DNA from: Bacteroidota bacterium
GTDB lineage: Bacteria; Bacteroidota; Bacteroidia; Flavobacteriales; Schleiferiaceae
NCBI GenBank assembly: GCA_024742495.1
Contig: JANSYJ010000008.1
Coordinates: 62,001-126,000 of the forward strand
Direction of reading: 5' to 3'
Length of the DNA: 64,000 nt
The stretch's first letter is position 1. Each line of letters begins with the position of its first letter. Position numbers and translations under genes: made by a program. The notes beneath the pieces are model-generated. The model was given only the letters and a program-made list of their open reading frames with translations. It ran no database searches and was not told where the DNA came from. Of this stretch, positions 1 through 64,000 are shown one piece after another.

Positions 1-33
1 ATGTCTAGCGAGCGCGTAGTGATTTCTCACTAA
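1..33 (+). CDS. Possible 3' end of an upstream gene, cut by the window edge
   Basis: An open frame enters from the left edge and stops with TAA at 31-33, and a strong terminator follows 25 bases later. That arrangement fits the last ten codons of a gene whose body lies outside the window. The first codon happens to be ATG, but ten codons are too few to call a separate gene or to recognise a family. A second frame also stays open until 19, so the assignment is tentative. Confidence 0.35.
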   Translation: MSSERVVISH

Positions 34-57
34 GAACTCCTCGATAAAATATTGAAG

Positions 58-90
58 AACCGCACTGCTTTATGCAGTGCGGTTTTTTTA
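58..90 (+). terminator. Rho-independent terminator
   Basis: A perfect 11-bp stem (AACCGCACTGC at 58-68 pairing with 74-84) closes a five-base loop and runs straight into a T tract. It ends the transcript that enters from the left edge and insulates the thioredoxin gene at 230. Confidence 0.9.
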
Positions 91-229
91 TCCCTATTGG
101 CACGGTCTCTGATTTGTGATGAAGAGTACTCTTCCCACTCTGTAGCGACATCGTCCCTTTAGAATGGCGGAAGTATCTATTAAAAATGTTTAATTTCCCC
201 CTCTGTTTAAAGACTAATACCCTTTCGAA

Positions 230-748
230 ATGAATTTTAAGTTAATCGCAACCTTCAGCCTAGTAGCTGGTCTCTTCTTCTCTGCCTCTGCCCAAGAACA
301 AATGCCCAACATCCAACTTAAAGATCTAGTTGGTAATATGATTAATGCCGCTGAAATTGAAAATGACGGTAAACCTATGATTATCAGCTTCTGGGCAACC
401 TGGTGTAAACCTTGTATTCGCGAGCTAAATGCAATTAATGATCAGTACATTGACTGGGTAGATGAATCAGGGGTAAAGCTCGTTGCCATTTCCGTAGATG
501 ATTCACGAAATTCTGCTCGTGTAAAGCCTTTCGCTAAATCTCAAGGCTGGGATTATGAAATTTATATTGATGAAAATCAAGAATTAAAAAGAGCTCTAAA
601 CGTAAATAACATTCCACATACCTTTTTAATTGATGGTGAAGGACGCATTGTGTGGCAGCATAATGGTTACATTCCTGGTGATGAAGATCATCTTTATGAA
701 TTGGTTGCTTTATTGGCTGCCGGTGAAAGTATCGAAGGTCACGAATAA
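230..748 (+). CDS. Exported thioredoxin-fold protein (TlpA/ResA-like)
   Basis: This is a 172-residue periplasmic thiol-disulfide oxidoreductase. Residues 1-21 form a signal peptide ending in SASAQ. The thioredoxin motif WCKPC places the redox cysteines at 59 and 62, and the NNIPHTF stretch supplies the cis-proline loop of the fold. The ATG at 230 begins a clean signal peptide and is the natural start. The gene is followed 31 bases later by a DUF6029 outer-membrane gene and then an Omp28-type lipoprotein with its own CxxC. The three probably form one transcript and may act together on envelope thiols. The substrate cannot be told from sequence. Confidence 0.9.
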   Translation: MNFKLIATFSLVAGLFFSASAQEQMPNIQLKDLVGNMINAAEIENDGKPMIISFWATWCKPCIRELNAINDQYIDWVDESGVKLVAISVDDSRNSARVKPFAKSQGWDYEIYIDENQELKRALNVNNIPHTFLIDGEGRIVWQHNGYIPGDEDHLYELVALLAAGESIEGHE

Positions 749-779
749 GCAATAGCCCGGCAACCATCCTTTACACCTT

Positions 780-2468
780 ATGAAGAAAATTACAATTTTA
801 ATCCTGACTCTAGGATTAAGTGCGAGCATACTTAGGGGTCAAGAACGTCAGTTTCAAGCTGGTGAGATCCATGGTAACTTTCAAACCAATGCACAGTATT
901 ATTTAAGAGATACGCTCATTGACCCCAATGGCACCGCATACCCCGACGAACGGATGTTAGCGGCCGGTTTTCTAAACCTGATTTACACCAAAGGCGATTT
1001 TATGGCCGGTGTGCGTTACGAGAACTATCAAAATAACTTGGTAGGCCTCCCCGAAGGATTTCAAGGTCAAGGCGTACCTTATCGTTTTGCACGTTATAAG
1101 AAAGAAGGTTTCGACATTACCGTAGGTAACTACTACGAGCAATTCGGTTCGGGCTTAGTATTTCGCACCTATGAAGAGCGAGGTCTTGGTTTAGACAATG
1201 CCATGGATGGATTGAGACTAATCGTAAATATACGACCAGGTTTAACCGCCAAAGCCTTAGTTGGGCGCCAACGAATTTACTTTAACACCGGTGACGGTAT
1301 AGTTAGAGGTGGCGATTTGGAGTTTAACCTCAATGATTTTAAAGGCCTTCCAGCCAATCGAAATCTCATTATTGGCGCGAGTATGGCAAGCCGTTTCCAA
1401 GAGTCGCAGGATCCCTTATTTAATTTACCCGAGAATGTTGCCACGGCAGGAATCCGGGCCAACTTCATTACCAGCGATTTCAACTTTTTTGCGGAGTATG
1501 CCTATAAATCGCAGGATCCGGGAAGTGCTAACCGCTTTATTTACAAACCGGGTCATGCTATTTACTCTACTGCTTCTTATGCCGGTGATAACCTGGCTAT
1601 ATTATTAGGCTATAAATACTACGACAACTTTCTATTCCGCTCCCAGCGGGTAGCCAATTTCACCGAAGCCCTTATCAATTACCTTCCCCCTTTGGCAGAA
1701 TTGCACACCTATGCCCTTCCGGCGCTTTACTCCTATAATATTCAAGCCAATGGAGAAACCGGAATTCAAGCGGAAGTGAGTTATAAATTTGACCGAGGTA
1801 CCGCATTAGGTGGCCGTTATGGAACCTTAGTGAATGTGAATTACAGCAACTCCTATGCTTTAGATAAAGATTTCACCTTCCGTACCGGATTGGATTCTAA
1901 TGAAACTATTTCAGGTACTGATGGCTACCAAGATTGGGCCGGACTTGGAGATATTCGCTACTCTCAAGATTTTAATGTAGAGGTAAAGACTAAGCTCAAT
2001 AAGAAATTAAAAGGAACCTTTAGCTATTATAATTTCATTTACAACCGTAGTGCCCTTTTAGATGGGGTTATCGACGATTTAGTGGGTGATCCCAATGATC
2101 TCGATTACGTTTATGTAAATGCCGTTGTAGCAGAAGTTCTTTGGAAAATAAAACCTCGTCATTCCTTACGAATGGAAGGTCAATTTATGCATACCGAACA
2201 GGATCGTGGCTCTTGGGCTTTACTTTTATTAGAATACTCCATTGCCCCAAAATGGTTTGTTGCCTTACAGGATGCCTACAATTATGGCAACCCCGATCCC
2301 AATCTTCAAGTCCATTATCCTTTGGTTTCATTTGGATATACTCGCGGAACGAACAAACTTCAGATCAATTATGGTCGTCAACAAGAAGGAGTGTTCTGTG
2401 TAGGCGGAATTTGCCGCGTTGTGCCAGCCTCCAATGGATTTAGCTTTTTACTCACTTCAAATTTCTAG
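780..2468 (+). CDS. DUF6029-family outer-membrane beta-barrel protein
   Basis: This 562-residue protein has a signal peptide (about residues 1-20, ending RGQ) followed by alternating amphipathic strands rich in aromatic and glycine residues, as in an outer-membrane barrel. The conserved block around GNYYEQFGSGLVFRTYEER (about residues 116-134) and the following LGLDNAMDG match what I recall of the Bacteroidota DUF6029 family, which has no known biochemical role. It sits between an exported thioredoxin and an Omp28-type lipoprotein, with only 5 bases before the latter. Membership of this redox-flavoured trio is the best clue to its job; a pore or scaffold role is inference. Confidence 0.8.
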   Translation: MKKITILILTLGLSASILRGQERQFQAGEIHGNFQTNAQYYLRDTLIDPNGTAYPDERMLAAGFLNLIYTKGDFMAGVRYENYQNNLVGLPEGFQGQGVPYRFARYKKEGFDITVGNYYEQFGSGLVFRTYEERGLGLDNAMDGLRLIVNIRPGLTAKALVGRQRIYFNTGDGIVRGGDLEFNLNDFKGLPANRNLIIGASMASRFQESQDPLFNLPENVATAGIRANFITSDFNFFAEYAYKSQDPGSANRFIYKPGHAIYSTASYAGDNLAILLGYKYYDNFLFRSQRVANFTEALINYLPPLAELHTYALPALYSYNIQANGETGIQAEVSYKFDRGTALGGRYGTLVNVNYSNSYALDKDFTFRTGLDSNETISGTDGYQDWAGLGDIRYSQDFNVEVKTKLNKKLKGTFSYYNFIYNRSALLDGVIDDLVGDPNDLDYVYVNAVVAEVLWKIKPRHSLRMEGQFMHTEQDRGSWALLLLEYSIAPKWFVALQDAYNYGNPDPNLQVHYPLVSFGYTRGTNKLQINYGRQQEGVFCVGGICRVVPASNGFSFLLTSNF

Positions 2469-2473
2469 TAGAT

Positions 2474-3301
2474 ATGAAGACACGATTTGTTTTATGCGCT
2501 TTACTTGCGGTAGCCTTTTGGTCCTGTGATACCATTCCAGAGGATGAATACCTTTTAATTGATGATTCAACCCCCACCTATCAAGGTACAGGTCATCGCA
2601 TTCTCTTAGAAGAATTCACCGGTGTAAAGTGTAATAACTGTCCGGCCGCATCCTTGGAAGCAAAAAGACTGCAATCCATATTCGGGAAAGAAAATGTAAT
2701 TATCATTGGTATTCATGCTGGCAACTTGGCCACTACCGACGAGAAGCATCCTAAAGCCTTTAATACTCCCGAAGGCACTGAGCTCTTTAACTTTTTTCAA
2801 TTATTTGGAGTGCCGGTAGGCTTTGTAAATCGATTGGACTATGATGAGGGCACCATTATTAAGGCAGAGGGCGATTGGCGAAATATTATTCCTTCCGAAC
2901 TAGAACGTTTGCCTGTGGCGGAAATAAACCTCATTGAAGATTCCTACAATGCCGGAACCCGTGAGCTTACAGTAAATGGACTTATAGAAGTTTTAGATAC
3001 CGCCGATGGCATACCCGCCAATACCAATATTGCTATTTACCTCACTGAAAATAATATTATCTCCCCCCAAACTATGGGCGATAAATCGGTGAACGAGAAT
3101 TATGAGCACAATCACGTTTTACGTGGAAGCTTCACCGGCACCTATGGTGAAAGCGTTGACTTGAGCGGTGGTAGCGCTAATTTCTCTGAAAGCATTAGCC
3201 TTCCTCAGGATGCCGTGAAGGAAAATTGCGAGGTTGTAGCCTTTATTTACAATTCCGACAATTATGAAATTCTGCAAGTAAATGCATTGAAGCTGAACTA
3301 G
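2474..3301 (+). CDS. Omp28-related lipoprotein with a thioredoxin-like CxxC
   Basis: This 275-residue protein starts with a lipoprotein signal whose lipobox ends in FWSC, making Cys18 the likely lipidated residue. The segment LLEEFTGVKCNNCPAA (about residues 43-58) is the hallmark of Omp28-related proteins: a thioredoxin-like fold with a CNNC pair. The C-terminal half is beta-rich and probably an Ig-like domain. It is the last gene of the thioredoxin/DUF6029/Omp28 unit and is followed by a strong terminator. The first member of the family was described as an outer-membrane adhesin-like antigen of Porphyromonas. The CNNC pair and the upstream thioredoxin suggest a thiol-dependent role here, which is inference. 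Confidence 0.82.
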   Translation: MKTRFVLCALLAVAFWSCDTIPEDEYLLIDDSTPTYQGTGHRILLEEFTGVKCNNCPAASLEAKRLQSIFGKENVIIIGIHAGNLATTDEKHPKAFNTPEGTELFNFFQLFGVPVGFVNRLDYDEGTIIKAEGDWRNIIPSELERLPVAEINLIEDSYNAGTRELTVNGLIEVLDTADGIPANTNIAIYLTENNIISPQTMGDKSVNENYEHNHVLRGSFTGTYGESVDLSGGSANFSESISLPQDAVKENCEVVAFIYNSDNYEILQVNALKLN

Positions 3302-3324
3302 GCAAAACCATAATTTACAGTATT

Positions 3325-3358
3325 AAAAAGCCCCGCAATTATTTTTTGCGGGGTTTTT
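3325..3358. terminator. Bidirectional terminator between convergent genes
   Basis: CCCCGCAA (3331-3338) pairs with TTGCGGGG (3346-3353). The stem is flanked by an A tract on the left and a T tract on the right, so it can stop transcripts from both sides. The genes on either side converge on it. Confidence 0.88.
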
Positions 3359-3363
3359 ACTTT

Positions 3364-4914
3364 TTAATTCTTTACAAATCGTTGAATTTCCTTCTTTCCC
3401 ACTTTTAAAATATAAACACCACTTTCAAGATCGGAAACATCGATTCCTTCTCCCAAATTTATTTGACCACTTTTAACGCATTTTCCATTGACATTATAAA
3501 TGATAAAGTCAGCGTTTTGGAGACCTTCGATTTCGGTCAAACGGATAATACTCTGCACTGGGTTAGGGAAAATCATTGTTGCATCATCTTTCATTTCAAT
3601 ATACTCCTGATCTAACAATGTTCCTTGTTCATCAAAAAGCCATAGATGAATGCGCACAGTAGGCGAGTTCCAGCCATCATAATCCTGATCCATAAAGCAT
3701 AGAACCCAACTTCTCCCAAGTTTTTGAACTGATACATTTGATATCGTTTTGGGCCATTTAAAGTTAGTCCGCCAATTTAGCTGCCCAGTTTCCAAATTGA
3801 GGTTATACAAGTACAATTCCATACTATCCCTAGCGGTATAGTTAAATGTTGTGCCTGTAGTTTGTGCGATAAACACGCTGTCCAAATCCTGAGCATCCAC
3901 TGCATCTGGAGCTAATTCAGGATGGTCGTAATTTGAGCTTGAAATGTTAAAGCTAGATTTTATTCCGCAAAAAGGGAGGGTGTCAATTCTTGATTTTTGC
4001 CCTTGGATAAAGAGGCTTGAACTAATAGTCCACGAATACAAGTTCGAGGCAACTAAGTCCCTGGATGTGCCTAGGACAAACAGACTATCATTCCCTTTGG
4101 AAATTATCTTTTGACGGCCATAATGGCTAAAGGAGCTCGAAATAGTAGAGTCTTTTAAACTAAATACCTTCTTGTATTCTAAAGCGCTATCAACCTTCAA
4201 CAATCGGGCACCATCCATCAGATAGTCTGGTGTTAGTCTGGTATACAATCCACTGTTCGTGATAGTTGGCTGAGAAAAGCTATAGGCATAGCGCTGTAGA
4301 GAGTCTTGAAGACTTCTATTTTCCTTTAATTCCCCGGTAGCTAAATCCAACTTTAGTAGGAAAGGCCTCCTTCCAATTTGGCTTCCGCAAAGTTCATAAT
4401 GACCGCTAAAAAGCACTTCATTTCCCATACTATCAAAATAATTCAAATACAAGTTAGCATCACTATTCAAACCTAAATCAAAGCTCGACTGAAGGTTTAG
4501 ATCCGCGTCAAAAACCAAAAGAAAGGGTTTGGTGAACCCACATGGTCTAGGTCTAAAAGGTAAGATGCGTTTAGTATGATTAACCAAAATCAGCAATTGT
4601 CCTTGCACAGTAGCGGACATTTGGACTTGATCCCACATAAGACTGGTAGAATCAAGGTACAGTGAGTCAAGAATTGGAATCAAGTCAAGCTGCTTTTGAA
4701 CCACTAAGCTATTATCAAGCTTTACTAGCAATTGTGAGGGGCGATGCCTTGGAATGTATTCTCCTTGTTGAATATTAAGGTATAAATAGTTTCCTATGGA
4801 TTCTAGCGAAACCGCTTGGTTTATTGTCGAATCGTTAATGGTCTTTTTTAAGTCCTGACCGCTAAACACTAATGGAATGAGCACGGCCAGAATGGTAATT
4901 TTTAAAAGCTTCAT
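3364..4914 (-). CDS. Secreted protein with type IX sorting domain, function unknown
   Basis: This protein has 516 residues when started at the ATG at 4914. An upstream start at 4941 would add nine residues in front of an otherwise clean signal peptide (MKLLKITILAVLIPLVFSGQ), so 4914 is preferred. The body is beta-strand rich with no recognisable catalytic motif and looks like a propeller-like or repeat structure. The last 70 or so residues, beginning at IFPNPV and ending at a short basic tail, are a type A C-terminal sorting domain of the type IX secretion system. The protein is therefore probably exported across the outer membrane and attached or released. It is a monocistronic leftward gene. 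Confidence 0.8.
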   Translation of the reverse strand: MKLLKITILAVLIPLVFSGQDLKKTINDSTINQAVSLESIGNYLYLNIQQGEYIPRHRPSQLLVKLDNSLVVQKQLDLIPILDSLYLDSTSLMWDQVQMSATVQGQLLILVNHTKRILPFRPRPCGFTKPFLLVFDADLNLQSSFDLGLNSDANLYLNYFDSMGNEVLFSGHYELCGSQIGRRPFLLKLDLATGELKENRSLQDSLQRYAYSFSQPTITNSGLYTRLTPDYLMDGARLLKVDSALEYKKVFSLKDSTISSSFSHYGRQKIISKGNDSLFVLGTSRDLVASNLYSWTISSSLFIQGQKSRIDTLPFCGIKSSFNISSSNYDHPELAPDAVDAQDLDSVFIAQTTGTTFNYTARDSMELYLYNLNLETGQLNWRTNFKWPKTISNVSVQKLGRSWVLCFMDQDYDGWNSPTVRIHLWLFDEQGTLLDQEYIEMKDDATMIFPNPVQSIIRLTEIEGLQNADFIIYNVNGKCVKSGQINLGEGIDVSDLESGVYILKVGKKEIQRFVKN

Positions 4915-4966
4915 GCAAATCAGTTTAATACTATAGACCAAAAAACACGTAAAAGGTTGTCCGAAC

Positions 4967-5911
4967 TTAGTTCATTAAATCCCCTTCCTTTAAAAAGTCC
5001 AAATTCCTTTGCAGGCCTTTAAACTTGGTCCGCTTTACCGCTGATTTCCTAAACACTTTCCTAAAAACTTCCTCAGTCATTTCAAACCATTCTCCGCTGC
5101 TCAATTCCAAAAGTTCGGGCTTCGGCTTCAATAATGGTTCCGAATGAGGGGCTGAGAAGCGGTTCCAAGGGCAAACATCTTGGCAGATATCACAACCAAA
5201 TGCCCAATTCTCCATTTGCCCCTTAAAATCATTGGGTATGGCCTCCTTTAACTCTATTGTGAGGTAGGAAATGCATTTAGATGCATCCAATAAATTTGGA
5301 CCAATTATGGCCTCCGTTGGACAGGCGTCGATGCAGCGGGTGCAGCTTCCACAGTGATCAGCCTGAAAGGGATCATTATATTCTAAGTCGAGATCAATGA
5401 TGATTTGCGCTAAAAAAAAGAAGGAGCCTTTCTTTTTATTTAGCAAGAGCGTGTTCTTCCCTTGCCAGCCTAAACCCGCCTCCTGCGCCCACTTGCGCTC
5501 CATAACAGGCGCCGAGTCCACAAAAGCTCGGCCCTCAACTTCACCAATATTCTCGCCAATAAAGGCTAAAAGGTCTTTAAGCTTTCGCTTGATTATAAAA
5601 TGATAATCCTCCCCGTAGGCATACTTTGCTATTTTAGGTGCTTCTGTATCTTTCTGTAGCTCCTCAGGATAGTAGTTAAAAAGCAAAGAAACCACCGACT
5701 TCGCACCTGGGACCAATAAGGCAGGATCGAGCCTTTTATCAAAGTGATTGGCCATCCAAGCCATCTCACCCTGGTAATTATTCTTTAGCCATTGCTCCAA
5801 GCGGGGTGCTTCTTCCTCCAAATAACGCACCTTAGCGAAGCCACAGTCCATGAAACCTAGTCGGCTAGCCTCTTCCCTAATAAGATGGGTATAACGTTCC
5901 TTAGAGGTCAA
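4967..5911 (-). CDS. queG: Epoxyqueuosine reductase QueG
   Basis: QueG catalyses the last step of queuosine synthesis, reducing epoxyqueuosine in tRNA with cobalamin and two 4Fe-4S clusters. Cluster cysteines are visible at 187, 190, 193 and 197 ([12 protein letters not shown]) and at 240, 243 and 247 ([11 protein letters not shown]). VDSAPVMER (131-139) carries the conserved active-site aspartate. Length is 314 residues, usual for the family. The start is a TTG at 5911 inside the end of ruvB; the next methionine, at residue 21, would remove the conserved [11 protein letters not shown] region, so TTG is preferred. It overlaps ruvB by 11 bases and is probably translationally coupled to it. The window also holds queA, the preceding pathway step. 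Confidence 0.95.
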
Positions 5912-6926
5912 ATAAACCGTTTTGCAGGTTAGGGTCTTTCTTGTCTAAGTGTTGATAAGCCCTTTCGGTTACCATCCGTCCTCTTTGGGTTCGAACCATA
6001 AAGCCTTGTTGGATAAGGTATGGTTCATAGACTTCCTCTAAAGTTCCGGCCTGCTCCCCTACTGCGGTGGCTACAGTATTTAAACCCACTGGGCCACCCT
6101 TAAACTTTTCAATAATGCAGAGTAGGATTTTGTGATCCATTTCATCTAAGCCATAGGTATCCACGTGTAAGGCTTCCAAGCCATACTTAGCAATTTCTAG
6201 ACTAATGGTGCCATTTCCCTTTACTTGGGCAAAATCGCGCATTCTCCGCAATAGAGCATTGGCAATGCGTGGCGTTCCCCTGCTTCGTCGAGCAATTTCA
6301 ACTGCCGCATTCGCTTCAATGGGCACATCCAGAATATGTGCTGAACGTTCTACTATGCTCGAAAGTAATTCTACGGAATAATATTGGAGTCGACTATTTA
6401 TGCCAAATCGAGCTCTTAGCGGTGCGGTTAGTAGTCCACTTCTGGTAGTAGCGCCAATTAAGGTAAACTTGTTTAAGTTAATCTGTACGCTTCTTGCTGC
6501 TGGACCACTATCTATCATTATATCGATGCGATAGTCTTCCATGGCCGAGTAAAGGTATTCTTCAACAACCGGGCTCAATCGATGAATCTCGTCAATAAAC
6601 AGTACGTCTCTTTCTTCAAGGTTAGTGAGCAAGCCCGCTAATTCACCAGGTTTATCAATAACTGGCCCCGAACTTAATTTAAGTCCGGCTTCCAGTTCGT
6701 TTGCGATAATATGAGCGAGGGTGGTTTTTCCTAAACCGGGAGGGCCATGCAATAAAACATGATCAAGCGCCTCCTCTCTTTGATTGGCGGCTTCTACAAA
6801 AACTCTGAGGTTTTCCAGAACTTTATCCTGACCAGCAAAGTCATCAAAAGACAAGGGCCTGAGCTTCTGCTCAAACTCCTGATGTTCATTTTCCAATTCT
6901 CCTTCTCCGTCCAGAAAGCGCGTCAT
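5901..6926 (-). CDS. ruvB: Holliday junction branch migration helicase RuvB
   Basis: RuvB is the AAA+ motor that drives branch migration with RuvA. In the longest frame (TTG at 6953), Walker A GPPGLGKT is at residues 70-77, Walker B DEIH at 121-124, and an arginine finger lies in the later RARFG. The C-terminal winged-helix domain ends the protein. I choose the ATG at 6926 (341 residues, normal for RuvB), because an exact promoter -7 element (TACCTTTG) lies at 6941-6948, between the TTG and this ATG, so a transcript from it could not include the TTG. queG follows with an 11-base overlap. Confidence 0.95.
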
Positions 6927-6940
6927 GTTTGCCGTTTCAA

Positions 6941-6948
6941 CAAAGGTA
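6941..6948 (-). promoter_or_regulatory. Bacteroidota -7 promoter element for ruvB-queG
   Basis: Read on the minus strand this is TACCTTTG, an exact TAnnTTTG match, ending 14 bases before the ruvB ATG at 6926. No convincing -33 TTG is seen at the right distance, where the cox terminator lies instead. Confidence 0.6.
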
Positions 6949-6949
6949 T

Positions 6950-6983
6950 CCAAAATAAAAAGTCCCGACGCATGCGCCGGGAC
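6950..6983 (-). terminator. Terminator of the act-cox respiratory operon
   Basis: On the minus strand AAGTCCCG, a ten-base loop and CGGGACTT form a stem followed by a T-rich run. It lies 25 bases past the coxA stop codon and directly upstream of the ruvB promoter. Confidence 0.85.
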
Positions 6984-7007
6984 TTCTATATCTATAACCC
7001 CACTCTA

Positions 7008-8768
7008 TTAATGGCCTCCGGCCATCTCATCATCTGACATAGGTACAATTTGAGGAACGAAATCCTCTTCTGCACCAGGTTTAGAGTAATCGTATGGCCA
7101 ACGGTGAACTGCAGGAATTTCTCCTGGCCAGTTACCATGGATATGTTCAACTGGAGTAGTCCACTCCAGGGTATTTGAACGCCAAGGATTTTGCTCTGCT
7201 TTCTTCCCGCGCAAGGCACTGTAGAAGAAATTATATAGGAATACGAGTTGCGCTATACCTCCAATAATGGCAAAGTAGGAAATCAATACATTGATATCTG
7301 CTAAATCATCAAACATTGGGAAAGCGGTATTGGTATAATACCTTCTTGGTAAACCGGCCATCCCTAGGAAGTGCATTGGGAAGAACACGCCATAGGCGGC
7401 GATGAAAGTCACCCAGAAGTGGATGAAGCCTAAGTTCTTGTTCATCCGGCGTCCGAATAATTTAGGGAACCAGTGATAAACTCCGGCAAATAGTCCGAAA
7501 ATCGCCGAAAGGCCCATTACAATATGGAAGTGACCAACTACGAAATAAGTATCATGAACATTAATATCCAAAGCACTGTCTCCCAAAATCAAACCGGTTA
7601 AACCACCAGTAATAAAGGTAGAAACCAATCCAATGGAGAACATCATACCAGGAGTCATTTGAAGATTACCTTTCCACAGTGTGGTGATGTAGTTGAAAGC
7701 CTTCACGGCTGAAGGAATAGCAATTAAAAGTGTAGTAAAGGTAAATACAGAACCTAGGAAAGGATTCATTCCCGTTACAAACATATGGTGACCCCATACG
7801 ATGAAACTAAGGAAAGCGATTGCCATAATAGACCCTACCATTGCGCGGTAGCCGAAAATTGGCTTTCGGGCATTGGTTGAAATTACTTCCGAGCTAATAC
7901 CTAAAGCTGGTAATAAGATAATATAAACCTCAGGGTGTCCTAAGAACCAGAATAAATGCTGGAATAAAATTGGACTACCACCTTGATTTTGGAGTAGCTC
8001 ACCGGCCACCATAATATCTGATAAGTAGAAACTAGTACCGAAGCTACGGTCGAAGATTAACAACAAGGCCGCTGAAAACAAAACTGGGAAAGAAAGTACA
8101 CCCAAAATTGCCGTTACAAAGAAGGCCCAAATTGTTAGGGGAAGACGCGTCATGCTCATTCCCTTTGTTCTAAGATTTAGGATGGTAACGATGTAGTTCA
8201 AGGCACCTAATAAAGATGAAACAATGAACAAGGACATTGATACTAACCATAATGTCATTCCCGCACCAGAACCTGGTATTGCTTGCGGCAAGGCACTTAA
8301 TGGAGGGTAAATTGTCCAACCCGCCGAAGCCGGCCCACTTTCCACAAATAAGGAGATTAACATGATCACACTGGAAGCAAAAAAGAACCAGTAGGATAAC
8401 ATATTGATAAATCCTGAAGCCATATCACGAGCTCCAATTTGAAGTGGAATTAAAAGGTTGGAGAAGGTACCACTTAAACCTGCCGTGAGTACGAAGAATA
8501 CCATGATGGTACCGTGAATAGTTACCAAGGCGAGGTAAATGTTAGGGTCCATAATTCCGTCGGTACCCCATTTTCCTAGTAAGGCTTCCAATATTGGCCA
8601 TTGCTTATCGGGCCATGCCAATTGTAAACGGAATAAAAGCGACATAGCAACACCGACAATGCCCATGATCATACCAGTGATCAAGAATTGCTTTGCGATC
8701 ATTTTGTGATCGGTGCTGAATACGTACTTAGTTATGAAAGTTTCTTTGTGGTGTGCGTGTGCTTCCAT
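7008..8768 (-). CDS. coxA: Cytochrome c oxidase subunit I
   Basis: This is the catalytic subunit of a heme-copper oxidase, 586 residues with about twelve membrane helices. The binuclear-centre motifs are visible: FLGHPEVYIILLP contains the CuB histidine and the cross-linked tyrosine, WGHHM supplies two more CuB histidines, and HDTYFVVGHFH carries the heme ligands. The glutamate in GHPEVY is kept, which points to an A1-type proton pathway and not the Tyr-Ser variant. It is the last gene of the leftward act-cox operon, 45 bases after coxB. Subunit III is not in the window. Confidence 0.96.
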   Translation of the reverse strand: MEAHAHHKETFITKYVFSTDHKMIAKQFLITGMIMGIVGVAMSLLFRLQLAWPDKQWPILEALLGKWGTDGIMDPNIYLALVTIHGTIMVFFVLTAGLSGTFSNLLIPLQIGARDMASGFINMLSYWFFFASSVIMLISLFVESGPASAGWTIYPPLSALPQAIPGSGAGMTLWLVSMSLFIVSSLLGALNYIVTILNLRTKGMSMTRLPLTIWAFFVTAILGVLSFPVLFSAALLLIFDRSFGTSFYLSDIMVAGELLQNQGGSPILFQHLFWFLGHPEVYIILLPALGISSEVISTNARKPIFGYRAMVGSIMAIAFLSFIVWGHHMFVTGMNPFLGSVFTFTTLLIAIPSAVKAFNYITTLWKGNLQMTPGMMFSIGLVSTFITGGLTGLILGDSALDINVHDTYFVVGHFHIVMGLSAIFGLFAGVYHWFPKLFGRRMNKNLGFIHFWVTFIAAYGVFFPMHFLGMAGLPRRYYTNTAFPMFDDLADINVLISYFAIIGGIAQLVFLYNFFYSALRGKKAEQNPWRSNTLEWTTPVEHIHGNWPGEIPAVHRWPYDYSKPGAEEDFVPQIVPMSDDEMAGGH

Positions 8769-8813
8769 TTGCTTCTTTCGATTTCTGTTCTTTAGTGTCT
8801 TTCCTAATTATTC

Positions 8814-9842
8814 TTACAACATTTCAGCAAAAGTTTGCTGTTCCTTCATCCATTTGTCGAAATCTTCTTGTTCTTCAACTACAACTTTCATTTGCATGTT
8901 GTAGTGGGCAGAACCACAGATCTTATTACAAAGGAGTACATAATCAAATTCCCATGGATCTTCACCACGCTCGGCTCTTAATCCATTAATACGCTTTACT
9001 TTTTCTACTACCTCGGGATCCTGACGCATTTCTGTGGTAGTCATGCTAGGTGTAAACTGAAACTGAGTTTGGGTTCCCGGCACACAGTTCATTTGAACTC
9101 TAAAGTGTGGTAAATAAGCCGAATGAATGACATCCTGAGATCGGAACTTCAATAATACCGCTCTTCCCTTAGGTAAGCGTAATTCATTGCTGATAACATC
9201 ATTTGCCGAAGCCTTATCACCTGGATCCACACCTAAAGTATTTACACCTTCGATAAGGCGAACATTAGCGTATCCTAATTGATTATCACTGCCAGCGTAA
9301 CGCGCCTGCCATCCAAATTGTTTGGCATAAAGTTCAATCACCATCGGCTCCTCCTCATTCACCGGGTTCATTACATTACTCCAAGTTGTTAATCCATAAA
9401 GGATTAATCCAGCAAGGATAACCGCAGGAATACCGGTCCAGAAAAGCTCCAACTTATTGTTGTGCTCCATATAGGTGGCCTTGCGATTTTTGTTTCCGCG
9501 AAAGCGAAAGGCAAAACCAAATAGTAAAGGTTGAGTAACCAAGAAGGCTACAACAATTACGGCCATGGAAATATCCCACAGACTATCGATATCCGATCCG
9601 TGCTCCGATGCAGATTGCGGTAAGGTGAGATCCATATAGGCTGCAATCTGCCAAGCAAATGCGCCAAAGAAAAAGATAATAAACAGGAGCATTAACCAGC
9701 CCTGGGTATTATTATCGCGATCATCAACCTTAACATCGCTGTCGCTATTCTTAATCTGAGATGAAATCTCGAAAATTCGAACGGCTTGAGTTAGAGCGGC
9801 AATTGCGAGGAGCGCAATTACAATTATTAACAAAGTCTCCAT
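8814..9842 (-). CDS. coxB: Cytochrome c oxidase subunit II
   Basis: This subunit accepts electrons from cytochrome c through the CuA site. The C-terminal motif CNKICGSAHYNM supplies the two cysteines, the histidine and the methionine of CuA. Four hydrophobic segments precede the periplasmic cupredoxin domain, two more than in the classical two-helix subunit II; I recall such longer N-termini from Bacteroidota. No heme c motif is fused at the C-terminus, so this is not a caa3-type subunit. It lies 21 bases downstream of actF and 45 upstream of coxA, consistent with co-expression with alternative complex III. Confidence 0.95.
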   Translation of the reverse strand: METLLIIVIALLAIAALTQAVRIFEISSQIKNSDSDVKVDDRDNNTQGWLMLLFIIFFFGAFAWQIAAYMDLTLPQSASEHGSDIDSLWDISMAVIVVAFLVTQPLLFGFAFRFRGNKNRKATYMEHNNKLELFWTGIPAVILAGLILYGLTTWSNVMNPVNEEEPMVIELYAKQFGWQARYAGSDNQLGYANVRLIEGVNTLGVDPGDKASANDVISNELRLPKGRAVLLKFRSQDVIHSAYLPHFRVQMNCVPGTQTQFQFTPSMTTTEMRQDPEVVEKVKRINGLRAERGEDPWEFDYVLLCNKICGSAHYNMQMKVVVEEQEDFDKWMKEQQTFAEML

Positions 9843-9863
9843 GTTAATCCTATTGTTTCAAAA

Positions 9864-11318
9864 TTATTGATGAAAGTGCTTACTCTCTACTAACATTGGG
9901 TGATTCTCGGGCATCAGAGGCGCCTTGCTCAGATTTCGGAATACCACATTAATAAATAAACCTACAAAGCCTAAAAGAGTTCCAATTTGAACTAAGCCAA
10001 GGCTCCAATTAGATCCAACGGATCCGGGCATAATCATAATGAAAATGTCTAACCAGTGTCCAAACAGAATTACGATACCAGCAGTGAATACAAATCCACG
10101 GTTACGCTTGGCGTCGCGACTCATAAGAACTAATACTGGGAACAGGAAGTTTAAAGCAACCATGGTAAAGAAGATTCCTTTATACTCGCCGAAGCGCGCC
10201 ATGTAATAAGTTACCTCCTCAGGGATATTTGAATACCAAATCAGCATAAACTGAGAGAACCATAGGTAAGTCCAGAATATGGAGAAGGCAAACATAAATT
10301 TAGCGATGTCCTGAATGTGACTATCATTAACTTCCTCGAGGTATCCTTTTCCTTTCAGGTAAAGAACAATCATCATAAGAGCAGTTAAGGCAGACACAAA
10401 CATAGTGGCGAATACATACCATCCGAATAGGGTACTGAACCAGTGGGTATCGATACTCATTACCCAGTCCCAAGCACTCGTAGATGAGGTTACTGCGAAA
10501 AATACCAAGAAGCCTGCACCGAAGTTGCGCATCTTAATCCAGTTTTTGCTGTAATCAACTCCTGGTTGGTTATACCTTAAACTCATCTTGCGAATCATAT
10601 ACGCGGCACCTACCCAACCTACTAGATAGATTATAGCTCTTAAGGTAAAGAATGGTCCATTTAGATAAGCCTGCTTACCAGCAATGATGCTGTCGTAATT
10701 AGCACTTCCTTCTTCCATTATTCCTTCAGCCATCCAGTGATAAACATGGTTACCTCCAATGTGGAACCAGCCAGTAATGATGATAATTAATATGATCAAA
10801 CCTGGAATCCAGATAAAGCCAGACATTGCTTCTAATATGCGCAGTACAACAACAGACCAGCCAACCTGTGCCGCATATTGGACTGCCATAAAAAACAAAG
10901 CGCCTAGTCCAAGAGCCAATGCCCAAAAACTACTTACCAATAAATTCGACCAAGGCTTGTTTTCAATTTGATGATGCATGTGTTCGGCATCATGATGACT
11001 TGGTGAACTGTAAAAGTGGTTATTCTCTGGAATAGCTCTAGAGGCCGCTTTGTGATAGGTAAAATCGTCGGTGTCGGGCATAGCATCATGATCGTGACCA
11101 TGAGCACTATGGGCGGCATGCGCATCATGCGACTCTCCGTGATCGGAGTGCTCATCATGACTTGCGTGATCCGCATGATCATCATGCATTGTAGCATGAT
11201 CGCCTTCGTGAGACTCATCGTGGCCGCCCCCTGATAGGAAGCTAAAGCCCACGGAAATCGCACCGATAAGAATCAGTACGTATGAAATTGTTTTTAAGCG
11301 ACTTGAAAATTCAAACAT
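9864..11318 (-). CDS. actF: Alternative complex III subunit ActF (quinol:cytochrome c oxidoreductase)
   Basis: ActF is a polytopic integral subunit of alternative complex III, homologous to the NrfD/PsrC fold. The 484-residue protein has one N-terminal helix, then a hydrophilic stretch with 22 histidines between residues 33 and 116, and then a block of about nine to ten helices. The histidine-rich segment, with His-Asp and His-Ala repeats, could bind metal or protons in the periplasm; similar inserts occur in relatives I recall. The gene lies 33 bases after actE and just before coxB, as usual where this complex feeds the oxidase directly. Confidence 0.93.
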   Translation of the reverse strand: MFEFSSRLKTISYVLILIGAISVGFSFLSGGGHDESHEGDHATMHDDHADHASHDEHSDHGESHDAHAAHSAHGHDHDAMPDTDDFTYHKAASRAIPENNHFYSSPSHHDAEHMHHQIENKPWSNLLVSSFWALALGLGALFFMAVQYAAQVGWSVVVLRILEAMSGFIWIPGLIILIIIITGWFHIGGNHVYHWMAEGIMEEGSANYDSIIAGKQAYLNGPFFTLRAIIYLVGWVGAAYMIRKMSLRYNQPGVDYSKNWIKMRNFGAGFLVFFAVTSSTSAWDWVMSIDTHWFSTLFGWYVFATMFVSALTALMMIVLYLKGKGYLEEVNDSHIQDIAKFMFAFSIFWTYLWFSQFMLIWYSNIPEEVTYYMARFGEYKGIFFTMVALNFLFPVLVLMSRDAKRNRGFVFTAGIVILFGHWLDIFIMIMPGSVGSNWSLGLVQIGTLLGFVGLFINVVFRNLSKAPLMPENHPMLVESKHFHQ

Positions 11319-11351
11319 CTCTGCGGTCGTTAAATATTGTTAATGTGATTA

Positions 11352-11972
11352 TCAGCTTTCTGTTGTTTCTTCAGTTTCCTCAGTGGTTTCCTCTTCTGCC
11401 GGAGCAGTAAGGTCCTCTTTCAACTTCATCACATACATGGCTAATTTCCAACGTTCTTCAGGTGTTACTTGTGAGGCATGGGAGCCCATTACTCCTTTAC
11501 CGTAGGTTACAACATGGAAGATTGTTCCGTAATTAATATCTCTATCAGCATAGGATGGTACTCCTAAGAATTTTTCATTCTTAACCAATACGCCTTGGCC
11601 GTCACCTTTGTCTCCATGGCAATGTCCACAGAAAATACGATAAAGCTCTTTGGCTTCCTCCATAGTCGCTTCAGTGGCCATAATGCTGGAAGGCATTTGC
11701 AAGTAAGCTTTCGCTGAATCGTAGCCGGCCGCATCCGCACCGTAGTCGGTATAAGACATAAATCCTCTCGCTATCGTTCCCGCAACAGGTTCTCTTGACG
11801 AGGTACTATCGCTAAAAAGATCGGTAGGCGAGTATGCCTCAAGCGCAGGGCCGTCATACATGTCTGGCATATACTGATAACCCCTATGATTCTCTTCCTT
11901 ATTACAAGCAATCAAAACGATCGCTGCAGCTGTAAAAGCAAATAGTTTATTGATGCTACCTTTTCTAATCAT
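11352..11972 (-). CDS. actE: Alternative complex III monoheme cytochrome c subunit ActE
   Basis: This 206-residue lipoprotein (lipobox LIAC, Cys23) contains a single heme c site CGHCH with cysteines at 115 and 118 and the axial histidine at 119. KVEN-like and MGSHA segments near the C-terminus fit a class I cytochrome c, the methionine being the probable second axial ligand. The tail is glutamate/threonine rich. It overlaps actD by 8 bases, indicating translational coupling. It probably carries electrons from the complex towards the oxidase. Confidence 0.93.
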   Translation of the reverse strand: MIRKGSINKLFAFTAAAIVLIACNKEENHRGYQYMPDMYDGPALEAYSPTDLFSDSTSSREPVAGTIARGFMSYTDYGADAAGYDSAKAYLQMPSSIMATEATMEEAKELYRIFCGHCHGDKGDGQGVLVKNEKFLGVPSYADRDINYGTIFHVVTYGKGVMGSHASQVTPEERWKLAMYVMKLKEDLTAPAEEETTEETEETTES

Positions 11973-12510
11973 GCTCAGCGGTATTTACACTTACTTCAAT
12001 TGCGCCAGTATCTTTCAAGAGCGCCATGATATCTTCATCACTGTGATCGCCACCAGCAACAACTTCCATTAGGAATTTATCGTCGGTAGTGCGTGGATCT
12101 GGGTTTTGAGCCTTAGCTCCTGGATAAATCCTATTTCTAAAGAAGAAGGTCCATACCATTAAGTGAGCCGCAAAGAAAACGGTAAGTTCGAACATGATAG
12201 GCACAAAAGCCGGCATGTTCTCGCCCCAGCTAAAACTTGGTTTACCACCAATGTTCATTGGCCAATCTACGATCATCATTCCATAGGTCATGGAAATGGC
12301 AGTGGTTAAGCCTAAAACACCGTATAAGAAGGCCGCAATTGCAATGCGCGTTTCTTTAAGGCCCATGGCTTTATCTAGTCCGTGAATTGGAAAAGGGGAA
12401 TAGACCTCTTGGATCTCCAGTCCTTTTCCTCGAACTTCTTTCACGCCGCTCAACAACACATCGTCGTCGTCGTACAGCGCATTGATAATGGTTTGATTAG
12501 TGCTCGACAT
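11965..12510 (-). CDS. actD: Alternative complex III subunit ActD (DUF3341)
   Basis: ActD is a small peripheral-plus-membrane subunit of alternative complex III. The 181-residue protein shows the DUF3341 pattern: a soluble N-terminal segment with the motif YSPFPIHGLDKAMG (about residues 37-50), two transmembrane helices with an intervening WPMNIGGKP loop, and a short acidic tail. It has no cofactor motif. It overlaps actC by 14 bases upstream and actE by 8 bases downstream, so the middle of this operon is tightly coupled. Confidence 0.92.
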   Translation of the reverse strand: MSSTNQTIINALYDDDDVLLSGVKEVRGKGLEIQEVYSPFPIHGLDKAMGLKETRIAIAAFLYGVLGLTTAISMTYGMMIVDWPMNIGGKPSFSWGENMPAFVPIMFELTVFFAAHLMVWTFFFRNRIYPGAKAQNPDPRTTDDKFLMEVVAGGDHSDEDIMALLKDTGAIEVSVNTAEHD

Positions 12511-13891
12511 GCTCTTGTTTCTCTTGAAGTTTCTTGTAGTTATCTCCGGAAGATTTCAAAATTGTTTTTAATTCCGCCTGAGCAATCACCGGGAAGGTGC
12601 GTGCATAAAGAAGGAATAATACAAAGAAGAATCCAATAGTACCGATAAAGATGCCGATATCCACAAATGTTGGAGAGAACATACTCCAGCTGGATGGCAA
12701 GTAATCGCGATGCAAAGAGGTTACAATAATTACAAAACGCTCGAACCACATTCCAATATTTACAATAATGGAAATAAAGAAGGTGAACATAATGCTGGTT
12801 CTTAATTTCTTGAACCACATAAATTGAGGTGAGAATACATTACAGGTCATCATGCTCCAATAAGCCCACCAGTAAGGTCCGGTTGCTCGATTTAAGAAGG
12901 CATACTGTTCATATTCTACTCCTGAGTACCAAGCAATGAATAGTTCGGTGATATAAGCAATACCCACAATTGAACCGGTAAGCATAATCACAATATTCAT
13001 CATCTCGATGTGCTCGATGGTAATGTACTCCTCCATTTTGAACATCTTGCGAACGATAATCAAAAGGGTTTGAACCATGGCAAATCCTGAGAAAATTGCA
13101 CCAGCCACAAAGTAGGGCGGGAAAATCGTGGTATGCCAACCTGGAATTACGGAAGTCGCAAAGTCCATGGATACAATGGTATGTACCGAAAGTACCAGAG
13201 GAGTTGCCAATCCAGCTAATACCAAGGAAACCTCCTCGAAACGCTGCCAGTGTTTAGCTTTTCCACCCCATCCAAAGCTTAGTATCTTATAGATATGCTT
13301 TTGAACAGGCTTTACGGCACGATCGCGGATCATGGCAAAATCGGGGATTAAGCCCACATACCAGAATACCACCGATACCGAGAAGTAAGTTGAAATTGCA
13401 AATACATCCCACAGAAGTGGTGAGTTAAAGTTTACCCATAAGGAACCAAATTGGTTGGGAATGGGTAGTACAAAATAGGCTAGCCAAATACGACCCATGT
13501 GAATTCCTGGGAAGAGGGCGGCCTGAATTACCGAGAAGATAGTCATTGCTTCCGCAGAGCGGTTGATCGACATTCTCCATTTTTGACGGAAAAGTAAAAG
13601 TACCGCCGAAATCAGGGTTCCTGCGTGACCAATTCCTACCCACCAAACAAAGTTGGTAATATCCCAGGCCCAGCCTACGGTTTTATTCAATCCCCAAGTA
13701 CCAATACCTACACCAATGGTGTAAAGGATACAGCCAACTCCCCAAAGGAAAGCAAGCAGGGCTAAACTAAATACCAGCCACCAGGATCTGGGCGCTGAAG
13801 ACTCTACCGGTCGAACTACGTCTACCGTGATATCATGGTAGGACTTTTCGCCTTCAATTAGAGGTTTACGTATGGGCGCTTCGTAATGCAT
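12497..13891 (-). CDS. actC: Alternative complex III membrane subunit ActC (NrfD/PsrC family)
   Basis: ActC is the membrane subunit that carries the quinol site in known alternative complex III structures. The 464-residue protein has about ten membrane helices of the NrfD/PsrC fold and a short cytoplasmic N-terminus. It starts 13 bases after the actB stop and its last 14 bases overlap actD. By itself the family would also fit polysulfide or nitrite reductases, but the neighbouring ActA, ActB, ActD, ActE and ActF genes make alternative complex III clear. Confidence 0.94.
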   Translation of the reverse strand: MHYEAPIRKPLIEGEKSYHDITVDVVRPVESSAPRSWWLVFSLALLAFLWGVGCILYTIGVGIGTWGLNKTVGWAWDITNFVWWVGIGHAGTLISAVLLLFRQKWRMSINRSAEAMTIFSVIQAALFPGIHMGRIWLAYFVLPIPNQFGSLWVNFNSPLLWDVFAISTYFSVSVVFWYVGLIPDFAMIRDRAVKPVQKHIYKILSFGWGGKAKHWQRFEEVSLVLAGLATPLVLSVHTIVSMDFATSVIPGWHTTIFPPYFVAGAIFSGFAMVQTLLIIVRKMFKMEEYITIEHIEMMNIVIMLTGSIVGIAYITELFIAWYSGVEYEQYAFLNRATGPYWWAYWSMMTCNVFSPQFMWFKKLRTSIMFTFFISIIVNIGMWFERFVIIVTSLHRDYLPSSWSMFSPTFVDIGIFIGTIGFFFVLFLLYARTFPVIAQAELKTILKSSGDNYKKLQEKQEHVEH

Positions 13892-13904
13892 GTTTTCCTC
13901 GAAA

Positions 13905-16900
13905 TTAAGCTGTTGTGTTACGTACTTTCACTTGATAGAATACCGATGGCTGCGTGCCTACTTCGGCTAACAGATGATACATCCGCTTGTCCTGCTTCAT
14001 CTTGAAGACCTTCGAATCCTTATCATTTACATCACCAAAGGCAATAGCTCCGGTGTCGCAAGCCGACTGACAAGCCGTTTGCACTTCACCATCTTTTAAT
14101 GCTTTACCGCGTTTCTTAGCCTCTAGTTTTCCTAACTGAGTCCTTTGAATACACATGGAGCATTTTTCCATTACCCCACGTGAGCGAACGGTCACATCAG
14201 GATTTAATACCATTCTTCCTAAATCGTCGTTCATGGCATAATTGTCGCCAAACATGCCAACCATATTGTCATGATATTGGAACCAGTTAAAACGACGCAC
14301 TTTATAAGGACAGTTGTTGGCGCAGTAACGCGTTCCAATACAACGGTTATAAGTCATGTGATTTAGTCCTTCCGAACTATGGGTAGTTGCCGCAACCGGA
14401 CAAACCGTTTCACAAGGGGCGTGGTTACAGTGCTGACACATTACTGGTTGGAAGAATACCTCTGGACTTTCAGAAGGTTTTTCCATATCCGCATACATGT
14501 CGGTGGTTCCCTTTCCAAGTAAGCCTAAGCCCTCATAACCATTCTCATCGGCATTCTCTTCCGAGATATCCGAGCTGTAATAGCGGTCAATACGCAACCA
14601 GTGCATATCACGGTGCTTACGCATTTCATCCTTACCTACTACCGGTACATTATTTTCTGAATGACAAGCGATAACACAAGCACCACAACCATTACATAGG
14701 TTTAAATCGATAGACATATTCCAGAAATGTCCTGTTTCGTGATCGAAATCATCCCACAGATTTACATCTTCTCCAGAAAGAGGTCCTTTATGCGTTTCGA
14801 AAATTGGAGGCTCATTCCAGCCATCATGGCCGTTCTGAGCATCTTCATTTAGATATGTATCTAGATTTACTTCTTTAACAATATCACGACCCATCATGGT
14901 GTGGGCAAGTTGGATACAAGCGAAACCGTGCTCAGAATCTGCCACCGCTTCAATGCTTACTTCAGCGCTGTGATCCATCCCCATAAGGCTATAGGCATTA
15001 ACCCCAACTTTATCAGCAATTGAACCCGCTCCAAAGCGACCATATCCAACCGCTAGTGCTACTGTTCCTATAGTTTGTCCGGGCTGAATGAATACTGGAA
15101 CATTCTCCAAAGTATTTCCATTCACCTTTAAATTAACGGTTGAACCATTAAGGGCACCGTTGGACTCATTCCAGTTTTTAAGACCTAATTCTGCCGCATC
15201 AGCTGCTGAGATACTTAGGTAGTTATCCCAAGATACACGAGTAATTGGATCTGGGAACTCCAATAACCAAGGGTTGTTAGCAATGGTGCCAACGCCCATA
15301 CCGGTCATTTGGGTAAAGTTAAGCTCCATTGCTGGCGCTTTTTTAGCGGTGGCCAATGCCTTAGCTGCCGCGGCTGCCAAGTCGATGCTAACTCCCGCTT
15401 CCATTTCTGTTTCGGCAGTCATTTCTTCAACCACTGCTGCAGATTTCACAAATACACCATCGTGCAGCACCTTAGTCCAATCGGTTGAACCGAGAATACC
15501 AGCATTCCAGTTATTCTTAATGAAATCGATATAAGAACCATTTAGGCCCGACCATTTCATCAAGCACTCTTCAAATTGACGGGTGTCAAATAAAGGCTTA
15601 ATGGTTGGTTGCTGTAAACTGTAGTGGTTATCGGCAGCGCTAAAATCGCCCCAGCTTTCTAGGTAGTGACTTTCTGCGGCAACATGCTTGGCAAGTTGGG
15701 CAGTTTCATCATACTTCATGCTCACTGCGATACTGCTTGGCACTTTTTCAAAAGCCGCTTTGAAATCTGAATTACCAGACATCACATAGGCTGGGTTTAG
15801 ATTGTGCGTAATAAGCGCACCAACCTTCCCTGCTTTCATATCTCCAACAAGAGTATTGAAGGCTTTTTCATCACCTTGACGAAGGTAACTGCGATTCGCG
15901 TAGGAAACCGTTTCCTCGGTATTGCCCAACATCTTGTTGATTGCAATACATAGGTGTTCATTCTCTTTATTATTTCCGCCACAAACTACAAGTGCTTTAC
16001 TACCGGCAGCTAATAGCTCTTTTGCTGCGGCTTTGGCCTCGGCTTTCATAATCGGGCTTCCCGACATGCTAGTCATACCTTTAGCGCTCGCAATCTCATT
16101 GTAGAGATTTACTAAAACAGCACCGTATTCGGCTGCCTTAACCTTGTAGCGTTTATCGGCATTGGACCCAGTAAGGGACATTCCCGACTCAAACTGTAAG
16201 TGACGAGACATATTAGGACCCGGGATGCGAGTAGTAGCATAATCGCCACTTACCGACTGGCCCACCCAATCGCCTAAGAAATCCGCTCCTACCGATACTA
16301 TTGTTCTTGCATTAGCAAAATTGTAGAGTGGTAAAGCGCGTTTGCCAGTGGCTTCTTGCCAGGCATCTAATTTATTCGAGTAGCTAAATGGATCTAAACT
16401 TACATGCTTGAAGTTACTGAAGCCAGCTCCAAACTTGTTAATTAAGGCCTTTTGTGAAGGGCTGATAACCGAAGAGGTAAGAACCACCACTTGTTTACCA
16501 GCTGCCTCAGCAGCCTTTAAACCTTTCATTACTTCCGCATCTAGGCTCGACCAATCTGAATCGGTACCACCAACAACAGGACGCTGGCGACGGGTTGCAT
16601 CGTAAAGGTTTAAAACAGAAGCATGCACACGGGTATTAGCCGCACCATTTAGCTTCGCTTCTTTATTGTTTTCTACTTTGATAGGACGTCCTTCTCTCGT
16701 CTTAATGAGGATCGAAGCGTAATCATGTCCATCGTAGTAACTCGTTGCATAATAGTTTGCGATACCGGGAATAATTTCCTCCGGTGCCACTACATAAGGC
16801 AAGGATTCATATACCGGCGACTCACAAGCTGCCAGGGTAGCGGCAGCAGTGGTAAAGCCCATATACTTAAGGAAATCACGACGAGAAGTGTGCGTACTCT

Positions 16901-17033
16901 CTAGATTGTCACGATTTCCTAAAAACTCTTCTGCTGGAATATTCGAAGGGAATTCTTGCTCGGCAAGTCCTTTCACTAATTCAGGATTCTCGAGCTCTGA
17001 GATCCCTCTCCAGTATTTTTTATTTTCAGCCAT
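13905..17033 (-). CDS. actB: Alternative complex III iron-sulfur/molybdopterin-like subunit ActB
   Basis: ActB is a fusion of a molybdopterin-oxidoreductase-like domain and a four-cluster ferredoxin-like domain, 1042 residues. A Tat-like signal sits unusually far in: RRDFLK at residues 51-56 followed by a hydrophobic stretch to residue 70. The C-terminal third holds four cysteine groups: CNGCGACVIAC, CQHCNHAPCETVC, CIGTRYCANNC and CSMC with a later CQSAC. In this family the molybdopterin-like domain has lost the cofactor and acts as a scaffold; that is family knowledge. It follows actA by 21 bases. Confidence 0.95.
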   Translation of the reverse strand: MAENKKYWRGISELENPELVKGLAEQEFPSNIPAEEFLGNRDNLESTHTSRRDFLKYMGFTTAAATLAACESPVYESLPYVVAPEEIIPGIANYYATSYYDGHDYASILIKTREGRPIKVENNKEAKLNGAANTRVHASVLNLYDATRRQRPVVGGTDSDWSSLDAEVMKGLKAAEAAGKQVVVLTSSVISPSQKALINKFGAGFSNFKHVSLDPFSYSNKLDAWQEATGKRALPLYNFANARTIVSVGADFLGDWVGQSVSGDYATTRIPGPNMSRHLQFESGMSLTGSNADKRYKVKAAEYGAVLVNLYNEIASAKGMTSMSGSPIMKAEAKAAAKELLAAGSKALVVCGGNNKENEHLCIAINKMLGNTEETVSYANRSYLRQGDEKAFNTLVGDMKAGKVGALITHNLNPAYVMSGNSDFKAAFEKVPSSIAVSMKYDETAQLAKHVAAESHYLESWGDFSAADNHYSLQQPTIKPLFDTRQFEECLMKWSGLNGSYIDFIKNNWNAGILGSTDWTKVLHDGVFVKSAAVVEEMTAETEMEAGVSIDLAAAAAKALATAKKAPAMELNFTQMTGMGVGTIANNPWLLEFPDPITRVSWDNYLSISAADAAELGLKNWNESNGALNGSTVNLKVNGNTLENVPVFIQPGQTIGTVALAVGYGRFGAGSIADKVGVNAYSLMGMDHSAEVSIEAVADSEHGFACIQLAHTMMGRDIVKEVNLDTYLNEDAQNGHDGWNEPPIFETHKGPLSGEDVNLWDDFDHETGHFWNMSIDLNLCNGCGACVIACHSENNVPVVGKDEMRKHRDMHWLRIDRYYSSDISEENADENGYEGLGLLGKGTTDMYADMEKPSESPEVFFQPVMCQHCNHAPCETVCPVAATTHSSEGLNHMTYNRCIGTRYCANNCPYKVRRFNWFQYHDNMVGMFGDNYAMNDDLGRMVLNPDVTVRSRGVMEKCSMCIQRTQLGKLEAKKRGKALKDGEVQTACQSACDTGAIAFGDVNDKDSKVFKMKQDKRMYHLLAEVGTQPSVFYQVKVRNTTA

Positions 17034-17054
17034 TCTTGTTCGGAGATTTAGCTT

Positions 17055-18299
17055 TTAATAGTGACATTTTCCACATTCCAATCCACCGATCATCTCTACA
17101 GTAATCTCGGCTTCTGCTCCATACTTCTCTTTGAGCTTGGCATGCATTTCTTTATAATAACTGTTGCTCTCAACTTGCACCTTGGTTTCACGGTGACAGT
17201 CGATACACCATCCCATGGTTAATGGAGAGTACTGATATACTTCTTCCATTTCCTCGATAGGACCATGACAAGTTTGGCATTCTACATTACCGGCGGTAAC
17301 GTGCTGGGCATGATTGAAGTAGGCCAAATCAGGAAGCTTATGAATGCGCACCCACTTAATTGGCTTTTGCTCATAACCTTCGATATACTGTCCTTTATCC
17401 GCATCCCAACCTACAGCAGCGTAGATTTTGCTAATTTCTTCAGTTCCATACTTAGGACCTTCATTAATGTACATGTGGCAATTCATACACACATTTGCAG
17501 AAGGGATATTTGAATGCTTCGACTTACGAGCACCGCTATGGCAATAGTTACAATCGATTTGATTTTCGCCAGCGTGCAATTCGTGAGAGAACTTAATGGG
17601 CTGGCTTGGTTGATAACCGGTATCAACGTTAACCGCCATCAGGTTCACATATACCTGCTGGAAGAACACCACTGCGATAACAATAGTTAATACCGTAATC
17701 ACTCGAGGATTCTTGAGGGCCGTGCGTGTAAACACGTTGGCATCCTCCATCATGGTAGTGGTTAAATCTCCTTTTACCGACTTCAGAGTGTTTTTCACCC
17801 TTGCCAATAAAATCACCAAGAACAGTAGGATTGCCCCTAATATGTAAAGGAAAATAGAATTATCGTCCTCTTCTACCGTCCCTACTGACCCATCAGGATC
17901 ACCAGGAACAACTTCTTTAGGTTTAGCGGCATCAATGGTATAAGCCAAAATATCCATCACATCCTGATCGGATAGCGCTGGGAAAGCAGGCATGATTGAA
18001 CCATTGTATTCTTCGAAAATTGCAATCGCATCCGCGTCACCCGAAGAGCGCAGCTCTTCATTGTTCTTAATCCAAGCGATTAACCATTCCGTTTCACGTC
18101 GCTGCGTTACATCACCTAGCGCCGGACCAACAACCTTGCGGTCGATCTTGTGACAAGCGGCACATTGGGAGTTGAAGAGCGATTTACCATTCGCAACATC
18201 ACCCTCAATCTCTTGTGCCTGGGACTTGGCCGGCATAAAAAAGACTGTGAGCACCAGTAGGGATCGCGAAAAGAACCTGAGAGTACTTCTTTTATTCAT
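17055..18299 (-). CDS. actA: Alternative complex III multiheme subunit ActA fused to an N-terminal cytochrome c
   Basis: This 414-residue protein is the first gene of the act-cox operon. After a signal peptide (about residues 1-28) comes a class I cytochrome c with CAACH at 46-50. Next are two membrane helices (about 149-167 and 200-220), and then the pentaheme ActA domain with CxxCH at 250, 271, 341, 365 and 409. Six heme sites are therefore visible, compared with five in the Rhodothermus ActA I know. The added N-terminal domain could be an extra electron relay. An exact -7 element lies upstream at 18337-18344. Confidence 0.94.
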   Translation of the reverse strand: MNKRSTLRFFSRSLLVLTVFFMPAKSQAQEIEGDVANGKSLFNSQCAACHKIDRKVVGPALGDVTQRRETEWLIAWIKNNEELRSSGDADAIAIFEEYNGSIMPAFPALSDQDVMDILAYTIDAAKPKEVVPGDPDGSVGTVEEDDNSIFLYILGAILLFLVILLARVKNTLKSVKGDLTTTMMEDANVFTRTALKNPRVITVLTIVIAVVFFQQVYVNLMAVNVDTGYQPSQPIKFSHELHAGENQIDCNYCHSGARKSKHSNIPSANVCMNCHMYINEGPKYGTEEISKIYAAVGWDADKGQYIEGYEQKPIKWVRIHKLPDLAYFNHAQHVTAGNVECQTCHGPIEEMEEVYQYSPLTMGWCIDCHRETKVQVESNSYYKEMHAKLKEKYGAEAEITVEMIGGLECGKCHY

Positions 18300-18336
18300 A
18301 GAGGACCTATAATAGATAGATGTCTAGTTTGGAGCG

Positions 18337-18344
18337 CAAATTTA
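18337..18344 (-). promoter_or_regulatory. -7 promoter element of the act-cox operon
   Basis: The minus strand reads TAAATTTG, an exact TAnnTTTG match, giving a predicted 5' leader of roughly 30 bases before the actA ATG at 18299. No clear -33 TTG was found. Confidence 0.6.
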
Positions 18345-18445
18345 AAGTATAAAGACGTTTCTAATAAGGGAGACCTAAAGCACTTCTAATTTAAAATGAC
18401 TCTAAATAATTTAAAATACCTCATTTAGAAGCTCGTCAAAAAGCT

Positions 18446-18453
18446 TATTTTTG
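18446..18453 (+). promoter_or_regulatory. -7 promoter element of the small SPOR gene
   Basis: TATTTTTG is an exact TAnnTTTG match 18 bases before the ATG at 18472. It overlaps an in-frame TTG at 18451, which argues against that TTG being the start codon. Confidence 0.6.
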
Positions 18454-18471
18454 CGGGAAACAATTTATAAA

Positions 18472-18882
18472 ATGTTGCGGACATTCATTCTACTATTTTT
18501 AATTTCTGGCAGCCTGATTACCAAGGCTCAAAGTACGGATTTCAAGCCTGGACATAAGCCTCAAGTGGCGGTTGAAATGTCGGAATCACTGCGCAATGTG
18601 CTCTACCTTTATAAGGCAAAATCTAAAAAATACCCTCAAATAGCGGGATATCGCATTCAAATTTTTAATGGTCGCAGAGATGACTGCCTCAGTAAACGCT
18701 CCAATTTCCTGCGTCAATTCCCCAATATGAAGGCCTATCTCCTTTATGAAGTACCGGAATACAAAACTCAAGTAGGCAACTTTCGAAATCGCTTGGAAGC
18801 GGAAGGCTTTTTACAGAAAATTAGGAGCGATTTTCCTGGCAGTTTTGTGATTTCTTGTCAGATTGACCGACCACAGATTTAA
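18472..18882 (+). CDS. Exported SPOR-domain protein
   Basis: This 136-residue protein has a signal peptide (MLRTFILLFLISGSLITKAQ) followed by a single SPOR domain. GYRIQIFNGRR and the later YKTQVGNFRNRLEAEGFLQKI are the two conserved strand-helix halves of that fold. SPOR domains bind peptidoglycan glycan strands stripped of peptides, typically at division sites, so a periplasmic wall-associated role is likely. The start is set by the signal peptide and by the promoter element overlapping the upstream TTG. It is divergent from the act operon and convergent with infB, so it is a single-gene unit. Confidence 0.85.
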   Translation: MLRTFILLFLISGSLITKAQSTDFKPGHKPQVAVEMSESLRNVLYLYKAKSKKYPQIAGYRIQIFNGRRDDCLSKRSNFLRQFPNMKAYLLYEVPEYKTQVGNFRNRLEAEGFLQKIRSDFPGSFVISCQIDRPQI

Positions 18883-18902
18883 GGGAAGGAATTTTAAAAA
18901 TG

Positions 18903-18939
18903 AAAAGGCCGCTTATCGTTTAGACAAGCGGCCTTTTTT
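18903..18939. terminator. Bidirectional terminator
   Basis: AAAAGGCCGCTT (18903-18914) pairs with AAGCGGCCTTTT (18926-18937), with an A tract on one side and a T tract on the other. It serves the converging SPOR gene and infB. Confidence 0.9.
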
Positions 18940-18956
18940 ATTCTGATCAATCTTGA

Positions 18957-21953
18957 TTAGAGAGTCTTCTTAACCTCTACTTCTTCGTAACCTTCAACAA
19001 TATCGCCTACTTTGATATCATTGTAGTTCTTGATGTTCAATCCACATTCGTAGCCTTTCTTAACTTCTTTCACGTCATCTTTATAACGCTTCAAGGAAGC
19101 CAGCTCACCAGTGTACACTACCACACCGTCTCGTATAATACGAACTCTGGTATTTCGGGTAATTACGCCATCTAATACATAACAACCAGCGATGGTACCC
19201 ACCTTAGATATTTTAAAGGTTTCGCGGATCTCCACATTACATACGATTTCTTCTTTCACATCTGGTGAAAGCATACCTTCCATCGCATCCTTAATCTCAT
19301 TAATCGCATCGTAGATAATGGAGTACAGACGAACATCTACACTTTCCTTCTCTGCTAAGCGACGAGCGTTTGCTGATGGACGTACTTGGAAACCAACAAT
19401 AATGGCATCCGAGGCGGCGGCTAGAAGAATATCACTTTCGGATATCTGACCTACTGCCTTATGAATGATATTCACCTGAATTTCTTCAGTCGATAACTTC
19501 TGAAGTGAATCAGCCAATGCTTCTATCGAACCATCAACATCACCTTTAACAATAACATTTAGCTCTTGGAAGTCGCCCACAGCAAGTCGACGACCAATTT
19601 CCTCAAGGGTAAGATTCTTCTGAGTTCTCGCACTTTGCTCACGTTGAAGCTGTGTGCGCTTGGCAGCAATGTTCTTCGCTTCACGCTCATCCTCCATTAC
19701 TACAAAGGAATCACCTGCTTGTGGCGCACCATCTAAACCTAGTATGGATATCGGACGTGCAGGTCCTGCCTCTTCCAGTCGGTGACCGCGCTCATCTAGC
19801 ATGGCTTTCACCTTTCCGCTGTATTGACCAGCAAGCACGTAATCGCCAACCTTTAAGGTTCCGTTTTGCACCAAAATTGTGGCTACATAACCTCTACCCT
19901 TATCCAAAGAAGCCTCAATAACAGCTCCATTACTACGACGGTCTGGATTGGCCTTAAGATCTAATAATTCAGATTCTAGTAATACTTTCTCTAGAAGCTC
20001 ACTAACACCATCTCCCGTTTTAGCCGAAATATCATGGGACTGAATTTTACCTCCCCAATCTTCAACTAAAAGGTTCATGCCTGCTAATTCCTCCTTAATC
20101 TTCTCTGGATTTGCAGTGGGGCGATCTACCTTGTTAATTGCAAATACAATAGGAACATTCGCCGCTTGAGCATGCGAAATAGCTTCCTTAGTTTGTGGCA
20201 TCACGGCATCATCCGCAGCCACCACAATAATGGCAACATCGGTTACCTTAGCACCTCTGGCTCGCATGGCGGTAAAGGCCTCGTGACCAGGTGTATCTAA
20301 GAAGGTAATATTCTGCCCGCTTTCTAAACCTACCGAGTAGGCACCAATATGTTGGGTAATACCACCACTTTCACCGGCAATTACATTGGCCTTACGCACG
20401 TAATCCAGTAGGGAAGTTTTACCATGGTCAACGTGACCCATAACGGTAACGATCGGGGCGCGTGGTTTAAGATCTTCTTCCAGATCCTCTTCATCCACAA
20501 TGGCATCCGTAACTTCACTATCCACAAACTCAACCTGATACCCAAATTCCTCTGCAACAATGCTTAAGGTTTCGGCATCTAATCGCTGGTTTAAGGTTAC
20601 CATCATTCCAAGAGACATACAGGAAGAGATAACTTGGGTTGGGGATACACTCATCATGGTTGCCAACTCGCTAACCGTAACAAATTCTGTAACCTTTAAT
20701 ACCTTGTCCTCTTCTTGTTGGATAGCCTCATTTAAAGCTTCCTGATCGCGGCGTTCTTGACGTTTTTCACGACGAAGTTTAGCGCCTTTATTCTTGCGAC
20801 CTCCGGTTAACTTCTCGAGGGTCTCCTTAATTTGTTTCTGTACTTCTTCTTCCGTAAGCTCCTGCTTAGGCTCATTCTTGCGACCACGACCTCTTTGGTT
20901 TCTAGCTTGATTCGCATTAGGTCGGTTAGTGCCTCCGGGCTTATTATTATCGCTCGCTATGCGCTTGCGCTGGCGTTTTTTATTGAGGTTGCTTTTATTA
21001 TCTGTGCTCGAAGCCACCTTTTTCTTAGGCTTCTTTTCAAATTTCGATAAGTCTACTTTTTGACCCGTAAACTTAGGACCACTTAAACGCTCGTATTTGG
21101 TAGTGATAGTATCATCTTTCGGCTTCTCAGCATCAGAGCTCGGCTCTGTGCTAGCTCCTTCAGCTGCTGCTTTGGTACTATCTTTAACTTCCTCTTTCTT
21201 TTCCGCTGGCTTTTCAGCCGCGGGAGCTTTAGGCTCTTTTTCCACCTTTACAGTGGCTGGCTTTTCCACTTTCGCACTTGGCTTGGCAGGAGCTTCTGCC
21301 TTTGGAGCTTCTTTAGCCACCTCTTCCGCCTTAGGCTCTTCCTTGGACTCCTCTACCTTCTTTTCCGCGGGCTTTTCAGCCGCAGCTTCCTCAGGTTTCG
21401 ATTCTGGCTCAACTGCTTTTTCGGCAACAGGCTCAGGCTTAGGCTCTTCTTTAGGCTCTGGGGTTTTTTCAACTTCCTTCGCTTCGGGAGCAGCCTCAAC
21501 AGGAGCTGTTTCCTTTTCAGTTGGAGCTTCAACCGCCTCTACTTTGGGCTCTTCCACTTCAGCTGGCGCTTCAGGCTCAGCTGCTTTTTCGGTTTCGGCT
21601 GCTTTGCCAATTGGCTTATCCAGATCAATCTTGCCCACCATCTTAGGACCGCTAAGGGTAGGACGCTCGATACTTTCCGGTTCGCTTTTTGGCTCCGGTT
21701 TGTTCTCTTCGCGTTCGCGCAACATGGCCTCTTTTTCTTGCTGCTTCTGACGAACTACTTCCGCCGAAGCTTCTTTTTTGGCCTTGTCTGGAGCAAATTT
21801 TTCTAAAACCTTCTGGATGTAATCTCCTGAGATTTTAGTGTTCGGACGTAGCTTCTCCTCCATACCCAGTTCCTCCAGGTAATCAGAGACAGTACTAACA
21901 CCGATGTTGCACTCCTTTGCTAATTGACTAAGTCGTAGCGACTTTTCAGTCAT
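18957..21953 (-). CDS. infB: Translation initiation factor IF-2
   Basis: IF-2 is the GTPase that places initiator tRNA on the ribosome. The protein is 998 residues: an N-terminal IF2-N helix bundle (residues 1-55), then about 330 residues of low-complexity Glu/Ala/Lys/Pro sequence and a basic linker, a second IF2-N-like domain, and the G domain. The G domain begins near [15 protein letters not shown] (G1) and continues with DTPGHEAF (G3) and NKVD (G4). The elongation-factor-like C-terminal domains complete it. The very long acidic-basic linker is common in Bacteroidota. It follows nusA by 14 bases in the rimP-nusA-infB operon. Confidence 0.97.
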
Positions 21954-21967
21954 GAAATTGATTTAAA

Positions 21968-23203
21968 TTATTCTTCAAATTCGGCGCGCAATATACTGCG
22001 GACCTCTTCAACAGTTTCTTCTTCTAAATCTGTACGCGAAAGTAGTTCTTCCAATGACAGTTCTAAAACACTTTTGGCGGTATCACAACCGATGGCTTTA
22101 AAGGCCTGAATTACCCAATCCTCGATTTCATCCGAGAATTCTGTTAACTCAACATCCTCATCCTCATCTACGTCGCGATACACGTCAATCTCATAGCCAG
22201 TTAACTGCCCGGCTAATTTAATATTTAGACCGCGCTTACCAATGGCTAGAGAAACCTGATCCGGTTTCAAAAACACATCTGCACGGCCATTCTCCTCGTC
22301 CAGTACTATACTGCTTATTTTAGCAGGGCTTAAGGCGCGTTGAATGAGTAACTGATCATTACTGGTGTAATTAATTACATCAATATTCTCATTACCCAAT
22401 TCACGTACAATGCCATGAATTCGGCTTCCCTTCATTCCTACGCAGGCTCCTACTGGATCAATGCGATCATCGTAAGATTCTACCGCTACCTTCGCCTTAT
22501 CGCCTGGTTCACGAACTACTTTCTTAACGGTAATTAAACCGTCAAATACTTCTGGAATTTCCTGCTCAAAGAGTTTTTCCAAGAAACGCTCATCGGTGCG
22601 CGACAAAATCACCACCGGCTTGGTTCCTCTTAAATCCACATCCCTTACTACCGCGCGAATGGTATCTCCCTTGCGGAAAAAATCACGTGGAATTTGCTGA
22701 TCCTTCGGAAGGATTAATTCATTCTGGTCATCATCGTAAATAATTACGGCACGAGGCCTTACGTGATGTACCTCTCCAGTTAGGATTTCCCCTTCAAGGT
22801 CTTTGTACTTCTTATAGATAATACCATTATCGTGCTCCTGAATTTTCTGCACTAGGTTTTGACGGAAGGCCAATACGAAGCGACGACCTTGGTCAATCAA
22901 CTTCAATTCTTCCGATACCTCCTCCCCAACTTCAAAGTCAGGTTCGATTTTTATCGCTTCGCTTAATTCAATTTCAGTATTATCGTCTTCCACATCGCCA
23001 TTAGCAACGATTTCACGATTTCTCCAAATTTCCAGATCACCTTTATCTGGGTTTACGATAATATCAAAATTATCATCGCTCCCATACTTCTTGCGAAGTT
23101 GGTTGCGTAAAGCATCCTCAAGAATTGCCATCAGGGTAACCCGATCGATATTCTTTTCGTCCTTGAATTCGGCAAAACTTTCAATGATAGCCTGATTTTC
23201 CAT
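21968..23203 (-). CDS. nusA: Transcription termination/antitermination factor NusA
   Basis: NusA binds RNA polymerase and nascent RNA and modulates pausing and termination. The 411-residue protein has the NusA N-terminal domain, an S1 domain near residues 130-200 and tandem KH domains with GMKGSRIHGIVRELG and AIGKRGLNIKLA. It ends in an acidic region with a helix-hairpin-like segment and no long C-terminal repeats. It starts 14 bases after the rimP stop and precedes infB, the conserved bacterial order. Confidence 0.96.
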   Translation of the reverse strand: MENQAIIESFAEFKDEKNIDRVTLMAILEDALRNQLRKKYGSDDNFDIIVNPDKGDLEIWRNREIVANGDVEDDNTEIELSEAIKIEPDFEVGEEVSEELKLIDQGRRFVLAFRQNLVQKIQEHDNGIIYKKYKDLEGEILTGEVHHVRPRAVIIYDDDQNELILPKDQQIPRDFFRKGDTIRAVVRDVDLRGTKPVVILSRTDERFLEKLFEQEIPEVFDGLITVKKVVREPGDKAKVAVESYDDRIDPVGACVGMKGSRIHGIVRELGNENIDVINYTSNDQLLIQRALSPAKISSIVLDEENGRADVFLKPDQVSLAIGKRGLNIKLAGQLTGYEIDVYRDVDEDEDVELTEFSDEIEDWVIQAFKAIGCDTAKSVLELSLEELLSRTDLEEETVEEVRSILRAEFEE

Positions 23204-23217
23204 AGCTGCCTTTATGC

Positions 23218-23685
23218 TTAATTGAACCTGACTTGAACCCGCGCTTCTTTTATTTCTTGCAGATTTAGTTTCACGTCTTTTTTAACCGTTACTTTTCCTT
23301 TTCCCACTTCTTTAGGCACTCTTTCACTCCATTGGAGACTAAGCTGGTCGTCCTCAAACGCTATCAGCTCACCTTCATGCTTGGAGCCATCTTCCATTTT
23401 CACTTTAAGATCGCGACCAATATTTTGTAGATATTGCTCTCTCACTTGAAGTGGACTACCAACTCCAGGTGAACTCACCTGCAGTTCAAAGTCTGCTTCT
23501 TCTCGATCCAAATTGTGCTCAATACCTCTCGATATAGCCGTTATTCCCTCCAGACTTATACCCTCTAGGGTATCTACCAATACTTGAATGACATTACCCG
23601 GGGTGATCTGAAAGTCCACTAAAAAAGCTTTTTGCTCCTCGAGAGCAGCATATAAAAGCTTCTGCACTTTCTGTGAATCGATCAT
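23218..23685 (-). CDS. rimP: Ribosome maturation factor RimP
   Basis: RimP helps mature the 30S subunit. The protein is 155 residues from the ATG at 23685. A longer reading from TTG at 23721 would start inside the hairpin at 23700-23719 and add residues (RGRVSPLLL) that the family lacks. SSPGVGSPL is the conserved loop between the two domains. It is the first gene of rimP-nusA-infB, with an exact promoter element at 23730-23737. The leader RNA before it is only about 40 bases and is mostly a stable hairpin. Confidence 0.92.
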   Translation of the reverse strand: MIDSQKVQKLLYAALEEQKAFLVDFQITPGNVIQVLVDTLEGISLEGITAISRGIEHNLDREEADFELQVSSPGVGSPLQVREQYLQNIGRDLKVKMEDGSKHEGELIAFEDDQLSLQWSERVPKEVGKGKVTVKKDVKLNLQEIKEARVQVRFN

Positions 23686-23699
23686 ATGGCCTAATAAAA

Positions 23700-23719
23700 G
23701 AGGGGACACGCGTCCCCTC
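23700..23719 (-). promoter_or_regulatory. Stable hairpin at the 5' end of the rimP-nusA-infB message
   Basis: GAGGGGAC and GTCCCCTC form a perfect 8-bp stem with a four-base loop. On the minus strand it is followed by TTTTATT and, 14 bases from the stem, by the rimP ATG. It resembles a terminator for the sirtuin gene. However, the promoter element at 23730-23737 would start transcripts just ahead of it, so it would also be the first structure of the rimP message. Confidence 0.6.
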
Positions 23720-23729
23720 AAAGTGGCGG

Positions 23730-23737
23730 CAAATATA
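23730..23737 (-). promoter_or_regulatory. -7 promoter element of rimP-nusA-infB
   Basis: The minus strand reads TATATTTG, an exact TAnnTTTG match, lying between the sirtuin stop and the hairpin. Predicted initiation is a few bases downstream, near 23724. Confidence 0.55.
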
Positions 23738-23761
23738 TAATTTTAAAGAGTAAATCCCTTA

Positions 23762-24514
23762 CTAAAAAGACTTTAAAACATTGTGAAGCAAATTCAGTCC
23801 TTCCGATGCTCCTAATTTGAGGTGTAAGATAGGCCCACCCGATTGGACAGGCACTTCACCAGGGTCAATTACAATAAGCGGACAAGAGGGGTCAATCATC
23901 TGAATAAGGGAGGCTGCCGGATAAACCATTAATGAACTGCCAACCACCACCATTAAACCACAATCATCCAAATAATCAATGGCCTCATCCATGGCCGGAA
24001 CCATCTCACCAAACCAAACCACATGCGGGCGCAATTGCGAACCCTTCTCACAAAGGTCTCCTATATCTAAAGCCCAGCCATCGATGGGATAGATTAAAGA
24101 AGGATCAACTGTGCTTCGGGCCTTCCGCAGCTCTCCATGTAAATGAAACACATTCCTGGTCCCGGCTCTCTCGTGGAGGTCATCTACATTTTGAGTGATC
24201 ACTTTCAAATTATAATCGCGCTCCAAGGTGGCGATAGTTTTATGCCCATTATTAGGTTCAACGCTCAATAATTGTTTGCGTCGCATATTGTAGAAATCTA
24301 AAACCTTTTCTCGGTCTTTACGCCATGCTTCAGGGGTAGCTACCTCTTCAATCGGGTGATTCTCCCATAGTCCACCTTTATCTCTAAAAGTGCTAATTCC
24401 ACTCTCGGCGCTCATTCCTGCCCCACTAAACACAATAATTGATTGGGATGTCGTAAATTGAGCCTTCGATAAAAATTTATTCAGCCCTTGTGCGGTCTTT
24501 TCTGTAATGTACAT
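23762..24514 (-). CDS. cobB: NAD-dependent protein deacylase, class III sirtuin without zinc ribbon
   Basis: Sirtuins remove acyl groups from lysines using NAD. This 250-residue protein shows GAGMSAESGISTFR (31-44), TQNVDDLHERAG (108-119), the catalytic His126 in HLHGEL, and RPHVVWFGE (162-170). Tyr75 and Arg78 in FYNMRR match the pair that E. coli CobB uses for succinyl and malonyl groups, which suggests desuccinylase-type activity. The structural zinc site is missing: between His126 and RPHVV there is only one cysteine (155) where four are usual. It stands alone upstream of rimP. Confidence 0.9.
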   Translation of the reverse strand: MYITEKTAQGLNKFLSKAQFTTSQSIIVFSGAGMSAESGISTFRDKGGLWENHPIEEVATPEAWRKDREKVLDFYNMRRKQLLSVEPNNGHKTIATLERDYNLKVITQNVDDLHERAGTRNVFHLHGELRKARSTVDPSLIYPIDGWALDIGDLCEKGSQLRPHVVWFGEMVPAMDEAIDYLDDCGLMVVVGSSLMVYPAASLIQMIDPSCPLIVIDPGEVPVQSGGPILHLKLGASEGLNLLHNVLKSF

Positions 24515-24577
24515 GTCTTTACGTCTTTAAAAATGGACCTTTCGTCTAAATTTATCTTACTAATCATTTCCTCCATC

Positions 24578-24585
24578 TACATTTG
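24578..24585 (+). promoter_or_regulatory. -7 promoter element of the receiver-HEAT-glycosyltransferase unit
   Basis: TACATTTG is an exact TAnnTTTG match 35 bases before the receiver ATG at 24621. No good -33 TTG is seen. Confidence 0.5.
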
Positions 24586-24620
24586 TTCACAGTAAAAGTC
24601 TGCCTTTAATTATTAATGTC

Positions 24621-24998
24621 ATGAGTGATAAAGCAAAAATTCTAATTGTTGACGACGAACCTCTTATCCGAGATGCTTTGGCGTTTAAACTAACCAAAGA
24701 TGGTTATGAGGTTGACACCGCCGAAGACGGAGAAAAGGCAATCCAGAAAATAGAGAGTGAAGAATATCACATTATTATAAGCGATATAATGATGCCCTTT
24801 ATCAGTGGTTTTGAACTGGTAAAAATATTGAAAGAGAGAGGAACCGATGCTCCGGTATTGATGTTAACCTCATTAAATTCTGAAACGGCAGTTTTAAAAG
24901 CATTCGACCTTGGTGCGGATGACTTTATGACCAAGCCCTTCAGTCCTAACGAACTTTCAGTACGCATCAAAAAATTGCTGAAAAACAGTAAAAAATAA
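24621..24998 (+). CDS. Single-domain response regulator (CheY-like)
   Basis: This is a 125-residue stand-alone receiver domain. The acidic pair is Asp11-Asp12, the phosphoacceptor is Asp55 in ISDIMMP, the switch Thr83 lies in LMLTSL, and Lys105 in KPF completes the active site. There is no output domain, so it must act by protein contact. It is the first gene of a tight unit: the HEAT-repeat membrane protein starts 3 bases after its stop. That makes the HEAT protein or the glycosyltransferase its most likely partner, which is inference. No cognate kinase is adjacent. Confidence 0.92.
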   Translation: MSDKAKILIVDDEPLIRDALAFKLTKDGYEVDTAEDGEKAIQKIESEEYHIIISDIMMPFISGFELVKILKERGTDAPVLMLTSLNSETAVLKAFDLGADDFMTKPFSPNELSVRIKKLLKNSKK

Positions 24999-25001
24999 GT
25001 C

Positions 25002-26123
25002 ATGCGCCAGTTCATTATCGACATCTATTATTTCCTTTTGGCTTTAGAGCCGAGGTATAAGATTGTTATTATATTAGTAATAGTACTGCTCATCTTTGCA
25101 GCGGTAATGATATCCATTGTGCTGCGGGAACGCTCCCGAAAAAACAGCATTGAAGCGCGAGAACGTCGTATTAAAAGACAGGTTGAGCCCATTATTCAAG
25201 AAGTGGTTTTCACCGATTTAAATGCCAGTGATTTTAAGGATGCGGTAAAAAAGATCAATAGAATTGTTGACTCTACGCTCTACCGTCGTTCGAATATGAA
25301 TATCTTAAACGAGCTTCTTATTTATTACCATCGCAATCTTGGTGGCGAAGCATTTGAACGTTTAGAAAACTTATACCGTGAAATCGGCTTAAAGCAAATT
25401 GCCCTGGAAAACTTGCGCAATGGCGAATGGCATATTCGTGCCAAAGCAATTAATGACTTGAGCACGATGCGCATGGGAGAAACCCTCTTTGAGATTCTTC
25501 AGTACACCGATGCCGATAATGTGCATGTTCGAAATGAAGCGCAATATGCAGCGGTTAAGTTGGGTGGTAAAAAAGCGATGAGCTTCTTAAATGATCTAGA
25601 ATCACCAATGAGTGAATGGCAGCAAATTCGCCTTCTTGATCAATCCAGAAAATTTGAATACGAGCTTATTGATAACATTGGTCCATGGTTGCAATCTAAG
25701 AATGATACAGTAGTTATCTTCGCGCTTATGCTGATGCGCCACTTGAATCAATATCACGAGCGAAATCAATTGCGGAAGTTACTCTATCACAGAAATGAAA
25801 GAGTACAGGAAAAAGCAATAGAAACTACGCAAGAACTTGCTTATTCTGAAGCTTTAGAGAATTTATACGAAGTTTATGAGCTTACCAAAAATATGCGAGT
25901 ACGCACTCGCATCCTACGCGCCATGGGCGAACTAGGTGGAGCAAAAGAAGCAGGATTTTTACGAGAGGTTTTGGTTTCAAGTAAGGAACATCCTCTAGTG
26001 ATGGAAGCGGCAAAATCTTTAAAACGCATGGGTCGCCATGATGTATTGACCAGCTATCGCGAAAATGAACTTTCCGAGAAAGGAGAAAACATCGTAAAAC
26101 ACGTACTCGATGATAGAATATGA
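25002..26123 (+). CDS. Membrane-anchored HEAT-repeat protein
   Basis: This 373-residue protein has one N-terminal membrane helix (about residues 17-40) followed by a basic segment and an all-helical body. The repeated pattern of paired helices (for example IRAKAINDLSTMRMGETLFEIL and VRNEAQYAAVKLGGKKAM) marks HEAT repeats, which serve protein-protein binding. The basic residues after the helix suggest the repeats are cytoplasmic. It lies 3 bases after the receiver gene, and its last 14 bases overlap the glycosyltransferase, so the three products are probably made in step. A scaffold linking the receiver to the synthase is a reasonable hypothesis. Confidence 0.8.
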   Translation: MRQFIIDIYYFLLALEPRYKIVIILVIVLLIFAAVMISIVLRERSRKNSIEARERRIKRQVEPIIQEVVFTDLNASDFKDAVKKINRIVDSTLYRRSNMNILNELLIYYHRNLGGEAFERLENLYREIGLKQIALENLRNGEWHIRAKAINDLSTMRMGETLFEILQYTDADNVHVRNEAQYAAVKLGGKKAMSFLNDLESPMSEWQQIRLLDQSRKFEYELIDNIGPWLQSKNDTVVIFALMLMRHLNQYHERNQLRKLLYHRNERVQEKAIETTQELAYSEALENLYEVYELTKNMRVRTRILRAMGELGGAKEAGFLREVLVSSKEHPLVMEAAKSLKRMGRHDVLTSYRENELSEKGENIVKHVLDDRI

Positions 26124-27651
26124 CACGCAGAATTCTCTGGTAGACATTCTCATCTACATCTTTTATTTCATTACCTACGGTTATACCGTATTTGTAATGG
26201 TATCCTATTTAATTCTAGGGGTTATTTCGGTTTATCACGCACGTAAATACTTGCGTAGAAACACCTACACGGATTACCTCAACATCCTGCAAAGTCCCGA
26301 AGCGCCATCGGTATCTATTATTGCTCCTGCTTTTAACGAAGAGGCGAGTATTATTGAGAACATCCGTTCGCTGCTCTCCGTCCGCTATCCCAACTTTGAA
26401 GTAATTGTAGTTAATGATGGTAGCCGCGACCGCTCCCTCACCAAACTCATTGAAGAATATCAATTGGAGCCCGTAAACTTTGCGGTGAACTACCAAATTG
26501 AAACCAAAAAAATTAAAAACGTTTATAAGTCCAAAAATCCCACCTACAATAACTTAGTGGTGGTGGATAAGGAAAATGGCGGTAAATCGGATGCCCTTAA
26601 TGCCGCTCTAAACGTTTCGGAAGGAGATTACACCTTAAACATTGATGTTGATTGTATTCTGGAAGAGGATTGCTTACTTAAGCTGATGAAACCCTTCCTG
26701 GAAGAACCCAATCAAAATATGATTGCCACTGGTGGGGTGGTGCGGATTGCTAATAACTGTAGGGTTGAAAAAGGCCGTATCGTTGAAGTAAATGTACCCA
26801 ACAAACTGCTGGCTCAATTTCAAACATTAGAATATTTGCGCTCTTTCCTATTGGGAAGGGTGGCCTGGGGTTCCTTGGATGGACTGCTACTTATTAGTGG
26901 TGCCTTAGGGGTTTTCCAAAAAGAATTAGTGATTAAATGTGGTGGCTACGACAAAGACACCATTGGAGAAGATATGGAGCTCACGGTAAGAATGCGCCGT
27001 TATGCCCGCGAAAAAGACATCGATTATGTAGTCGGCTTTGTACCTGATCCACTCTGTTGGACAGAGGTGCCAGAGTCATGGTCCGTATTGCGTAAGCAGA
27101 GGAATCGCTGGACCCGCGGAGCGGTAGAAACCTTACTTTCACATAAGCGCTTATTCTTAAATCCCTTCTATGGTAAAATGGGTATGATCTCCTACCCATA
27201 CTGGTTGCTGTTTGAGTGGCTAGCACCATTAATTGAGGCCTTTGGTATTATCTTATTGATTCTATTTAGCCTTTTAGGTGTAATCAACATTAGTTTCCTT
27301 TACCTCTTTATTGCCCTGATATATGGCTATACAGTAGCCTTTACCATTGCAACCTTATATATAGAGGAAATTACCTTCTTCCAATATAAAAAGAGGCGGC
27401 AGCTCTTACGACTAGTAATTGCCGGTCTTATTGAACCTATCATCTTCCACCCCTTTGTAGTTTACTGCTCGGTTACGGGTAACTGGGATTATTTCTTTGA
27501 AGGTAAGAAGGCATGGGGTTCTATGAAGCGCGTAGGCTTCTCCAAACCCGGTAATTCCGATAGAGGAAAGCGCATAACTGGTGGAAAAAAGTCCGGCTCA
27601 CAGTCCGGACCCGTTCCCAGCAATAGTATTAGAACGCGACCTGCTACTTAG
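26110..27651 (+). CDS. Processive family 2 glycosyltransferase (polysaccharide synthase type)
   Basis: This 513-residue inner-membrane enzyme resembles PgaC, hyaluronan and cellulose synthases. Two N-terminal helices precede the GT-A domain: SIIAPAFNEE and NDGSRDRS bind the nucleotide sugar, DVD at 179-181 is the metal site, GED at 286-288 holds the catalytic-base region, and QRNRW at 330-334 is the QxxRW motif of processive enzymes. Several helices follow, then a basic serine/glycine-rich tail. It probably polymerises and exports a surface polysaccharide; the sugar is unknown. Its final 8 bases overlap the converging gene at 27644. No export barrel or deacetylase gene follows. Confidence 0.88.
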   Translation: MIEYDTQNSLVDILIYIFYFITYGYTVFVMVSYLILGVISVYHARKYLRRNTYTDYLNILQSPEAPSVSIIAPAFNEEASIIENIRSLLSVRYPNFEVIVVNDGSRDRSLTKLIEEYQLEPVNFAVNYQIETKKIKNVYKSKNPTYNNLVVVDKENGGKSDALNAALNVSEGDYTLNIDVDCILEEDCLLKLMKPFLEEPNQNMIATGGVVRIANNCRVEKGRIVEVNVPNKLLAQFQTLEYLRSFLLGRVAWGSLDGLLLISGALGVFQKELVIKCGGYDKDTIGEDMELTVRMRRYAREKDIDYVVGFVPDPLCWTEVPESWSVLRKQRNRWTRGAVETLLSHKRLFLNPFYGKMGMISYPYWLLFEWLAPLIEAFGIILLILFSLLGVINISFLYLFIALIYGYTVAFTIATLYIEEITFFQYKKRRQLLRLVIAGLIEPIIFHPFVVYCSVTGNWDYFFEGKKAWGSMKRVGFSKPGNSDRGKRITGGKKSGSQSGPVPSNSIRTRPAT

Positions 27652-29641
27652 TTTGTAGCATAATGGCCTTTTGATCTATTTGTGTTCCGGTGCTTAACTC
27701 CATAAAGTAAAGGCCGTTTAAACCTTCTGGCATCTGAAGTTCGCTTACAGCGGAAGCAGCACTATTAAGCTCCTTCTGCCATAATATACGACCTTGGGTA
27801 TCACTTAAACGAAGCTTTATTTCCTCGCTATCTGGACCGCCCCAATCTAGTTTTATCTGCCCCTTACTTGGGTTTGGATAAATGGACCACATAGAGCTTA
27901 ATGCGATTTCATCCTCAAGGCCAATGCTATAGCCAACGGTAAAGTATTGCCTTAGCTCAGTACCGAAATTAGGATTATAGGTTTCATTAAAAAAGTTACC
28001 GCCCACATTGCGCATCAAAATTCGTCCGGAACCATCGCTATTGGCGAAAAAACTCAGTCCATCCTTATCCCTATCACCAATAACAAGGTGGTAACAGCCC
28101 GGATCTAAATCGAAGGTATCGCGATAGGTTGTATTATTGGCAAAGTTGTCGCCAGAATCAATCACCATTCCCGAGGCATTATAGAGCTTCCACCAAGTTT
28201 CACTAGCCGCCGCATTGGTTCTTAATTCGAATCGCATGGGGTTCGGGTACATCTGAGGCAGTACTATAGGACTGCTCAAGCGGTCGTTAAAAGCAATTTC
28301 ATCGCCTACTTGACCATTAACTCTTTCAATTTGCGCTACAAATTCCAACTTGCCATTTAAGCTGGTCCAATCCTGCAACAAATCCATAGGCAAGGTTATT
28401 TCAGCAAACTCCAAAGGCATTAGGCTGCCAGTCCAATTGAAATTCCTCCACTGCGTGTTTCCTTTTAAACCGTAGGCAATTTCCAGGCTAGTTACCTCCA
28501 GGCTTCCTCTATTTTGGACTAGAATAACCGCGTGATCACAAACAGGATTAAATCGGGCATGCTCATCATTATTCGAGGGTTTAATGATATCTGCTAAAGC
28601 AATGTCTAAATCTTGATTAAAATCACCAAGGTGGAAAAGCTGAGCTAGCATATTATAGCTTGCTGGGCTTTCGCCCGGAGGAACGGTGTAGGTGTAAGGC
28701 TCCACGTCGATATTAATGCTATCCGCATTGGGTAAATAAGCGCTTAAATCGTGATGGTACTCATTCACTCTATCGCCAGGACACCAATTCGCACGATCAT
28801 AGAGCCAGGTTCCTGCCTGCGGCCAAAGGTCATTTAGACCACAATCGTCGCGCCACATATTTTGTTCCGCCACCTTTTGGCCATCTACAAAAACATAATA
28901 ATCGCGTTCGCAAAATTCAGCGCAATTTAGGGCGTTCACAAATCCATGTCCACTCGGGGCCATTTTAAGATCGAACTGAGTAGCCGAAGGATGCAGGTCT
29001 AAAGCCCTAGATGGCATGTGGTTGGTCTCGAACTGGGCGGTAGTACGGTAGGTAAATCCTCCTCTATATAAATTTTCAATCTTGTAAACATCCCTTACCG
29101 GCTTACCTTCAATCATGTGAAAATCTAGGCTTGCGCTAAAGCCACTACTCCAGCCTTGATATCGGACATTAATTTCTATGGAGTCCTTTAATAATGGTGC
29201 ATAGTTGCTAACATCGAAATAGAAATCCCTTTGCCAATTTTGAGGCAAGGAGCCACCATAAGGAGTAATTACTTTACAAAGCTCGATCGCCTCCTTTACG
29301 GGACTAATGTTCCAAGTTGTATCAATCTGCAATGGATTTAAGCTGATGGTATCGATACTTGCAATACTGCTATCTAAGGCACCAGTTGGAATTAAGAGAT
29401 CAACAACGGTTGTGTAATCCCAATCCGAACAACCACCACTAGCGCAGCCCATGGTGTACTTTAAAATAATTTGATGCCAGTTATTTGTTTGACTCGGAAA
29501 TACTGCCCAATCCTTATAGGATCCGTACCAAGTGAGGTCTCTTTGTTGATGTGCGCTAACTAAAGTGGTATCGCCATCAGCCGCAAGGCCTGAAAATAAA
29601 ATACTTAGACTAAGAAAAAGAGAATAGATATACTTCATCAT
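27644..29641 (-). CDS. Secreted PNGase F-related protein with type IX sorting domain
   Basis: This 665-residue protein has a signal peptide (about residues 1-20) and, near residues 36-80, the block WYGSYKDW and TMGCASGGCSDWDY. That block characterises proteins related to peptide-N-glycosidase F, which removes N-glycans from glycoproteins. I cannot confirm that the catalytic acidic residues are all in place. A later part shows a metal-rich ice-cold style DPGCYHL segment, and the protein ends in a type A type IX sorting domain starting at IYPNPSKG. It would be exported to the cell surface or medium. Its start overlaps the DUF502 stop by one base. Confidence 0.8.
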   Translation of the reverse strand: MMKYIYSLFLSLSILFSGLAADGDTTLVSAHQQRDLTWYGSYKDWAVFPSQTNNWHQIILKYTMGCASGGCSDWDYTTVVDLLIPTGALDSSIASIDTISLNPLQIDTTWNISPVKEAIELCKVITPYGGSLPQNWQRDFYFDVSNYAPLLKDSIEINVRYQGWSSGFSASLDFHMIEGKPVRDVYKIENLYRGGFTYRTTAQFETNHMPSRALDLHPSATQFDLKMAPSGHGFVNALNCAEFCERDYYVFVDGQKVAEQNMWRDDCGLNDLWPQAGTWLYDRANWCPGDRVNEYHHDLSAYLPNADSINIDVEPYTYTVPPGESPASYNMLAQLFHLGDFNQDLDIALADIIKPSNNDEHARFNPVCDHAVILVQNRGSLEVTSLEIAYGLKGNTQWRNFNWTGSLMPLEFAEITLPMDLLQDWTSLNGKLEFVAQIERVNGQVGDEIAFNDRLSSPIVLPQMYPNPMRFELRTNAAASETWWKLYNASGMVIDSGDNFANNTTYRDTFDLDPGCYHLVIGDRDKDGLSFFANSDGSGRILMRNVGGNFFNETYNPNFGTELRQYFTVGYSIGLEDEIALSSMWSIYPNPSKGQIKLDWGGPDSEEIKLRLSDTQGRILWQKELNSAASAVSELQMPEGLNGLYFMELSTGTQIDQKAIMLQTK

Positions 29642-30207
29642 TACTTTTTGGGGGCTTCATCAATCCGTGTAACACCGGCTGAAATTACATACTTCATAAC
29701 ATCGGCGGCAGGCAAATCTAAGGGTTCTACCCGCTCTTTTGCAACTAGGTAGATACATCCTGAAACGGCATAGCTATGCGGACAGTAAACGGTTAAGTAT
29801 TCTTCCTCTAAATCCGCGTCTTTTCCAAAACCGCGATGGGTTACAAATCCAATTCGTTTAACTCCCGGGTCATCAAATAGTTGCACCATAACCGGGTACT
29901 TAAAGCTTCGCTTTTCACCCACTAAAGCGTTGAGCACATCCGTAATTGCGGTGTATATCAAACTAATTACTGGGGCCTTTCGAATTTGCCGGTCTAACCA
30001 GCTACGCAACCTTTCCGAGATAAGATTATTGGCAATGAAACCAATTAAGGAGATCCCTAATACAATCACCAAAATTCCCAAGCCCGGTATATCTAAGGGA
30101 ATTAGGCCATCCAAAACGATGAAAGTTTCATAGAGCACATAAATGGTAATTCCAATAGGCGCCACCACTAGCAATCCCTGCAAGAAGTACTTTATAAATT
30201 TAGTCAT
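29641..30207 (-). CDS. DUF502 family membrane protein
   Basis: This 188-residue protein has two N-terminal membrane helices and a conserved soluble domain with the motifs RKAPVISLIYTAITDV and CPHSYAVSG. The pattern matches the DUF502 family, widespread in bacteria and without an established function in my knowledge. It sits between a YjbR-like gene (8-base overlap) and the PNGase F-like gene (1-base overlap), so the three leftward genes are probably co-transcribed despite unrelated functions. Confidence 0.85.
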   Translation of the reverse strand: MTKFIKYFLQGLLVVAPIGITIYVLYETFIVLDGLIPLDIPGLGILVIVLGISLIGFIANNLISERLRSWLDRQIRKAPVISLIYTAITDVLNALVGEKRSFKYPVMVQLFDDPGVKRIGFVTHRGFGKDADLEEEYLTVYCPHSYAVSGCIYLVAKERVEPLDLPAADVMKYVISAGVTRIDEAPKK

Positions 30208-30559
30208 GCTGCTTTAATTCCTTTTGTTTGTACTTCGGCAAACCACTTACCACTAGATCGTAAGAATCTGAAATCCAATTTCGTAACTCCTCTTCCGACA
30301 CTTCGCCATCTACACTAACAGTGCTCCAATATTTCTTATGCATGTGATAGCCATCTACCACCGAGTTATAGCGCTCACGGTATTCGATTCCATTCTCGGG
30401 ACTGTGTTTGAAGTTAAACCTTAGGGGTTGATGTTGAAGCGAGCTTAATAGGAACATCTTATTAGCTACTTTAAACACTAGGGTGTGTTCATCAAAAGGG
30501 AACCCTTCTGTAACCGACTTAAAACTAAGGGCATAGTCTCTTAAACTTTCTAAATCCAT
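30200..30559 (-). CDS. MmcQ/YjbR family protein
   Basis: This 119-residue protein has the YjbR fold signature: an N-terminal helix ending KSVTEGFPFDEHTLVFKV, the strand KMFLLSS, and WSTVSVDGEVSEEELRNWISDSYDLV near the C-terminus. The fold resembles a double-wing DNA-binding domain, but a clear cellular role is not established. It is the first gene of the leftward YjbR, DUF502 and PNGase F-like unit. Confidence 0.87.
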   Translation of the reverse strand: MDLESLRDYALSFKSVTEGFPFDEHTLVFKVANKMFLLSSLQHQPLRFNFKHSPENGIEYRERYNSVVDGYHMHKKYWSTVSVDGEVSEEELRNWISDSYDLVVSGLPKYKQKELKQHD

Positions 30560-30674
30560 AGGCTTATGATTATCCTTAAAAATAGAATCTTCTAATTGAA
30601 CTTTGAGGCCAAAGCGCAGTTATTTGATGGAGTGTCTTATTTTATTAAATTCGATACTCGATTTTAGGAATCAG

Positions 30675-31415
30675 ATGAAAATGAATATGATGGGAATAAA
30701 CTTAGAGAAAGCGCTAGAGCGTGAACGCAGAAAAGACGAACTGAATTCCCCCGATCAAACCTTAGCGGCCTTTAAAGCTGTTTTAGAGGAAGATGATCAA
30801 TTAGACCAAGACATTTACAGGCGAATTTTTGGAGATGGCCCGCAGGTGCCCAGCAACTTTGATTTTAGAACTTTAGATCCTACCAAGGTTTATAGCTCGG
30901 CCCAAATAAAGAAACTCTGTACCCGCTATCGCTTGCGCTTTTTGGATACCAAGCATTTTAAAGGGGATATTCCCTATGAAGCTATTGCCAAAATAAAAGC
31001 CCTTCAAAAAGCACAAAACGCCGATTTGCAAGGCTTTAAAATGATTGCACCAGCGCCAATGTTTAATCTAAAGAATAAGGATAAGGATCCCTTGCTTATG
31101 CTACCTCTTGGCAAGGACCGTTTCTACCTGGTACACAAATGGGGGCAAGACTTACATCCTTTAAGGGCTTTAATGGTTCTTCCTTTTCGAAATTTCAAAA
31201 CCCTATTAGCTTCGGTCGCCCTCCTCGCGGCAATGGTAGTTAGTTTGTTCCCCGATAGCATGCTTATGGGACCTTTAGATCAAAGCAGTTGGAACATCAG
31301 AATAATTTTCTTCTTCTATCTCTTCTTAGCCTTTAGCGGACTTACGGCCCTTTATGGCTTTAGCAGAATGAAAAACTTCAATTCTGAGCTTTGGAATAGT
31401 AAATATCTAGACTAA
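30675..31415 (+). CDS. Unrecognised protein with two C-terminal membrane helices
   Basis: This protein has 246 residues from the ATG at 30675, which has GGAATCAG just upstream. A longer frame begins with TTG at 30603 but would add a poor-quality extension. The first 165 or so residues are soluble and charged; two hydrophobic segments follow (about residues 175-195 and 205-230), and a short polar tail ends the protein. The order suggests a cytoplasmic domain anchored by a hairpin. I do not recognise the family. It is a single rightward gene followed by a hairpin at 31454. Confidence 0.6.
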   Translation: MKMNMMGINLEKALERERRKDELNSPDQTLAAFKAVLEEDDQLDQDIYRRIFGDGPQVPSNFDFRTLDPTKVYSSAQIKKLCTRYRLRFLDTKHFKGDIPYEAIAKIKALQKAQNADLQGFKMIAPAPMFNLKNKDKDPLLMLPLGKDRFYLVHKWGQDLHPLRALMVLPFRNFKTLLASVALLAAMVVSLFPDSMLMGPLDQSSWNIRIIFFFYLFLAFSGLTALYGFSRMKNFNSELWNSKYLD

Positions 31416-31453
31416 AGCTCTATTTCTTTATACCTTTTAGAGATGTATCCATG

Positions 31454-31475
31454 AGCTCCATGTTTTTATGGAGCT
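31454..31475 (+). terminator. Probable weak terminator hairpin
   Basis: AGCTCCAT (31454-31461) pairs with ATGGAGCT (31468-31475) around a T-rich loop. The tract after the stem (ACATTTCCTTTT) is only partly T-rich, so termination is plausible but not certain. It lies between converging genes. Confidence 0.5.
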
Positions 31476-31522
31476 ACATTTCCTTTTGCCAAACTTGTAA
31501 GTTGGATTAGCTAAAGCTGATT

Positions 31523-32230
31523 TTAATCCGAGTCTGGATTTTCAAATAGCTGTAAGAATGCCGGAAGGCTAAGGGCATCATTGATGGAATAAGGCCCTAT
31601 GGATTCTCGTCTTAAGGCACTAAGATGCGCCCCATTATTGAGTGCTTTACCGAAGTCATGCGCTAAACTGCGAATGTAAGTTCCCTTGCTGCAGCTCACT
31701 TCAAAGTGTAAATCAGGAAAGGCGCTATCCTCTATCTTAAAGTCGTGAATTTTAACTTCCCTAGCTTTTAGTTCTGGTTTTTCGCCTTCGCGAGCCAATT
31801 CATAAGCGCGCTTACCATCTTTCTTTATCGCTGAAAAAACCGGGGGCACTTGCTTGATAATTCCAGTAAAGGTTTCAATACTTTCAGCAATGCTATTTCG
31901 GTCGAAATTTTCCAATGAAAAGTGCTCATCGGGCTCTGTTTCGAGATCATAACTTGGGGTAGTAGCGCCTAAGGTTATGGTCCCAGAATAACACTTATCT
32001 AAACCCATCAATTCATTAATGGATTTAGTCTTCCTACCAACAGCAATTAATAGCAGTCCAGTAGCAAGGGGATCCAAGGTACCCGCATGACCCACCTTTA
32101 ATTTTTTAAATCCGTAATGACGTTTTAGGGTATAACGAATTTTGTTTACAACGTCGAAGGAAGTCCAAGTTAGAGGCTTGTCAATCAGCAAGAGCTGACC
32201 CTCCTCTATTTGGGATTTACTGTATATCAA
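31523..32230 (-). CDS. truB: tRNA pseudouridine-55 synthase TruB
   Basis: TruB makes pseudouridine 55 in the T loop of tRNAs. The 235-residue protein has LLIDKPLTWTSFDVV at the N-terminus and the catalytic aspartate 53 in HAGTLDPLATG. It also keeps the later CSKGTYIRSLAHDFG motif, which helps form the active site. It is short, without a C-terminal PUA domain. The start is TTG at 32230, and the TTGA sequence overlaps the uppP stop codon exactly as ATGA overlaps usually do. No upstream ATG exists in this frame, and the next methionine comes after the catalytic region. Confidence 0.94.
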   Translation of the reverse strand: MIYSKSQIEEGQLLLIDKPLTWTSFDVVNKIRYTLKRHYGFKKLKVGHAGTLDPLATGLLLIAVGRKTKSINELMGLDKCYSGTITLGATTPSYDLETEPDEHFSLENFDRNSIAESIETFTGIIKQVPPVFSAIKKDGKRAYELAREGEKPELKAREVKIHDFKIEDSAFPDLHFEVSCSKGTYIRSLAHDFGKALNNGAHLSALRRESIGPYSINDALSLPAFLQLFENPDSD

Positions 32231-33024
32231 AAGGCAATGAAGCTAAAGATAATTGCAATGATGCCCACTACGAAACAGTACAATGCAAAGTAGTTAAGAT
32301 TGGCCCTTTTCACTATATCAATCATCCAATTGCAGGCCCACCATCCGGTTACAAATGCCGCACCGAAACCCAATACAATCGACAATGGAATTCCTTCGCT
32401 CATGCTTAAACCACCATCCATGATATCCTTGGCCATTTTACCAACGATAAGGGGAACTACCATTAAAAAGGAAAAACGTGCCGCTCGCTCTCGAGATATC
32501 CCTAAAAGTAAGGCGGTTGAAATAGTTGCTCCACTGCGACTAATCCCCGGAAGAATTGCAATAGCCTGAGATAGACCAATAATAAAACCCTTGCCTCCAG
32601 TTACATAGCCATCGCCTGCTTTAGTATTATTGGCAAATAAGAGTAGCACTCCGGTTACCAGCAGCATAAAACCAACCAACATAACCTTTCCACCAAAGAG
32701 CGCTTCAATTTGCTCATCTAAAAACACCCCGGCCAAAGCCGCTGGTATCATAGAGATAACTATGCTAAGGCTAAAACGAAATTCGTCGTTGTTTTTAAAT
32801 TGAAATAGTCCCTTAAAGATATAGGCCACTTCCTTCCTAAAAACCACAATAGTAGCGAGAGCAGTCGCAAAGTGAACTACGACTGTAAAAAGTAAGCTTT
32901 CTTCGGGAATAGACGTATCGCCAAAAAGCGCTTTGGCCAATTCTAAATGGCCGCTACTACTTACTGGCAAAAACTCTGTAAGTCCTTGAATAATTCCAAG
33001 AACAATTGCTTCGAGCTTACCCAT
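32227..33024 (-). CDS. uppP: Undecaprenyl-diphosphate phosphatase UppP
   Basis: UppP (BacA) recycles the lipid carrier for cell-wall synthesis by removing a phosphate from undecaprenyl diphosphate. The 265-residue membrane protein has GLTEFLPVSSSGHLEL (residues 15-30) and LPGISRSGAT (about 158-167), the two conserved active-site segments. About eight membrane helices are visible. It starts 2 bases after the DUF3098 stop and overlaps truB, in the order ftsX-DUF3098-uppP-truB typical of Bacteroidota. Confidence 0.95.
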   Translation of the reverse strand: MGKLEAIVLGIIQGLTEFLPVSSSGHLELAKALFGDTSIPEESLLFTVVVHFATALATIVVFRKEVAYIFKGLFQFKNNDEFRFSLSIVISMIPAALAGVFLDEQIEALFGGKVMLVGFMLLVTGVLLLFANNTKAGDGYVTGGKGFIIGLSQAIAILPGISRSGATISTALLLGISRERAARFSFLMVVPLIVGKMAKDIMDGGLSMSEGIPLSIVLGFGAAFVTGWWACNWMIDIVKRANLNYFALYCFVVGIIAIIFSFIAF

Positions 33025-33026
33025 GA

Positions 33027-33257
33027 CTATTTACTTGAGCTTGGTGCCATGATTGCGTATACCTCCAGAGCTAGTCCTGCAATGAGTATCATTGGAGCCC
33101 AAGTAAGACGACGAGCATTGAAAATTTCCGGGTTAAAAACCTCTGGATCATCACTTCCTCCGCCCGACATTAGTATATATCCTATGGCAATAAGTAGGAC
33201 CCCAAGGCCCATTAATACGTAATTCTTTTTACCGAAAACAAATGTTTGTTTCTGCAT
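33027..33257 (-). CDS. DUF3098 small membrane protein
   Basis: This 76-residue protein has two membrane helices (about residues 13-31 and 53-70) joined by a polar loop with DDPEVFNPEIFN, the pattern of DUF3098. Function is unknown. It lies 2 bases after ftsX and 2 bases before uppP, which ties it to cell-envelope and division genes. Confidence 0.87.
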   Translation of the reverse strand: MQKQTFVFGKKNYVLMGLGVLLIAIGYILMSGGGSDDPEVFNPEIFNARRLTWAPMILIAGLALEVYAIMAPSSSK

Positions 33258-33259
33258 AT

Positions 33260-34138
33260 CTAAAAGTATAATTGATCGGTTTTCAATTTGAGGTACTTTC
33301 TAAGCGCAAAGAAAGTACAAGTAAACGAGATAAGTAAACCTGCTAGTAAAATAGCAATGCTTAATATTATAAACTGCTGAATCGTTTGGAACTCGGCTAA
33401 GCCAGGAATATAGTTTCGCAAGTAAGCCAGTACTAAAGCCAACAATATCAAGGCTAAAATGGAACCTATGGATCCATGCAACAAACTCTTCATTAGGAAA
33501 GGCCTTCTTATAAAGCTACGGGTTGCACCAACCAATTGCATGGTTTTGATTATAAACCTTTTCGAATAAATGGCTAATCGAATACTGGAATTAATAAGGG
33601 CTATGGCGATTAAACTTAAGAGAATAGCGCCGCCCAATAGCCCGTAGCTTAGTAAGCGAAGATTATCATTCATCTTAGTAATTAGTAGTTTATCATAAAC
33701 CACTTCACTAACAAAGTCGAGCACTTCGAATTCCTTTTTTAGGGATTCAATTTTGGCCACGTTTAAACTTTCCGCTTTAAGTTTTAATTCAATCCCGTCT
33801 CGAAGTGGATTGTAACCTAAAAAATCAACAAAGTCTTCGTCTAAAACTTCCTTCAATTCATTTGCAGCATCCTCCTTACTAATAATTCGCACCGAATTGG
33901 TGTAAGGCGCTACTTGTAGACTTGTGAAAAACTGATTCACCTCCGCCTTGGAAGCATCCTCCGAAAGTAATACCGTAATGCCAAAATCTTCCTTTACCGA
34001 ACGGCTGATTTCTTGTGTGTTAAGTATTAATATACCAAACAATCCCAGCACAAAAAGCACCAGGGAAATACTGATGACTACTGATAAGTAGGAGGATCGC
34101 AAGCGACGACGCGTAAATCGGTCTTCTCTCTTTGTCAT
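33260..34138 (-). CDS. ftsX: Cell division protein FtsX
   Basis: FtsX is the membrane partner of the FtsE ATPase and controls cell-wall hydrolases during division. The 292-residue protein has a basic N-terminus, one helix, an extracellular domain of about 110 residues and three C-terminal helices, the standard FtsX topology. The ISKEDAANEL segment is a family feature. It leads the ftsX-DUF3098-uppP-truB operon. ftsE is not adjacent, so the ATPase partner must be elsewhere. Confidence 0.92.
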   Translation of the reverse strand: MTKREDRFTRRRLRSSYLSVVISISLVLFVLGLFGILILNTQEISRSVKEDFGITVLLSEDASKAEVNQFFTSLQVAPYTNSVRIISKEDAANELKEVLDEDFVDFLGYNPLRDGIELKLKAESLNVAKIESLKKEFEVLDFVSEVVYDKLLITKMNDNLRLLSYGLLGGAILLSLIAIALINSSIRLAIYSKRFIIKTMQLVGATRSFIRRPFLMKSLLHGSIGSILALILLALVLAYLRNYIPGLAEFQTIQQFIILSIAILLAGLLISFTCTFFALRKYLKLKTDQLYF

Positions 34139-34161
34139 AGTTTAATCGGAAAACTGCGAGG

Positions 34162-34169
34162 CGAAAGTA
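34162..34169 (-). promoter_or_regulatory. Likely -7 promoter element of the ftsX operon
   Basis: The minus strand reads TACTTTCG, one base from TAnnTTTG, 23 bases before the ftsX ATG. The same variant precedes queA at 44787. Confidence 0.45.
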
Positions 34170-34357
34170 GCAAATTCAATAGAAGCAAGAAGCTAATATA
34201 CCGTTAACCCTTCATCGAAAAATTAATGCTTTATATATAATTTTATACTCAAAGTCCCCTGTTAACAAATATGTTAGTCTCGAATAAATATGAATAGCGC
34301 AAAGTGTATTTTCGCTATTGTGGTAATTTGTCCATTTATCAATCAAAATAGAGCAGC

Positions 34358-36595
34358 TTGAAGTACCTAGGGCGAAAAATAGTTTTTTTCCTCATCATAC
34401 TAATTCCATTCTGGAGCTTCCTAGTATGGTTCTTTTATCCTAAAACTGAGCTTCCAGGCTTAATTCTCGATAAAACTGTTTTAGAGTCGAGTGGTGTTGA
34501 GCACCGCTCTTTTAACTGGATTACCACCAATCGAAAATTTGTAAAACCAGATGGCTCTCAATATGAGATTAGCGAAGATTACTATGGTTTCTTCCCTATT
34601 AACCGGCCCGAATACGTTGTAAAGGATCTTACAGTTTTCAACAATGCCGATATTGACAGTATGGGCAGAACCATGGAGTATATCTACTATACGGATGCCT
34701 ATGGTATATACACCAATGAGTGGGTTTATGGCCGAGATATTAACGAACGTTCGCGTTTGGTATATGGAGGATTATCCGAACAGAGCTACAAGCTCTTTGA
34801 TCGGATGTTTCGCAATAGAAAGCTAACTATCACCGAATTTAATAACCTCGCTTCACCAACACCGCTATCCTTGCGCTTTAAGATGCAAAGGGTACTAGAA
34901 ATGGACTTTACCGGATGGACGGGTCGTTATTACCATTCACTAGACACGCTACTAAACCCAGATATACCAGGCTGGATGAAGCGTTTGCACCGCTATTATT
35001 ACAATAAACCCTTCGCCTATCCCGACAAACCAGGGATAGTGTTTGTGCATGAAACAGAGCGCATTTTTGTAATGCAAATTGATGAGGATTTAGAGCATGA
35101 GCTCCCCATTATAAATACTGGTAAATACTTGATGGATAAGTATGATCTTCCAGAGTTTATACGCTATCCTTATTGGTTCGACGTTTGTTTTGCCAAAGAC
35201 ACTTCTGATGTCTTTTCAACTTACAAGTTGCATACTACCGAACGAGGTGACTCCATCCTAAATTCGCATCATTTACCCAATGAGTTTCCTGCTATTATTG
35301 GCGATAGACAGGAATATCTAAGATGGTATTTCTGCGGTGACTGGGCCGATTCGCCTACTCCTTTTGGACTATCTTATTTCAAAGGGGTTCAATACATCCG
35401 GAAGTTCTTTTACAACAACCGCGATGAATTGGATGGTAAAAAATTCTTTTGGGAATATTACGAGCCTTTAGTTTCTGGAATTTTCAATGATTATATAGAT
35501 GTAATGGATTCCATTGAAGGGCCAAGGCCATTGCCCCCGGTTCACAATAATTACATCCCTTATTATCGTCGTTATAATATTCCCTTGCCGGATGTTGACC
35601 TTATTGCCAGTGGGCGTAGATATGATCCAAATGAGGTTTTAGGATCGGAGTATAAAGAGAAAGCTTATCGCGATTCCGTTTTACAAGCTGAACGCGAAGA
35701 AGCCGCGCGAACCGGATATTATATTGGTCAGTATGGTGATACCGTTCGATTAACGGATGAAGAATTAGAAGAGCTGCAGGATCAAAGGCGCTATGAGCAG
35801 TCTAGCGAACGCCGGAGAGATTCTATACAACGACGTCGCCTAGACTCCGTTCGTGGTGTTGGGATATTTGCTGATCCTTATCGCTTAATAAAAATTGACA
35901 GTTCCTATATGCGGGGTGGGCGCATACCAATTAACATCCCGCTTACGCAGAAGGAAATTGAGCAAAGAGCCCGGCAGCGGGAAGCCGCTAAAGACGCGGA
36001 AATGCGAAGAGCCCAGGCGATCGTAGATAGCATAGAAAGAGCCGAAGGCGGTGTAATTCCTGTTGAAGAATCCGATCAAGATTCTACCGAAAGAGTCATT
36101 AATGCCGAGCGATCTCCGTTCAGCTCCAACCGACAGGAACGGGCCGAAATTGTTAATGAAGTAAATCCAAGGTATAGATTGGGCGGTAGGCTACCAAGTA
36201 CGCTCAGTCGAAATGACCTGAGACCGGTTGACACTGCCGGTGCCATGGTATTTGAGGAAGAACCTCAAAGGGAAGAACCGAAAGTTAGCCTAAAGGATAG
36301 TACGGAAATTAACAATGAACCGCAGCAAGAAGAGGCTAGCGAAGACGGCATTTCTAATGCCAACGAAATGTCGGTGCGTTGGCATGTGATAGTAGCGAGT
36401 TTCCCAGATAAGGATTTGGGTGAGGCTTTCTTAAAACAAAAGAGAGATCCTGAAATGAAACTGATCTACTTTCAAAAAACACGGTCCTACCGGGTTTCAT
36501 ATCGCTCCTTTGATAGTAAAAGGGAAGCTAATAAAGCGGTAATAAACTTAATGACATCCTACCCCGATGCTCGGGTATTGAAGATTGGAAACTAG
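34358..36595 (+). CDS. Large membrane-anchored protein with a C-terminal SPOR domain
   Basis: This 745-residue protein is of unknown overall function. The start is TTG at 34358: it is followed at once by a basic stretch and a membrane helix (about residues 7-28), and the next methionine comes near residue 100. Residues 30-380 form a globular, aromatic-rich periplasmic domain that I cannot assign. Residues 430-650 are charged, with coiled-coil-like QRRRLD and EIEQRARQREAAKD segments. The last 75 residues (WHVIVASFPDKDLGEAFLKQ onward) look like a SPOR domain, which binds denuded peptidoglycan. It is a single gene. A division-site or wall-remodelling role is inference. Confidence 0.72.
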   Translation: MKYLGRKIVFFLIILIPFWSFLVWFFYPKTELPGLILDKTVLESSGVEHRSFNWITTNRKFVKPDGSQYEISEDYYGFFPINRPEYVVKDLTVFNNADIDSMGRTMEYIYYTDAYGIYTNEWVYGRDINERSRLVYGGLSEQSYKLFDRMFRNRKLTITEFNNLASPTPLSLRFKMQRVLEMDFTGWTGRYYHSLDTLLNPDIPGWMKRLHRYYYNKPFAYPDKPGIVFVHETERIFVMQIDEDLEHELPIINTGKYLMDKYDLPEFIRYPYWFDVCFAKDTSDVFSTYKLHTTERGDSILNSHHLPNEFPAIIGDRQEYLRWYFCGDWADSPTPFGLSYFKGVQYIRKFFYNNRDELDGKKFFWEYYEPLVSGIFNDYIDVMDSIEGPRPLPPVHNNYIPYYRRYNIPLPDVDLIASGRRYDPNEVLGSEYKEKAYRDSVLQAEREEAARTGYYIGQYGDTVRLTDEELEELQDQRRYEQSSERRRDSIQRRRLDSVRGVGIFADPYRLIKIDSSYMRGGRIPINIPLTQKEIEQRARQREAAKDAEMRRAQAIVDSIERAEGGVIPVEESDQDSTERVINAERSPFSSNRQERAEIVNEVNPRYRLGGRLPSTLSRNDLRPVDTAGAMVFEEEPQREEPKVSLKDSTEINNEPQQEEASEDGISNANEMSVRWHVIVASFPDKDLGEAFLKQKRDPEMKLIYFQKTRSYRVSYRSFDSKREANKAVINLMTSYPDARVLKIGN

Positions 36596-36666
36596 TAAAA
36601 TACGTCGTTTGTCGTATTGAAAACGGTATTGGATTCTAGGACATTTGGTCTAAATCCAATACCCCC

Positions 36667-37599
36667 ATGAAACAAGCGATTCACATCCTAGCCTTTCTCT
36701 TCGTCTCTTTGCATGCCAGCGCCCAGGAAATCAATTACGAAGTCAAATATGACAATCCTGATTTCAAGCCTTTTTGGAATTTAAATATTTCCTATTTCGA
36801 CATCGATATTCCAATCGGTAGCATCGACGCGATAAACTTTAATGCCGGTCTCTGGGGAAATATAGAAGCGGTAGAAGGCATTGGTATCGATTACCGTTTC
36901 AGAAGAAGCTACCTCACCATGGCGCAAATTGGCTACCAAAATGCGCCCAGCTTCACCAACTTTGAATTGGGTGGCTACTTCCGTTTTGCCGGAAATACCA
37001 AGGTGCGTCCTACTAAAGTAATTCTAGATGTAGATTGGGATGCCGATGGAAATGCCTTTAATAATGAGCAGGTATACCAGGTGAAATCCATCAGTATCCA
37101 AGCTAAAAAAAGGCGCGATTATCTCCTTAGGGGCGGCTTTTATCACCTTTCAAGCCCGCTTACAGTGAGTGATCTCACCGATAATAACAATCAAGATATA
37201 TTTGCTGATGACCTCGGTGCCGTTTCCCTAAACGGGCTTTATACCGGGATTGGCATACGCACCTTCACCAACGTTTTTATTGACACCAAGCAATTCGGAG
37301 ATCAGTTTAATTCAAAAGGAACTCTAATTTATTTAGACGCCATTTTCGCTGGCAGCAGTATTTCAGACCCTTACGAAGAAGCGGCCACTTTAGCCTTCAA
37401 TGAGGAGCTTGCTAAAGAAGCAATTGGCTCGTTGCCAATCGGATTCCGAATAGGAATGAACACCTTTCAAATTGAAAAGAAAACTCGCACCGGTAAGAAG
37501 TTTGGCATGTCCACTAACTATGAGGCTGGCTATCGCCCTTACATCGGCTGGTACTTAAGTGGTGGTCTGGGTTTCACCCTAGTTAAGTGGAATAAATAA
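36667..37599 (+). CDS. Exported protein, probably outer-membrane beta-rich, paralog of the next gene
   Basis: This 310-residue protein has a signal peptide ending SLHASAQ and a beta-rich body with glycine/aromatic alternation. I do not recognise the family. The early segment around ISYFDIDIPIGSIDAINFN lines up with GISLRNIDLDFPNAVPAEK in the following gene, which suggests a tandem duplication that has diverged. Only one base separates the two genes. An outer-membrane location is likely; a role is not evident. Confidence 0.6.
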   Translation: MKQAIHILAFLFVSLHASAQEINYEVKYDNPDFKPFWNLNISYFDIDIPIGSIDAINFNAGLWGNIEAVEGIGIDYRFRRSYLTMAQIGYQNAPSFTNFELGGYFRFAGNTKVRPTKVILDVDWDADGNAFNNEQVYQVKSISIQAKKRRDYLLRGGFYHLSSPLTVSDLTDNNNQDIFADDLGAVSLNGLYTGIGIRTFTNVFIDTKQFGDQFNSKGTLIYLDAIFAGSSISDPYEEAATLAFNEELAKEAIGSLPIGFRIGMNTFQIEKKTRTGKKFGMSTNYEAGYRPYIGWYLSGGLGFTLVKWNK

Positions 37600-37600
37600 A

Positions 37601-38380
37601 ATGGCTTGGCGATCGGTACTACTTTTTCTGCTGGCCTTTAGTCTACAAGGACAATTGAAAGAATTTAAATACCTCGGGGAAAATTACTTTGACGACGAAC
37701 TTTATCTTGGGATCTCTCTTCGCAATATTGATTTAGACTTTCCAAATGCCGTTCCTGCAGAAAAGCATCAGTTGAACTTGTGGACCGGCGATTTTCTTCT
37801 TTATCGAACAAACTTGGAGCTTGGAGGATCACGCTACATCATGCGAAATAAAATCCTCGGAGAAATTTTCTTTGCCTTTGGCGAACAGTTTAATGAGATA
37901 TACCGCGAAGAAGGCAGCAGCTTCTCTAACTTTTTAATAGGCTCGCACTCCTTCAATTGGAATACTATTGTTCGTGATCGCTGGGCCTTAGCCTTGGGAT
38001 TTAATTTCACCGACCTAGCTTTGGGAAGTACATTTATTATTAATGACTCGATTGGTCAAGAGAGGCGCTATACTCCTGCCCCGCATGGCTGGTACCTTGG
38101 GGCCGGGCCTAGCTTTATGTTCGATTTTCTAATCAGCGATTTCTTTCTATTTGAAATGCAAGGCGATTATACCTTTCATTTTAGCAATTTAGTTCCTCTT
38201 ACTTATGGCGAAGATGCTCCCGACCATCAAATGCCACATCAATACTATCTCTCGGCACATTTGCTTTCAAGATGGGGTTTATACACCGGAATTGAGACCT
38301 CATTTTTAAGGGATCGCAGCCCAAATAATGGTAATGCCTCCAAAATAGAATGGCATATTGGCTTTCGATTTATGATGTAA
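37601..38380 (+). CDS. Exported protein, probable outer-membrane barrel, paralog of the preceding gene
   Basis: This 259-residue protein has a signal peptide (MAWRSVLLFLLAFSLQGQ) and repeated amphipathic strands such as WALALGFNFTDLALGSTF and FEMQGDYTFHFSNL. It ends in IGFRFMM, a strand with a terminal aromatic near the end, as in outer-membrane proteins. It follows the related gene after one base and is surely co-transcribed with it. No catalytic motif is visible. Confidence 0.6.
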   Translation: MAWRSVLLFLLAFSLQGQLKEFKYLGENYFDDELYLGISLRNIDLDFPNAVPAEKHQLNLWTGDFLLYRTNLELGGSRYIMRNKILGEIFFAFGEQFNEIYREEGSSFSNFLIGSHSFNWNTIVRDRWALALGFNFTDLALGSTFIINDSIGQERRYTPAPHGWYLGAGPSFMFDFLISDFFLFEMQGDYTFHFSNLVPLTYGEDAPDHQMPHQYYLSAHLLSRWGLYTGIETSFLRDRSPNNGNASKIEWHIGFRFMM

Positions 38381-38471
38381 GCAGCGGAGTAATATTCTTT
38401 CCAAGCTCATTTAAGGGCTTGGAGCAATCAAGGTAGAAAATGAAATCTTAGCTTTCTCGAGTTTGTTAAAG

Positions 38472-38831
38472 CTAGTTCCGCCTATTAGAATCCTCCCCAA
38501 GGTTTCGTAATAAGGAACTAATAAAGCTTAAGACCAAAGAGAAAAGTAAGGCCCACCAGAAATTTGCCACCCCAAAACCGCTTAAGATAGAGTCGGCAAT
38601 CATTATCACCACCGCGTTTATTACAAAAAGAAATAGGCCGAAACTTAATAAGGTAGCGGGGAGGGTAAAGAAAATAAGTAGCGGTTTTAAAAACACATTT
38701 AGAAAAGCCAGAATAATGGCTACCCCAATAGCGCTGGAAAAACCATTTAGGTGAACGGCATCACCCAAAATCCAGGCGGTTAAAAACACACTGAGGGTAT
38801 TTACTAATAATCTTAATAGGATACTTTTCAT
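38472..38831 (-). CDS. Four-helix membrane protein of the YvlD/phage-holin-like family (PF04020 type)
   Basis: This 119-residue protein consists almost wholly of four membrane helices. The pattern AFLNVFLKPLLIFFTLPATLLSFGLF is typical of a widespread family annotated as phage holin superfamily IV or YvlD. Despite that name it is a common chromosomal membrane protein, and no phage genes are near. Function is not established. It is a single leftward gene with an exact -7 element 24 bases upstream, divergent from the aminopeptidase. Confidence 0.8.
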   Translation of the reverse strand: MKSILLRLLVNTLSVFLTAWILGDAVHLNGFSSAIGVAIILAFLNVFLKPLLIFFTLPATLLSFGLFLFVINAVVIMIADSILSGFGVANFWWALLFSLVLSFISSLLRNLGEDSNRRN

Positions 38832-38854
38832 GCTTAAGGCTTAACTTGCGATTC

Positions 38855-38862
38855 CAAATTTA
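38855..38862 (-). promoter_or_regulatory. -7 promoter element of the four-helix membrane protein gene
   Basis: The minus strand reads TAAATTTG, an exact TAnnTTTG match, 23 bases before the ATG at 38831. Confidence 0.55.
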
Positions 38863-38870
38863 AGCTAAAG

Positions 38871-40754
38871 ATGAGAATGAAATCATTCCTGCCAGCGCTC
38901 CTAGCCCTGGCTTTTGTAGCCTGCAAGCCTAATCCACAAGAAAATCAAGAAAGCAGCATGACTCCTAGTGAAGAAGCCATGGAAACCGGTAAGGATCCAC
39001 ATTCCTACGCGAAGGCTGATGCCCAAGTGAAACACCTTAATTGGGATGCCAATATTAGTTTTGAAAATAAGGTAATTGAAGCCTTAGCCGAATGGGAAAT
39101 TGAAACCCAAACTGGTGCTGAAAATATCTTCTTTGACATCTATGATTTAGAAATTGATTCCGTTCTGGTAGATGGTGAAAAGACTGCCTATGCCTTGAGT
39201 AGCTTTGACGAGCATTTAGGTCAAGGACTGCGCATACCCATCAGCGAAAGCGCCAAAAAAGTAAGTATTTATTACCGTACCGGAGATGATGCCCGTGCCC
39301 TGCAATGGCTAGATGCCGAGCAAACTGCGGATAAGGGACATCCTTTCCTCTTTACTCAAAGTCAGGCCATTTTAGCCCGTTCATGGGTCCCTACACAAGA
39401 CAGTCCTGGCGTTCGCTTCACCTATGAAGCGAAGGTTAAAGTGCCTAGTGATATGCTAGCTCTTATGAGTGCTTCAAACCCGATGGAAAAATCGGCTGAT
39501 GGTGTTTACAGCTTTGAAATGCCACAGGCTATCCCCTCTTATCTATTAGCCCTTTCGGTGGGTAATATCAATTTCGAAGCGATAAGTGATCGCACTGGTG
39601 TTTATGCCGAGCCCTCATTATTAGAAGCATCGGCCTATGAATTTGCCGACCTCGAAAAAATGGTTCAAGCAGCTGAAGAGCTTTACGGGCCTTATGCTTG
39701 GGGTAGATATGACCTTATTGTTCTTCCTCCTTCATTTCCTTTTGGAGGAATGGAAAACCCCCGACTAACATTTGCAACTCCAACCATTTTAGCGGGTGAT
39801 CGCAGCTTGGTAAGCTTAGTTGCCCATGAGCTAGCTCACAGCTGGAGTGGTAACCTGGTAACCAATGCTACCTGGGACGACTTTTGGTTAAATGAAGGAT
39901 TTACGGTTTACTTCGAGCATCGTATCATGGAAGCTGTTTATGGTCGCGAATACTCCGAAATGCTAGCGAACCTTACCCGTGCAGGATTGCAAGAAGCCGC
40001 TGCCGACATGCTAAAAGAAATGCCGAATGACACCAAATTAAAACTTGATTTGGAGGGCCGTAATCCGGATGATGGCGTAACCAGCATTCCTTATGACAAG
40101 GGTTATTTCTTTTTACGTTTAATGGAGGAAACCGTTGGACGCGAGCGTTTCGATGAGTTTTTAACCAACTATTTCCAAGGTCATAAATTTCAAGTAATGA
40201 CCACCGAGGAGTTCTTGGTCTATCTTAAAGCGAATCTCCTTTCCGAAGAAGAATATGCCTCCGTTAGAGTGGATGAATGGATTTATGAAACGGGGATTCC
40301 GGATAATTTACCAGAAGTGGAAAGCGATCGTTTTGCGGTTGTTGATGAAGCCCTAAATGGCTTTTTAATGTCGGGTGAACTCGTGGCAGAAGATATTAGT
40401 GCCGCCTGGACCACACACGAATGGCTGCACTTTATAAATAGCATCCCTGATACGGTTAGTGCAGAGCAATTAGCTAAGCTAGATGCGGCCTATAAGTTTA
40501 CCGCCAGTAATAACAGTGAGATTTCGGCCGCTTGGTTCCAACCAACTATTGCTGCTGCTTATGAAGCGGTTTACCCCAAAGTGGAAAGCTTCCTAATTTC
40601 GGTGGGTCGTCGCAAATTCTTAACCCCAACCTATAAGGCCTTACTAAATGCCGATCAAGGTGAAATGGCCAAGGATATTTACAAGAAAGCAAGACCAAAC
40701 TATCATGCGGTGAGCCGCGAAACGATGGATAATCTTTTGGGCTGGGAAGCTTAA
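38871..40754 (+). CDS. M1 family zinc aminopeptidase lipoprotein (leukotriene A4 hydrolase-like)
   Basis: This 627-residue protein begins with a lipoprotein signal (AFVAC, Cys18), so it is anchored in the periplasm or outer membrane. The M1 motifs are complete: GGMEN, the substrate amino-terminus site, and zinc ligands His319 and His323 in HELAH with Glu342 in NEGF. The C-terminal helical domain (from about residue 480) resembles that of leukotriene A4 hydrolase, which favours di- and tripeptides. It probably takes part in using exogenous peptides. It is a single gene ended by a strong terminator. Confidence 0.92.
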   Translation: MRMKSFLPALLALAFVACKPNPQENQESSMTPSEEAMETGKDPHSYAKADAQVKHLNWDANISFENKVIEALAEWEIETQTGAENIFFDIYDLEIDSVLVDGEKTAYALSSFDEHLGQGLRIPISESAKKVSIYYRTGDDARALQWLDAEQTADKGHPFLFTQSQAILARSWVPTQDSPGVRFTYEAKVKVPSDMLALMSASNPMEKSADGVYSFEMPQAIPSYLLALSVGNINFEAISDRTGVYAEPSLLEASAYEFADLEKMVQAAEELYGPYAWGRYDLIVLPPSFPFGGMENPRLTFATPTILAGDRSLVSLVAHELAHSWSGNLVTNATWDDFWLNEGFTVYFEHRIMEAVYGREYSEMLANLTRAGLQEAAADMLKEMPNDTKLKLDLEGRNPDDGVTSIPYDKGYFFLRLMEETVGRERFDEFLTNYFQGHKFQVMTTEEFLVYLKANLLSEEEYASVRVDEWIYETGIPDNLPEVESDRFAVVDEALNGFLMSGELVAEDISAAWTTHEWLHFINSIPDTVSAEQLAKLDAAYKFTASNNSEISAAWFQPTIAAAYEAVYPKVESFLISVGRRKFLTPTYKALLNADQGEMAKDIYKKARPNYHAVSRETMDNLLGWEA

Positions 40755-40782
40755 GAAAACAGATCAAAGCAAGTTTTAGAAT

Positions 40783-40816
40783 AAGCCGCTTCCTTTTTAG
40801 GAGGCGGTTTTTTTTT
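40783..40816 (+). terminator. Rho-independent terminator of the M1 aminopeptidase gene
   Basis: CCGCTTCC (40786-40793) pairs with GGAGGCGG (40800-40807), with one G-T pair, and is followed by nine T residues. Confidence 0.88.
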
Positions 40817-40899
40817 GCTCAGAAAGACCGGCAATCCTTAAATCCCGAGACAGTTTTGTAGGTCCTTAATTCAATTTACGAGCGTAAACCGGCTGGCAA

Positions 40900-43362
40900 T
40901 TAGGCCATAAAATAAACCCGCTTAACGCGTGATGATATGCCGGTTAAGACTTCATAGGCTATGGTATTCATCGCTTCAGCCATTTTTTGCACCGGTAAAT
41001 CATTTCCGAAAATCAGCACCTCATCTCCTTCTTTCACCGGATCAGCACCTACGGAAATCATACACATATCCATGCAAACCCTACCAATTATCGGATAGCT
41101 CTTCCCATGAATCATAACCGCTCCTTTACCCTCTCCTAAAGATCGAGAAAAGCCATCGGCATAGCCTATAGAAATAATCGCTATGTTTTGATCTTTATCC
41201 GCTTGCCAGGCTCTGCCATAACCCACCGTATCGCCTTTTTGCACCGCCTTCACTTGCGAAACGGTAGCCTTGAGCTCCGCCACCGCCATGAGTTGTTTTT
41301 GCTTTTCAGGATGCGGGGCAACGCCGTATAAACCAATACCTAAACGTACCATATCGAAATAGGCTTCTGGAAAAGACTCGATGGCGCCAGTATTGGCTAT
41401 GTGTTTAAAAATGGGATAGCTCAATGCCTCTTCTATCTCCGCGCTCATCTGCCTAAAGCAATTAATTTGAGCTTTGGTGAAATTACTTTCATTAGGATCA
41501 TCCGATGCCGCCAAATGGGAGAAGACACTAGCAACTTTTAATTGCTTTTGCCCTTGTATTAGCCTTAGTAATTCCTTTATATCAGATTCGCCAAAACCCA
41601 AGCGATTCATTCCAGTTTCGAGTTTGATATGAATCTTCAAATTAGCTTCGCGGCGAATGGCCATTTCATGAAATTCCGAAAAACGGGCAAAACTGTATAT
41701 TTCTGGCTCTAGATTGTAATCGAAAAATGAGTCCAAGGCTGCTGTTTCTGGGTTTAATACCAATATTGGTATTTCAATCCCAGATTGCCTTAAGGCCACT
41801 CCTTCATCGGCATAAGCCACCGCCAAATAATCAACCCCATGAAAAGCCAAAACCCGCGCTATCTCCTCGCTGCCGGCACCATAGGCAAAGGCCTTCACCA
41901 TTACCATTAGGCGCGTATTTTCTTTTAATAAGGAGCGATAGTAATTTAAATTATGAACCAAGCGATTCAGGTGAATCTCCATTACGGTCTCATGTCTTTG
42001 CCTTGCGAACAGTTGATCAATCTGTTCAAAGCGGAAAGGGCGAGAACCCTTTAATAAAATGGCTCGATGCTCCCAATTATAACGCAAACGATCGCGAATA
42101 AAGGCCTCCGTGCTTTTATAACAATGCACAGGGAAATCAAGGTTTAAACGCTCTTTGCCCAAAATAGGGCCAATAGTAATTACGCGTTCCAAATCCTCAG
42201 CGGCAACAATTTCTCGAATTTGTTTTCGCAGCTCCTTAGGCTTAAAGCCCGACTGCAACATATCGCTGAGAATTAAAACCTTCTTTCGGTCGCGACCGTG
42301 TTCTTTTAAAAAATGTAAGGCAATACGAAGTGATTCGAAGTCGCTATTGTAAGCGTCATTTATTAATACCGTATCTTGATGTCCCTCCTTCATTTCGAGG
42401 CGCATTTCGATAATGGGGAGTTTTATTAAAGCCTCTTGTAGATGGTTTTCTTTTACATCGAACATCAAAGCCACGCATAGGGCGTTCACCGCATTTTGGA
42501 TAGAAGCTTCATCGCCAAAAGGAATTTCACCATAAAAATCTTTATTGCTATAGCTTAGCTTAAATGAACAGTAATCGCCAGAATGCTCTATGAGCTCTAG
42601 GCTTCCTGCCGCTTCAGTTTTACCATAAGACCAATCAAAAAGTTGCACACTATGCGCTTTACAAAATGTCCGTATAAGCGCAATCATTTCTGGGTCTTGG
42701 GCAGGAGCTACCAAAAAATTAACTCCTTTAAACAACTTCAGCTTTTCAAGAACCTTCTGCTCTTTAGATTCGAAATTTTCGCCATGAGCCGAACCAATAT
42801 TGGTGAAGATCCCAGCCGTGGGTTTTAATATATCCTCTAAAACCTGCATCTCATGGGTGCCGGAAATCCCTGCCTCGAAAATCCCAAAATTAGTATCCTC
42901 GGGCATAGACCAAACCGAAAGGGGCACACCTAACTGCGAATTAAAACTCTTGGGACTGCGGTAAGCATCATAATCTTCCGCAACTAAGCGGTAAAGCCAC
43001 TCCTTAACCACAGTTTTCCCATTACTCCCAGTAACGGCAATGAGCTCGTGCTTAAATTCTTCGCGAATAAATGTGGCAATAATTTGGATTGCTGCAAAGG
43101 AATCGTCGGTTTGCAAGTAGATCGCATCATCATAGACCGTCTCTGGCATATCCATAAGCACAAAGGCCCTAATTCCCTTTTCGTAAAGCTGGTCGATATA
43201 ATCGTGTCCATCGTGGTTAAAGCCTTTAATCGCAAAAAAAATCTGATCCTTAGCACCAGTAAATTGCCTACTATCAAATAAAATCCGCTTTACCTCAATG
43301 GGTTCCTTTTTCGGGTGTAGCATCCCGATAACATCAGCGATACCTTGGGTATTTCTTATCAC
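40900..43362 (-). CDS. murF-alr: Bifunctional MurF-alanine racemase
   Basis: This 820-residue protein fuses two cell-wall enzymes. The N-terminal half is MurF, which adds D-Ala-D-Ala to the UDP-MurNAc tripeptide; its ATP-binding TGSNGKT is at 111-117. From about residue 455 comes a PLP-dependent alanine racemase, with the lysine in [11 protein letters not shown] and [11 protein letters not shown] near the end, which supplies D-alanine. The fusion is known in Bacteroidota. The start is GTG at 43362, overlapping the tdk stop as GTGA. An internal ATG at residue 14 would remove the conserved IADVIG helix, so GTG is preferred. Confidence 0.95.
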
Positions 43363-43955
43363 GACTTGGCTCTTTTCTCGTCGGCCCTTATTGCATTAAA
43401 GGCCGCCCTACTTAATGGCTCATAATTATCCTGTGCGCCCAACATTACCCGCTTTTGATCGCCTGCGGTGCGATGGGAATATTGGGCTAAATTTCCGGTA
43501 CGCATACAGATAGCATGCACCTTAGTAACATATTCTGCTGTGGCCATTAAATTCGGCATCGGGCCAAATGGTTTGCCCTGGAAGTCCATATCCAGGCCGG
43601 CAACTATAACCCGGCAACCGCGATTGGCTAATTCATTGCAGACCTCCACAATACCATCATCAAAAAATTGCGCCTCATCAATTCCCACTACATCCACGCC
43701 ATCGGCCAAGATGGAAATATTAGAACTGCTTTCAACGGAAGTGCTGCGTATGGAGTTATTATCATGACTTACAACCTCTTCCTCACTATAGCGTGTATCT
43801 ACAATCGGTTTAAAAATCTCCACTTTTTGCTTGGCAAACTGGGCTCTTTTTAATCGGCGAATCAGCTCCTCGGTTTTTCCCGAAAACATGCTTCCGCAGA
43901 TTACTTCGATACAGCCGCTAGGCATTTGATGATTTACTGTATTTTCGAGGAACAT
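43359..43955 (-). CDS. tdk: Thymidine kinase
   Basis: Thymidine kinase salvages thymidine to dTMP. The 198-residue protein has the P-loop [12 protein letters not shown] (about residues 21-32), the DEAQFF Walker B, and the lasso-like C-terminal region [15 protein letters not shown] with YEPLSR. The zinc-binding cysteine pairs of E. coli-type enzymes are absent; only one cysteine remains in the lasso. I recall the same loss in other Bacteroidota. It overlaps murF-alr by 4 bases and shares a divergent promoter region with the gene at 44002. Confidence 0.94.
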
Positions 43956-43973
43956 TTTTGCTTAATTACAGCA

Positions 43974-43981
43974 CAAAACTA
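43974..43981 (-). promoter_or_regulatory. Promoter of tdk-murF-alr
   Basis: The minus strand reads TAGTTTTG, an exact TAnnTTTG match, 18 bases before the tdk ATG. A TTG at 44000-44002 lies 18 bases further upstream and fits a -33 element. Confidence 0.6.
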
Positions 43982-44001
43982 AGGAATAAACACGCCGTTC
44001 A

Positions 44002-44766
44002 ATGAAAGATAATGTTCGCCAGGAGCTGAAAGAATTATGCTACTTCATCATTGAAAACAACAATGCACTTGCGCGACCCGAACAACTAACGCGCGTTCAG
44101 ATGCTTTATGAGCGTTTGCTTGTACTCAACTACCTCGAAGAAGTAGAGGCCGAAAAAAAGGCAGAACAGAAGGAGCGTTTTAGTCCACCTAAGCCGAAGG
44201 CACAAAGTCCACAGCGGCCAATTAGCCCTGTTGAAGCACCCAAAGCAAGTATTCCAAAGCCTGTAGAAATTGTTCGTGAAAAGCCCTTTGAAGCAGCTAA
44301 AGATCCAGAAGTTCAGCCCGAAAAGCCAGAGCCATCAAGTCCAGAAAGTCCAGCGGAAGATATTGTTCAAAGTAAGACGATAGAGCCGGCTGCCGAAAAA
44401 GTTGAAAGCCCTCAAAGCCCAGCTACAAATTACAATAGCCCTCCCGAAAATACCCCTGAAAACACCGAAGATCGTAGAGACCTTAACGATGAGCACCAGC
44501 CGCGAAAATCTATAAATGATCAATTAGCCAAAGGTGCCATTCAAGTGGGATTAAATGATCGTATCGCCTTTGTGCAACATCTATTTAATGATTCACAAGC
44601 CGATTTTAATCGCGTACTTTCTCAGCTCAATACCCTCGACACCTATCTGGAGTCGATGTATTTTATTGAAAATTTGGTGAAACCCGATTACGAATGGGAG
44701 AATAAGAAGCCCTACGAAGAACGCCTCATCAACTTAGTAAAGAAACGCTTCGGAGAAGACTGGTAA
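44002..44766 (+). CDS. Conserved protein of unknown function with a disordered centre
   Basis: This 254-residue protein has three parts. Residues 1-55 form a helical domain (RQELKELCYFIIENN onward). Residues 55-165 are rich in Pro, Glu, Ser and Lys and probably disordered. Residues 165-254 form a conserved helical domain with LNDRIAFVQHLF and DFNRVLSQLNTL. I recall the same C-terminal block in Bacteroidota next to queA, but no function. No signal peptide or membrane helix is seen, so it is probably cytoplasmic. A small hairpin (AAAAAGG, 44765, with CCTTTTT) may end its transcript. Confidence 0.7.
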   Translation: MKDNVRQELKELCYFIIENNNALARPEQLTRVQMLYERLLVLNYLEEVEAEKKAEQKERFSPPKPKAQSPQRPISPVEAPKASIPKPVEIVREKPFEAAKDPEVQPEKPEPSSPESPAEDIVQSKTIEPAAEKVESPQSPATNYNSPPENTPENTEDRRDLNDEHQPRKSINDQLAKGAIQVGLNDRIAFVQHLFNDSQADFNRVLSQLNTLDTYLESMYFIENLVKPDYEWENKKPYEERLINLVKKRFGEDW

Positions 44767-44786
44767 AAAGGTGTCTGCCTTTTTTG

Positions 44787-44794
44787 TACTTTCG
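44787..44794 (+). promoter_or_regulatory. Likely -7 promoter element of queA
   Basis: TACTTTCG differs by one base from TAnnTTTG and lies 44 bases before the queA ATG, just after the small hairpin that may end the previous gene. Confidence 0.45.
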
Positions 44795-44838
44795 CGCCTC
44801 TTATTTTTTAATCCAAATCAATTCAAAGCCCGTAAGCT

Positions 44839-45894
44839 ATGAAAATGAAACTCTCCCACTTTGCCTATGATCTCCCTCAAGAGTTAATAGCAAAGCACCC
44901 CAAAACACATCGTGATGACAGCCGCCTAATGGTGGTAAACCGTGCAGACGGAACTATTGAGCACAAGATGTTTAGCGACATTATGGATTATTTCGACGAA
45001 GGCGATGCCCTAGTTCTTAATAACACCAAAGTATTCCCAGCTCGCATGTATGGGAACAAAGAAAAAACTGGCGCTCGTATAGAAGTATTCTTGCTAAGAG
45101 AACTAAATGCCGAAAGCCGCCTTTGGGATGTTTTGGTAGATCCAGCGCGTAAAATCCGGATTGGAAACAAGCTTTACTTTGGTGAAGACGATAGTTTGGT
45201 AGCAGAGGTAATTGACAATACCACCTCGCGTGGACGTACCCTTCGCTTTTTATTCGACGGTTCCTATGAGGAATTTCGTGCCAAGCTAAAAGAGCTAGGT
45301 GAAACGCCGCTACCAAAATACATCGATCGGGAGCCAGAACCAGAAGATGAGGATCGTTATCAGTCTATTTTTGCTAAGCATGAAGGTGCCGTAGCCGCTC
45401 CGGTGGCCAGTTTGCACTTTAGCAAGCAATTGATGAAACGCCTTGAAATTAAAGGAATCGAATTTGCCGAATTAACACTTCACGTGGGCTTGGGAACCTT
45501 CCGTCCTGTTGAAGTAGAAGACCTCAGCAAACATAAAATGGATTCTGAGCAATACATCATTTACGACCATACCGCTAAGGTGGTTAATAAAGCCATTGAT
45601 GCTCGTAAAAAGATTTGTGCAGTGGGCACTACTAGTATGCGCGCCATGGAAAGCTCGGTTAGCACCGATGGACATCTCAAAGAATTTGATGGTTGGACTA
45701 ATAAGTTCATTTTCCCTCCATTTGAGTTCCAAATTGCCGATCGCATGATTACCAATTTACACCCACCACAAAGTACCTTAATGATGATGACCGCTGCTTT
45801 TGCTGGTTATGATCTATTAATGGAGGCCTACAAAGTGGCAGTGAAAGAAAAGTATCGCTTCCTAAGTTATGGAGACGCTATGCTGATTATCTAA
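44839..45894 (+). CDS. queA: S-adenosylmethionine:tRNA ribosyltransferase-isomerase QueA
   Basis: QueA transfers the ribosyl part of S-adenosylmethionine to preQ1 in tRNA, giving epoxyqueuosine, which QueG then reduces. The 351-residue protein has [14 protein letters not shown] at the N-terminus, [19 protein letters not shown] and [10 protein letters not shown] near the C-terminus, all typical of the family, and is of normal length. It is a single-gene unit bounded by a promoter element at 44787 and a terminator at 45920. Confidence 0.96.
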
Positions 45895-45919
45895 ATTGAT
45901 CAGTAAAAGAATATAGAAG

Positions 45920-45954
45920 GCTCCTTAGGTTTTATCCTAAGGGGCTTTTTTTTT
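45920..45954 (+). terminator. Rho-independent terminator of queA
   Basis: GCTCCTTAGG (45920-45929) pairs with CCTAAGGGGC (45936-45945), with one G-T pair, followed by nine T residues. Confidence 0.9.
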
Positions 45955-46027
45955 GTGATAAGACCTAATTAGCTCGCTCTAGCTGAATGCTTTGAATGAC
46001 TATTTTCGCAAGGCAGAATTTCCATCT

Positions 46028-47161
46028 ATGACTCAGTTTCGCTTTTTCCTTTTCCTCCTTCTTTTTAGCGCTTCCCTATATGCTCAAGATTACAGCTACC
46101 GGCGCTATTGGAGCGAAGAAGATTTAAAGTTGGCCGATTTTCAGGGAGCCGCAATTCCAGGTTCCCCCTTTGTTTCTGAGCTCAGTTTTAATTTGCAAAG
46201 CGAGTATAAAACGCTTAAGAAAGAAGGGATTTATGTGAGTGCTTATACAGTGCAGGTTTATGCCAATAGGGAGAGTTCTTGGATAAAACCATCGCTTAAA
46301 GATACCGCCACTACCCTACTCTATAATTCTACTATCCTAAACATTGTAGAGTTCCATGCGCGCCGGCTGGAAATACGACTTAATAAACTCCAGGGCTCCA
46401 ATATTGAAATTAACAATCTGGCTCAAGAATACTACCAAGAAACGGTAGATCAATACCAATTAGAGCTACACGATTTAGCAGTTGAAACCCAACAGGGCCT
46501 AATCGATAGTAGTGTGCAAAGCTGGTATCAAAACAGTAAAATAGCTCTCGACACCACTCCTCGCCTAAACCTTAGAAAGACCGAAGACCTTGACTTTGCT
46601 TGGAGTATGGACATTGGAATTGGCTATAGTTTTAATGATGGAAGCATGGATCAATATCTTAACAATCGTTTCGATTACCTGCTTTACGGAGTAATGATCC
46701 AACATAAGAAATTGCACTTCGAATCTAGGATCGCTTTAGGCCTGCAAAAGTCTGTTTTGGCTTATGCCGATGAAGATTATTCTTTTGGCTCCGATACTAG
46801 CAATAGTTCCTCAAGTGGAACTTTAACCGTAGGCTACCAAATTTATAAGAACGAGCGATTGCTAATCTACCCTTTCCTTGGTTTTGGCGTCCTAAATTAT
46901 TCACGGCGCAATCCTAATGATGCACATAGTCGCCTAGAAGGGCCTACGAGTTTTCACCCGGCGCTCGGCCTAAACTTCGATTATATTCTTAGAACCAATT
47001 CCATTAGCCAGCGAAATCGTAACGACCTTTTTATAAAGTCGCGCATCCTATACGAGCCCGTTAATTACCGTGGGCCAATTAATGGCAATACTATCTCCAT
47101 CTCGTTGAGTATCGGCTTTAAAAGTCAATCGACTCGGATATTGGACACTTCGAAGTTATAA
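46028..47161 (+). CDS. Exported protein with C-terminal barrel-like domain, function unknown
   Basis: This protein has 377 residues from the ATG at 46028, which starts a clean signal peptide ending SLYAQ. A TTG at 45992 would add twelve residues in front of the signal and is rejected. The first half is helical (residues 60-190). The second half has repeated amphipathic strands (WSMDIGIGYSF, TLTVGYQIY, SISLSIGF) as in outer-membrane barrels. The helical part may be a periplasmic domain. I do not recognise the family with certainty. It is a single gene. Confidence 0.65.
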   Translation: MTQFRFFLFLLLFSASLYAQDYSYRRYWSEEDLKLADFQGAAIPGSPFVSELSFNLQSEYKTLKKEGIYVSAYTVQVYANRESSWIKPSLKDTATTLLYNSTILNIVEFHARRLEIRLNKLQGSNIEINNLAQEYYQETVDQYQLELHDLAVETQQGLIDSSVQSWYQNSKIALDTTPRLNLRKTEDLDFAWSMDIGIGYSFNDGSMDQYLNNRFDYLLYGVMIQHKKLHFESRIALGLQKSVLAYADEDYSFGSDTSNSSSSGTLTVGYQIYKNERLLIYPFLGFGVLNYSRRNPNDAHSRLEGPTSFHPALGLNFDYILRTNSISQRNRNDLFIKSRILYEPVNYRGPINGNTISISLSIGFKSQSTRILDTSKL

Positions 47162-47263
47162 GCTCGGTCAATTTCATTCAGTGAAATAGGCCGGGCGCCT
47201 AGTCTAGTTTAATTGAAGTTAATTTGAATAAATTTAGCCCACCCTGTCTAAATCAAATAGCCA

Positions 47264-47644
47264 ATGGAAGCCTATATCGATGGATTTGCATTCCCAATTG
47301 CCAGTCAATATTTAAGCGAATACCAGAAAATTGCCACTCAGGTAGGGGCCATTTGGAAGGAATACGGCGCTATTGCTTACTATGAGTTTGTTGGCGATGA
47401 CTTAAAACTTGCTGGCACTCGTTCATTCACCGATGCCTTGACATTAAAAGAAGATGAGCTGCCGATTTTTGGTTGGGTGCTATTTCCATCCAAGGAAGTT
47501 CGCGACCAGGCCAATAAGCAAGTTCCTTTAGACCCAAGAATGGCAGAGCTAGTGGAACCCTTAAGTCAGAAGAATAGGCTGATATTTGACGCCAGCCGGA
47601 TGCTTTATGGTGGCTTTAAGCCTTTGGTGAAAATTGAGGATTAA
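47264..47644 (+). CDS. DUF1428 (YbaA-like) protein
   Basis: This 126-residue protein shows the DUF1428 pattern: YIDGFAFPI at the N-terminus, GAIAYYEFVGDDL, VLFPSKEVRDQANK and the final RMLYGGFKPLV. The fold is a ferredoxin-like dimer related to antibiotic monooxygenase-like proteins, without a known reaction. It precedes the metallo-beta-lactamase gene by 22 bases and is probably co-transcribed with it. Confidence 0.88.
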   Translation: MEAYIDGFAFPIASQYLSEYQKIATQVGAIWKEYGAIAYYEFVGDDLKLAGTRSFTDALTLKEDELPIFGWVLFPSKEVRDQANKQVPLDPRMAELVEPLSQKNRLIFDASRMLYGGFKPLVKIED

Positions 47645-47666
47645 AACGAGTTTAAAGCCAATTCGC

Positions 47667-48434
47667 ATGAGGCCCCTAATTTTACTCTTAATCTTGCTTT
47701 TAAGTCTGCTCGAGCTCAAAAGCACCGAGCCCCTCAATCCAATAAAAGAGGATAAAACTGATCGCACCAAGCCCGCTCTTGTTTTTGAAAACGAATTCCT
47801 TAAGGTGGAGAAATTAAGCGAGCATTGCTACCGCCACATCTCCTATTTAAGGAGCCCCGGATTTGGGAAAATAGCCTGCAATGGCATGCTCATTTTAGAG
47901 GCAGGTGAAGCGCTAGTGATAGACGCTCCAACAAACGAGGCCGCCGCCCTTGCCTTAATTAACTGGCTTGAAGAGGAGCAACAGGAAATTATTGCAGTGA
48001 TTGCAAGCCACTTTCATGTAGATTGCCTCGGAGGCCTAAATCCCTTTCATGCAAGGCAGATTCCATCTTATGCCCATGAAAAAACCCTCGCTCTGGCCAA
48101 AGCCGATAGTTTGCCCGATCCACAAATAAGCTTTCGCGATAGCCTAAAATTCCAGTTGGGCAGTAGCTTGGTCCATTGTCAATTTCTTGGCGCCGGACAT
48201 AGCCCCGATAATATCGTTTGCTACTTCCCCACCGACCATGTGCTTTTTGGCGGTTGTTTATTGAAAAGTAAAGGGTCGGGAAAGGGAAACTTAAAAGACG
48301 CAAATACCAAAGAATGGCCAATAAGCGTGGAGCGAATAAAACAGAAATTCCCCGACATCGAGCTTGTCATCCCCGGTCACGGATCGCCAGGTGGCATGGA
48401 CTTATTGGATTATACAATTGAAATGTTTAGTTGA
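47667..48434 (+). CDS. Subclass B1 metallo-beta-lactamase
   Basis: This is a zinc hydrolase of beta-lactam antibiotics, 255 residues from the ATG at 47667; a TTG at 47634 would add eleven residues before the signal peptide. Numbered from the ATG, His115, His117 and His178 make the first zinc site (SHFHVDC and GAGHSPDN). Asp119, Cys197 (FGGCLLK) and His238 (PGHGSPGG) make the second. Lys200 and Asn208, which hold the substrate carboxylate and carbonyl in B1 enzymes, are also kept. The set matches subclass B1, such as CcrA of Bacteroides, not B2 or B3. The hydrophobic N-terminus indicates export. Activity and spectrum are not known. Confidence 0.88.
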   Translation: MRPLILLLILLLSLLELKSTEPLNPIKEDKTDRTKPALVFENEFLKVEKLSEHCYRHISYLRSPGFGKIACNGMLILEAGEALVIDAPTNEAAALALINWLEEEQQEIIAVIASHFHVDCLGGLNPFHARQIPSYAHEKTLALAKADSLPDPQISFRDSLKFQLGSSLVHCQFLGAGHSPDNIVCYFPTDHVLFGGCLLKSKGSGKGNLKDANTKEWPISVERIKQKFPDIELVIPGHGSPGGMDLLDYTIEMFS

Positions 48435-48911
48435 GATCGCTCGCTTCGCTTCGCTTTGAGACCTGAGACCGTTCGCTGCACTCACTTTGAGACATGAGAC
48501 CGCTCGCTTTGCTCGTTGAGAGACTTAAACCGTGTTGGAGTGCCAGCTTTAGGAATTAACGAAATCCAGTCTCACGTCTTTTAAAGAACCTAGATCGCTT
48601 CCTTCGGTCGCTGTTAGAACATAGAGCGCTCGCTTTGCTCGCTGAGAGACTCAATCCGTGTTGGAGTACCGGTTTTTGGACTTAACGAAATCCAGTCTCA
48701 CATCTTTCAAAGAACTTAGATCGCTTCCTTCGGTCGCTGTTAGAATATAGAGCGCTCGCTTTGCTCGCTGAAAGACTTGATTTGGGGCAGAACTACGTTC
48801 TTGGATTAAAAATAATATCCGGTTTCTATCCTCACGTCTTAGCAAGAACATCACGGCAACAGCAACACTAAGCTCTAGGCTCTGGGTTCTAAGTTCTTTC
48901 CTCTCCTAAAA
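48435..48911. repeat. Intergenic region with a 126-bp tandem repeat and degenerate copies
   Basis: No gene is supported in this 477-base stretch. Two copies of a 126-bp unit start at 48501 and 48627, and a third begins at 48753 and decays after about 30 bases. Each starts CGCTCGCTTTGCTCG and contains GAAATCCAGTCTCAC and GATCGCTTCCTTCGGTCGC. The stretch from 48435 to 48500 holds shorter variants built on GAGACYTGAGACCG and GTTCGCT. The copies carry internal inverted pairs such as AGCG with CGCT. It separates the converging metallo-beta-lactamase and efflux permease genes. The role is unknown: structured RNA, a REP-like element or a decayed mobile repeat. Confidence 0.8.
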
Positions 48912-51329
48912 TCACTCATCCCTTAAAATCCGAGCGGGATTTTCATGCGCTAATCGATATACATGAAAGAGCATGGCTAAAATGCTAACCGTCGCTATCC
49001 CCAGCAAGGCAAGAATAAAGCTGAGCCACGGCATGGCTATTTGATAGGAAAACTCCTCCAGCCACTTGCTTATGGACCAAGCGGAAATAGGCATTGCTAT
49101 TAATCCCGCGAGCGCAATTAAAAGAGCAAAGTCTCTTCCAATTAAAAGCGCCAAATCCTTCATACTGGCGCCCAGAATTTTACGCACGCTAAACTCCTTT
49201 AAACGCTGCTCTACGGTATAAGAACTTAAGGCAAATAAACCCAAGCTTGCAATAAGGATGCTTATTAAAGCGAAGTAGCCGAAAATCTGCAATAAAGTGC
49301 GCTCACTTTGATATTGACTTTGGATACGTTCATCGAGGAAGGTAAACTCCAAAGGGTGATTGCCGGCAAAATTCTTCCATTCCGATTCCAATAAGGAAAG
49401 GGCTTCCGACACCTCCCCTCCCGCAAGTTTTAAGCTGAAAAGCAAAGAAAAGTTGGGATTGTAGAGAATCACCAAGGGCTCCATGGGATTGTGAAGGGAG
49501 GAAAAATGAAAATCCTTTACCAAGCCTACTACCTTACCATCGTTTTGCGCTTGCCCATTGCCTTGCAAGCCCCATTGCAATCTTTTTCCCAAAGGCTCAT
49601 CTTCCCAACCAAAGCTTTTAGCGGCCGTTTCATTAATTATAAAAGCCTGCTGCACATCCGATTGAATATCACTGGAAAACAAACGGCCCTCCAAAAGCTC
49701 CAATCCTAAAATATCGAAGAAGTCTTCATCAGCTGCAAGAAACTTAATGCTTCGGTCAATCATCTCTGCATTTTGCTCAATACGAAACATTAGTTCGCCC
49801 ACATTTCGGCCAGGAATAGCTCCCGATCCCGTAACGCCAATTATTTCACTGTGGCTCAACAGGCGATCTTTAAAGGAATTAAGGTGATTGTAAACGGCTG
49901 TATCTTGTGGAATATTAACCACCACCACTTGATCTTGATCAAAACCCAAATCCTTCTCTTGCAGATAATGCATTTGACTACGTATGGCCAAGGTGCCAAT
50001 GATCATTAAAATTGAAAAGGCCAATTGAACCACCATTAATATCCGGCGCAAGCCGCCAAAGCGATTCATTCTAGGAAAAATTCCCCTTAGCACTCTAGAA
50101 CTTTGAAATCGACTTAAAACCAAGGCTGGGTAAAGACCAGAAAGCAAGGTGGTTAGCACTAATATCCCCGTTAGGGTTAATAGCATTTCAAGGCTAAATA
50201 AATCGGTAAATAGAATAGACTTGCCACTTAGTTCATTAAAACTGCCGAGTAGTACTTCCACCAATCCGGCACCAATGAGCAGGGCCAGAAAAACCACCAA
50301 AAAATTCTCCCCTAAAAACTGAAACTGCAGTTGCTCGCGCGTAGCCCCCAAAGCTTTGCGCACTCCCACTTCCTTGGCTCTTTTAACACTCTGACTTAAA
50401 GCCAAATTGATATAATTAATGGTGGCAATGATTAAGATAAACAAGCCTAGAATGGCGAAAATATAGAGATAGGTCAAATTGCCTTTGGGGCTGTCGTATT
50501 CACGACTATTGTCGAAATGCAAGCCTTCCAAAGGCTGAAGCTTAAAATCGGCCGTGCTCTCTGAACCAAAAGTGGCTACAAAGGGTTTGATGATGCGTTC
50601 GGTAAAATCGGCCAGTTCCTCCTCAAAATCCAATTGTTCTACTGGCTTATCGAATAGAAGATAGGTTTGGCAAACCAAGCGAAACCAATCGCCATTTAAG
50701 GCCTGCTGACTAGCCGAGGGGATGGTGCTTAGTGAGGTAAAAGCCTGATAATCGATGTCACTGGGTTTGTCTCCATTTTCTACTATGCCACTTACGGTAA
50801 ACTGACTGGTGCCAATAAAAAGTTGTTTTCCCATGGCAGCCGCCACCTCACCAAAAAACTTTTGGGCTAAAGCCTCACTTAAAACCACAAGATTTGGACC
50901 GGCCAGGGCCTTGGCAGGATCACCTTGGAGTAGTTTAAAATCAAAAACTTCAAATAAGGTGCTGTCGGTTCTTAGAAATCGATCTTCGCGATAAATCTGA
51001 TCTTCGACCTTAATGGTAAGCATGCCGCCCATAGACATAAAGCGCACGTAATTGCTTACCCCTGGGTAGTCCGCTACAAATTGTGGCCCAACTGGCAGGC
51101 TGGTTAAAGCTGCCTTTATTTCCCCACTGTGATCAATGCGTTCTACAATGCGAGCTATGTTTTGCTTCTTGCTGTGAAACTGATCGTACTTAAGCTCATC
51201 TTGGATATAAAATGCGATTAAGACCGCACTGGCCATACCTACCGATAAGCCCAAAATGCTAATCAAAGAATTCGCCTTTGAGGCCAACAGATGTCGGAAG
51301 CTTACTTTTAAATAATTAAAGATCATCAT
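48912..51329 (-). CDS. ABC transporter permease of the MacB/FtsX type
   Basis: This 805-residue membrane subunit has two MacB-type halves. Each has an N-terminal helix, a periplasmic domain and an FtsX-type bundle of three helices, giving about eight helices. The first half begins with the typical SILGLSVGMASAVLIAFYIQDE region. It is made for tripartite extrusion or lipoprotein-type transport with the ATPase encoded just upstream (ATGA overlap) and the HlyD-like adaptor. The substrate is unknown. It is the last gene of the operon, and no terminator was identified before the repeat region. Confidence 0.9.
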   Translation of the reverse strand: MMIFNYLKVSFRHLLASKANSLISILGLSVGMASAVLIAFYIQDELKYDQFHSKKQNIARIVERIDHSGEIKAALTSLPVGPQFVADYPGVSNYVRFMSMGGMLTIKVEDQIYREDRFLRTDSTLFEVFDFKLLQGDPAKALAGPNLVVLSEALAQKFFGEVAAAMGKQLFIGTSQFTVSGIVENGDKPSDIDYQAFTSLSTIPSASQQALNGDWFRLVCQTYLLFDKPVEQLDFEEELADFTERIIKPFVATFGSESTADFKLQPLEGLHFDNSREYDSPKGNLTYLYIFAILGLFILIIATINYINLALSQSVKRAKEVGVRKALGATREQLQFQFLGENFLVVFLALLIGAGLVEVLLGSFNELSGKSILFTDLFSLEMLLTLTGILVLTTLLSGLYPALVLSRFQSSRVLRGIFPRMNRFGGLRRILMVVQLAFSILMIIGTLAIRSQMHYLQEKDLGFDQDQVVVVNIPQDTAVYNHLNSFKDRLLSHSEIIGVTGSGAIPGRNVGELMFRIEQNAEMIDRSIKFLAADEDFFDILGLELLEGRLFSSDIQSDVQQAFIINETAAKSFGWEDEPLGKRLQWGLQGNGQAQNDGKVVGLVKDFHFSSLHNPMEPLVILYNPNFSLLFSLKLAGGEVSEALSLLESEWKNFAGNHPLEFTFLDERIQSQYQSERTLLQIFGYFALISILIASLGLFALSSYTVEQRLKEFSVRKILGASMKDLALLIGRDFALLIALAGLIAMPISAWSISKWLEEFSYQIAMPWLSFILALLGIATVSILAMLFHVYRLAHENPARILRDE

Positions 51330-52033
51330 GATTGGGCTTCTTCTATGCGGTTCTCTACTTCGCCGATCACCTTTCCGTCGAACAATCGGATGGAGCGCTG
51401 AGAATAGGCAGCATCATGCATGGAGTGGGTTACCATTACAATTGTGGTTCCTGTCCGATTAAGCTCACTTAAGAGGTTCATCACCTCATCCCCATGAACG
51501 GAGTCGAGGTTTCCCGTAGGCTCATCGGCAAAAATTACCGCCGGCTCGCTCACCGTCGCTCTGGCTACTGCCACCCTTTGCTGCTGGCCACCGCTCAATT
51601 GCTGCGGATAATGCGTAGCGCGATGATCAATACCCATGCGTTCTAAAATTTTCTGCACCAGTTCCTTTCGTTTTGATGCCGCTATTCCTTGGTATAAAAG
51701 AGGGAGTTCTACATTTTCGAAGACACTGAGTTCATCAATCAGGTTAAAGCTTTGAAACACAAAACCCACGCGAGCCTTGCGAATTTCAGCTCTCAACTTT
51801 TCCTTTAAATGGGCAATATCCTCGCCTTCAAAAAAATAGGCGCCGGCACTGGGTTTATCCAACATCCCTAATATGTTTAAAAGGGTAGATTTTCCGCATC
51901 CTGATGGCCCCATAATGGAAATGAATTCGCCCTTTTTAACTTCTAAGTCCACCTTATTTAAAGCGAGGGTTTCCATGGTTTCGGTGCGATAGCGCATTTC
52001 CAAACCGACGGTTTTTAAAATCAATTCACTCAT
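51326..52033 (-). CDS. ABC transporter ATPase of the MacB/LolD type
   Basis: This is a 235-residue ABC ATPase. Walker A GPSGCGKST is at 42-50, the Q-loop region reads FVFQSFNLIDELS, the signature is LSGGQQQRVAVARA, and Walker B with D-loop reads FADEPTGNLDS. The switch histidine is in VTHSMHD. NLIDELSVFENVELPL is typical of the MacB/LolD subgroup. Its stop overlaps the permease start, and its start lies 8 bases inside the adaptor gene, so the three are tightly coupled. It powers the permease at 48912. Confidence 0.94.
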   Translation of the reverse strand: MSELILKTVGLEMRYRTETMETLALNKVDLEVKKGEFISIMGPSGCGKSTLLNILGMLDKPSAGAYFFEGEDIAHLKEKLRAEIRKARVGFVFQSFNLIDELSVFENVELPLLYQGIAASKRKELVQKILERMGIDHRATHYPQQLSGGQQQRVAVARATVSEPAVIFADEPTGNLDSVHGDEVMNLLSELNRTGTTIVMVTHSMHDAAYSQRSIRLFDGKVIGEVENRIEEAQS

Positions 52034-53291
52034 TGCTGTCCATTTTTAGTTCCAATTCGAAAAATTCTTTAAAGCTTTCGTAGCTCGAGCTTATTATTCG
52101 TTCTCCCGGCTCAAGGCCTGATAGAACCTCGATATAATCTGGGTTTTGCCGGCCTAAATCGACCGTCCTTCTAAAAGCTCTATTTCCATCTGCGCTAAGC
52201 ACAAAGACCCAATTACCGCCAGAGCTACTGTAAAAAGCGCCTCGCTGAACAAGAATAGCATCCTCACTTTCACTAAGGGCCAAGCGCAAGTTTAAACCCT
52301 GACCACTTCTTAAATTAGCCGGAACGGTATCTTGATACTCGAATTCTACCGAAAACTGATTATTGCTCACCTGCGGATAAACTTTTGACAGTCGCAGCTT
52401 CCACCGATGAGCTCCCGCCTCATAAAAAGCCATTTGCCCTTGCTTTACGCGGGACAAATAATGCTCATCAACATTGGCGGTTAAAATAAAGGAGTTCAAA
52501 TCCTCAATTCTCCCAATGTTTTCCCCTCTGCTAATACTTTGACCAACCTCTGGCCTTAGGGTGGTTAATTGTCCCGAAATAGGCGCCTTAACTTCTAGGT
52601 TCTCCAAATTTTTTCGAATAGCATTTAAATTGCGTTCCATCATTTCAATGCTGCGATCCAAGGCTGCCAATTGTTGAGATCGGTAATATTTATTTTGCTC
52701 ATAATTAGCTTCGAGCAATTGCCGCTTTTTTTGCAAATACTTAAAACGCGCCTTAGAATCTTGAAATTCCTGAATGGCAATTACGCTATCTTTAAAAAGG
52801 GAGGTGTCAATACTAAACTGTCGCGAAGCACGCTCTTGCTCAAATCGCAGGTCTAAAATTTGTTCTTGCAGTTGCCGTTCATTTAGGGCTAAGGTCATGC
52901 GGGTATTTCGCAGATTATTGATCTGCTCCACAATTTGGGTTTCCCGATTCATGAAATCGAGCATTAAGGTGGTATTCGCCAGTTTTAACAGCGGCTGACC
53001 TTTAATGAGTTCCTGGCCCGCTTCCACAAAAAGTTGCTGCACCGTACCGCCCTCAACCGCATCTAAGGAAAATGATACTTCAGGACTCACCTGGGCCTGC
53101 AGGGAAATTACATCTTCAAAAACGGCCTGCTCCACTTCCGTAATTCGCAATCTTTCTTTGGAGACAGAATAAGTGCGCTCGCCACTTAAAAGATATATCA
53201 AGCCCAAAAGGCCCGCCATTCCAATAAGGAAATACCAGCGATACTTTTGCCAAAGATTAGGTCTTTCTGCCTTGCTAATTTCTCGATCCAA
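52026..53291 (-). CDS. HlyD/MacA-like periplasmic adaptor of the efflux system
   Basis: This 421-residue adaptor has a basic cytoplasmic N-terminus, one membrane helix (about residues 19-37), a lipoyl domain, a long helical hairpin (about 115-235) and beta-barrel domains at the C-terminus. The start is TTG at 53291: an in-frame TAA lies two codons upstream, and the next methionine, residue 25, falls inside the membrane helix. It is the first gene of the operon. A -24/-12-like element lies at 53316-53331 and two inverted-repeat sites at 53395-53436, so control by the divergent sigma-54 regulator is likely. Confidence 0.9.
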   Translation of the reverse strand: MDREISKAERPNLWQKYRWYFLIGMAGLLGLIYLLSGERTYSVSKERLRITEVEQAVFEDVISLQAQVSPEVSFSLDAVEGGTVQQLFVEAGQELIKGQPLLKLANTTLMLDFMNRETQIVEQINNLRNTRMTLALNERQLQEQILDLRFEQERASRQFSIDTSLFKDSVIAIQEFQDSKARFKYLQKKRQLLEANYEQNKYYRSQQLAALDRSIEMMERNLNAIRKNLENLEVKAPISGQLTTLRPEVGQSISRGENIGRIEDLNSFILTANVDEHYLSRVKQGQMAFYEAGAHRWKLRLSKVYPQVSNNQFSVEFEYQDTVPANLRSGQGLNLRLALSESEDAILVQRGAFYSSSGGNWVFVLSADGNRAFRRTVDLGRQNPDYIEVLSGLEPGERIISSSYESFKEFFELELKMDSNE

Positions 53292-53315
53292 GCTTTACTA
53301 TTATTCCCGCCTTAG

Positions 53316-53331
53316 GCCAATCGATATGCCA
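53316..53331 (-). promoter_or_regulatory. Candidate sigma-54 (-24/-12) promoter of the efflux operon
   Basis: The minus strand reads TGGCAT, ATCGA, TTGGC. This matches the sigma-54 consensus TGGCAY-N5-TTGC except for one base in the -12 box (TTGG). Initiation would fall near 53305, 14 bases before the adaptor TTG. The divergent gene encodes a sigma-54 activator, which supports the reading. Confidence 0.55.
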
Positions 53332-53394
53332 CAATTTTAAAGATGTTGATTTTCAGCTGTATAAGCTCATGAATACGAACTAAACAAAGATCAA

Positions 53395-53413
53395 CTGTTC
53401 GATTATGGAACAG
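53395..53413. promoter_or_regulatory. Inverted-repeat activator site 1
   Basis: CTGTTC and GAACAG are perfect inverted arms around a 7-base spacer (GATTATG), and both flanking bases also pair. Its centre lies about 99 bases upstream of the predicted efflux transcription start, a usual distance for a sigma-54 enhancer site. Confidence 0.6.
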
Positions 53414-53417
53414 TCGC

Positions 53418-53436
53418 CTGTTCGATTTAGAGACAG
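53418..53436. promoter_or_regulatory. Inverted-repeat activator site 2
   Basis: CTGTTC with GATTTAG and AGACAG is an imperfect copy of site 1, centred 23 bases away, about two helical turns. It ends 17 bases before the regulator ATG, so it could also serve autoregulation. Confidence 0.55.
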
Positions 53437-53453
53437 TTCCCGACTTTTGACTA

Positions 53454-54818
53454 ATGAAAAGCCCGGCTCATATTTTAATAATTGACGATGATGACGATTT
53501 AAGAGATGCGCTGACCCTCTACCTAAAAAATCATTTTAAGAAGGTGCGCAGTCTGGCTGAAGTAGAGGCCATTAACCAAAGTATTACCAGCGACGAACCT
53601 GATTTGGTTCTCCTTGATATGAATTTTCAACAAGGGAGAAATGATGGCAAGGAGGGTTTGTATTGGCTTTCCCATATTAAGGAAATGCGACCACATATTA
53701 TGGTGGTGCTAATTACCGCTTATGCGGATATCGACTTGGCCATTGCCGCATTAAAAAATGGAGCTTCGGATTTTATAATTAAGCCTTGGGAGAATAAGAA
53801 GCTATTGGCTTCCCTGCTGAGGGCTTATGAACTGAAGGACACCAAACGAAAGTTAAAGAGTTTTCAAGGGAAGCAGGATAAGGATGGCGAGCAATTGGCA
53901 CAATTGCTACTAAATAGTAGTTGCGATGAGGCGAGTAAGGCCCTGCTGCGCCAAGCGGAAAAAGTGGCGGGCACGGATGCCAGTATTTTAATAGGGGGCG
54001 AAAACGGAAGCGGTAAAAGTTTACTGGCCCAATTCATTCATCTGCATAGCCCGCGTAAACACGCGCCTTTTGTGCAGGTAGATTTGGGAGCGATACCAGA
54101 AAACCTTTTTGAAAGTGAACTTTTTGGCCATAAGCGAGGAGCCTTTACCGACGCCAAGGAGGATCGACCAGGCTTGGTGCAAAGTGCTGAAGGAGGAACC
54201 CTCTTTTTGGATGAAATAGGAAATTGCAGCCTTATTCATCAGCAAAAGCTGCTAAGACTAATACAAGACCAAAGCTATCAAATACCAGGAAGCGCCGAGG
54301 TCCAACATGCTGACCTTCGGATTATTTCTGCCAGCAATGCCAACTTACAGGCGCAGGTAGAAGCTGGGAGTTTCAGACAGGATTTGCTTTATCGCATTAA
54401 TACCATTGAGCTGCACTGTTTGGCTCTGCGCGAGCGTAGGAAGGACTTGCACTATTTAAGCGCGTACTTTCTAGGGAACTTTAATCGGCGCTATCAAAGG
54501 AAGCTTGTTTTAAGCGAAAAACAGTATCAGGAAATTCACAAATACCCTTGGCCCGGAAATATAAGAGAACTCGCTCATAGCATAGAGCGGGCAGTTATCC
54601 TCTCGGAAAATGGGAGTTTTGATGGTACTATATGCTCGGGATTAACTCGTCAAAAAAGCGATGAAGATCAACTTTCCCTTGAATTAAGCTTAGCGGAAAT
54701 TGAGTCGCGCCATATCCAAAGGGTATTGGATTACTACCAAGGGAATATGTCGAAAACCGCAGCGCACTTAGGGATTAACCGCAATACCCTTTACCGAAAA
54801 ATTAACAAAGATCAATAG
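53454..54818 (+). CDS. Sigma-54-dependent response regulator (NtrC family)
   Basis: This 454-residue regulator has three domains. The receiver (1-125) has acidic residues at 11-13, phosphoacceptor Asp55 and Lys110. The AAA+ domain has Walker A GGENGSGKS (181-189), Walker B FLDE (251-254) and the sigma-54 loop, which reads GAFTDA at 229-234 instead of GAFTGA. The C-terminal Fis-type helix-turn-helix (MSKTAAHLGINRNTLYRKI) binds DNA. The kinase gene follows after 4 bases. The protein very probably binds the CTGTTC sites just upstream and activates the divergent efflux operon. Confidence 0.94.
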   Translation: MKSPAHILIIDDDDDLRDALTLYLKNHFKKVRSLAEVEAINQSITSDEPDLVLLDMNFQQGRNDGKEGLYWLSHIKEMRPHIMVVLITAYADIDLAIAALKNGASDFIIKPWENKKLLASLLRAYELKDTKRKLKSFQGKQDKDGEQLAQLLLNSSCDEASKALLRQAEKVAGTDASILIGGENGSGKSLLAQFIHLHSPRKHAPFVQVDLGAIPENLFESELFGHKRGAFTDAKEDRPGLVQSAEGGTLFLDEIGNCSLIHQQKLLRLIQDQSYQIPGSAEVQHADLRIISASNANLQAQVEAGSFRQDLLYRINTIELHCLALRERRKDLHYLSAYFLGNFNRRYQRKLVLSEKQYQEIHKYPWPGNIRELAHSIERAVILSENGSFDGTICSGLTRQKSDEDQLSLELSLAEIESRHIQRVLDYYQGNMSKTAAHLGINRNTLYRKINKDQ

Positions 54819-54822
54819 GGCC

Positions 54823-56187
54823 ATGCAAAGTTTTAAAAATTGGTTTTTGCTTTTTAGTTTATTGGCCCTAAGTCTTTTACTGGCCTGGGTATTAATGGTA
54901 CAGCATTGGTGGATCTTCTCCCTGCTCCTCTTTTTAGTTTGGGCCTTTAATGCCTATTTGCTGCTAGGCCAACTGCAGAAACTCGACCATGATTTAGATC
55001 GAAGTCTAAGCAACAGTTTGGCTCAGGATTACAATTTCCAGTTCTCCGAAAAAAACGCCAATCCCAGTCAGAAAAAATTTTATCAGTTGCTTAATTTATG
55101 GTCGACCCAGCTGCGAAGCTTTAAACAGAACCGTGAGGAGCAAAACCAATTTTTACGTCAGCTTATAGTTAAGCTTCCCTTTAGCATTCTGGTAATGGAA
55201 AGTGACGGTCGATTAGTGAATTTAAGTGGGGACCAAACCACACTTCCAGGAGCCAGGCATAGCTTAAGCGCGGAAGACTGGCCTCAGGTTTTTCCATTTT
55301 TAAGAAAGGTCATCGATAGCAAAGAAGAGGAACAGAAACTTCTACTAAATCAGGATGGGGAACAGCAAATTTGGATGATCCAAAAACGACATCTGCGCGA
55401 AGCGAAAGAAGAACGCACCCTTATTATTATGCGCAATATCCAAGGTGAACATGAACGGCAGGAAGGAGATGCCTTGGATAAAATTTTACATGTACTCACC
55501 CATGAAATCATGAACTCCGTAAGTCCGATTAACTCCTTGGCGGATACCATGGAGGATCAGCTAGGGCTCCCACAGGCAGCGCAGGAGAAATTCCAATTAA
55601 GCAAAGAGCAATTTGAGGATTTACAACGCACTGCAGCCATTATAAAACGCAGAAGCACCGGTTTAATGGGTTTCGTGGAGCGCTATGCTCAATTTGCCAG
55701 ATTACCCAAAATTCGAAAAGTGGAACTAAACTGGAAAACCTTTTTGAAGGAGTTGCACCAATTGCAGCAGGCAGAACTAAAAACTAAGGCCATTAACTTT
55801 AATTTGCGCCTTATCAACTGGCAGCGACCGCTCTATGCCGATCGAGATTTACTTAGCCAAGTGATTCTTAATCTGCTACGAAATGCTTTGGAGAATATAG
55901 CAGAAGATAGAGTGGATGAAAATGCCAAGGGCGAAAAAAACGAAGATGAAATTATCCTAGAGCTCGATCAGGGCGATGGCTATCATTACTTAAAAATTAT
56001 TGACAATGGTCCGCAAATAGATGCAGCGCTTCTCGACCAAATCTTCATTCCTTTTTTCAGCACCAAAAAACGCGGTTCTGGAATTGGCTTGAGCCTCGCC
56101 AGAAAAATCGCTCTAGCGCATGGAGGACGACTCTATCTCCAGCAAAAAGAAGGTTTTAAGGCCTTTTGTCTCGACCTCCCATTTTAG
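54823..56187 (+). CDS. Membrane sensor histidine kinase
   Basis: This 454-residue kinase has two adjacent N-terminal membrane helices (about residues 7-26 and 30-48) with almost no periplasmic loop, so the signal is probably sensed in the membrane or cytoplasm. A PAS-like segment spans about 110-205. The phosphorylated His227 lies in LTHEIMNSVSPI. The N box is LRNALENI, the G1 box IDNGP and the G2 box GSGIGLSLARKIALAHGG. It is the partner of the regulator 4 bases upstream. A membrane-stress or drug signal is inference from the linked efflux operon. Confidence 0.93.
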   Translation: MQSFKNWFLLFSLLALSLLLAWVLMVQHWWIFSLLLFLVWAFNAYLLLGQLQKLDHDLDRSLSNSLAQDYNFQFSEKNANPSQKKFYQLLNLWSTQLRSFKQNREEQNQFLRQLIVKLPFSILVMESDGRLVNLSGDQTTLPGARHSLSAEDWPQVFPFLRKVIDSKEEEQKLLLNQDGEQQIWMIQKRHLREAKEERTLIIMRNIQGEHERQEGDALDKILHVLTHEIMNSVSPINSLADTMEDQLGLPQAAQEKFQLSKEQFEDLQRTAAIIKRRSTGLMGFVERYAQFARLPKIRKVELNWKTFLKELHQLQQAELKTKAINFNLRLINWQRPLYADRDLLSQVILNLLRNALENIAEDRVDENAKGEKNEDEIILELDQGDGYHYLKIIDNGPQIDAALLDQIFIPFFSTKKRGSGIGLSLARKIALAHGGRLYLQQKEGFKAFCLDLPF

Positions 56188-56219
56188 GCCCATAGTCGGG
56201 TGAAAGAAGAGCCGAGCCT

Positions 56220-56254
56220 AAAAAAAAACGCGATCGTATGCATACAACCGCGTT
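56220..56254 (-). terminator. Terminator of the small coiled-coil gene
   Basis: On the minus strand AACGCG, an inner palindrome GTATGCATAC and CGCGTT form a long hairpin followed by nine T residues. It lies 29 bases past the stop of the gene at 56283, supporting that gene as a real transcription unit. Confidence 0.85.
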
Positions 56255-56282
56255 ATACTCCATTACGGAAAAACCAGTCGAA

Positions 56283-56477
56283 CTAAGAATTTCGTTTTCT
56301 AGTTGGATATAACTTTTGCTTAAAATCTGTGATTTCATCTTTCAATTTCTTGTTGGCGCTATTCAGTAATTCATTTTGATGCTTCATGATACTCAATAGA
56401 TCATGCATAGCATTGAGGTTTTCTAGTTGGACGGTAACGATTTGTTCTAAATCAGCTTTGGTATATCTTATACTCAT
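56283..56477 (-). CDS. Small coiled-coil protein next to the restriction system, function unknown
   Basis: This 64-residue protein starts at the ATG at 56477; a TTG two codons upstream is less likely. Residues 8-52 are strongly helical with heptad-like leucines and isoleucines (IVTVQLENLNAMHDLL, LLNSANKKLKDEI), suggesting a coiled-coil dimer. The tail PTRKRNS is basic. No family is recognised. It is divergent from the controller-like gene, shares with it a 148-base region full of palindromes, and has a strong terminator. It may belong to the restriction island or be a resident gene. Confidence 0.6.
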   Translation of the reverse strand: MSIRYTKADLEQIVTVQLENLNAMHDLLSIMKHQNELLNSANKKLKDEITDFKQKLYPTRKRNS

Positions 56478-56488
56478 ATTCAATAGAT

Positions 56489-56503
56489 TTTAGATTATCT
56501 AAA
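56489..56503. promoter_or_regulatory. Perfect palindrome, operator candidate 1
   Basis: TTTAGA, spacer TTA and TCTAAA form a perfect 15-base palindrome in the divergent region between the coiled-coil gene and the controller-like gene. It lies 12 bases before the coiled-coil ATG. Confidence 0.5.
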
Positions 56504-56525
56504 CTATAGTTCGATTATTGAGACT

Positions 56526-56539
56526 AAAGTAATTACTTT
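56526..56539. promoter_or_regulatory. Perfect palindrome, operator candidate 2
   Basis: AAAGTAA and TTACTTT abut to form a 14-base perfect palindrome, in the middle of the divergent region. It overlaps the left arm of the next inverted repeat. Confidence 0.5.
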
Positions 56540-56569
56540 CTGTATAGATTCCAAAAATTAGTACAGAAA
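56537..56569. promoter_or_regulatory. Inverted repeat, operator candidate 3
   Basis: TTTCTGTA (56537-56544) and TACAGAAA (56562-56569) are perfect inverted arms with a 17-base spacer. The spacing suits a pair of half-sites or two overlapping operators for a small helix-turn-helix dimer. Confidence 0.5.
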
Positions 56570-56625
56570 TTCTAAACTATTGTATTAATAAGCTAAATTT
56601 GAATACTGATAATCGAAAAACCAGT

Positions 56626-56841
56626 ATGACAGAACTCGGAAATTATTTATCAAGAAAATCCGCTAGTAAGGCCGAGATATCTAAGAAGACGGGAATTAGT
56701 AAATCCAGAATCAGCGAGCTAACATTAAACGTTTCTACCCAATTAAGAGCTAGAGAACTTTATTTAATAGCTCTTGCCTTGGATGTGGCTCCGGGAGAAA
56801 TGTTTGAAGAAATATATAACGGATTAAAATTAGAGAATTAA
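56626..56841 (+). CDS. XRE-type helix-turn-helix protein, probable restriction controller
   Basis: This 71-residue protein starts at the ATG at 56626; a TTG at 56599 would add nine residues. It is nearly all helix-turn-helix: KAEISKKTGISKSRISELTLN is the DNA-binding unit, and LIALALDVAPGEMFEEI is the usual final helix. Its size and position, 8 bases before a DNA methyltransferase and with an endonuclease after that, fit the controller (C) proteins of type II systems, which delay endonuclease synthesis. The palindromes upstream are its likely targets. A plain XRE regulator is the alternative. Confidence 0.8.
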   Translation: MTELGNYLSRKSASKAEISKKTGISKSRISELTLNVSTQLRARELYLIALALDVAPGEMFEEIYNGLKLEN

Positions 56842-56849
56842 GATAATTT

Positions 56850-58421
56850 GTGAATTGTATAGATTTATATAGTGGTATTGGAGGTTGGACTTTAGGCATG
56901 AAGCTCAATGGAATTGAACACATAAAATCTTTTGAATGGAATAAAGATTCTAACCTAACGCACAACCTAAATTTTGGGACTAATACCAGAGAAATAGATA
57001 TTAGGAAACTTGATTTCTATACATCCCTGCCGGAGGTCGGATCAATAGATTTTGTTGTTGGTAGTCCACCTTGTACACAATTCTCCTACGCTAATAAAGG
57101 TGGTGGTGGAGATATACAAGATGGATTGATAGATATGTATCAATTTCTTTCTGTAGTAGAATACCTCAAGCCTAAGTATTGGGCAATGGAAAACGTACCT
57201 CGCGTTAAGAACATTCTTCAAAAAGTCTTAAACGAAGATGCAAAATTTAAGCGCTTCAAAAAACTATTCAATTATATAGAAGTTGTGGATTCCAGTGAAT
57301 ATGGAGCCCCTCAAAAACGAAAGAGAATGATTGCAGGGAATTTCCCTTTTGAATTATTTGAAGCTTATAAAAGTAAAACCGAAGCAAAAACCTTAGGAGA
57401 TGTTCTTGAAGCTTTAAGCAACAAAGATGTGATCGATCCAATTTATGGATATTCCATTCCTAAATCCGAATTAACTGATCACATTACTGAAGAAGTTTTA
57501 AATTTTGAAGAACTAAGAATAAACAAGGAATCAAAAACTTATCATCCTATATATAATGGCATGTCCTTTCCTGAAAGACTTGACAAACCCTCCCGTACAA
57601 TTACTTCTACTTGTACCAGAGTTTCAAGAGAAAGTTTAGTTATACAAAATGGAATTGGATTTAGAAGACTTACGGTTAGAGAAAGAGGAACATTAATGGG
57701 GTTTCCAGTTACGTATCAATTTTATGGAAAATCTTACAATTCAAAGTTAAAGATGATTGGAAATGCAATTCCTCCAATTTTAACTTATTACATATTTCAA
57801 AGTATGTTAGAAGTTCCTTCAGGAAAACTAACATTGATTCATGAAACAAACAAATATCATCATGAATCACCATCCTTTAAGACACCGCATACACCTCCCG
57901 ATAAAGTAAAATTCAAGTACAAAGAAAGCAGATCATTCAGACTGGCAATTCCAGAATATAGATTTGGAAGCGGAGTACGATTCGAGTTGTCAAATAAATT
58001 CAACAAAGAGAACTGTCTTTGGAGTATAAAATTCTTCTATGGCTCATCTACTAAGATAATGGAAGTCAAATTCAATAATAAAAGATATGATAAAACTATA
58101 CAACTTATAAAAAGTCAGAATATAGATATTACTCCCTTTATAGATAATATCATTTCCTACTCAAAGGAACTGAGTTCTTCAGAATTACAAAAAAGATGGA
58201 CTCATAAATCAAAAGAACTTACCCACCCATATGAAGCAATAGACAATCTTTCCAAACTTGGTCTTAAAATTAAAAAGAGACTTAATGGACTAAAAATTAA
58301 TGATTCTGAGTTTTCATCAATTGTTGGAGAGAATTTGAACTCAAAATTATTCGATCACAAAGAGTTAATCCTATCAGGAATAATACTAGGATACAACTTT
58401 AATAATAACATTAGACCATGA
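56850..58421 (+). CDS. DNA cytosine-5 methyltransferase with a C-terminal extension
   Basis: This 523-residue enzyme has all main cytosine-5 motifs: IDLYSGIGG (4-12) for S-adenosylmethionine, PPC (73-75) with the catalytic Cys75, ENV (114-116), QKRKR (155-159), RRLTVRERGTLMGFP (272-286) and GNA (304-306). The target-recognition segment between about 195 and 265 is short. About 200 residues follow motif X (from about 325), a length I do not expect in this family, and I do not recognise them. The start is GTG at 56850, directly before motif I. It overlaps the endonuclease gene by 4 bases (ATGA). Confidence 0.93.
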   Translation: MNCIDLYSGIGGWTLGMKLNGIEHIKSFEWNKDSNLTHNLNFGTNTREIDIRKLDFYTSLPEVGSIDFVVGSPPCTQFSYANKGGGGDIQDGLIDMYQFLSVVEYLKPKYWAMENVPRVKNILQKVLNEDAKFKRFKKLFNYIEVVDSSEYGAPQKRKRMIAGNFPFELFEAYKSKTEAKTLGDVLEALSNKDVIDPIYGYSIPKSELTDHITEEVLNFEELRINKESKTYHPIYNGMSFPERLDKPSRTITSTCTRVSRESLVIQNGIGFRRLTVRERGTLMGFPVTYQFYGKSYNSKLKMIGNAIPPILTYYIFQSMLEVPSGKLTLIHETNKYHHESPSFKTPHTPPDKVKFKYKESRSFRLAIPEYRFGSGVRFELSNKFNKENCLWSIKFFYGSSTKIMEVKFNNKRYDKTIQLIKSQNIDITPFIDNIISYSKELSSSELQKRWTHKSKELTHPYEAIDNLSKLGLKIKKRLNGLKINDSEFSSIVGENLNSKLFDHKELILSGIILGYNFNNNIRP

Positions 58422-59029
58422 AAATTCAATTTACCTATTCTCATCTAAATGGGCTAGAGTGGCTATTACATCATCACCCTAAACTTTGGAAAGAAATCAA
58501 GAGTTCAATCGAAAGTGTGGATTCTGAAAAATGTAAAACAAAAACGAGTAAAGAAAAGACTATGAAAGGTAAAGTCTTGTACTCACCTATTGACATGAAT
58601 TCTGAAATGAAAAAGGAATTTGAATCTCGTGGTTGGAGTGAGGAAAGATACACCTATTATGTAACAGACGACCATAAGTTAACAAGGCATATAGTCAATT
58701 TACCAAGCGAAAAGCAAAAGAAGTATATAGAAGAATCGGGGGCTACTCCAATTCAGTCTTATCACCAAACGGATTTTGTGAAAAATCGAGTTTCTGTTGA
58801 GGTTCAATTTGGAAAATATCCGTTTATCGAATTTGATTTATTTGTTAAACATCTTGGATTTTTTATTGGAGATAATATCGATTTGGGAATAGAAATTATT
58901 CCTACCAAAGCTTTACAAAGTCAAATGTCATCAGGTCCAGGATATTACGAAAGAACTTTATCACATATATTAAGACAAGGTAGAGGGAATCCGTCTGTAC
59001 CATTGATAATTATTGGAGTGGAACCATAA
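58418..59029 (+). CDS. BglII-like type II restriction endonuclease
   Basis: This 203-residue protein follows a DNA methyltransferase with an ATGA overlap. Asp119, Glu128 and Gln130 (in FVKNRVSVEVQFG and the preceding TD) have the spacing of the BglII active site, Asp84, Glu93 and Gln95. The length (BglII has 223 residues) and the motif FDLF with GPGYYERTL after it also fit. I therefore assign it to the BglII-like PD-(D/E)XK group. The recognition site cannot be read from sequence. BglII cuts AGATCT, but its own methyltransferase makes N4-methylcytosine, unlike the partner here. Confidence 0.8.
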   Translation: MKIQFTYSHLNGLEWLLHHHPKLWKEIKSSIESVDSEKCKTKTSKEKTMKGKVLYSPIDMNSEMKKEFESRGWSEERYTYYVTDDHKLTRHIVNLPSEKQKKYIEESGATPIQSYHQTDFVKNRVSVEVQFGKYPFIEFDLFVKHLGFFIGDNIDLGIEIIPTKALQSQMSSGPGYYERTLSHILRQGRGNPSVPLIIIGVEP

Positions 59030-59051
59030 AAGCGGTATACAAAATGCTTAT

Positions 59052-59067
59052 CCGCCCTTAGGGGCGG
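59052..59067. terminator. GC-rich hairpin between converging genes
   Basis: CCGCCC (59052-59057) and GGGCGG (59062-59067) pair around TTAG. It has no T tract on either side, so it may only partly terminate the endonuclease and the gene at 59068, or protect their 3' ends. Confidence 0.45.
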
Positions 59068-59268
59068 CTATGACATCCTATACAGATCGTAATGAGTAAT
59101 TAAAGATTCAATCTCTTTGGTTCTAGGGCTCACCCACACGATACCAATTAAAATAAAGGCAATGCCACTTACCATTGGCGGTCGCATGATATTTCCGCCT
59201 TCAGGCATACTTAAGTAAATCATATAGGCTCCCAGAATAAGGAGGATTATCGCTACAATTTTCTTCAT
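59068..59268 (-). CDS. Small two-helix membrane protein
   Basis: This 66-residue protein has two hydrophobic segments (about residues 3-20 and 33-48) and a short polar C-terminal tail. No family is recognised. It stands alone, converging on the endonuclease gene. Its base composition looks like that of the rest of the chromosome, so it probably lies just outside the restriction island. Confidence 0.55.
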   Translation of the reverse strand: MKKIVAIILLILGAYMIYLSMPEGGNIMRPPMVSGIAFILIGIVWVSPRTKEIESLITHYDLYRMS

Positions 59269-59442
59269 GATTTGGATATTTTTTGGTTGCTGAGCAGGAA
59301 AGTTAAGTATTATTTTTCGTCTTGTTTAATTGCCGGCATCAGCTATAGCTTAATAATGCTCCTCCTCCAAGGTCTAGCAAAGAATTACTGCCTTAATTGC
59401 GAAGAAGCAGACGCTGAGAACATTAAACATTCACTTTCTCCC

Positions 59443-59472
59443 TTGTAATACAGATTAAGCTTTCGATATTTG
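59443..59472 (+). promoter_or_regulatory. Promoter of the 59479 gene
   Basis: TTG at 59443-59445, a 19-base spacer and GATATTTG at 59465-59472 match the Bacteroidota pattern TTG-N19-TAnnTTTG with one mismatch. The ATG follows after only 6 bases, implying a very short or absent leader. Confidence 0.5.
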
Positions 59473-59478
59473 CGAACG

Positions 59479-59964
59479 ATGAGCGAAAAAAGCCCCCAAC
59501 GCATTCCGGACTGGTTGCACTTACTTTTAAGTGTTGTTCTAAGCATCTTAGCCTTATTCCTAGTTTATGCGATTGTATTTGTAATTAGTGACTTGGTCTC
59601 TACTCACCTTTTCGCCATCGATCTCACCGCTTATTGGATGGGCATCATAAGTATTTCCCTAGCTTGTTTAATTACCTACGCTTGGGTTAGACGACATAGA
59701 GCGCGAACCGAACCGGTAGTTTGGAAGCGAAATCTGCGCTGGAGCGCAAACCTTATCCTCTTGATCTTTCTGGCCTTTGCACTCTTTGTGGCCTATCGGG
59801 TTTACACTAAAAAATTCGAATTACCCAATTTAAATGACTTTGTGCCGGTAAGCGAAGTCTCCAGTGATAGTCTTCAAAGCGAAGATACTGCCATAGACAG
59901 TTTGGGTATGGAAGACATGGTGATGGACAGTGCTCATTCGAGCCTTGATAGCATTGCCAATTAA
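59479..59964 (+). CDS. Small membrane protein with an acidic tail, function unknown
   Basis: This protein has 161 residues from the ATG at 59479; a TTG at 59470 falls inside the promoter element and is rejected. Three membrane helices are visible (about residues 13-35, 43-63 and 86-104). The final 45 residues are rich in Ser, Asp and Glu and probably disordered. No family is recognised. It is a single gene upstream of rlmN, which has its own promoter. Confidence 0.55.
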   Translation: MSEKSPQRIPDWLHLLLSVVLSILALFLVYAIVFVISDLVSTHLFAIDLTAYWMGIISISLACLITYAWVRRHRARTEPVVWKRNLRWSANLILLIFLAFALFVAYRVYTKKFELPNLNDFVPVSEVSSDSLQSEDTAIDSLGMEDMVMDSAHSSLDSIAN

Positions 59965-59991
59965 AGTCATTGCTAAGGATTTGAATTCCGG

Positions 59992-60022
59992 TTGAATGGC
60001 TTCCTTTGATGTCCTACCTTTG
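59992..60022 (+). promoter_or_regulatory. Promoter of rlmN
   Basis: TTG at 59992-59994, a 20-base spacer and TACCTTTG at 60015-60022 make the best promoter match seen in the window. The -7 element lies downstream of the ATG at 60009 and 4 bases before the GTG at 60027. Confidence 0.65.
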
Positions 60023-60026
60023 CCCG

Positions 60027-61088
60027 GTGAGTACAGCCCGTGATATCCGCGCATTAAGTCGCGACCAAATTCAAGAATACTTTCAATCGATTGGAGAACC
60101 TAAGTTCCGTGCTATTCAAGTTTATGAATGGCTCTGGCAAAAAGGCGCAATTGATTTCAATCAAATGACCAATCTCTCTTTAAGCCTTCGCGAGAAGCTA
60201 AAGGAAGATTTTGTTATCAATCACATCCGCGTTGATGAAATGCAAAGAAGTGAGGACGGCACCATTAAAAACGCGGTTCAACTTTATGATGGCTTGGTGG
60301 TAGAGTCGGTGCTTATTCCAACGGACAATCGCATAACCGCCTGCATAAGCTCTCAAGTTGGTTGCAGCTTAGACTGTAATTTCTGTGCTACTGCTCGTTT
60401 AAAACGGATGCGGAATTTAAATCCTGATGAGATTTATGATCAAGTGGTAGCCATTCAAAATGAAGCCGAATCTTTTTTCGGGCGACCCTTAACCAATATT
60501 GTATTTATGGGCATGGGCGAGCCATTGATGAATTACAACAATGTGATTGCCGCCATTGAAAAAATCACCTCTCCTGAAGGTTTGGGCATGTCACCACGAC
60601 GCATTACCGTTTCTACTGTGGGTCTCTCCAAGATGATTCGGAAATTGGCCGATGAAGACCCAAAGTTTAAGCTGGCCCTTAGCTTACACTCTGCCCGCGA
60701 TGAGGTCCGCAATAAAATAATGTCCATCAATCTGAAGAATCCGGTGGCCGACTTAATTGACGCTTGTCAGTATTGGTATGAAAAAACCAAGAGTAAGGTA
60801 ACCTTGGAATATGTGGTTTGGCGCGATATTAATGATAGTGAGGAAGATATAAAGGCCTTGCTAAAGTTTTGCAAGCAGGTGCCAACCAAGGTAAATCTTA
60901 TCGAATACAATCCCATTGATGACGGTATTTTCCAACAAGCCGACTTTGCGGCGGTGGAGGCCTATCAATTGGCATTGCAAAAGATTGGCACTGTGGCAAC
61001 CATTCGCCGCAGCAGGGGAAAGGACATAGATGCCGCTTGCGGTCAATTGGCTAATAAAAATGAACTATTAAAGGATATGAATTCTTAA
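60027..61088 (+). CDS. rlmN: 23S rRNA/tRNA adenine-C2 methyltransferase RlmN
   Basis: RlmN is a radical SAM enzyme that methylates C2 of A2503 in 23S rRNA and A37 in some tRNAs. CSLDCNFC is the CxxxCxxC cluster motif, MGMGEPLMN a conserved radical SAM segment, and IDAACGQLANK near the C-terminus holds the cysteine that forms the methyl intermediate. The start is uncertain. The ATG at 60009 lies upstream of a strong promoter element, so I favour the GTG at 60027 (353 residues), which starts at the family's usual DIRALS region. That would make the message almost leaderless. Confidence 0.94.
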   Translation: MSTARDIRALSRDQIQEYFQSIGEPKFRAIQVYEWLWQKGAIDFNQMTNLSLSLREKLKEDFVINHIRVDEMQRSEDGTIKNAVQLYDGLVVESVLIPTDNRITACISSQVGCSLDCNFCATARLKRMRNLNPDEIYDQVVAIQNEAESFFGRPLTNIVFMGMGEPLMNYNNVIAAIEKITSPEGLGMSPRRITVSTVGLSKMIRKLADEDPKFKLALSLHSARDEVRNKIMSINLKNPVADLIDACQYWYEKTKSKVTLEYVVWRDINDSEEDIKALLKFCKQVPTKVNLIEYNPIDDGIFQQADFAAVEAYQLALQKIGTVATIRRSRGKDIDAACGQLANKNELLKDMNS

Positions 61089-61117
61089 ATCCCTAATAGC
61101 GATTGCCTTTCAAAATG

Positions 61118-61125
61118 TACCTTTG
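61118..61125 (+). promoter_or_regulatory. -7 promoter element of the polyprenyl synthase gene
   Basis: TACCTTTG is an exact TAnnTTTG match ending 8 bases before the ATG at 61134. No -33 TTG sits at the right distance. Confidence 0.5.
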
Positions 61126-61133
61126 AAACCCGA

Positions 61134-62108
61134 ATGTCGAGCCTTAAACAGATACAAGCGCCCATAGCCGTAGAGATGAAAGCTTTCGAGCCTAAGTTTC
61201 GCGACTATATGGCTTCCAAAGTGGCCCTTCTCGATCGGATTACGTATTACATCGTTAAACGAAAGGGCAAGCAATTAAGGCCGATGCTGGTTTTCCTTAG
61301 CGCTAAGCTTCACGGAACCATTGATGACTCCTCCTACCGCGGGGCGGCCTTAGTTGAGCTGATGCATACTGCCACCTTGGTGCATGATGATGTGGTGGAT
61401 GATTCAAATATGCGTCGAGGCTTTTTCTCCCTCAATGCTCTATGGAAAAATAAGATTGCCGTTTTGGTAGGCGATTACTTGCTTTCACGAGTCTTATTGT
61501 TGTCTGTTCAAAATAAGGAGCATAAACTCTTGGAACTCATTAGCACCGCGGTGCAAGAGATGAGTGAAGGGGAACTTTTGCAAATTGAAAAAGCACGGCG
61601 TTTGGATATCGATGAGGAAATCTATTTCGATATTATCACCAAAAAAACGGCCTCGCTTATTGCTTCCTGCTGTGCCGTGGGCGCCGCATCCGTAAAACCG
61701 GAAGCCGAAAAAATTGAGCAGATGCGCCAGTTTGGCGAATATCTAGGCATTGCCTTTCAGATTAAAGATGATCTTTTCGATTTTCAGCAAAGCGCTAAAA
61801 CGGGTAAGCCTACTGGTATAGATATTCAAGAGCAAAAAATGACCTTGCCCTTGATTTATGCTTTACGCAATGCTAATCGCAGCGACCGAAAATTTATGAT
61901 TCGGGTAGTGAAACGCTACAATCATGATCGAGATAAGGTGGAGCAGGTGATGAAGATGGTGCGTGAATCTGGCGGCATTGAATACGCCAGCGGCAAGATG
62001 GAAGAATATTATCAAAAGGCCCTGCGGATTTTAGAGACTTATCCAGAATCCGAAGCCAAAAGCTCCTTGGTAGAATTAGCGGAATACGTTATCCAAAGAA
62101 ATAAGTAG
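61134..62108 (+). CDS. Polyprenyl diphosphate synthase
   Basis: This 324-residue trans-prenyltransferase extends an isoprenoid chain with isopentenyl diphosphate. The first Asp-rich motif is DDVVDD (85-90), and the second is DDLFD (212-216) in FQIKDDLFDF. GKQLRP (45-50) binds the homoallylic substrate. Small residues around TATLVHDD before the first motif (Ala80, Thr81) leave room for a long product, which fits the octaprenyl-type chain of menaquinone. Menaquinone is the probable substrate of the act complex upstream, though the link is metabolic and not an operon. Confidence 0.92.
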   Translation: MSSLKQIQAPIAVEMKAFEPKFRDYMASKVALLDRITYYIVKRKGKQLRPMLVFLSAKLHGTIDDSSYRGAALVELMHTATLVHDDVVDDSNMRRGFFSLNALWKNKIAVLVGDYLLSRVLLLSVQNKEHKLLELISTAVQEMSEGELLQIEKARRLDIDEEIYFDIITKKTASLIASCCAVGAASVKPEAEKIEQMRQFGEYLGIAFQIKDDLFDFQQSAKTGKPTGIDIQEQKMTLPLIYALRNANRSDRKFMIRVVKRYNHDRDKVEQVMKMVRESGGIEYASGKMEEYYQKALRILETYPESEAKSSLVELAEYVIQRNK

Positions 62109-62271
62109 CAGTCTTTAGCATGTGGTCGATCGTTTTCACCTGATCGACAAATAAATACAGTATAGCAAATTACACTTTTTGTATAAAGTACCCTTTCTGC
62201 TCTTAGGGGAAAACACTAATTTCGCTGCCCGCATTCTAAAGCGGGATTTAAACCCTAAAGACCAAACAAAG

Positions 62272-63096
62272 ATGGAAAAGATGGAAGACTTTTTGGCCCA
62301 AAGTTGGGACCTCATTTTAAGCTATGGCGGCAAAGTAGTGCTCGCTATAATTGTCCTAATTATCGGCCTAAGCATCATTAAGCGCCTTACTAAGGTGTTT
62401 CGTAAAATGCTTACTAAGCGTGATGTTGATGAAAGCTTAGTTCCTTTCTTAAGCTCCTTGATAAACGCCCTAATGAAAGCGATGTTGGTGATTTCAATCG
62501 CCAGCATGGTGGGTATTGAAATGACCTCATTCGTAGCCATCTTAGGTGCGGCTGGTTTGGCAGTAGGCCTGGCCTTACAAGGTTCATTAAGTAATTTTGC
62601 CGGTGGTGTTTTAATATTAATTCTTAAGCCTTTCAAGGTTGGAGATTTTATTGATGGGGCCGGAGTATCCGGTACGGTACGTGAAATTCAAATTTTCTAT
62701 ACCTACCTCACCACCCCAACTGGTCAAGAAATAATGGTTCCAAACGGAAGCCTATCCAATAACTCAATCACCAATTTCAGTTTTAATGAAAACCGTCGTT
62801 TAGACATGACCTTTGGCATTGGATATGGTGATGATATTGATAAAGCTAAAAGTCTATTGCACGAGATTGCAGCGGCTGAAAAACGCTTTTTGGACGAGCA
62901 AGGCATCACCATTTTTGTTGAAGCACTTGCGGATAGCAGTGTGAATATTCGCTTACGCGGATGGACTAAAAATGGCGATTATTGGGACGTAATGGGCGGA
63001 CTAAATGAAATCGTTAAAAAGGAATTCGACAAAGCCGAAATCGGCATCCCTTATCCACAAATGGATTTACACCTCGTAGAGGATACCACCAAATAA
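62272..63096 (+). CDS. Small-conductance mechanosensitive channel (MscS family)
   Basis: This protein has 274 residues from the ATG at 62272; a TTG at 62179 would add 31 unrelated residues. MscS channels open under membrane tension and release solutes after hypo-osmotic shock. Three N-terminal helices are visible. The pore helix GAAGLAVGLALQGSLSNFAGGVLIL is glycine/alanine rich as usual, followed by the beta domain PFKVGDFI and the C-terminal cage. A closely similar gene follows at 63322, so the pair arose by duplication. A terminator separates them, so they are transcribed separately. Confidence 0.94.
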   Translation: MEKMEDFLAQSWDLILSYGGKVVLAIIVLIIGLSIIKRLTKVFRKMLTKRDVDESLVPFLSSLINALMKAMLVISIASMVGIEMTSFVAILGAAGLAVGLALQGSLSNFAGGVLILILKPFKVGDFIDGAGVSGTVREIQIFYTYLTTPTGQEIMVPNGSLSNNSITNFSFNENRRLDMTFGIGYGDDIDKAKSLLHEIAAAEKRFLDEQGITIFVEALADSSVNIRLRGWTKNGDYWDVMGGLNEIVKKEFDKAEIGIPYPQMDLHLVEDTTK

Positions 63097-63166
63097 ACTG
63101 CTCTAAACCAGAGGGCTCTATTAAAGCGCTCAGTTAATTTAGATCAATCTATAGCATAGAATCACC

Positions 63167-63199
63167 AAAGCCTCGAGTTTATACTTGAGGCTTTTTTTA
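63167..63199 (+). terminator. Rho-independent terminator between the two MscS genes
   Basis: AAAGCCTCGAGT (63167-63178) pairs with ACTTGAGGCTTT (63183-63194) with one mismatched position, followed by T residues. Confidence 0.85.
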
Positions 63200-63321
63200 T
63201 GCTTGGCGCGCCGCGGCGAAAATCGTGCGTGGCCTGAAAAAGGGATTTATTTTTTTTAAATAACTAGCATCTAAGCTTCAAATTCCTAATTTTCTTGGCT
63301 CAACAACAAGCAAACAATATC

Positions 63322-64000
63322 ATGGAAAAAATCAACTCCTATTTAGATCAAGGCATCGCCTTAGCCATACAGTATGGTGGACAAATCGTATTGGCCATAA
63401 TTGTATTAATTATTGGTATTGCTCTTATTAAACGAGTAAATCGCGGCCTTCGAAAAAATATGGAAAAGCGCAAACTGGATCCATCCTTACGTCCATTTGC
63501 CTTAAGTATGATTGATGCCATTTTGAAAGTTCTCTTGGTTATTTCCATTGCCAGTATGGTTGGGATTGAGATGACATCTTTCGTTGCCATCCTAGGTGCA
63601 GCAGGCTTAGCGATTGGATTGGCCTTGCAAGGTTCGCTCTCTAATTTCGCAGGGGGCGTACTTATATTAATTTTAAAGCCCTTTAAGGTGGGTGACCTCA
63701 TAGAATTCGACGGAAAGCTGGGCTTTGTGCGGGAGATTCAAATTTTTGTGACCAAAATTGAAACCTTCGAACATGTGGTGCATATCATTCCAAATGCCGG
63801 ACTATCATCGGGATCGATAAGCAATTTCTCCGATAAACCAAGTAAACGCCAAGATTGGGTTTTTGGCATCGGCTATGGCGCCAATATCGATAAGGCCAAG
63901 GAAATACTCATGGAGCTTGCTGGAGCAGAAAGCAAAATTCTACAGGATCCCGCTCCTCAAATCTTTGTTTCCGAATTAGCTGACTCTTCGGTTAACATCA
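63322..64000 (+). CDS. Second MscS-family channel, truncated by the window end
   Basis: An ATG at 63322 opens a frame of 226 codons that runs off the right edge. The product repeats the plan of the preceding channel: YGGQIVLAIIVLIIGIALIKR, then MVGIEMTSFVAILGAAGLA and the pore region LALQGSLSNFAGGVLIL, nearly identical between the two. The regions diverge after PFKVGD: this copy has LIEFDGKLGFVREIQIF where the first has FIDGAGVSGTVREIQIF. A tandem duplication with later divergence of the cytoplasmic cage is the simplest account. The C-terminus is missing from the window. Confidence 0.93.
   Translation, partial: MEKINSYLDQGIALAIQYGGQIVLAIIVLIIGIALIKRVNRGLRKNMEKRKLDPSLRPFALSMIDAILKVLLVISIASMVGIEMTSFVAILGAAGLAIGLALQGSLSNFAGGVLILILKPFKVGDLIEFDGKLGFVREIQIFVTKIETFEHVVHIIPNAGLSSGSISNFSDKPSKRQDWVFGIGYGANIDKAKEILMELAGAESKILQDPAPQIFVSELADSSVNI

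What the first reader, a model, noticed from the sequence alone, without database searches (positions are those of the whole stretch)
56283..59029. BglII-like restriction system paired with a cytosine-5 methyltransferase
The endonuclease keeps the Asp, Glu and Gln spacing of BglII (119, 128, 130), yet its partner is a cytosine-5 enzyme with all standard motifs. BglII itself is paired with an N4-cytosine enzyme. The region is visibly richer in A and T than its neighbours and has a controller-like gene, so it looks like an acquired island. Its target sequence may be AGATCT with a different methylation, or something new.
Basis: partly seen in the sequence, partly recalled or inferred. Interest (0 to 1): 0.72.

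Follow-up and report, generated by a model that had tools for sequence, protein, structure and literature searches.

The report
BstYI-type restriction enzyme, m5C partner
A small acquired DNA island carries a DNA-cutting enzyme very like the known enzyme BstYI, but its protective partner belongs to a different chemical class of methylating enzyme from the one nearly all its relatives use; this is an uncommon pairing of two well-known kinds of enzyme.

Summary
The endonuclease (58418-59029) is an orthologue of BstYI (RGATCY) rather than of BglII: 109 of 203 residues are identical in an ungapped full-length match, and BstYI is the top structure match. The likely target is therefore RGATCY, not AGATCT or something new. 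The partner (56850-58421) has the full set of cytosine-C5 methyltransferase motifs plus a roughly 200-residue C-terminal extension of unknown fold. Of 36 BstYI-type loci with a readable partner, 32 carry an SPPY-motif amino-methyltransferase (m4C-type by motif only). Four carry the C5 type: the window, an intact pair in a Cytophagales MAG, a deleted relic in a Porticoccaceae MAG, and a contig-edge tail in a Parcubacteria MAG. The island is A+T-rich (33% against 42% G+C) and absent at the same junction in a same-genus genome, so it was probably acquired. Other PF09195 nucleases pair with m6A enzymes on RGATCY in published work, so a C5 pair would add another protecting chemistry: a new variant of a known kind. 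No cleavage, methylation or m5C sensitivity has been shown, and a 461-kb sample of the genome shows no RGATCY avoidance.

The parts
56187..59124 (.). acquired island: stretch without homology to the junction in a same-genus genome
   Evidence: blastn homology to L094 (G1057) ends at 56186 and resumes at 59125; 87 nt lie between in L094. G+C 0.329
56283..56483 (-). 66-aa ORF, role unknown; may be cargo or may not be a gene
   Evidence: ORF list; no family hit over a curated cut-off in Pfam or NCBIfam, none in PADLOC
56484..56598 (.). 115-bp spacer before the HTH gene, with imperfect direct and inverted repeats; candidate regulatory region
   Evidence: the repeat finder; no operator identified
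56599..56841 (+). XRE/Cro-type helix-turn-helix protein, 80 aa from TTG (71 aa from the ATG at 56626); candidate controller
   Evidence: HTH_26 E 6.5e-7, HTH_3 E 4.4e-5
56850..58421 (+). cytosine-C5 DNA methyltransferase, 523 aa, GTG start; catalytic domain is residues 1 to about 320
   Evidence: PF00145 E 6e-43 over residues 1-319; 50% identity to the L034 MTase
57822..58418 (+). C-terminal extension of the MTase (about residues 325-523), fold unknown
   Evidence: no Pfam, NCBIfam or PDB-sequence match there; shared with L034, L071 and, at its end, L029
58418..59029 (+). BstYI-type Type II restriction endonuclease, 203 aa; its ATG overlaps the MTase stop (ATGA)
   Evidence: BstYI E 1.2e-74, 109/203 identical; AlphaFold model to 1vrr TM 0.85
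54823..56187 (+). left flank: sensor-kinase-like gene, the conserved border of the island
   Evidence: orthologue in same-genus G1057, 59% identity over residues 24-454
59068..59268 (-). right flank: 66-aa ORF whose first 46 residues match G1057 at 78%; its last 20 residues lie in the unmatched stretch

Best explanation
This is a horizontally acquired Type II restriction-modification system of BstYI type. The nuclease most likely recognises RGATCY as a dimer and cuts unmethylated DNA there. The upstream, probably translationally coupled C5 methyltransferase most likely makes 5-methylcytosine in the same site (probably RGATm5CY), and this, in place of the N4-methylcytosine inferred for most relatives, blocks the nuclease on self DNA. 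The small HTH protein just upstream probably regulates the operon. Shown: gene content, homology, active-site identity, gene layout, an empty junction in a relative, rarity of the pairing in my sample. Inferred: target, methylated base, nuclease sensitivity to m5C, coupling, HTH role.
For: Ungapped 203-residue match to BstYI, 54% identical. D119, E128, Q130 and K133 are identical in all 33 amino-MTase-type rows (BstYI included) and S172 in 31 of 33, with one T and one gap; that K133 and S172 govern BstYI specificity is recalled. BstYI is the top fold match. C5 motifs present in order. ATGA overlap of the MTase and REase genes, and directly abutting genes in L034. The same C5-plus-extension gene sits before a BstYI-type nuclease in L034; L046 keeps a relic of the pair (extension deleted) and L029 only the tail of the extension, so the association is not a one-genome accident. 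PF09195 or BglII/BstYI-family nucleases acting at RGATCY with m6A partners are published (PMC10734518 and PMC10287943, passages and one section each), so partner chemistry can vary at this site.
Against: No cleavage, methylome or m5C-sensitivity data. Whether a BstYI-type nuclease is blocked by RGATm5CY was not found in the paper searches made; isoschizomers do differ in methylation sensitivity (PMC10734518, passage: MflI is sensitive to 6mA, BstYI is not), so it cannot be assumed. The nuclease shows no residue clearly set apart in C5-linked rows. RGATCY is not avoided in the host sample (O/E 0.96 against 0.98 in a same-genus genome), so nothing there shows long-term activity; AGATCT alone is 0.76 against 0.90, a weak difference. 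The MTase's target was not tested.
Confidence: 0.77

Rival explanations
1. The nuclease has narrowed to AGATCT (BglII specificity), with m5C in that site.
For: Same superfamily as BglII; AGATCT is the most depleted of the RGATCY variants in the host sample (O/E 0.76 against 0.90 in the control genome).
Against: Far closer to BstYI than to BglII. K133 and S172, recalled as the residues whose change narrows BstYI towards AGATCT, are the BstYI residues here. The AGATCT depletion is small and one of several variants looked at.
Confidence: 0.08
2. The C5 MTase recognises a broader or different site that contains RGATCY (for example GATC), so it protects the nuclease's sites as a subset.
For: The MTase target region was not matched to any characterised one; a remote relative in a Haladaptatus plasmid lies near a MutH/Sau3AI-family nuclease gene, although another C5 gene lies between them.
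Against: No direct evidence; the repeated pairing with BstYI-type nucleases (L034, L046, L029) suggests matched specificity but does not exclude this.
Confidence: 0.12
3. The system is inactive cargo: recently arrived, unexpressed or protecting nothing.
For: No RGATCY avoidance in the host sample; A+T-rich island, nuclease found in 1 of 20 genomes searched (its own); a related pair in a Porticoccaceae MAG has decayed (L046).
Against: All three ORFs are open, the nuclease's catalytic residues are intact and the gene overlap is present.
Confidence: 0.1

Closest known systems
BstYI (R.BstYI, PDB 1sdo/1vrr/2p0j) and its R-M system
   Same: Nuclease length, ungapped 54% identity, catalytic and K133/S172 residues, fold
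   Different: The BstYI MTase is described as 'possibly' an N4mC enzyme (PMC2890505, figure legend passage); here it is a C5 enzyme with an extra C-terminal region, plus an upstream HTH gene
BglII R-M system (AGATCT)
   Same: PF09195 superfamily, D-E-Q catalytic arrangement
   Different: Only remote sequence similarity (E 2e-5); M.BglII is named a known N4mC methylase (PMC2890505 passage), not C5; different expected target
R.Nph3I/M.Nph3I (phage NrS-3) and the Acinetobacter baumannii A118 RMC cluster
   Same: PF09195 or BglII/BstYI-family nuclease with RGATCY as site; A118 also has an HTH gene in the cluster (PMC10734518, PMC10287943: passages and one section each)
   Different: Protecting mark is N6-methyladenine (RGm6ATCY)
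Cytophagales MAG locus L034 (PCUU01000090)
   Same: Intact C5 MTase with the same extension (50% identity) directly followed by a BstYI-type nuclease
   Different: No ORF of 80 aa or more between the upstream transporter-like gene and the MTase, so no HTH gene of that size; its nuclease is closest to an amino-MTase-linked acidobacterial one (72%)

Membership tests
BglII/BstYI-type Type II endonuclease (PF09195) | Match to the family profile over its length | tested here: met
   PF09195 E 1e-30, 107 bits against a cut-off of 26, profile positions 3-163 of 163
BglII/BstYI-type Type II endonuclease (PF09195) | Catalytic Asp, Glu, Gln in register | tested here: met
   D119, E128, Q130 identical to BstYI and in all 33 amino-MTase-type rows, BstYI included
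BglII/BstYI-type Type II endonuclease (PF09195) | Fold of the BglII/BamHI group | tested here: met
   Model mean pLDDT 74 (133-143 and 173-191 under 50); top matches BstYI (TM 0.85), BglII, BamHI, OkrAI
BstYI specificity (RGATCY) | Residues linked to recognition of the outer base pair (K133, S172; role recalled) | tested here: met
   Both identical to BstYI
BstYI specificity (RGATCY) | Cleavage of all four RGATCY variants | not testable with these tools
   Needs purified enzyme
BstYI/BglII-type R-M system with amino-MTase partner | Adjacent SPPY-motif (m4C-type) amino-methyltransferase | tested here: not met
   The adjacent gene is C5 (PF00145); no SPPY- or DPP-motif ORF within 1.5 kb of the nuclease
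Cytosine-C5 DNA methyltransferase | Ordered catalytic motifs and PF00145 | tested here: met
   PF00145 E 6e-43; PPCTQFS, ENV, QKRKR, RLTVRE, GNAIPP present
C-protein-controlled R-M system | Small HTH gene just upstream in the same orientation | tested here: met
   ORF 56599-56841, 8 nt before the MTase
C-protein-controlled R-M system | Similarity to known C proteins of solved structure | tested here: not met
   Only weak SinR matches among PDB sequences, E 0.008-0.018
C-protein-controlled R-M system | C-box operator upstream | tested here: inconclusive
   Only imperfect repeats in 56484-56598; no C-box pattern was searched

The most novel reading that the evidence does not exclude
A distinct C5 methyltransferase lineage with its own C-terminal domain has replaced the amino-methyltransferase in front of BstYI-type nucleases, perhaps more than once, so that one nuclease scaffold and one site (RGATCY) are naturally protected by m4C, m6A and m5C; the extra domain may be what lets the newcomer take over safely, for example by timing or repressing the nuclease.
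Probability: 0.25. Interest if true: 0.55.

Novelty: new variant of a known kind. Interest (0 to 1): 0.33.

Why it matters
If the MTase marks RGATm5CY and that blocks the nuclease, one nuclease family and one target site would be protected in nature by all three known methylation chemistries. That is a clean system for asking how restriction enzymes and their protecting enzymes change partners without killing the host. It would also supply an RGATCY m5C methylase as a reagent.

Tried and rejected
Considered and rejected: (a) 'BglII system' - BstYI is far closer. (b) 'One-genome accident' - L034 is a second intact pair and L046 and L029 hold traces. (c) 'Single origin of the C5 pairing, shown by tree' - C5-linked nucleases did not form a clade in the four trees, but one clade was not rejected (p-AU 0.22; 0.28). 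L046 was left out of the last three trees because only 101 residues survive; with it included it sat next to the window on a long branch. (d) Nuclease residues marking the C5 partner - none convincing. (e) Phage carriage of the C5 pair - pattern-based scans of viral contigs found no relative of the MTase or of the nuclease; these find close relatives only. Four phage records (2 phages, each listed twice) hold a BstYI-type nuclease; in the one opened the adjacent MTase has the SPPY motif (L076).

Led nowhere: the AlphaFold model of the MTase from a two-sequence alignment (mean pLDDT 33) was useless, so the fold of its extension is unknown. Family and PDB-sequence searches gave nothing for the extension. 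RGATCY avoidance was null. Zero RGATCY sites in the island is not significant at about 0.64 sites per kb in the rest of the window. A search for a target-site duplication between the two ends of the island found only a 7-base shared word, as expected by chance. The literature on BstYI engineering and structure is not held, so the roles of K133 and S172 are recalled.

Full report
WHAT IS THERE. Window 56187-59124 holds, on the plus strand, an 80-aa HTH ORF (56599-56841, TTG start; 71 aa from an ATG at 56626), a 523-aa MTase ORF (56850-58421, GTG start) and a 203-aa nuclease ORF (58418-59029); a 66-aa minus-strand ORF lies at 56283-56483. The HTH stop and the MTase start are 8 nt apart, and the nuclease ATG overlaps the MTase stop. 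The GTG start is supported by the relatives: L046 has an in-frame ATG at the equivalent residue, and L034 starts one residue earlier.

THE NUCLEASE IS BstYI-LIKE. Pfam gives Endonuc-BglII at E 1e-30 and PADLOC a full-length Type II nuclease match (203 of 203 profile positions). Among PDB sequences only two match at E up to 10: BstYI (E 1.2e-74, residues 1-203 to 1-203) and BglII (E 1.9e-5, pieces only). Ungapped, 109 of 203 residues equal BstYI, including D119, E128, Q130, K133 and S172. The AlphaFold model (15 sequences, mean pLDDT 74) matches BstYI best (TM 0.85), then BglII, BamHI and OkrAI; these are all 15 matches at E <= 0.001. Stretches 133-143 and 173-191 of the model are below pLDDT 50. 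I recall that K133 and S172 were the positions changed to narrow BstYI towards AGATCT; the papers are not held. Expected target: RGATCY.

THE PARTNER IS A C5 ENZYME WITH AN EXTENSION. PF00145 matches residues 1-319 at E 6e-43. The C-terminal about 200 residues match no Pfam or NCBIfam family or PDB sequence. They recur in L034 (Cytophagales MAG; MTase 50% identical overall), in a Burkholderia plasmid where MTase domain and extension are in two overlapping ORFs (L071), weakly in a Rhizobium plasmid (L072), and as a tail in L029. In L071, none of the ORFs of 100 aa or more that I searched is a BstYI-type nuclease; it has DrmA-like pieces nearby.

HOW UNUSUAL IS THE PAIR. I collected nuclease loci with the window's nuclease or PF09195 as query: 395 genomes of the window's phylum with PF09195 (25 of 395 match, 27 loci), the GTDB contig scan (23 loci), plasmids (5 records; 3 opened), phages (4 records; 1 opened), and 398, 199, 194 and 192 genomes of the phyla of four of these loci (1, 10, 5 and 4 with a match, the seed genome included each time). 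Among distinct loci with a nuclease of about 200 bits or more, or an identified relic, and a readable partner, 32 carry an amino-MTase with the SPPYN motif: 24 (L036 from its truncated C-terminal part; in L040 the MTase is on the other strand) and 8. Four carry the C5 type: window, L034, L046 (relic) and L029 (tail at contig edge, so its C5 domain is not seen). Dropped before this count: 13 PF09195 loci that the window's nuclease does not match at E 1e-6 (L001-L008, L021, L024-L027); repeats of the same locus (L011, L081, L098, L140, L149, L151, L154); loci whose contig starts inside the nuclease (L044, L045); loci with no partner seen within 1.5 kb (L013, L014, L075); fragments (L022, L047-L050, L157, and L147, which has an SPPY neighbour); and divergent nucleases (L016, L023, L144-L146, L148, L153, L158), which also lie beside SPPY-type ORFs. 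The m4C label is an inference from the motif; four such MTases were checked and are PF01555, a family that covers both N4 and N6 enzymes. The queries came from the window itself, so the sample is centred on it.

RELIC. In L046 the MTase reads into motif VI and then, after a deletion, into the second half of a BstYI-type nuclease. Over the surviving 101 nuclease residues it is the window's closest relative by identity (70%), and its MTase part is 68% identical over residues 1-123.

ORIGIN OF THE PAIRING. Trees of 28 and 36 nucleases do not group window, L034 and L029, but their backbones are poorly resolved and one clade is not rejected (p-AU 0.22; 0.28). A quick tree put L034 and L029 with seven amino-MTase-linked nucleases (SH-aLRT 97). 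One switch or several: undecided.

ACQUISITION. G+C is 0.329 in the island against 0.423 in a 461-kb host sample. In same-genus G1057, homology to the window ends at 56186 (end of the sensor-kinase gene) and resumes at 59125, with 87 nt between. Three other same-genus genomes keep the kinase beside the same regulator, but none of the window's next genes was found in the 6.5-7 kb fetched beyond it; the remaining two same-genus genomes have only distant kinase matches. The nuclease is in 1 of 20 genomes searched (own only). No target-site duplication was evident.

ACTIVITY. RGATCY observed/expected is 0.96 in the host sample and 0.98 in same-genus G1060, which lacks the nuclease. AGATCT is 0.76 against 0.90 (counts on both strands, 136 against 179 expected in the host). 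This gives no evidence of long-term restriction; it fits recent arrival or weak effect.

WHAT IS KNOWN. PMC10734518 (passages and section 6 seen): R.Nph3I, a PF09195 nuclease, cuts RGATCY and its partner makes RGm6ATCY; the same paper says BstYI is not sensitive to 6mA while MflI is. PMC10287943 (passages and section 18 seen): A. baumannii A118 has a BglII/BstYI-family nuclease, an HTH gene and an annotated adenine methylase, with m6A at RGATCY. PMC2890505 (passages seen): M.BglII is named a known, and M.BstYI possibly an, N4mC methylase. In my own survey PF09195 loci also lie beside MT-A70 and D12-type MTases. So partner chemistry in this family is already known to vary. I saw no report of a C5 partner in the listings of my searches (full texts not read); REBASE could not be searched and may list such pairs.

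VERDICT. A real, probably acquired, plausibly functional BstYI-type system with an uncommon C5 partner and an uncharacterised MTase extension. Interesting to R-M specialists; not a new kind of system.

Noticed in passing
L046:4574-5312: Fossil of the same C5-MTase/BstYI pair in a Porticoccaceae MAG: an internal deletion joins the first part of the MTase to the second half of the nuclease.
   Followed up: yes
L071:3977-8867 (Burkholderia aenigmatica plasmid NZ_CP091649.1): The closest plasmid relative of the MTase has its catalytic domain and extension in two overlapping ORFs, near pieces resembling DrmA of DISARM.
   Followed up: partly
L075:124-735 (Komagataeibacter saccharivorans plasmid p4904): A BstYI-type nuclease on a 4.9-kb plasmid typed as mobilizable, with no methyltransferase among its six listed genes (the gene table may be incomplete).
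   Followed up: partly
L001-L008 (same-phylum genomes): In another PF09195 subgroup, L001, L002 and L004-L008 have DPPW-motif ORFs near the nuclease; the two tested (L001, L002) are MT-A70 family. L003 has a D12-class one instead.
   Followed up: partly
L003 and L026 (G186:C1:1213332-1214593): Two PF09195 nuclease matches lie back to back on opposite strands in one genome, with a D12-class adenine MTase ORF at L003:251-1477.
   Followed up: no
L076:2060-3612 (Burkholderia phage BcepIL02): A phage genome carries a BstYI-type nuclease with an SPPY-motif methyltransferase, just upstream of a ligase gene and the terminase large-subunit gene.
   Followed up: no
G000:C30:488144-489172: The window's genome has a second, only distantly related C5 methyltransferase match (30% identity over query residues 4-322).
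   Followed up: no
window 56227-56254: A 12-bp-stem palindrome followed by a T run on the minus strand, just beyond the end of the 66-aa minus-strand ORF; terminator-like by consensus scan only.
   Followed up: no
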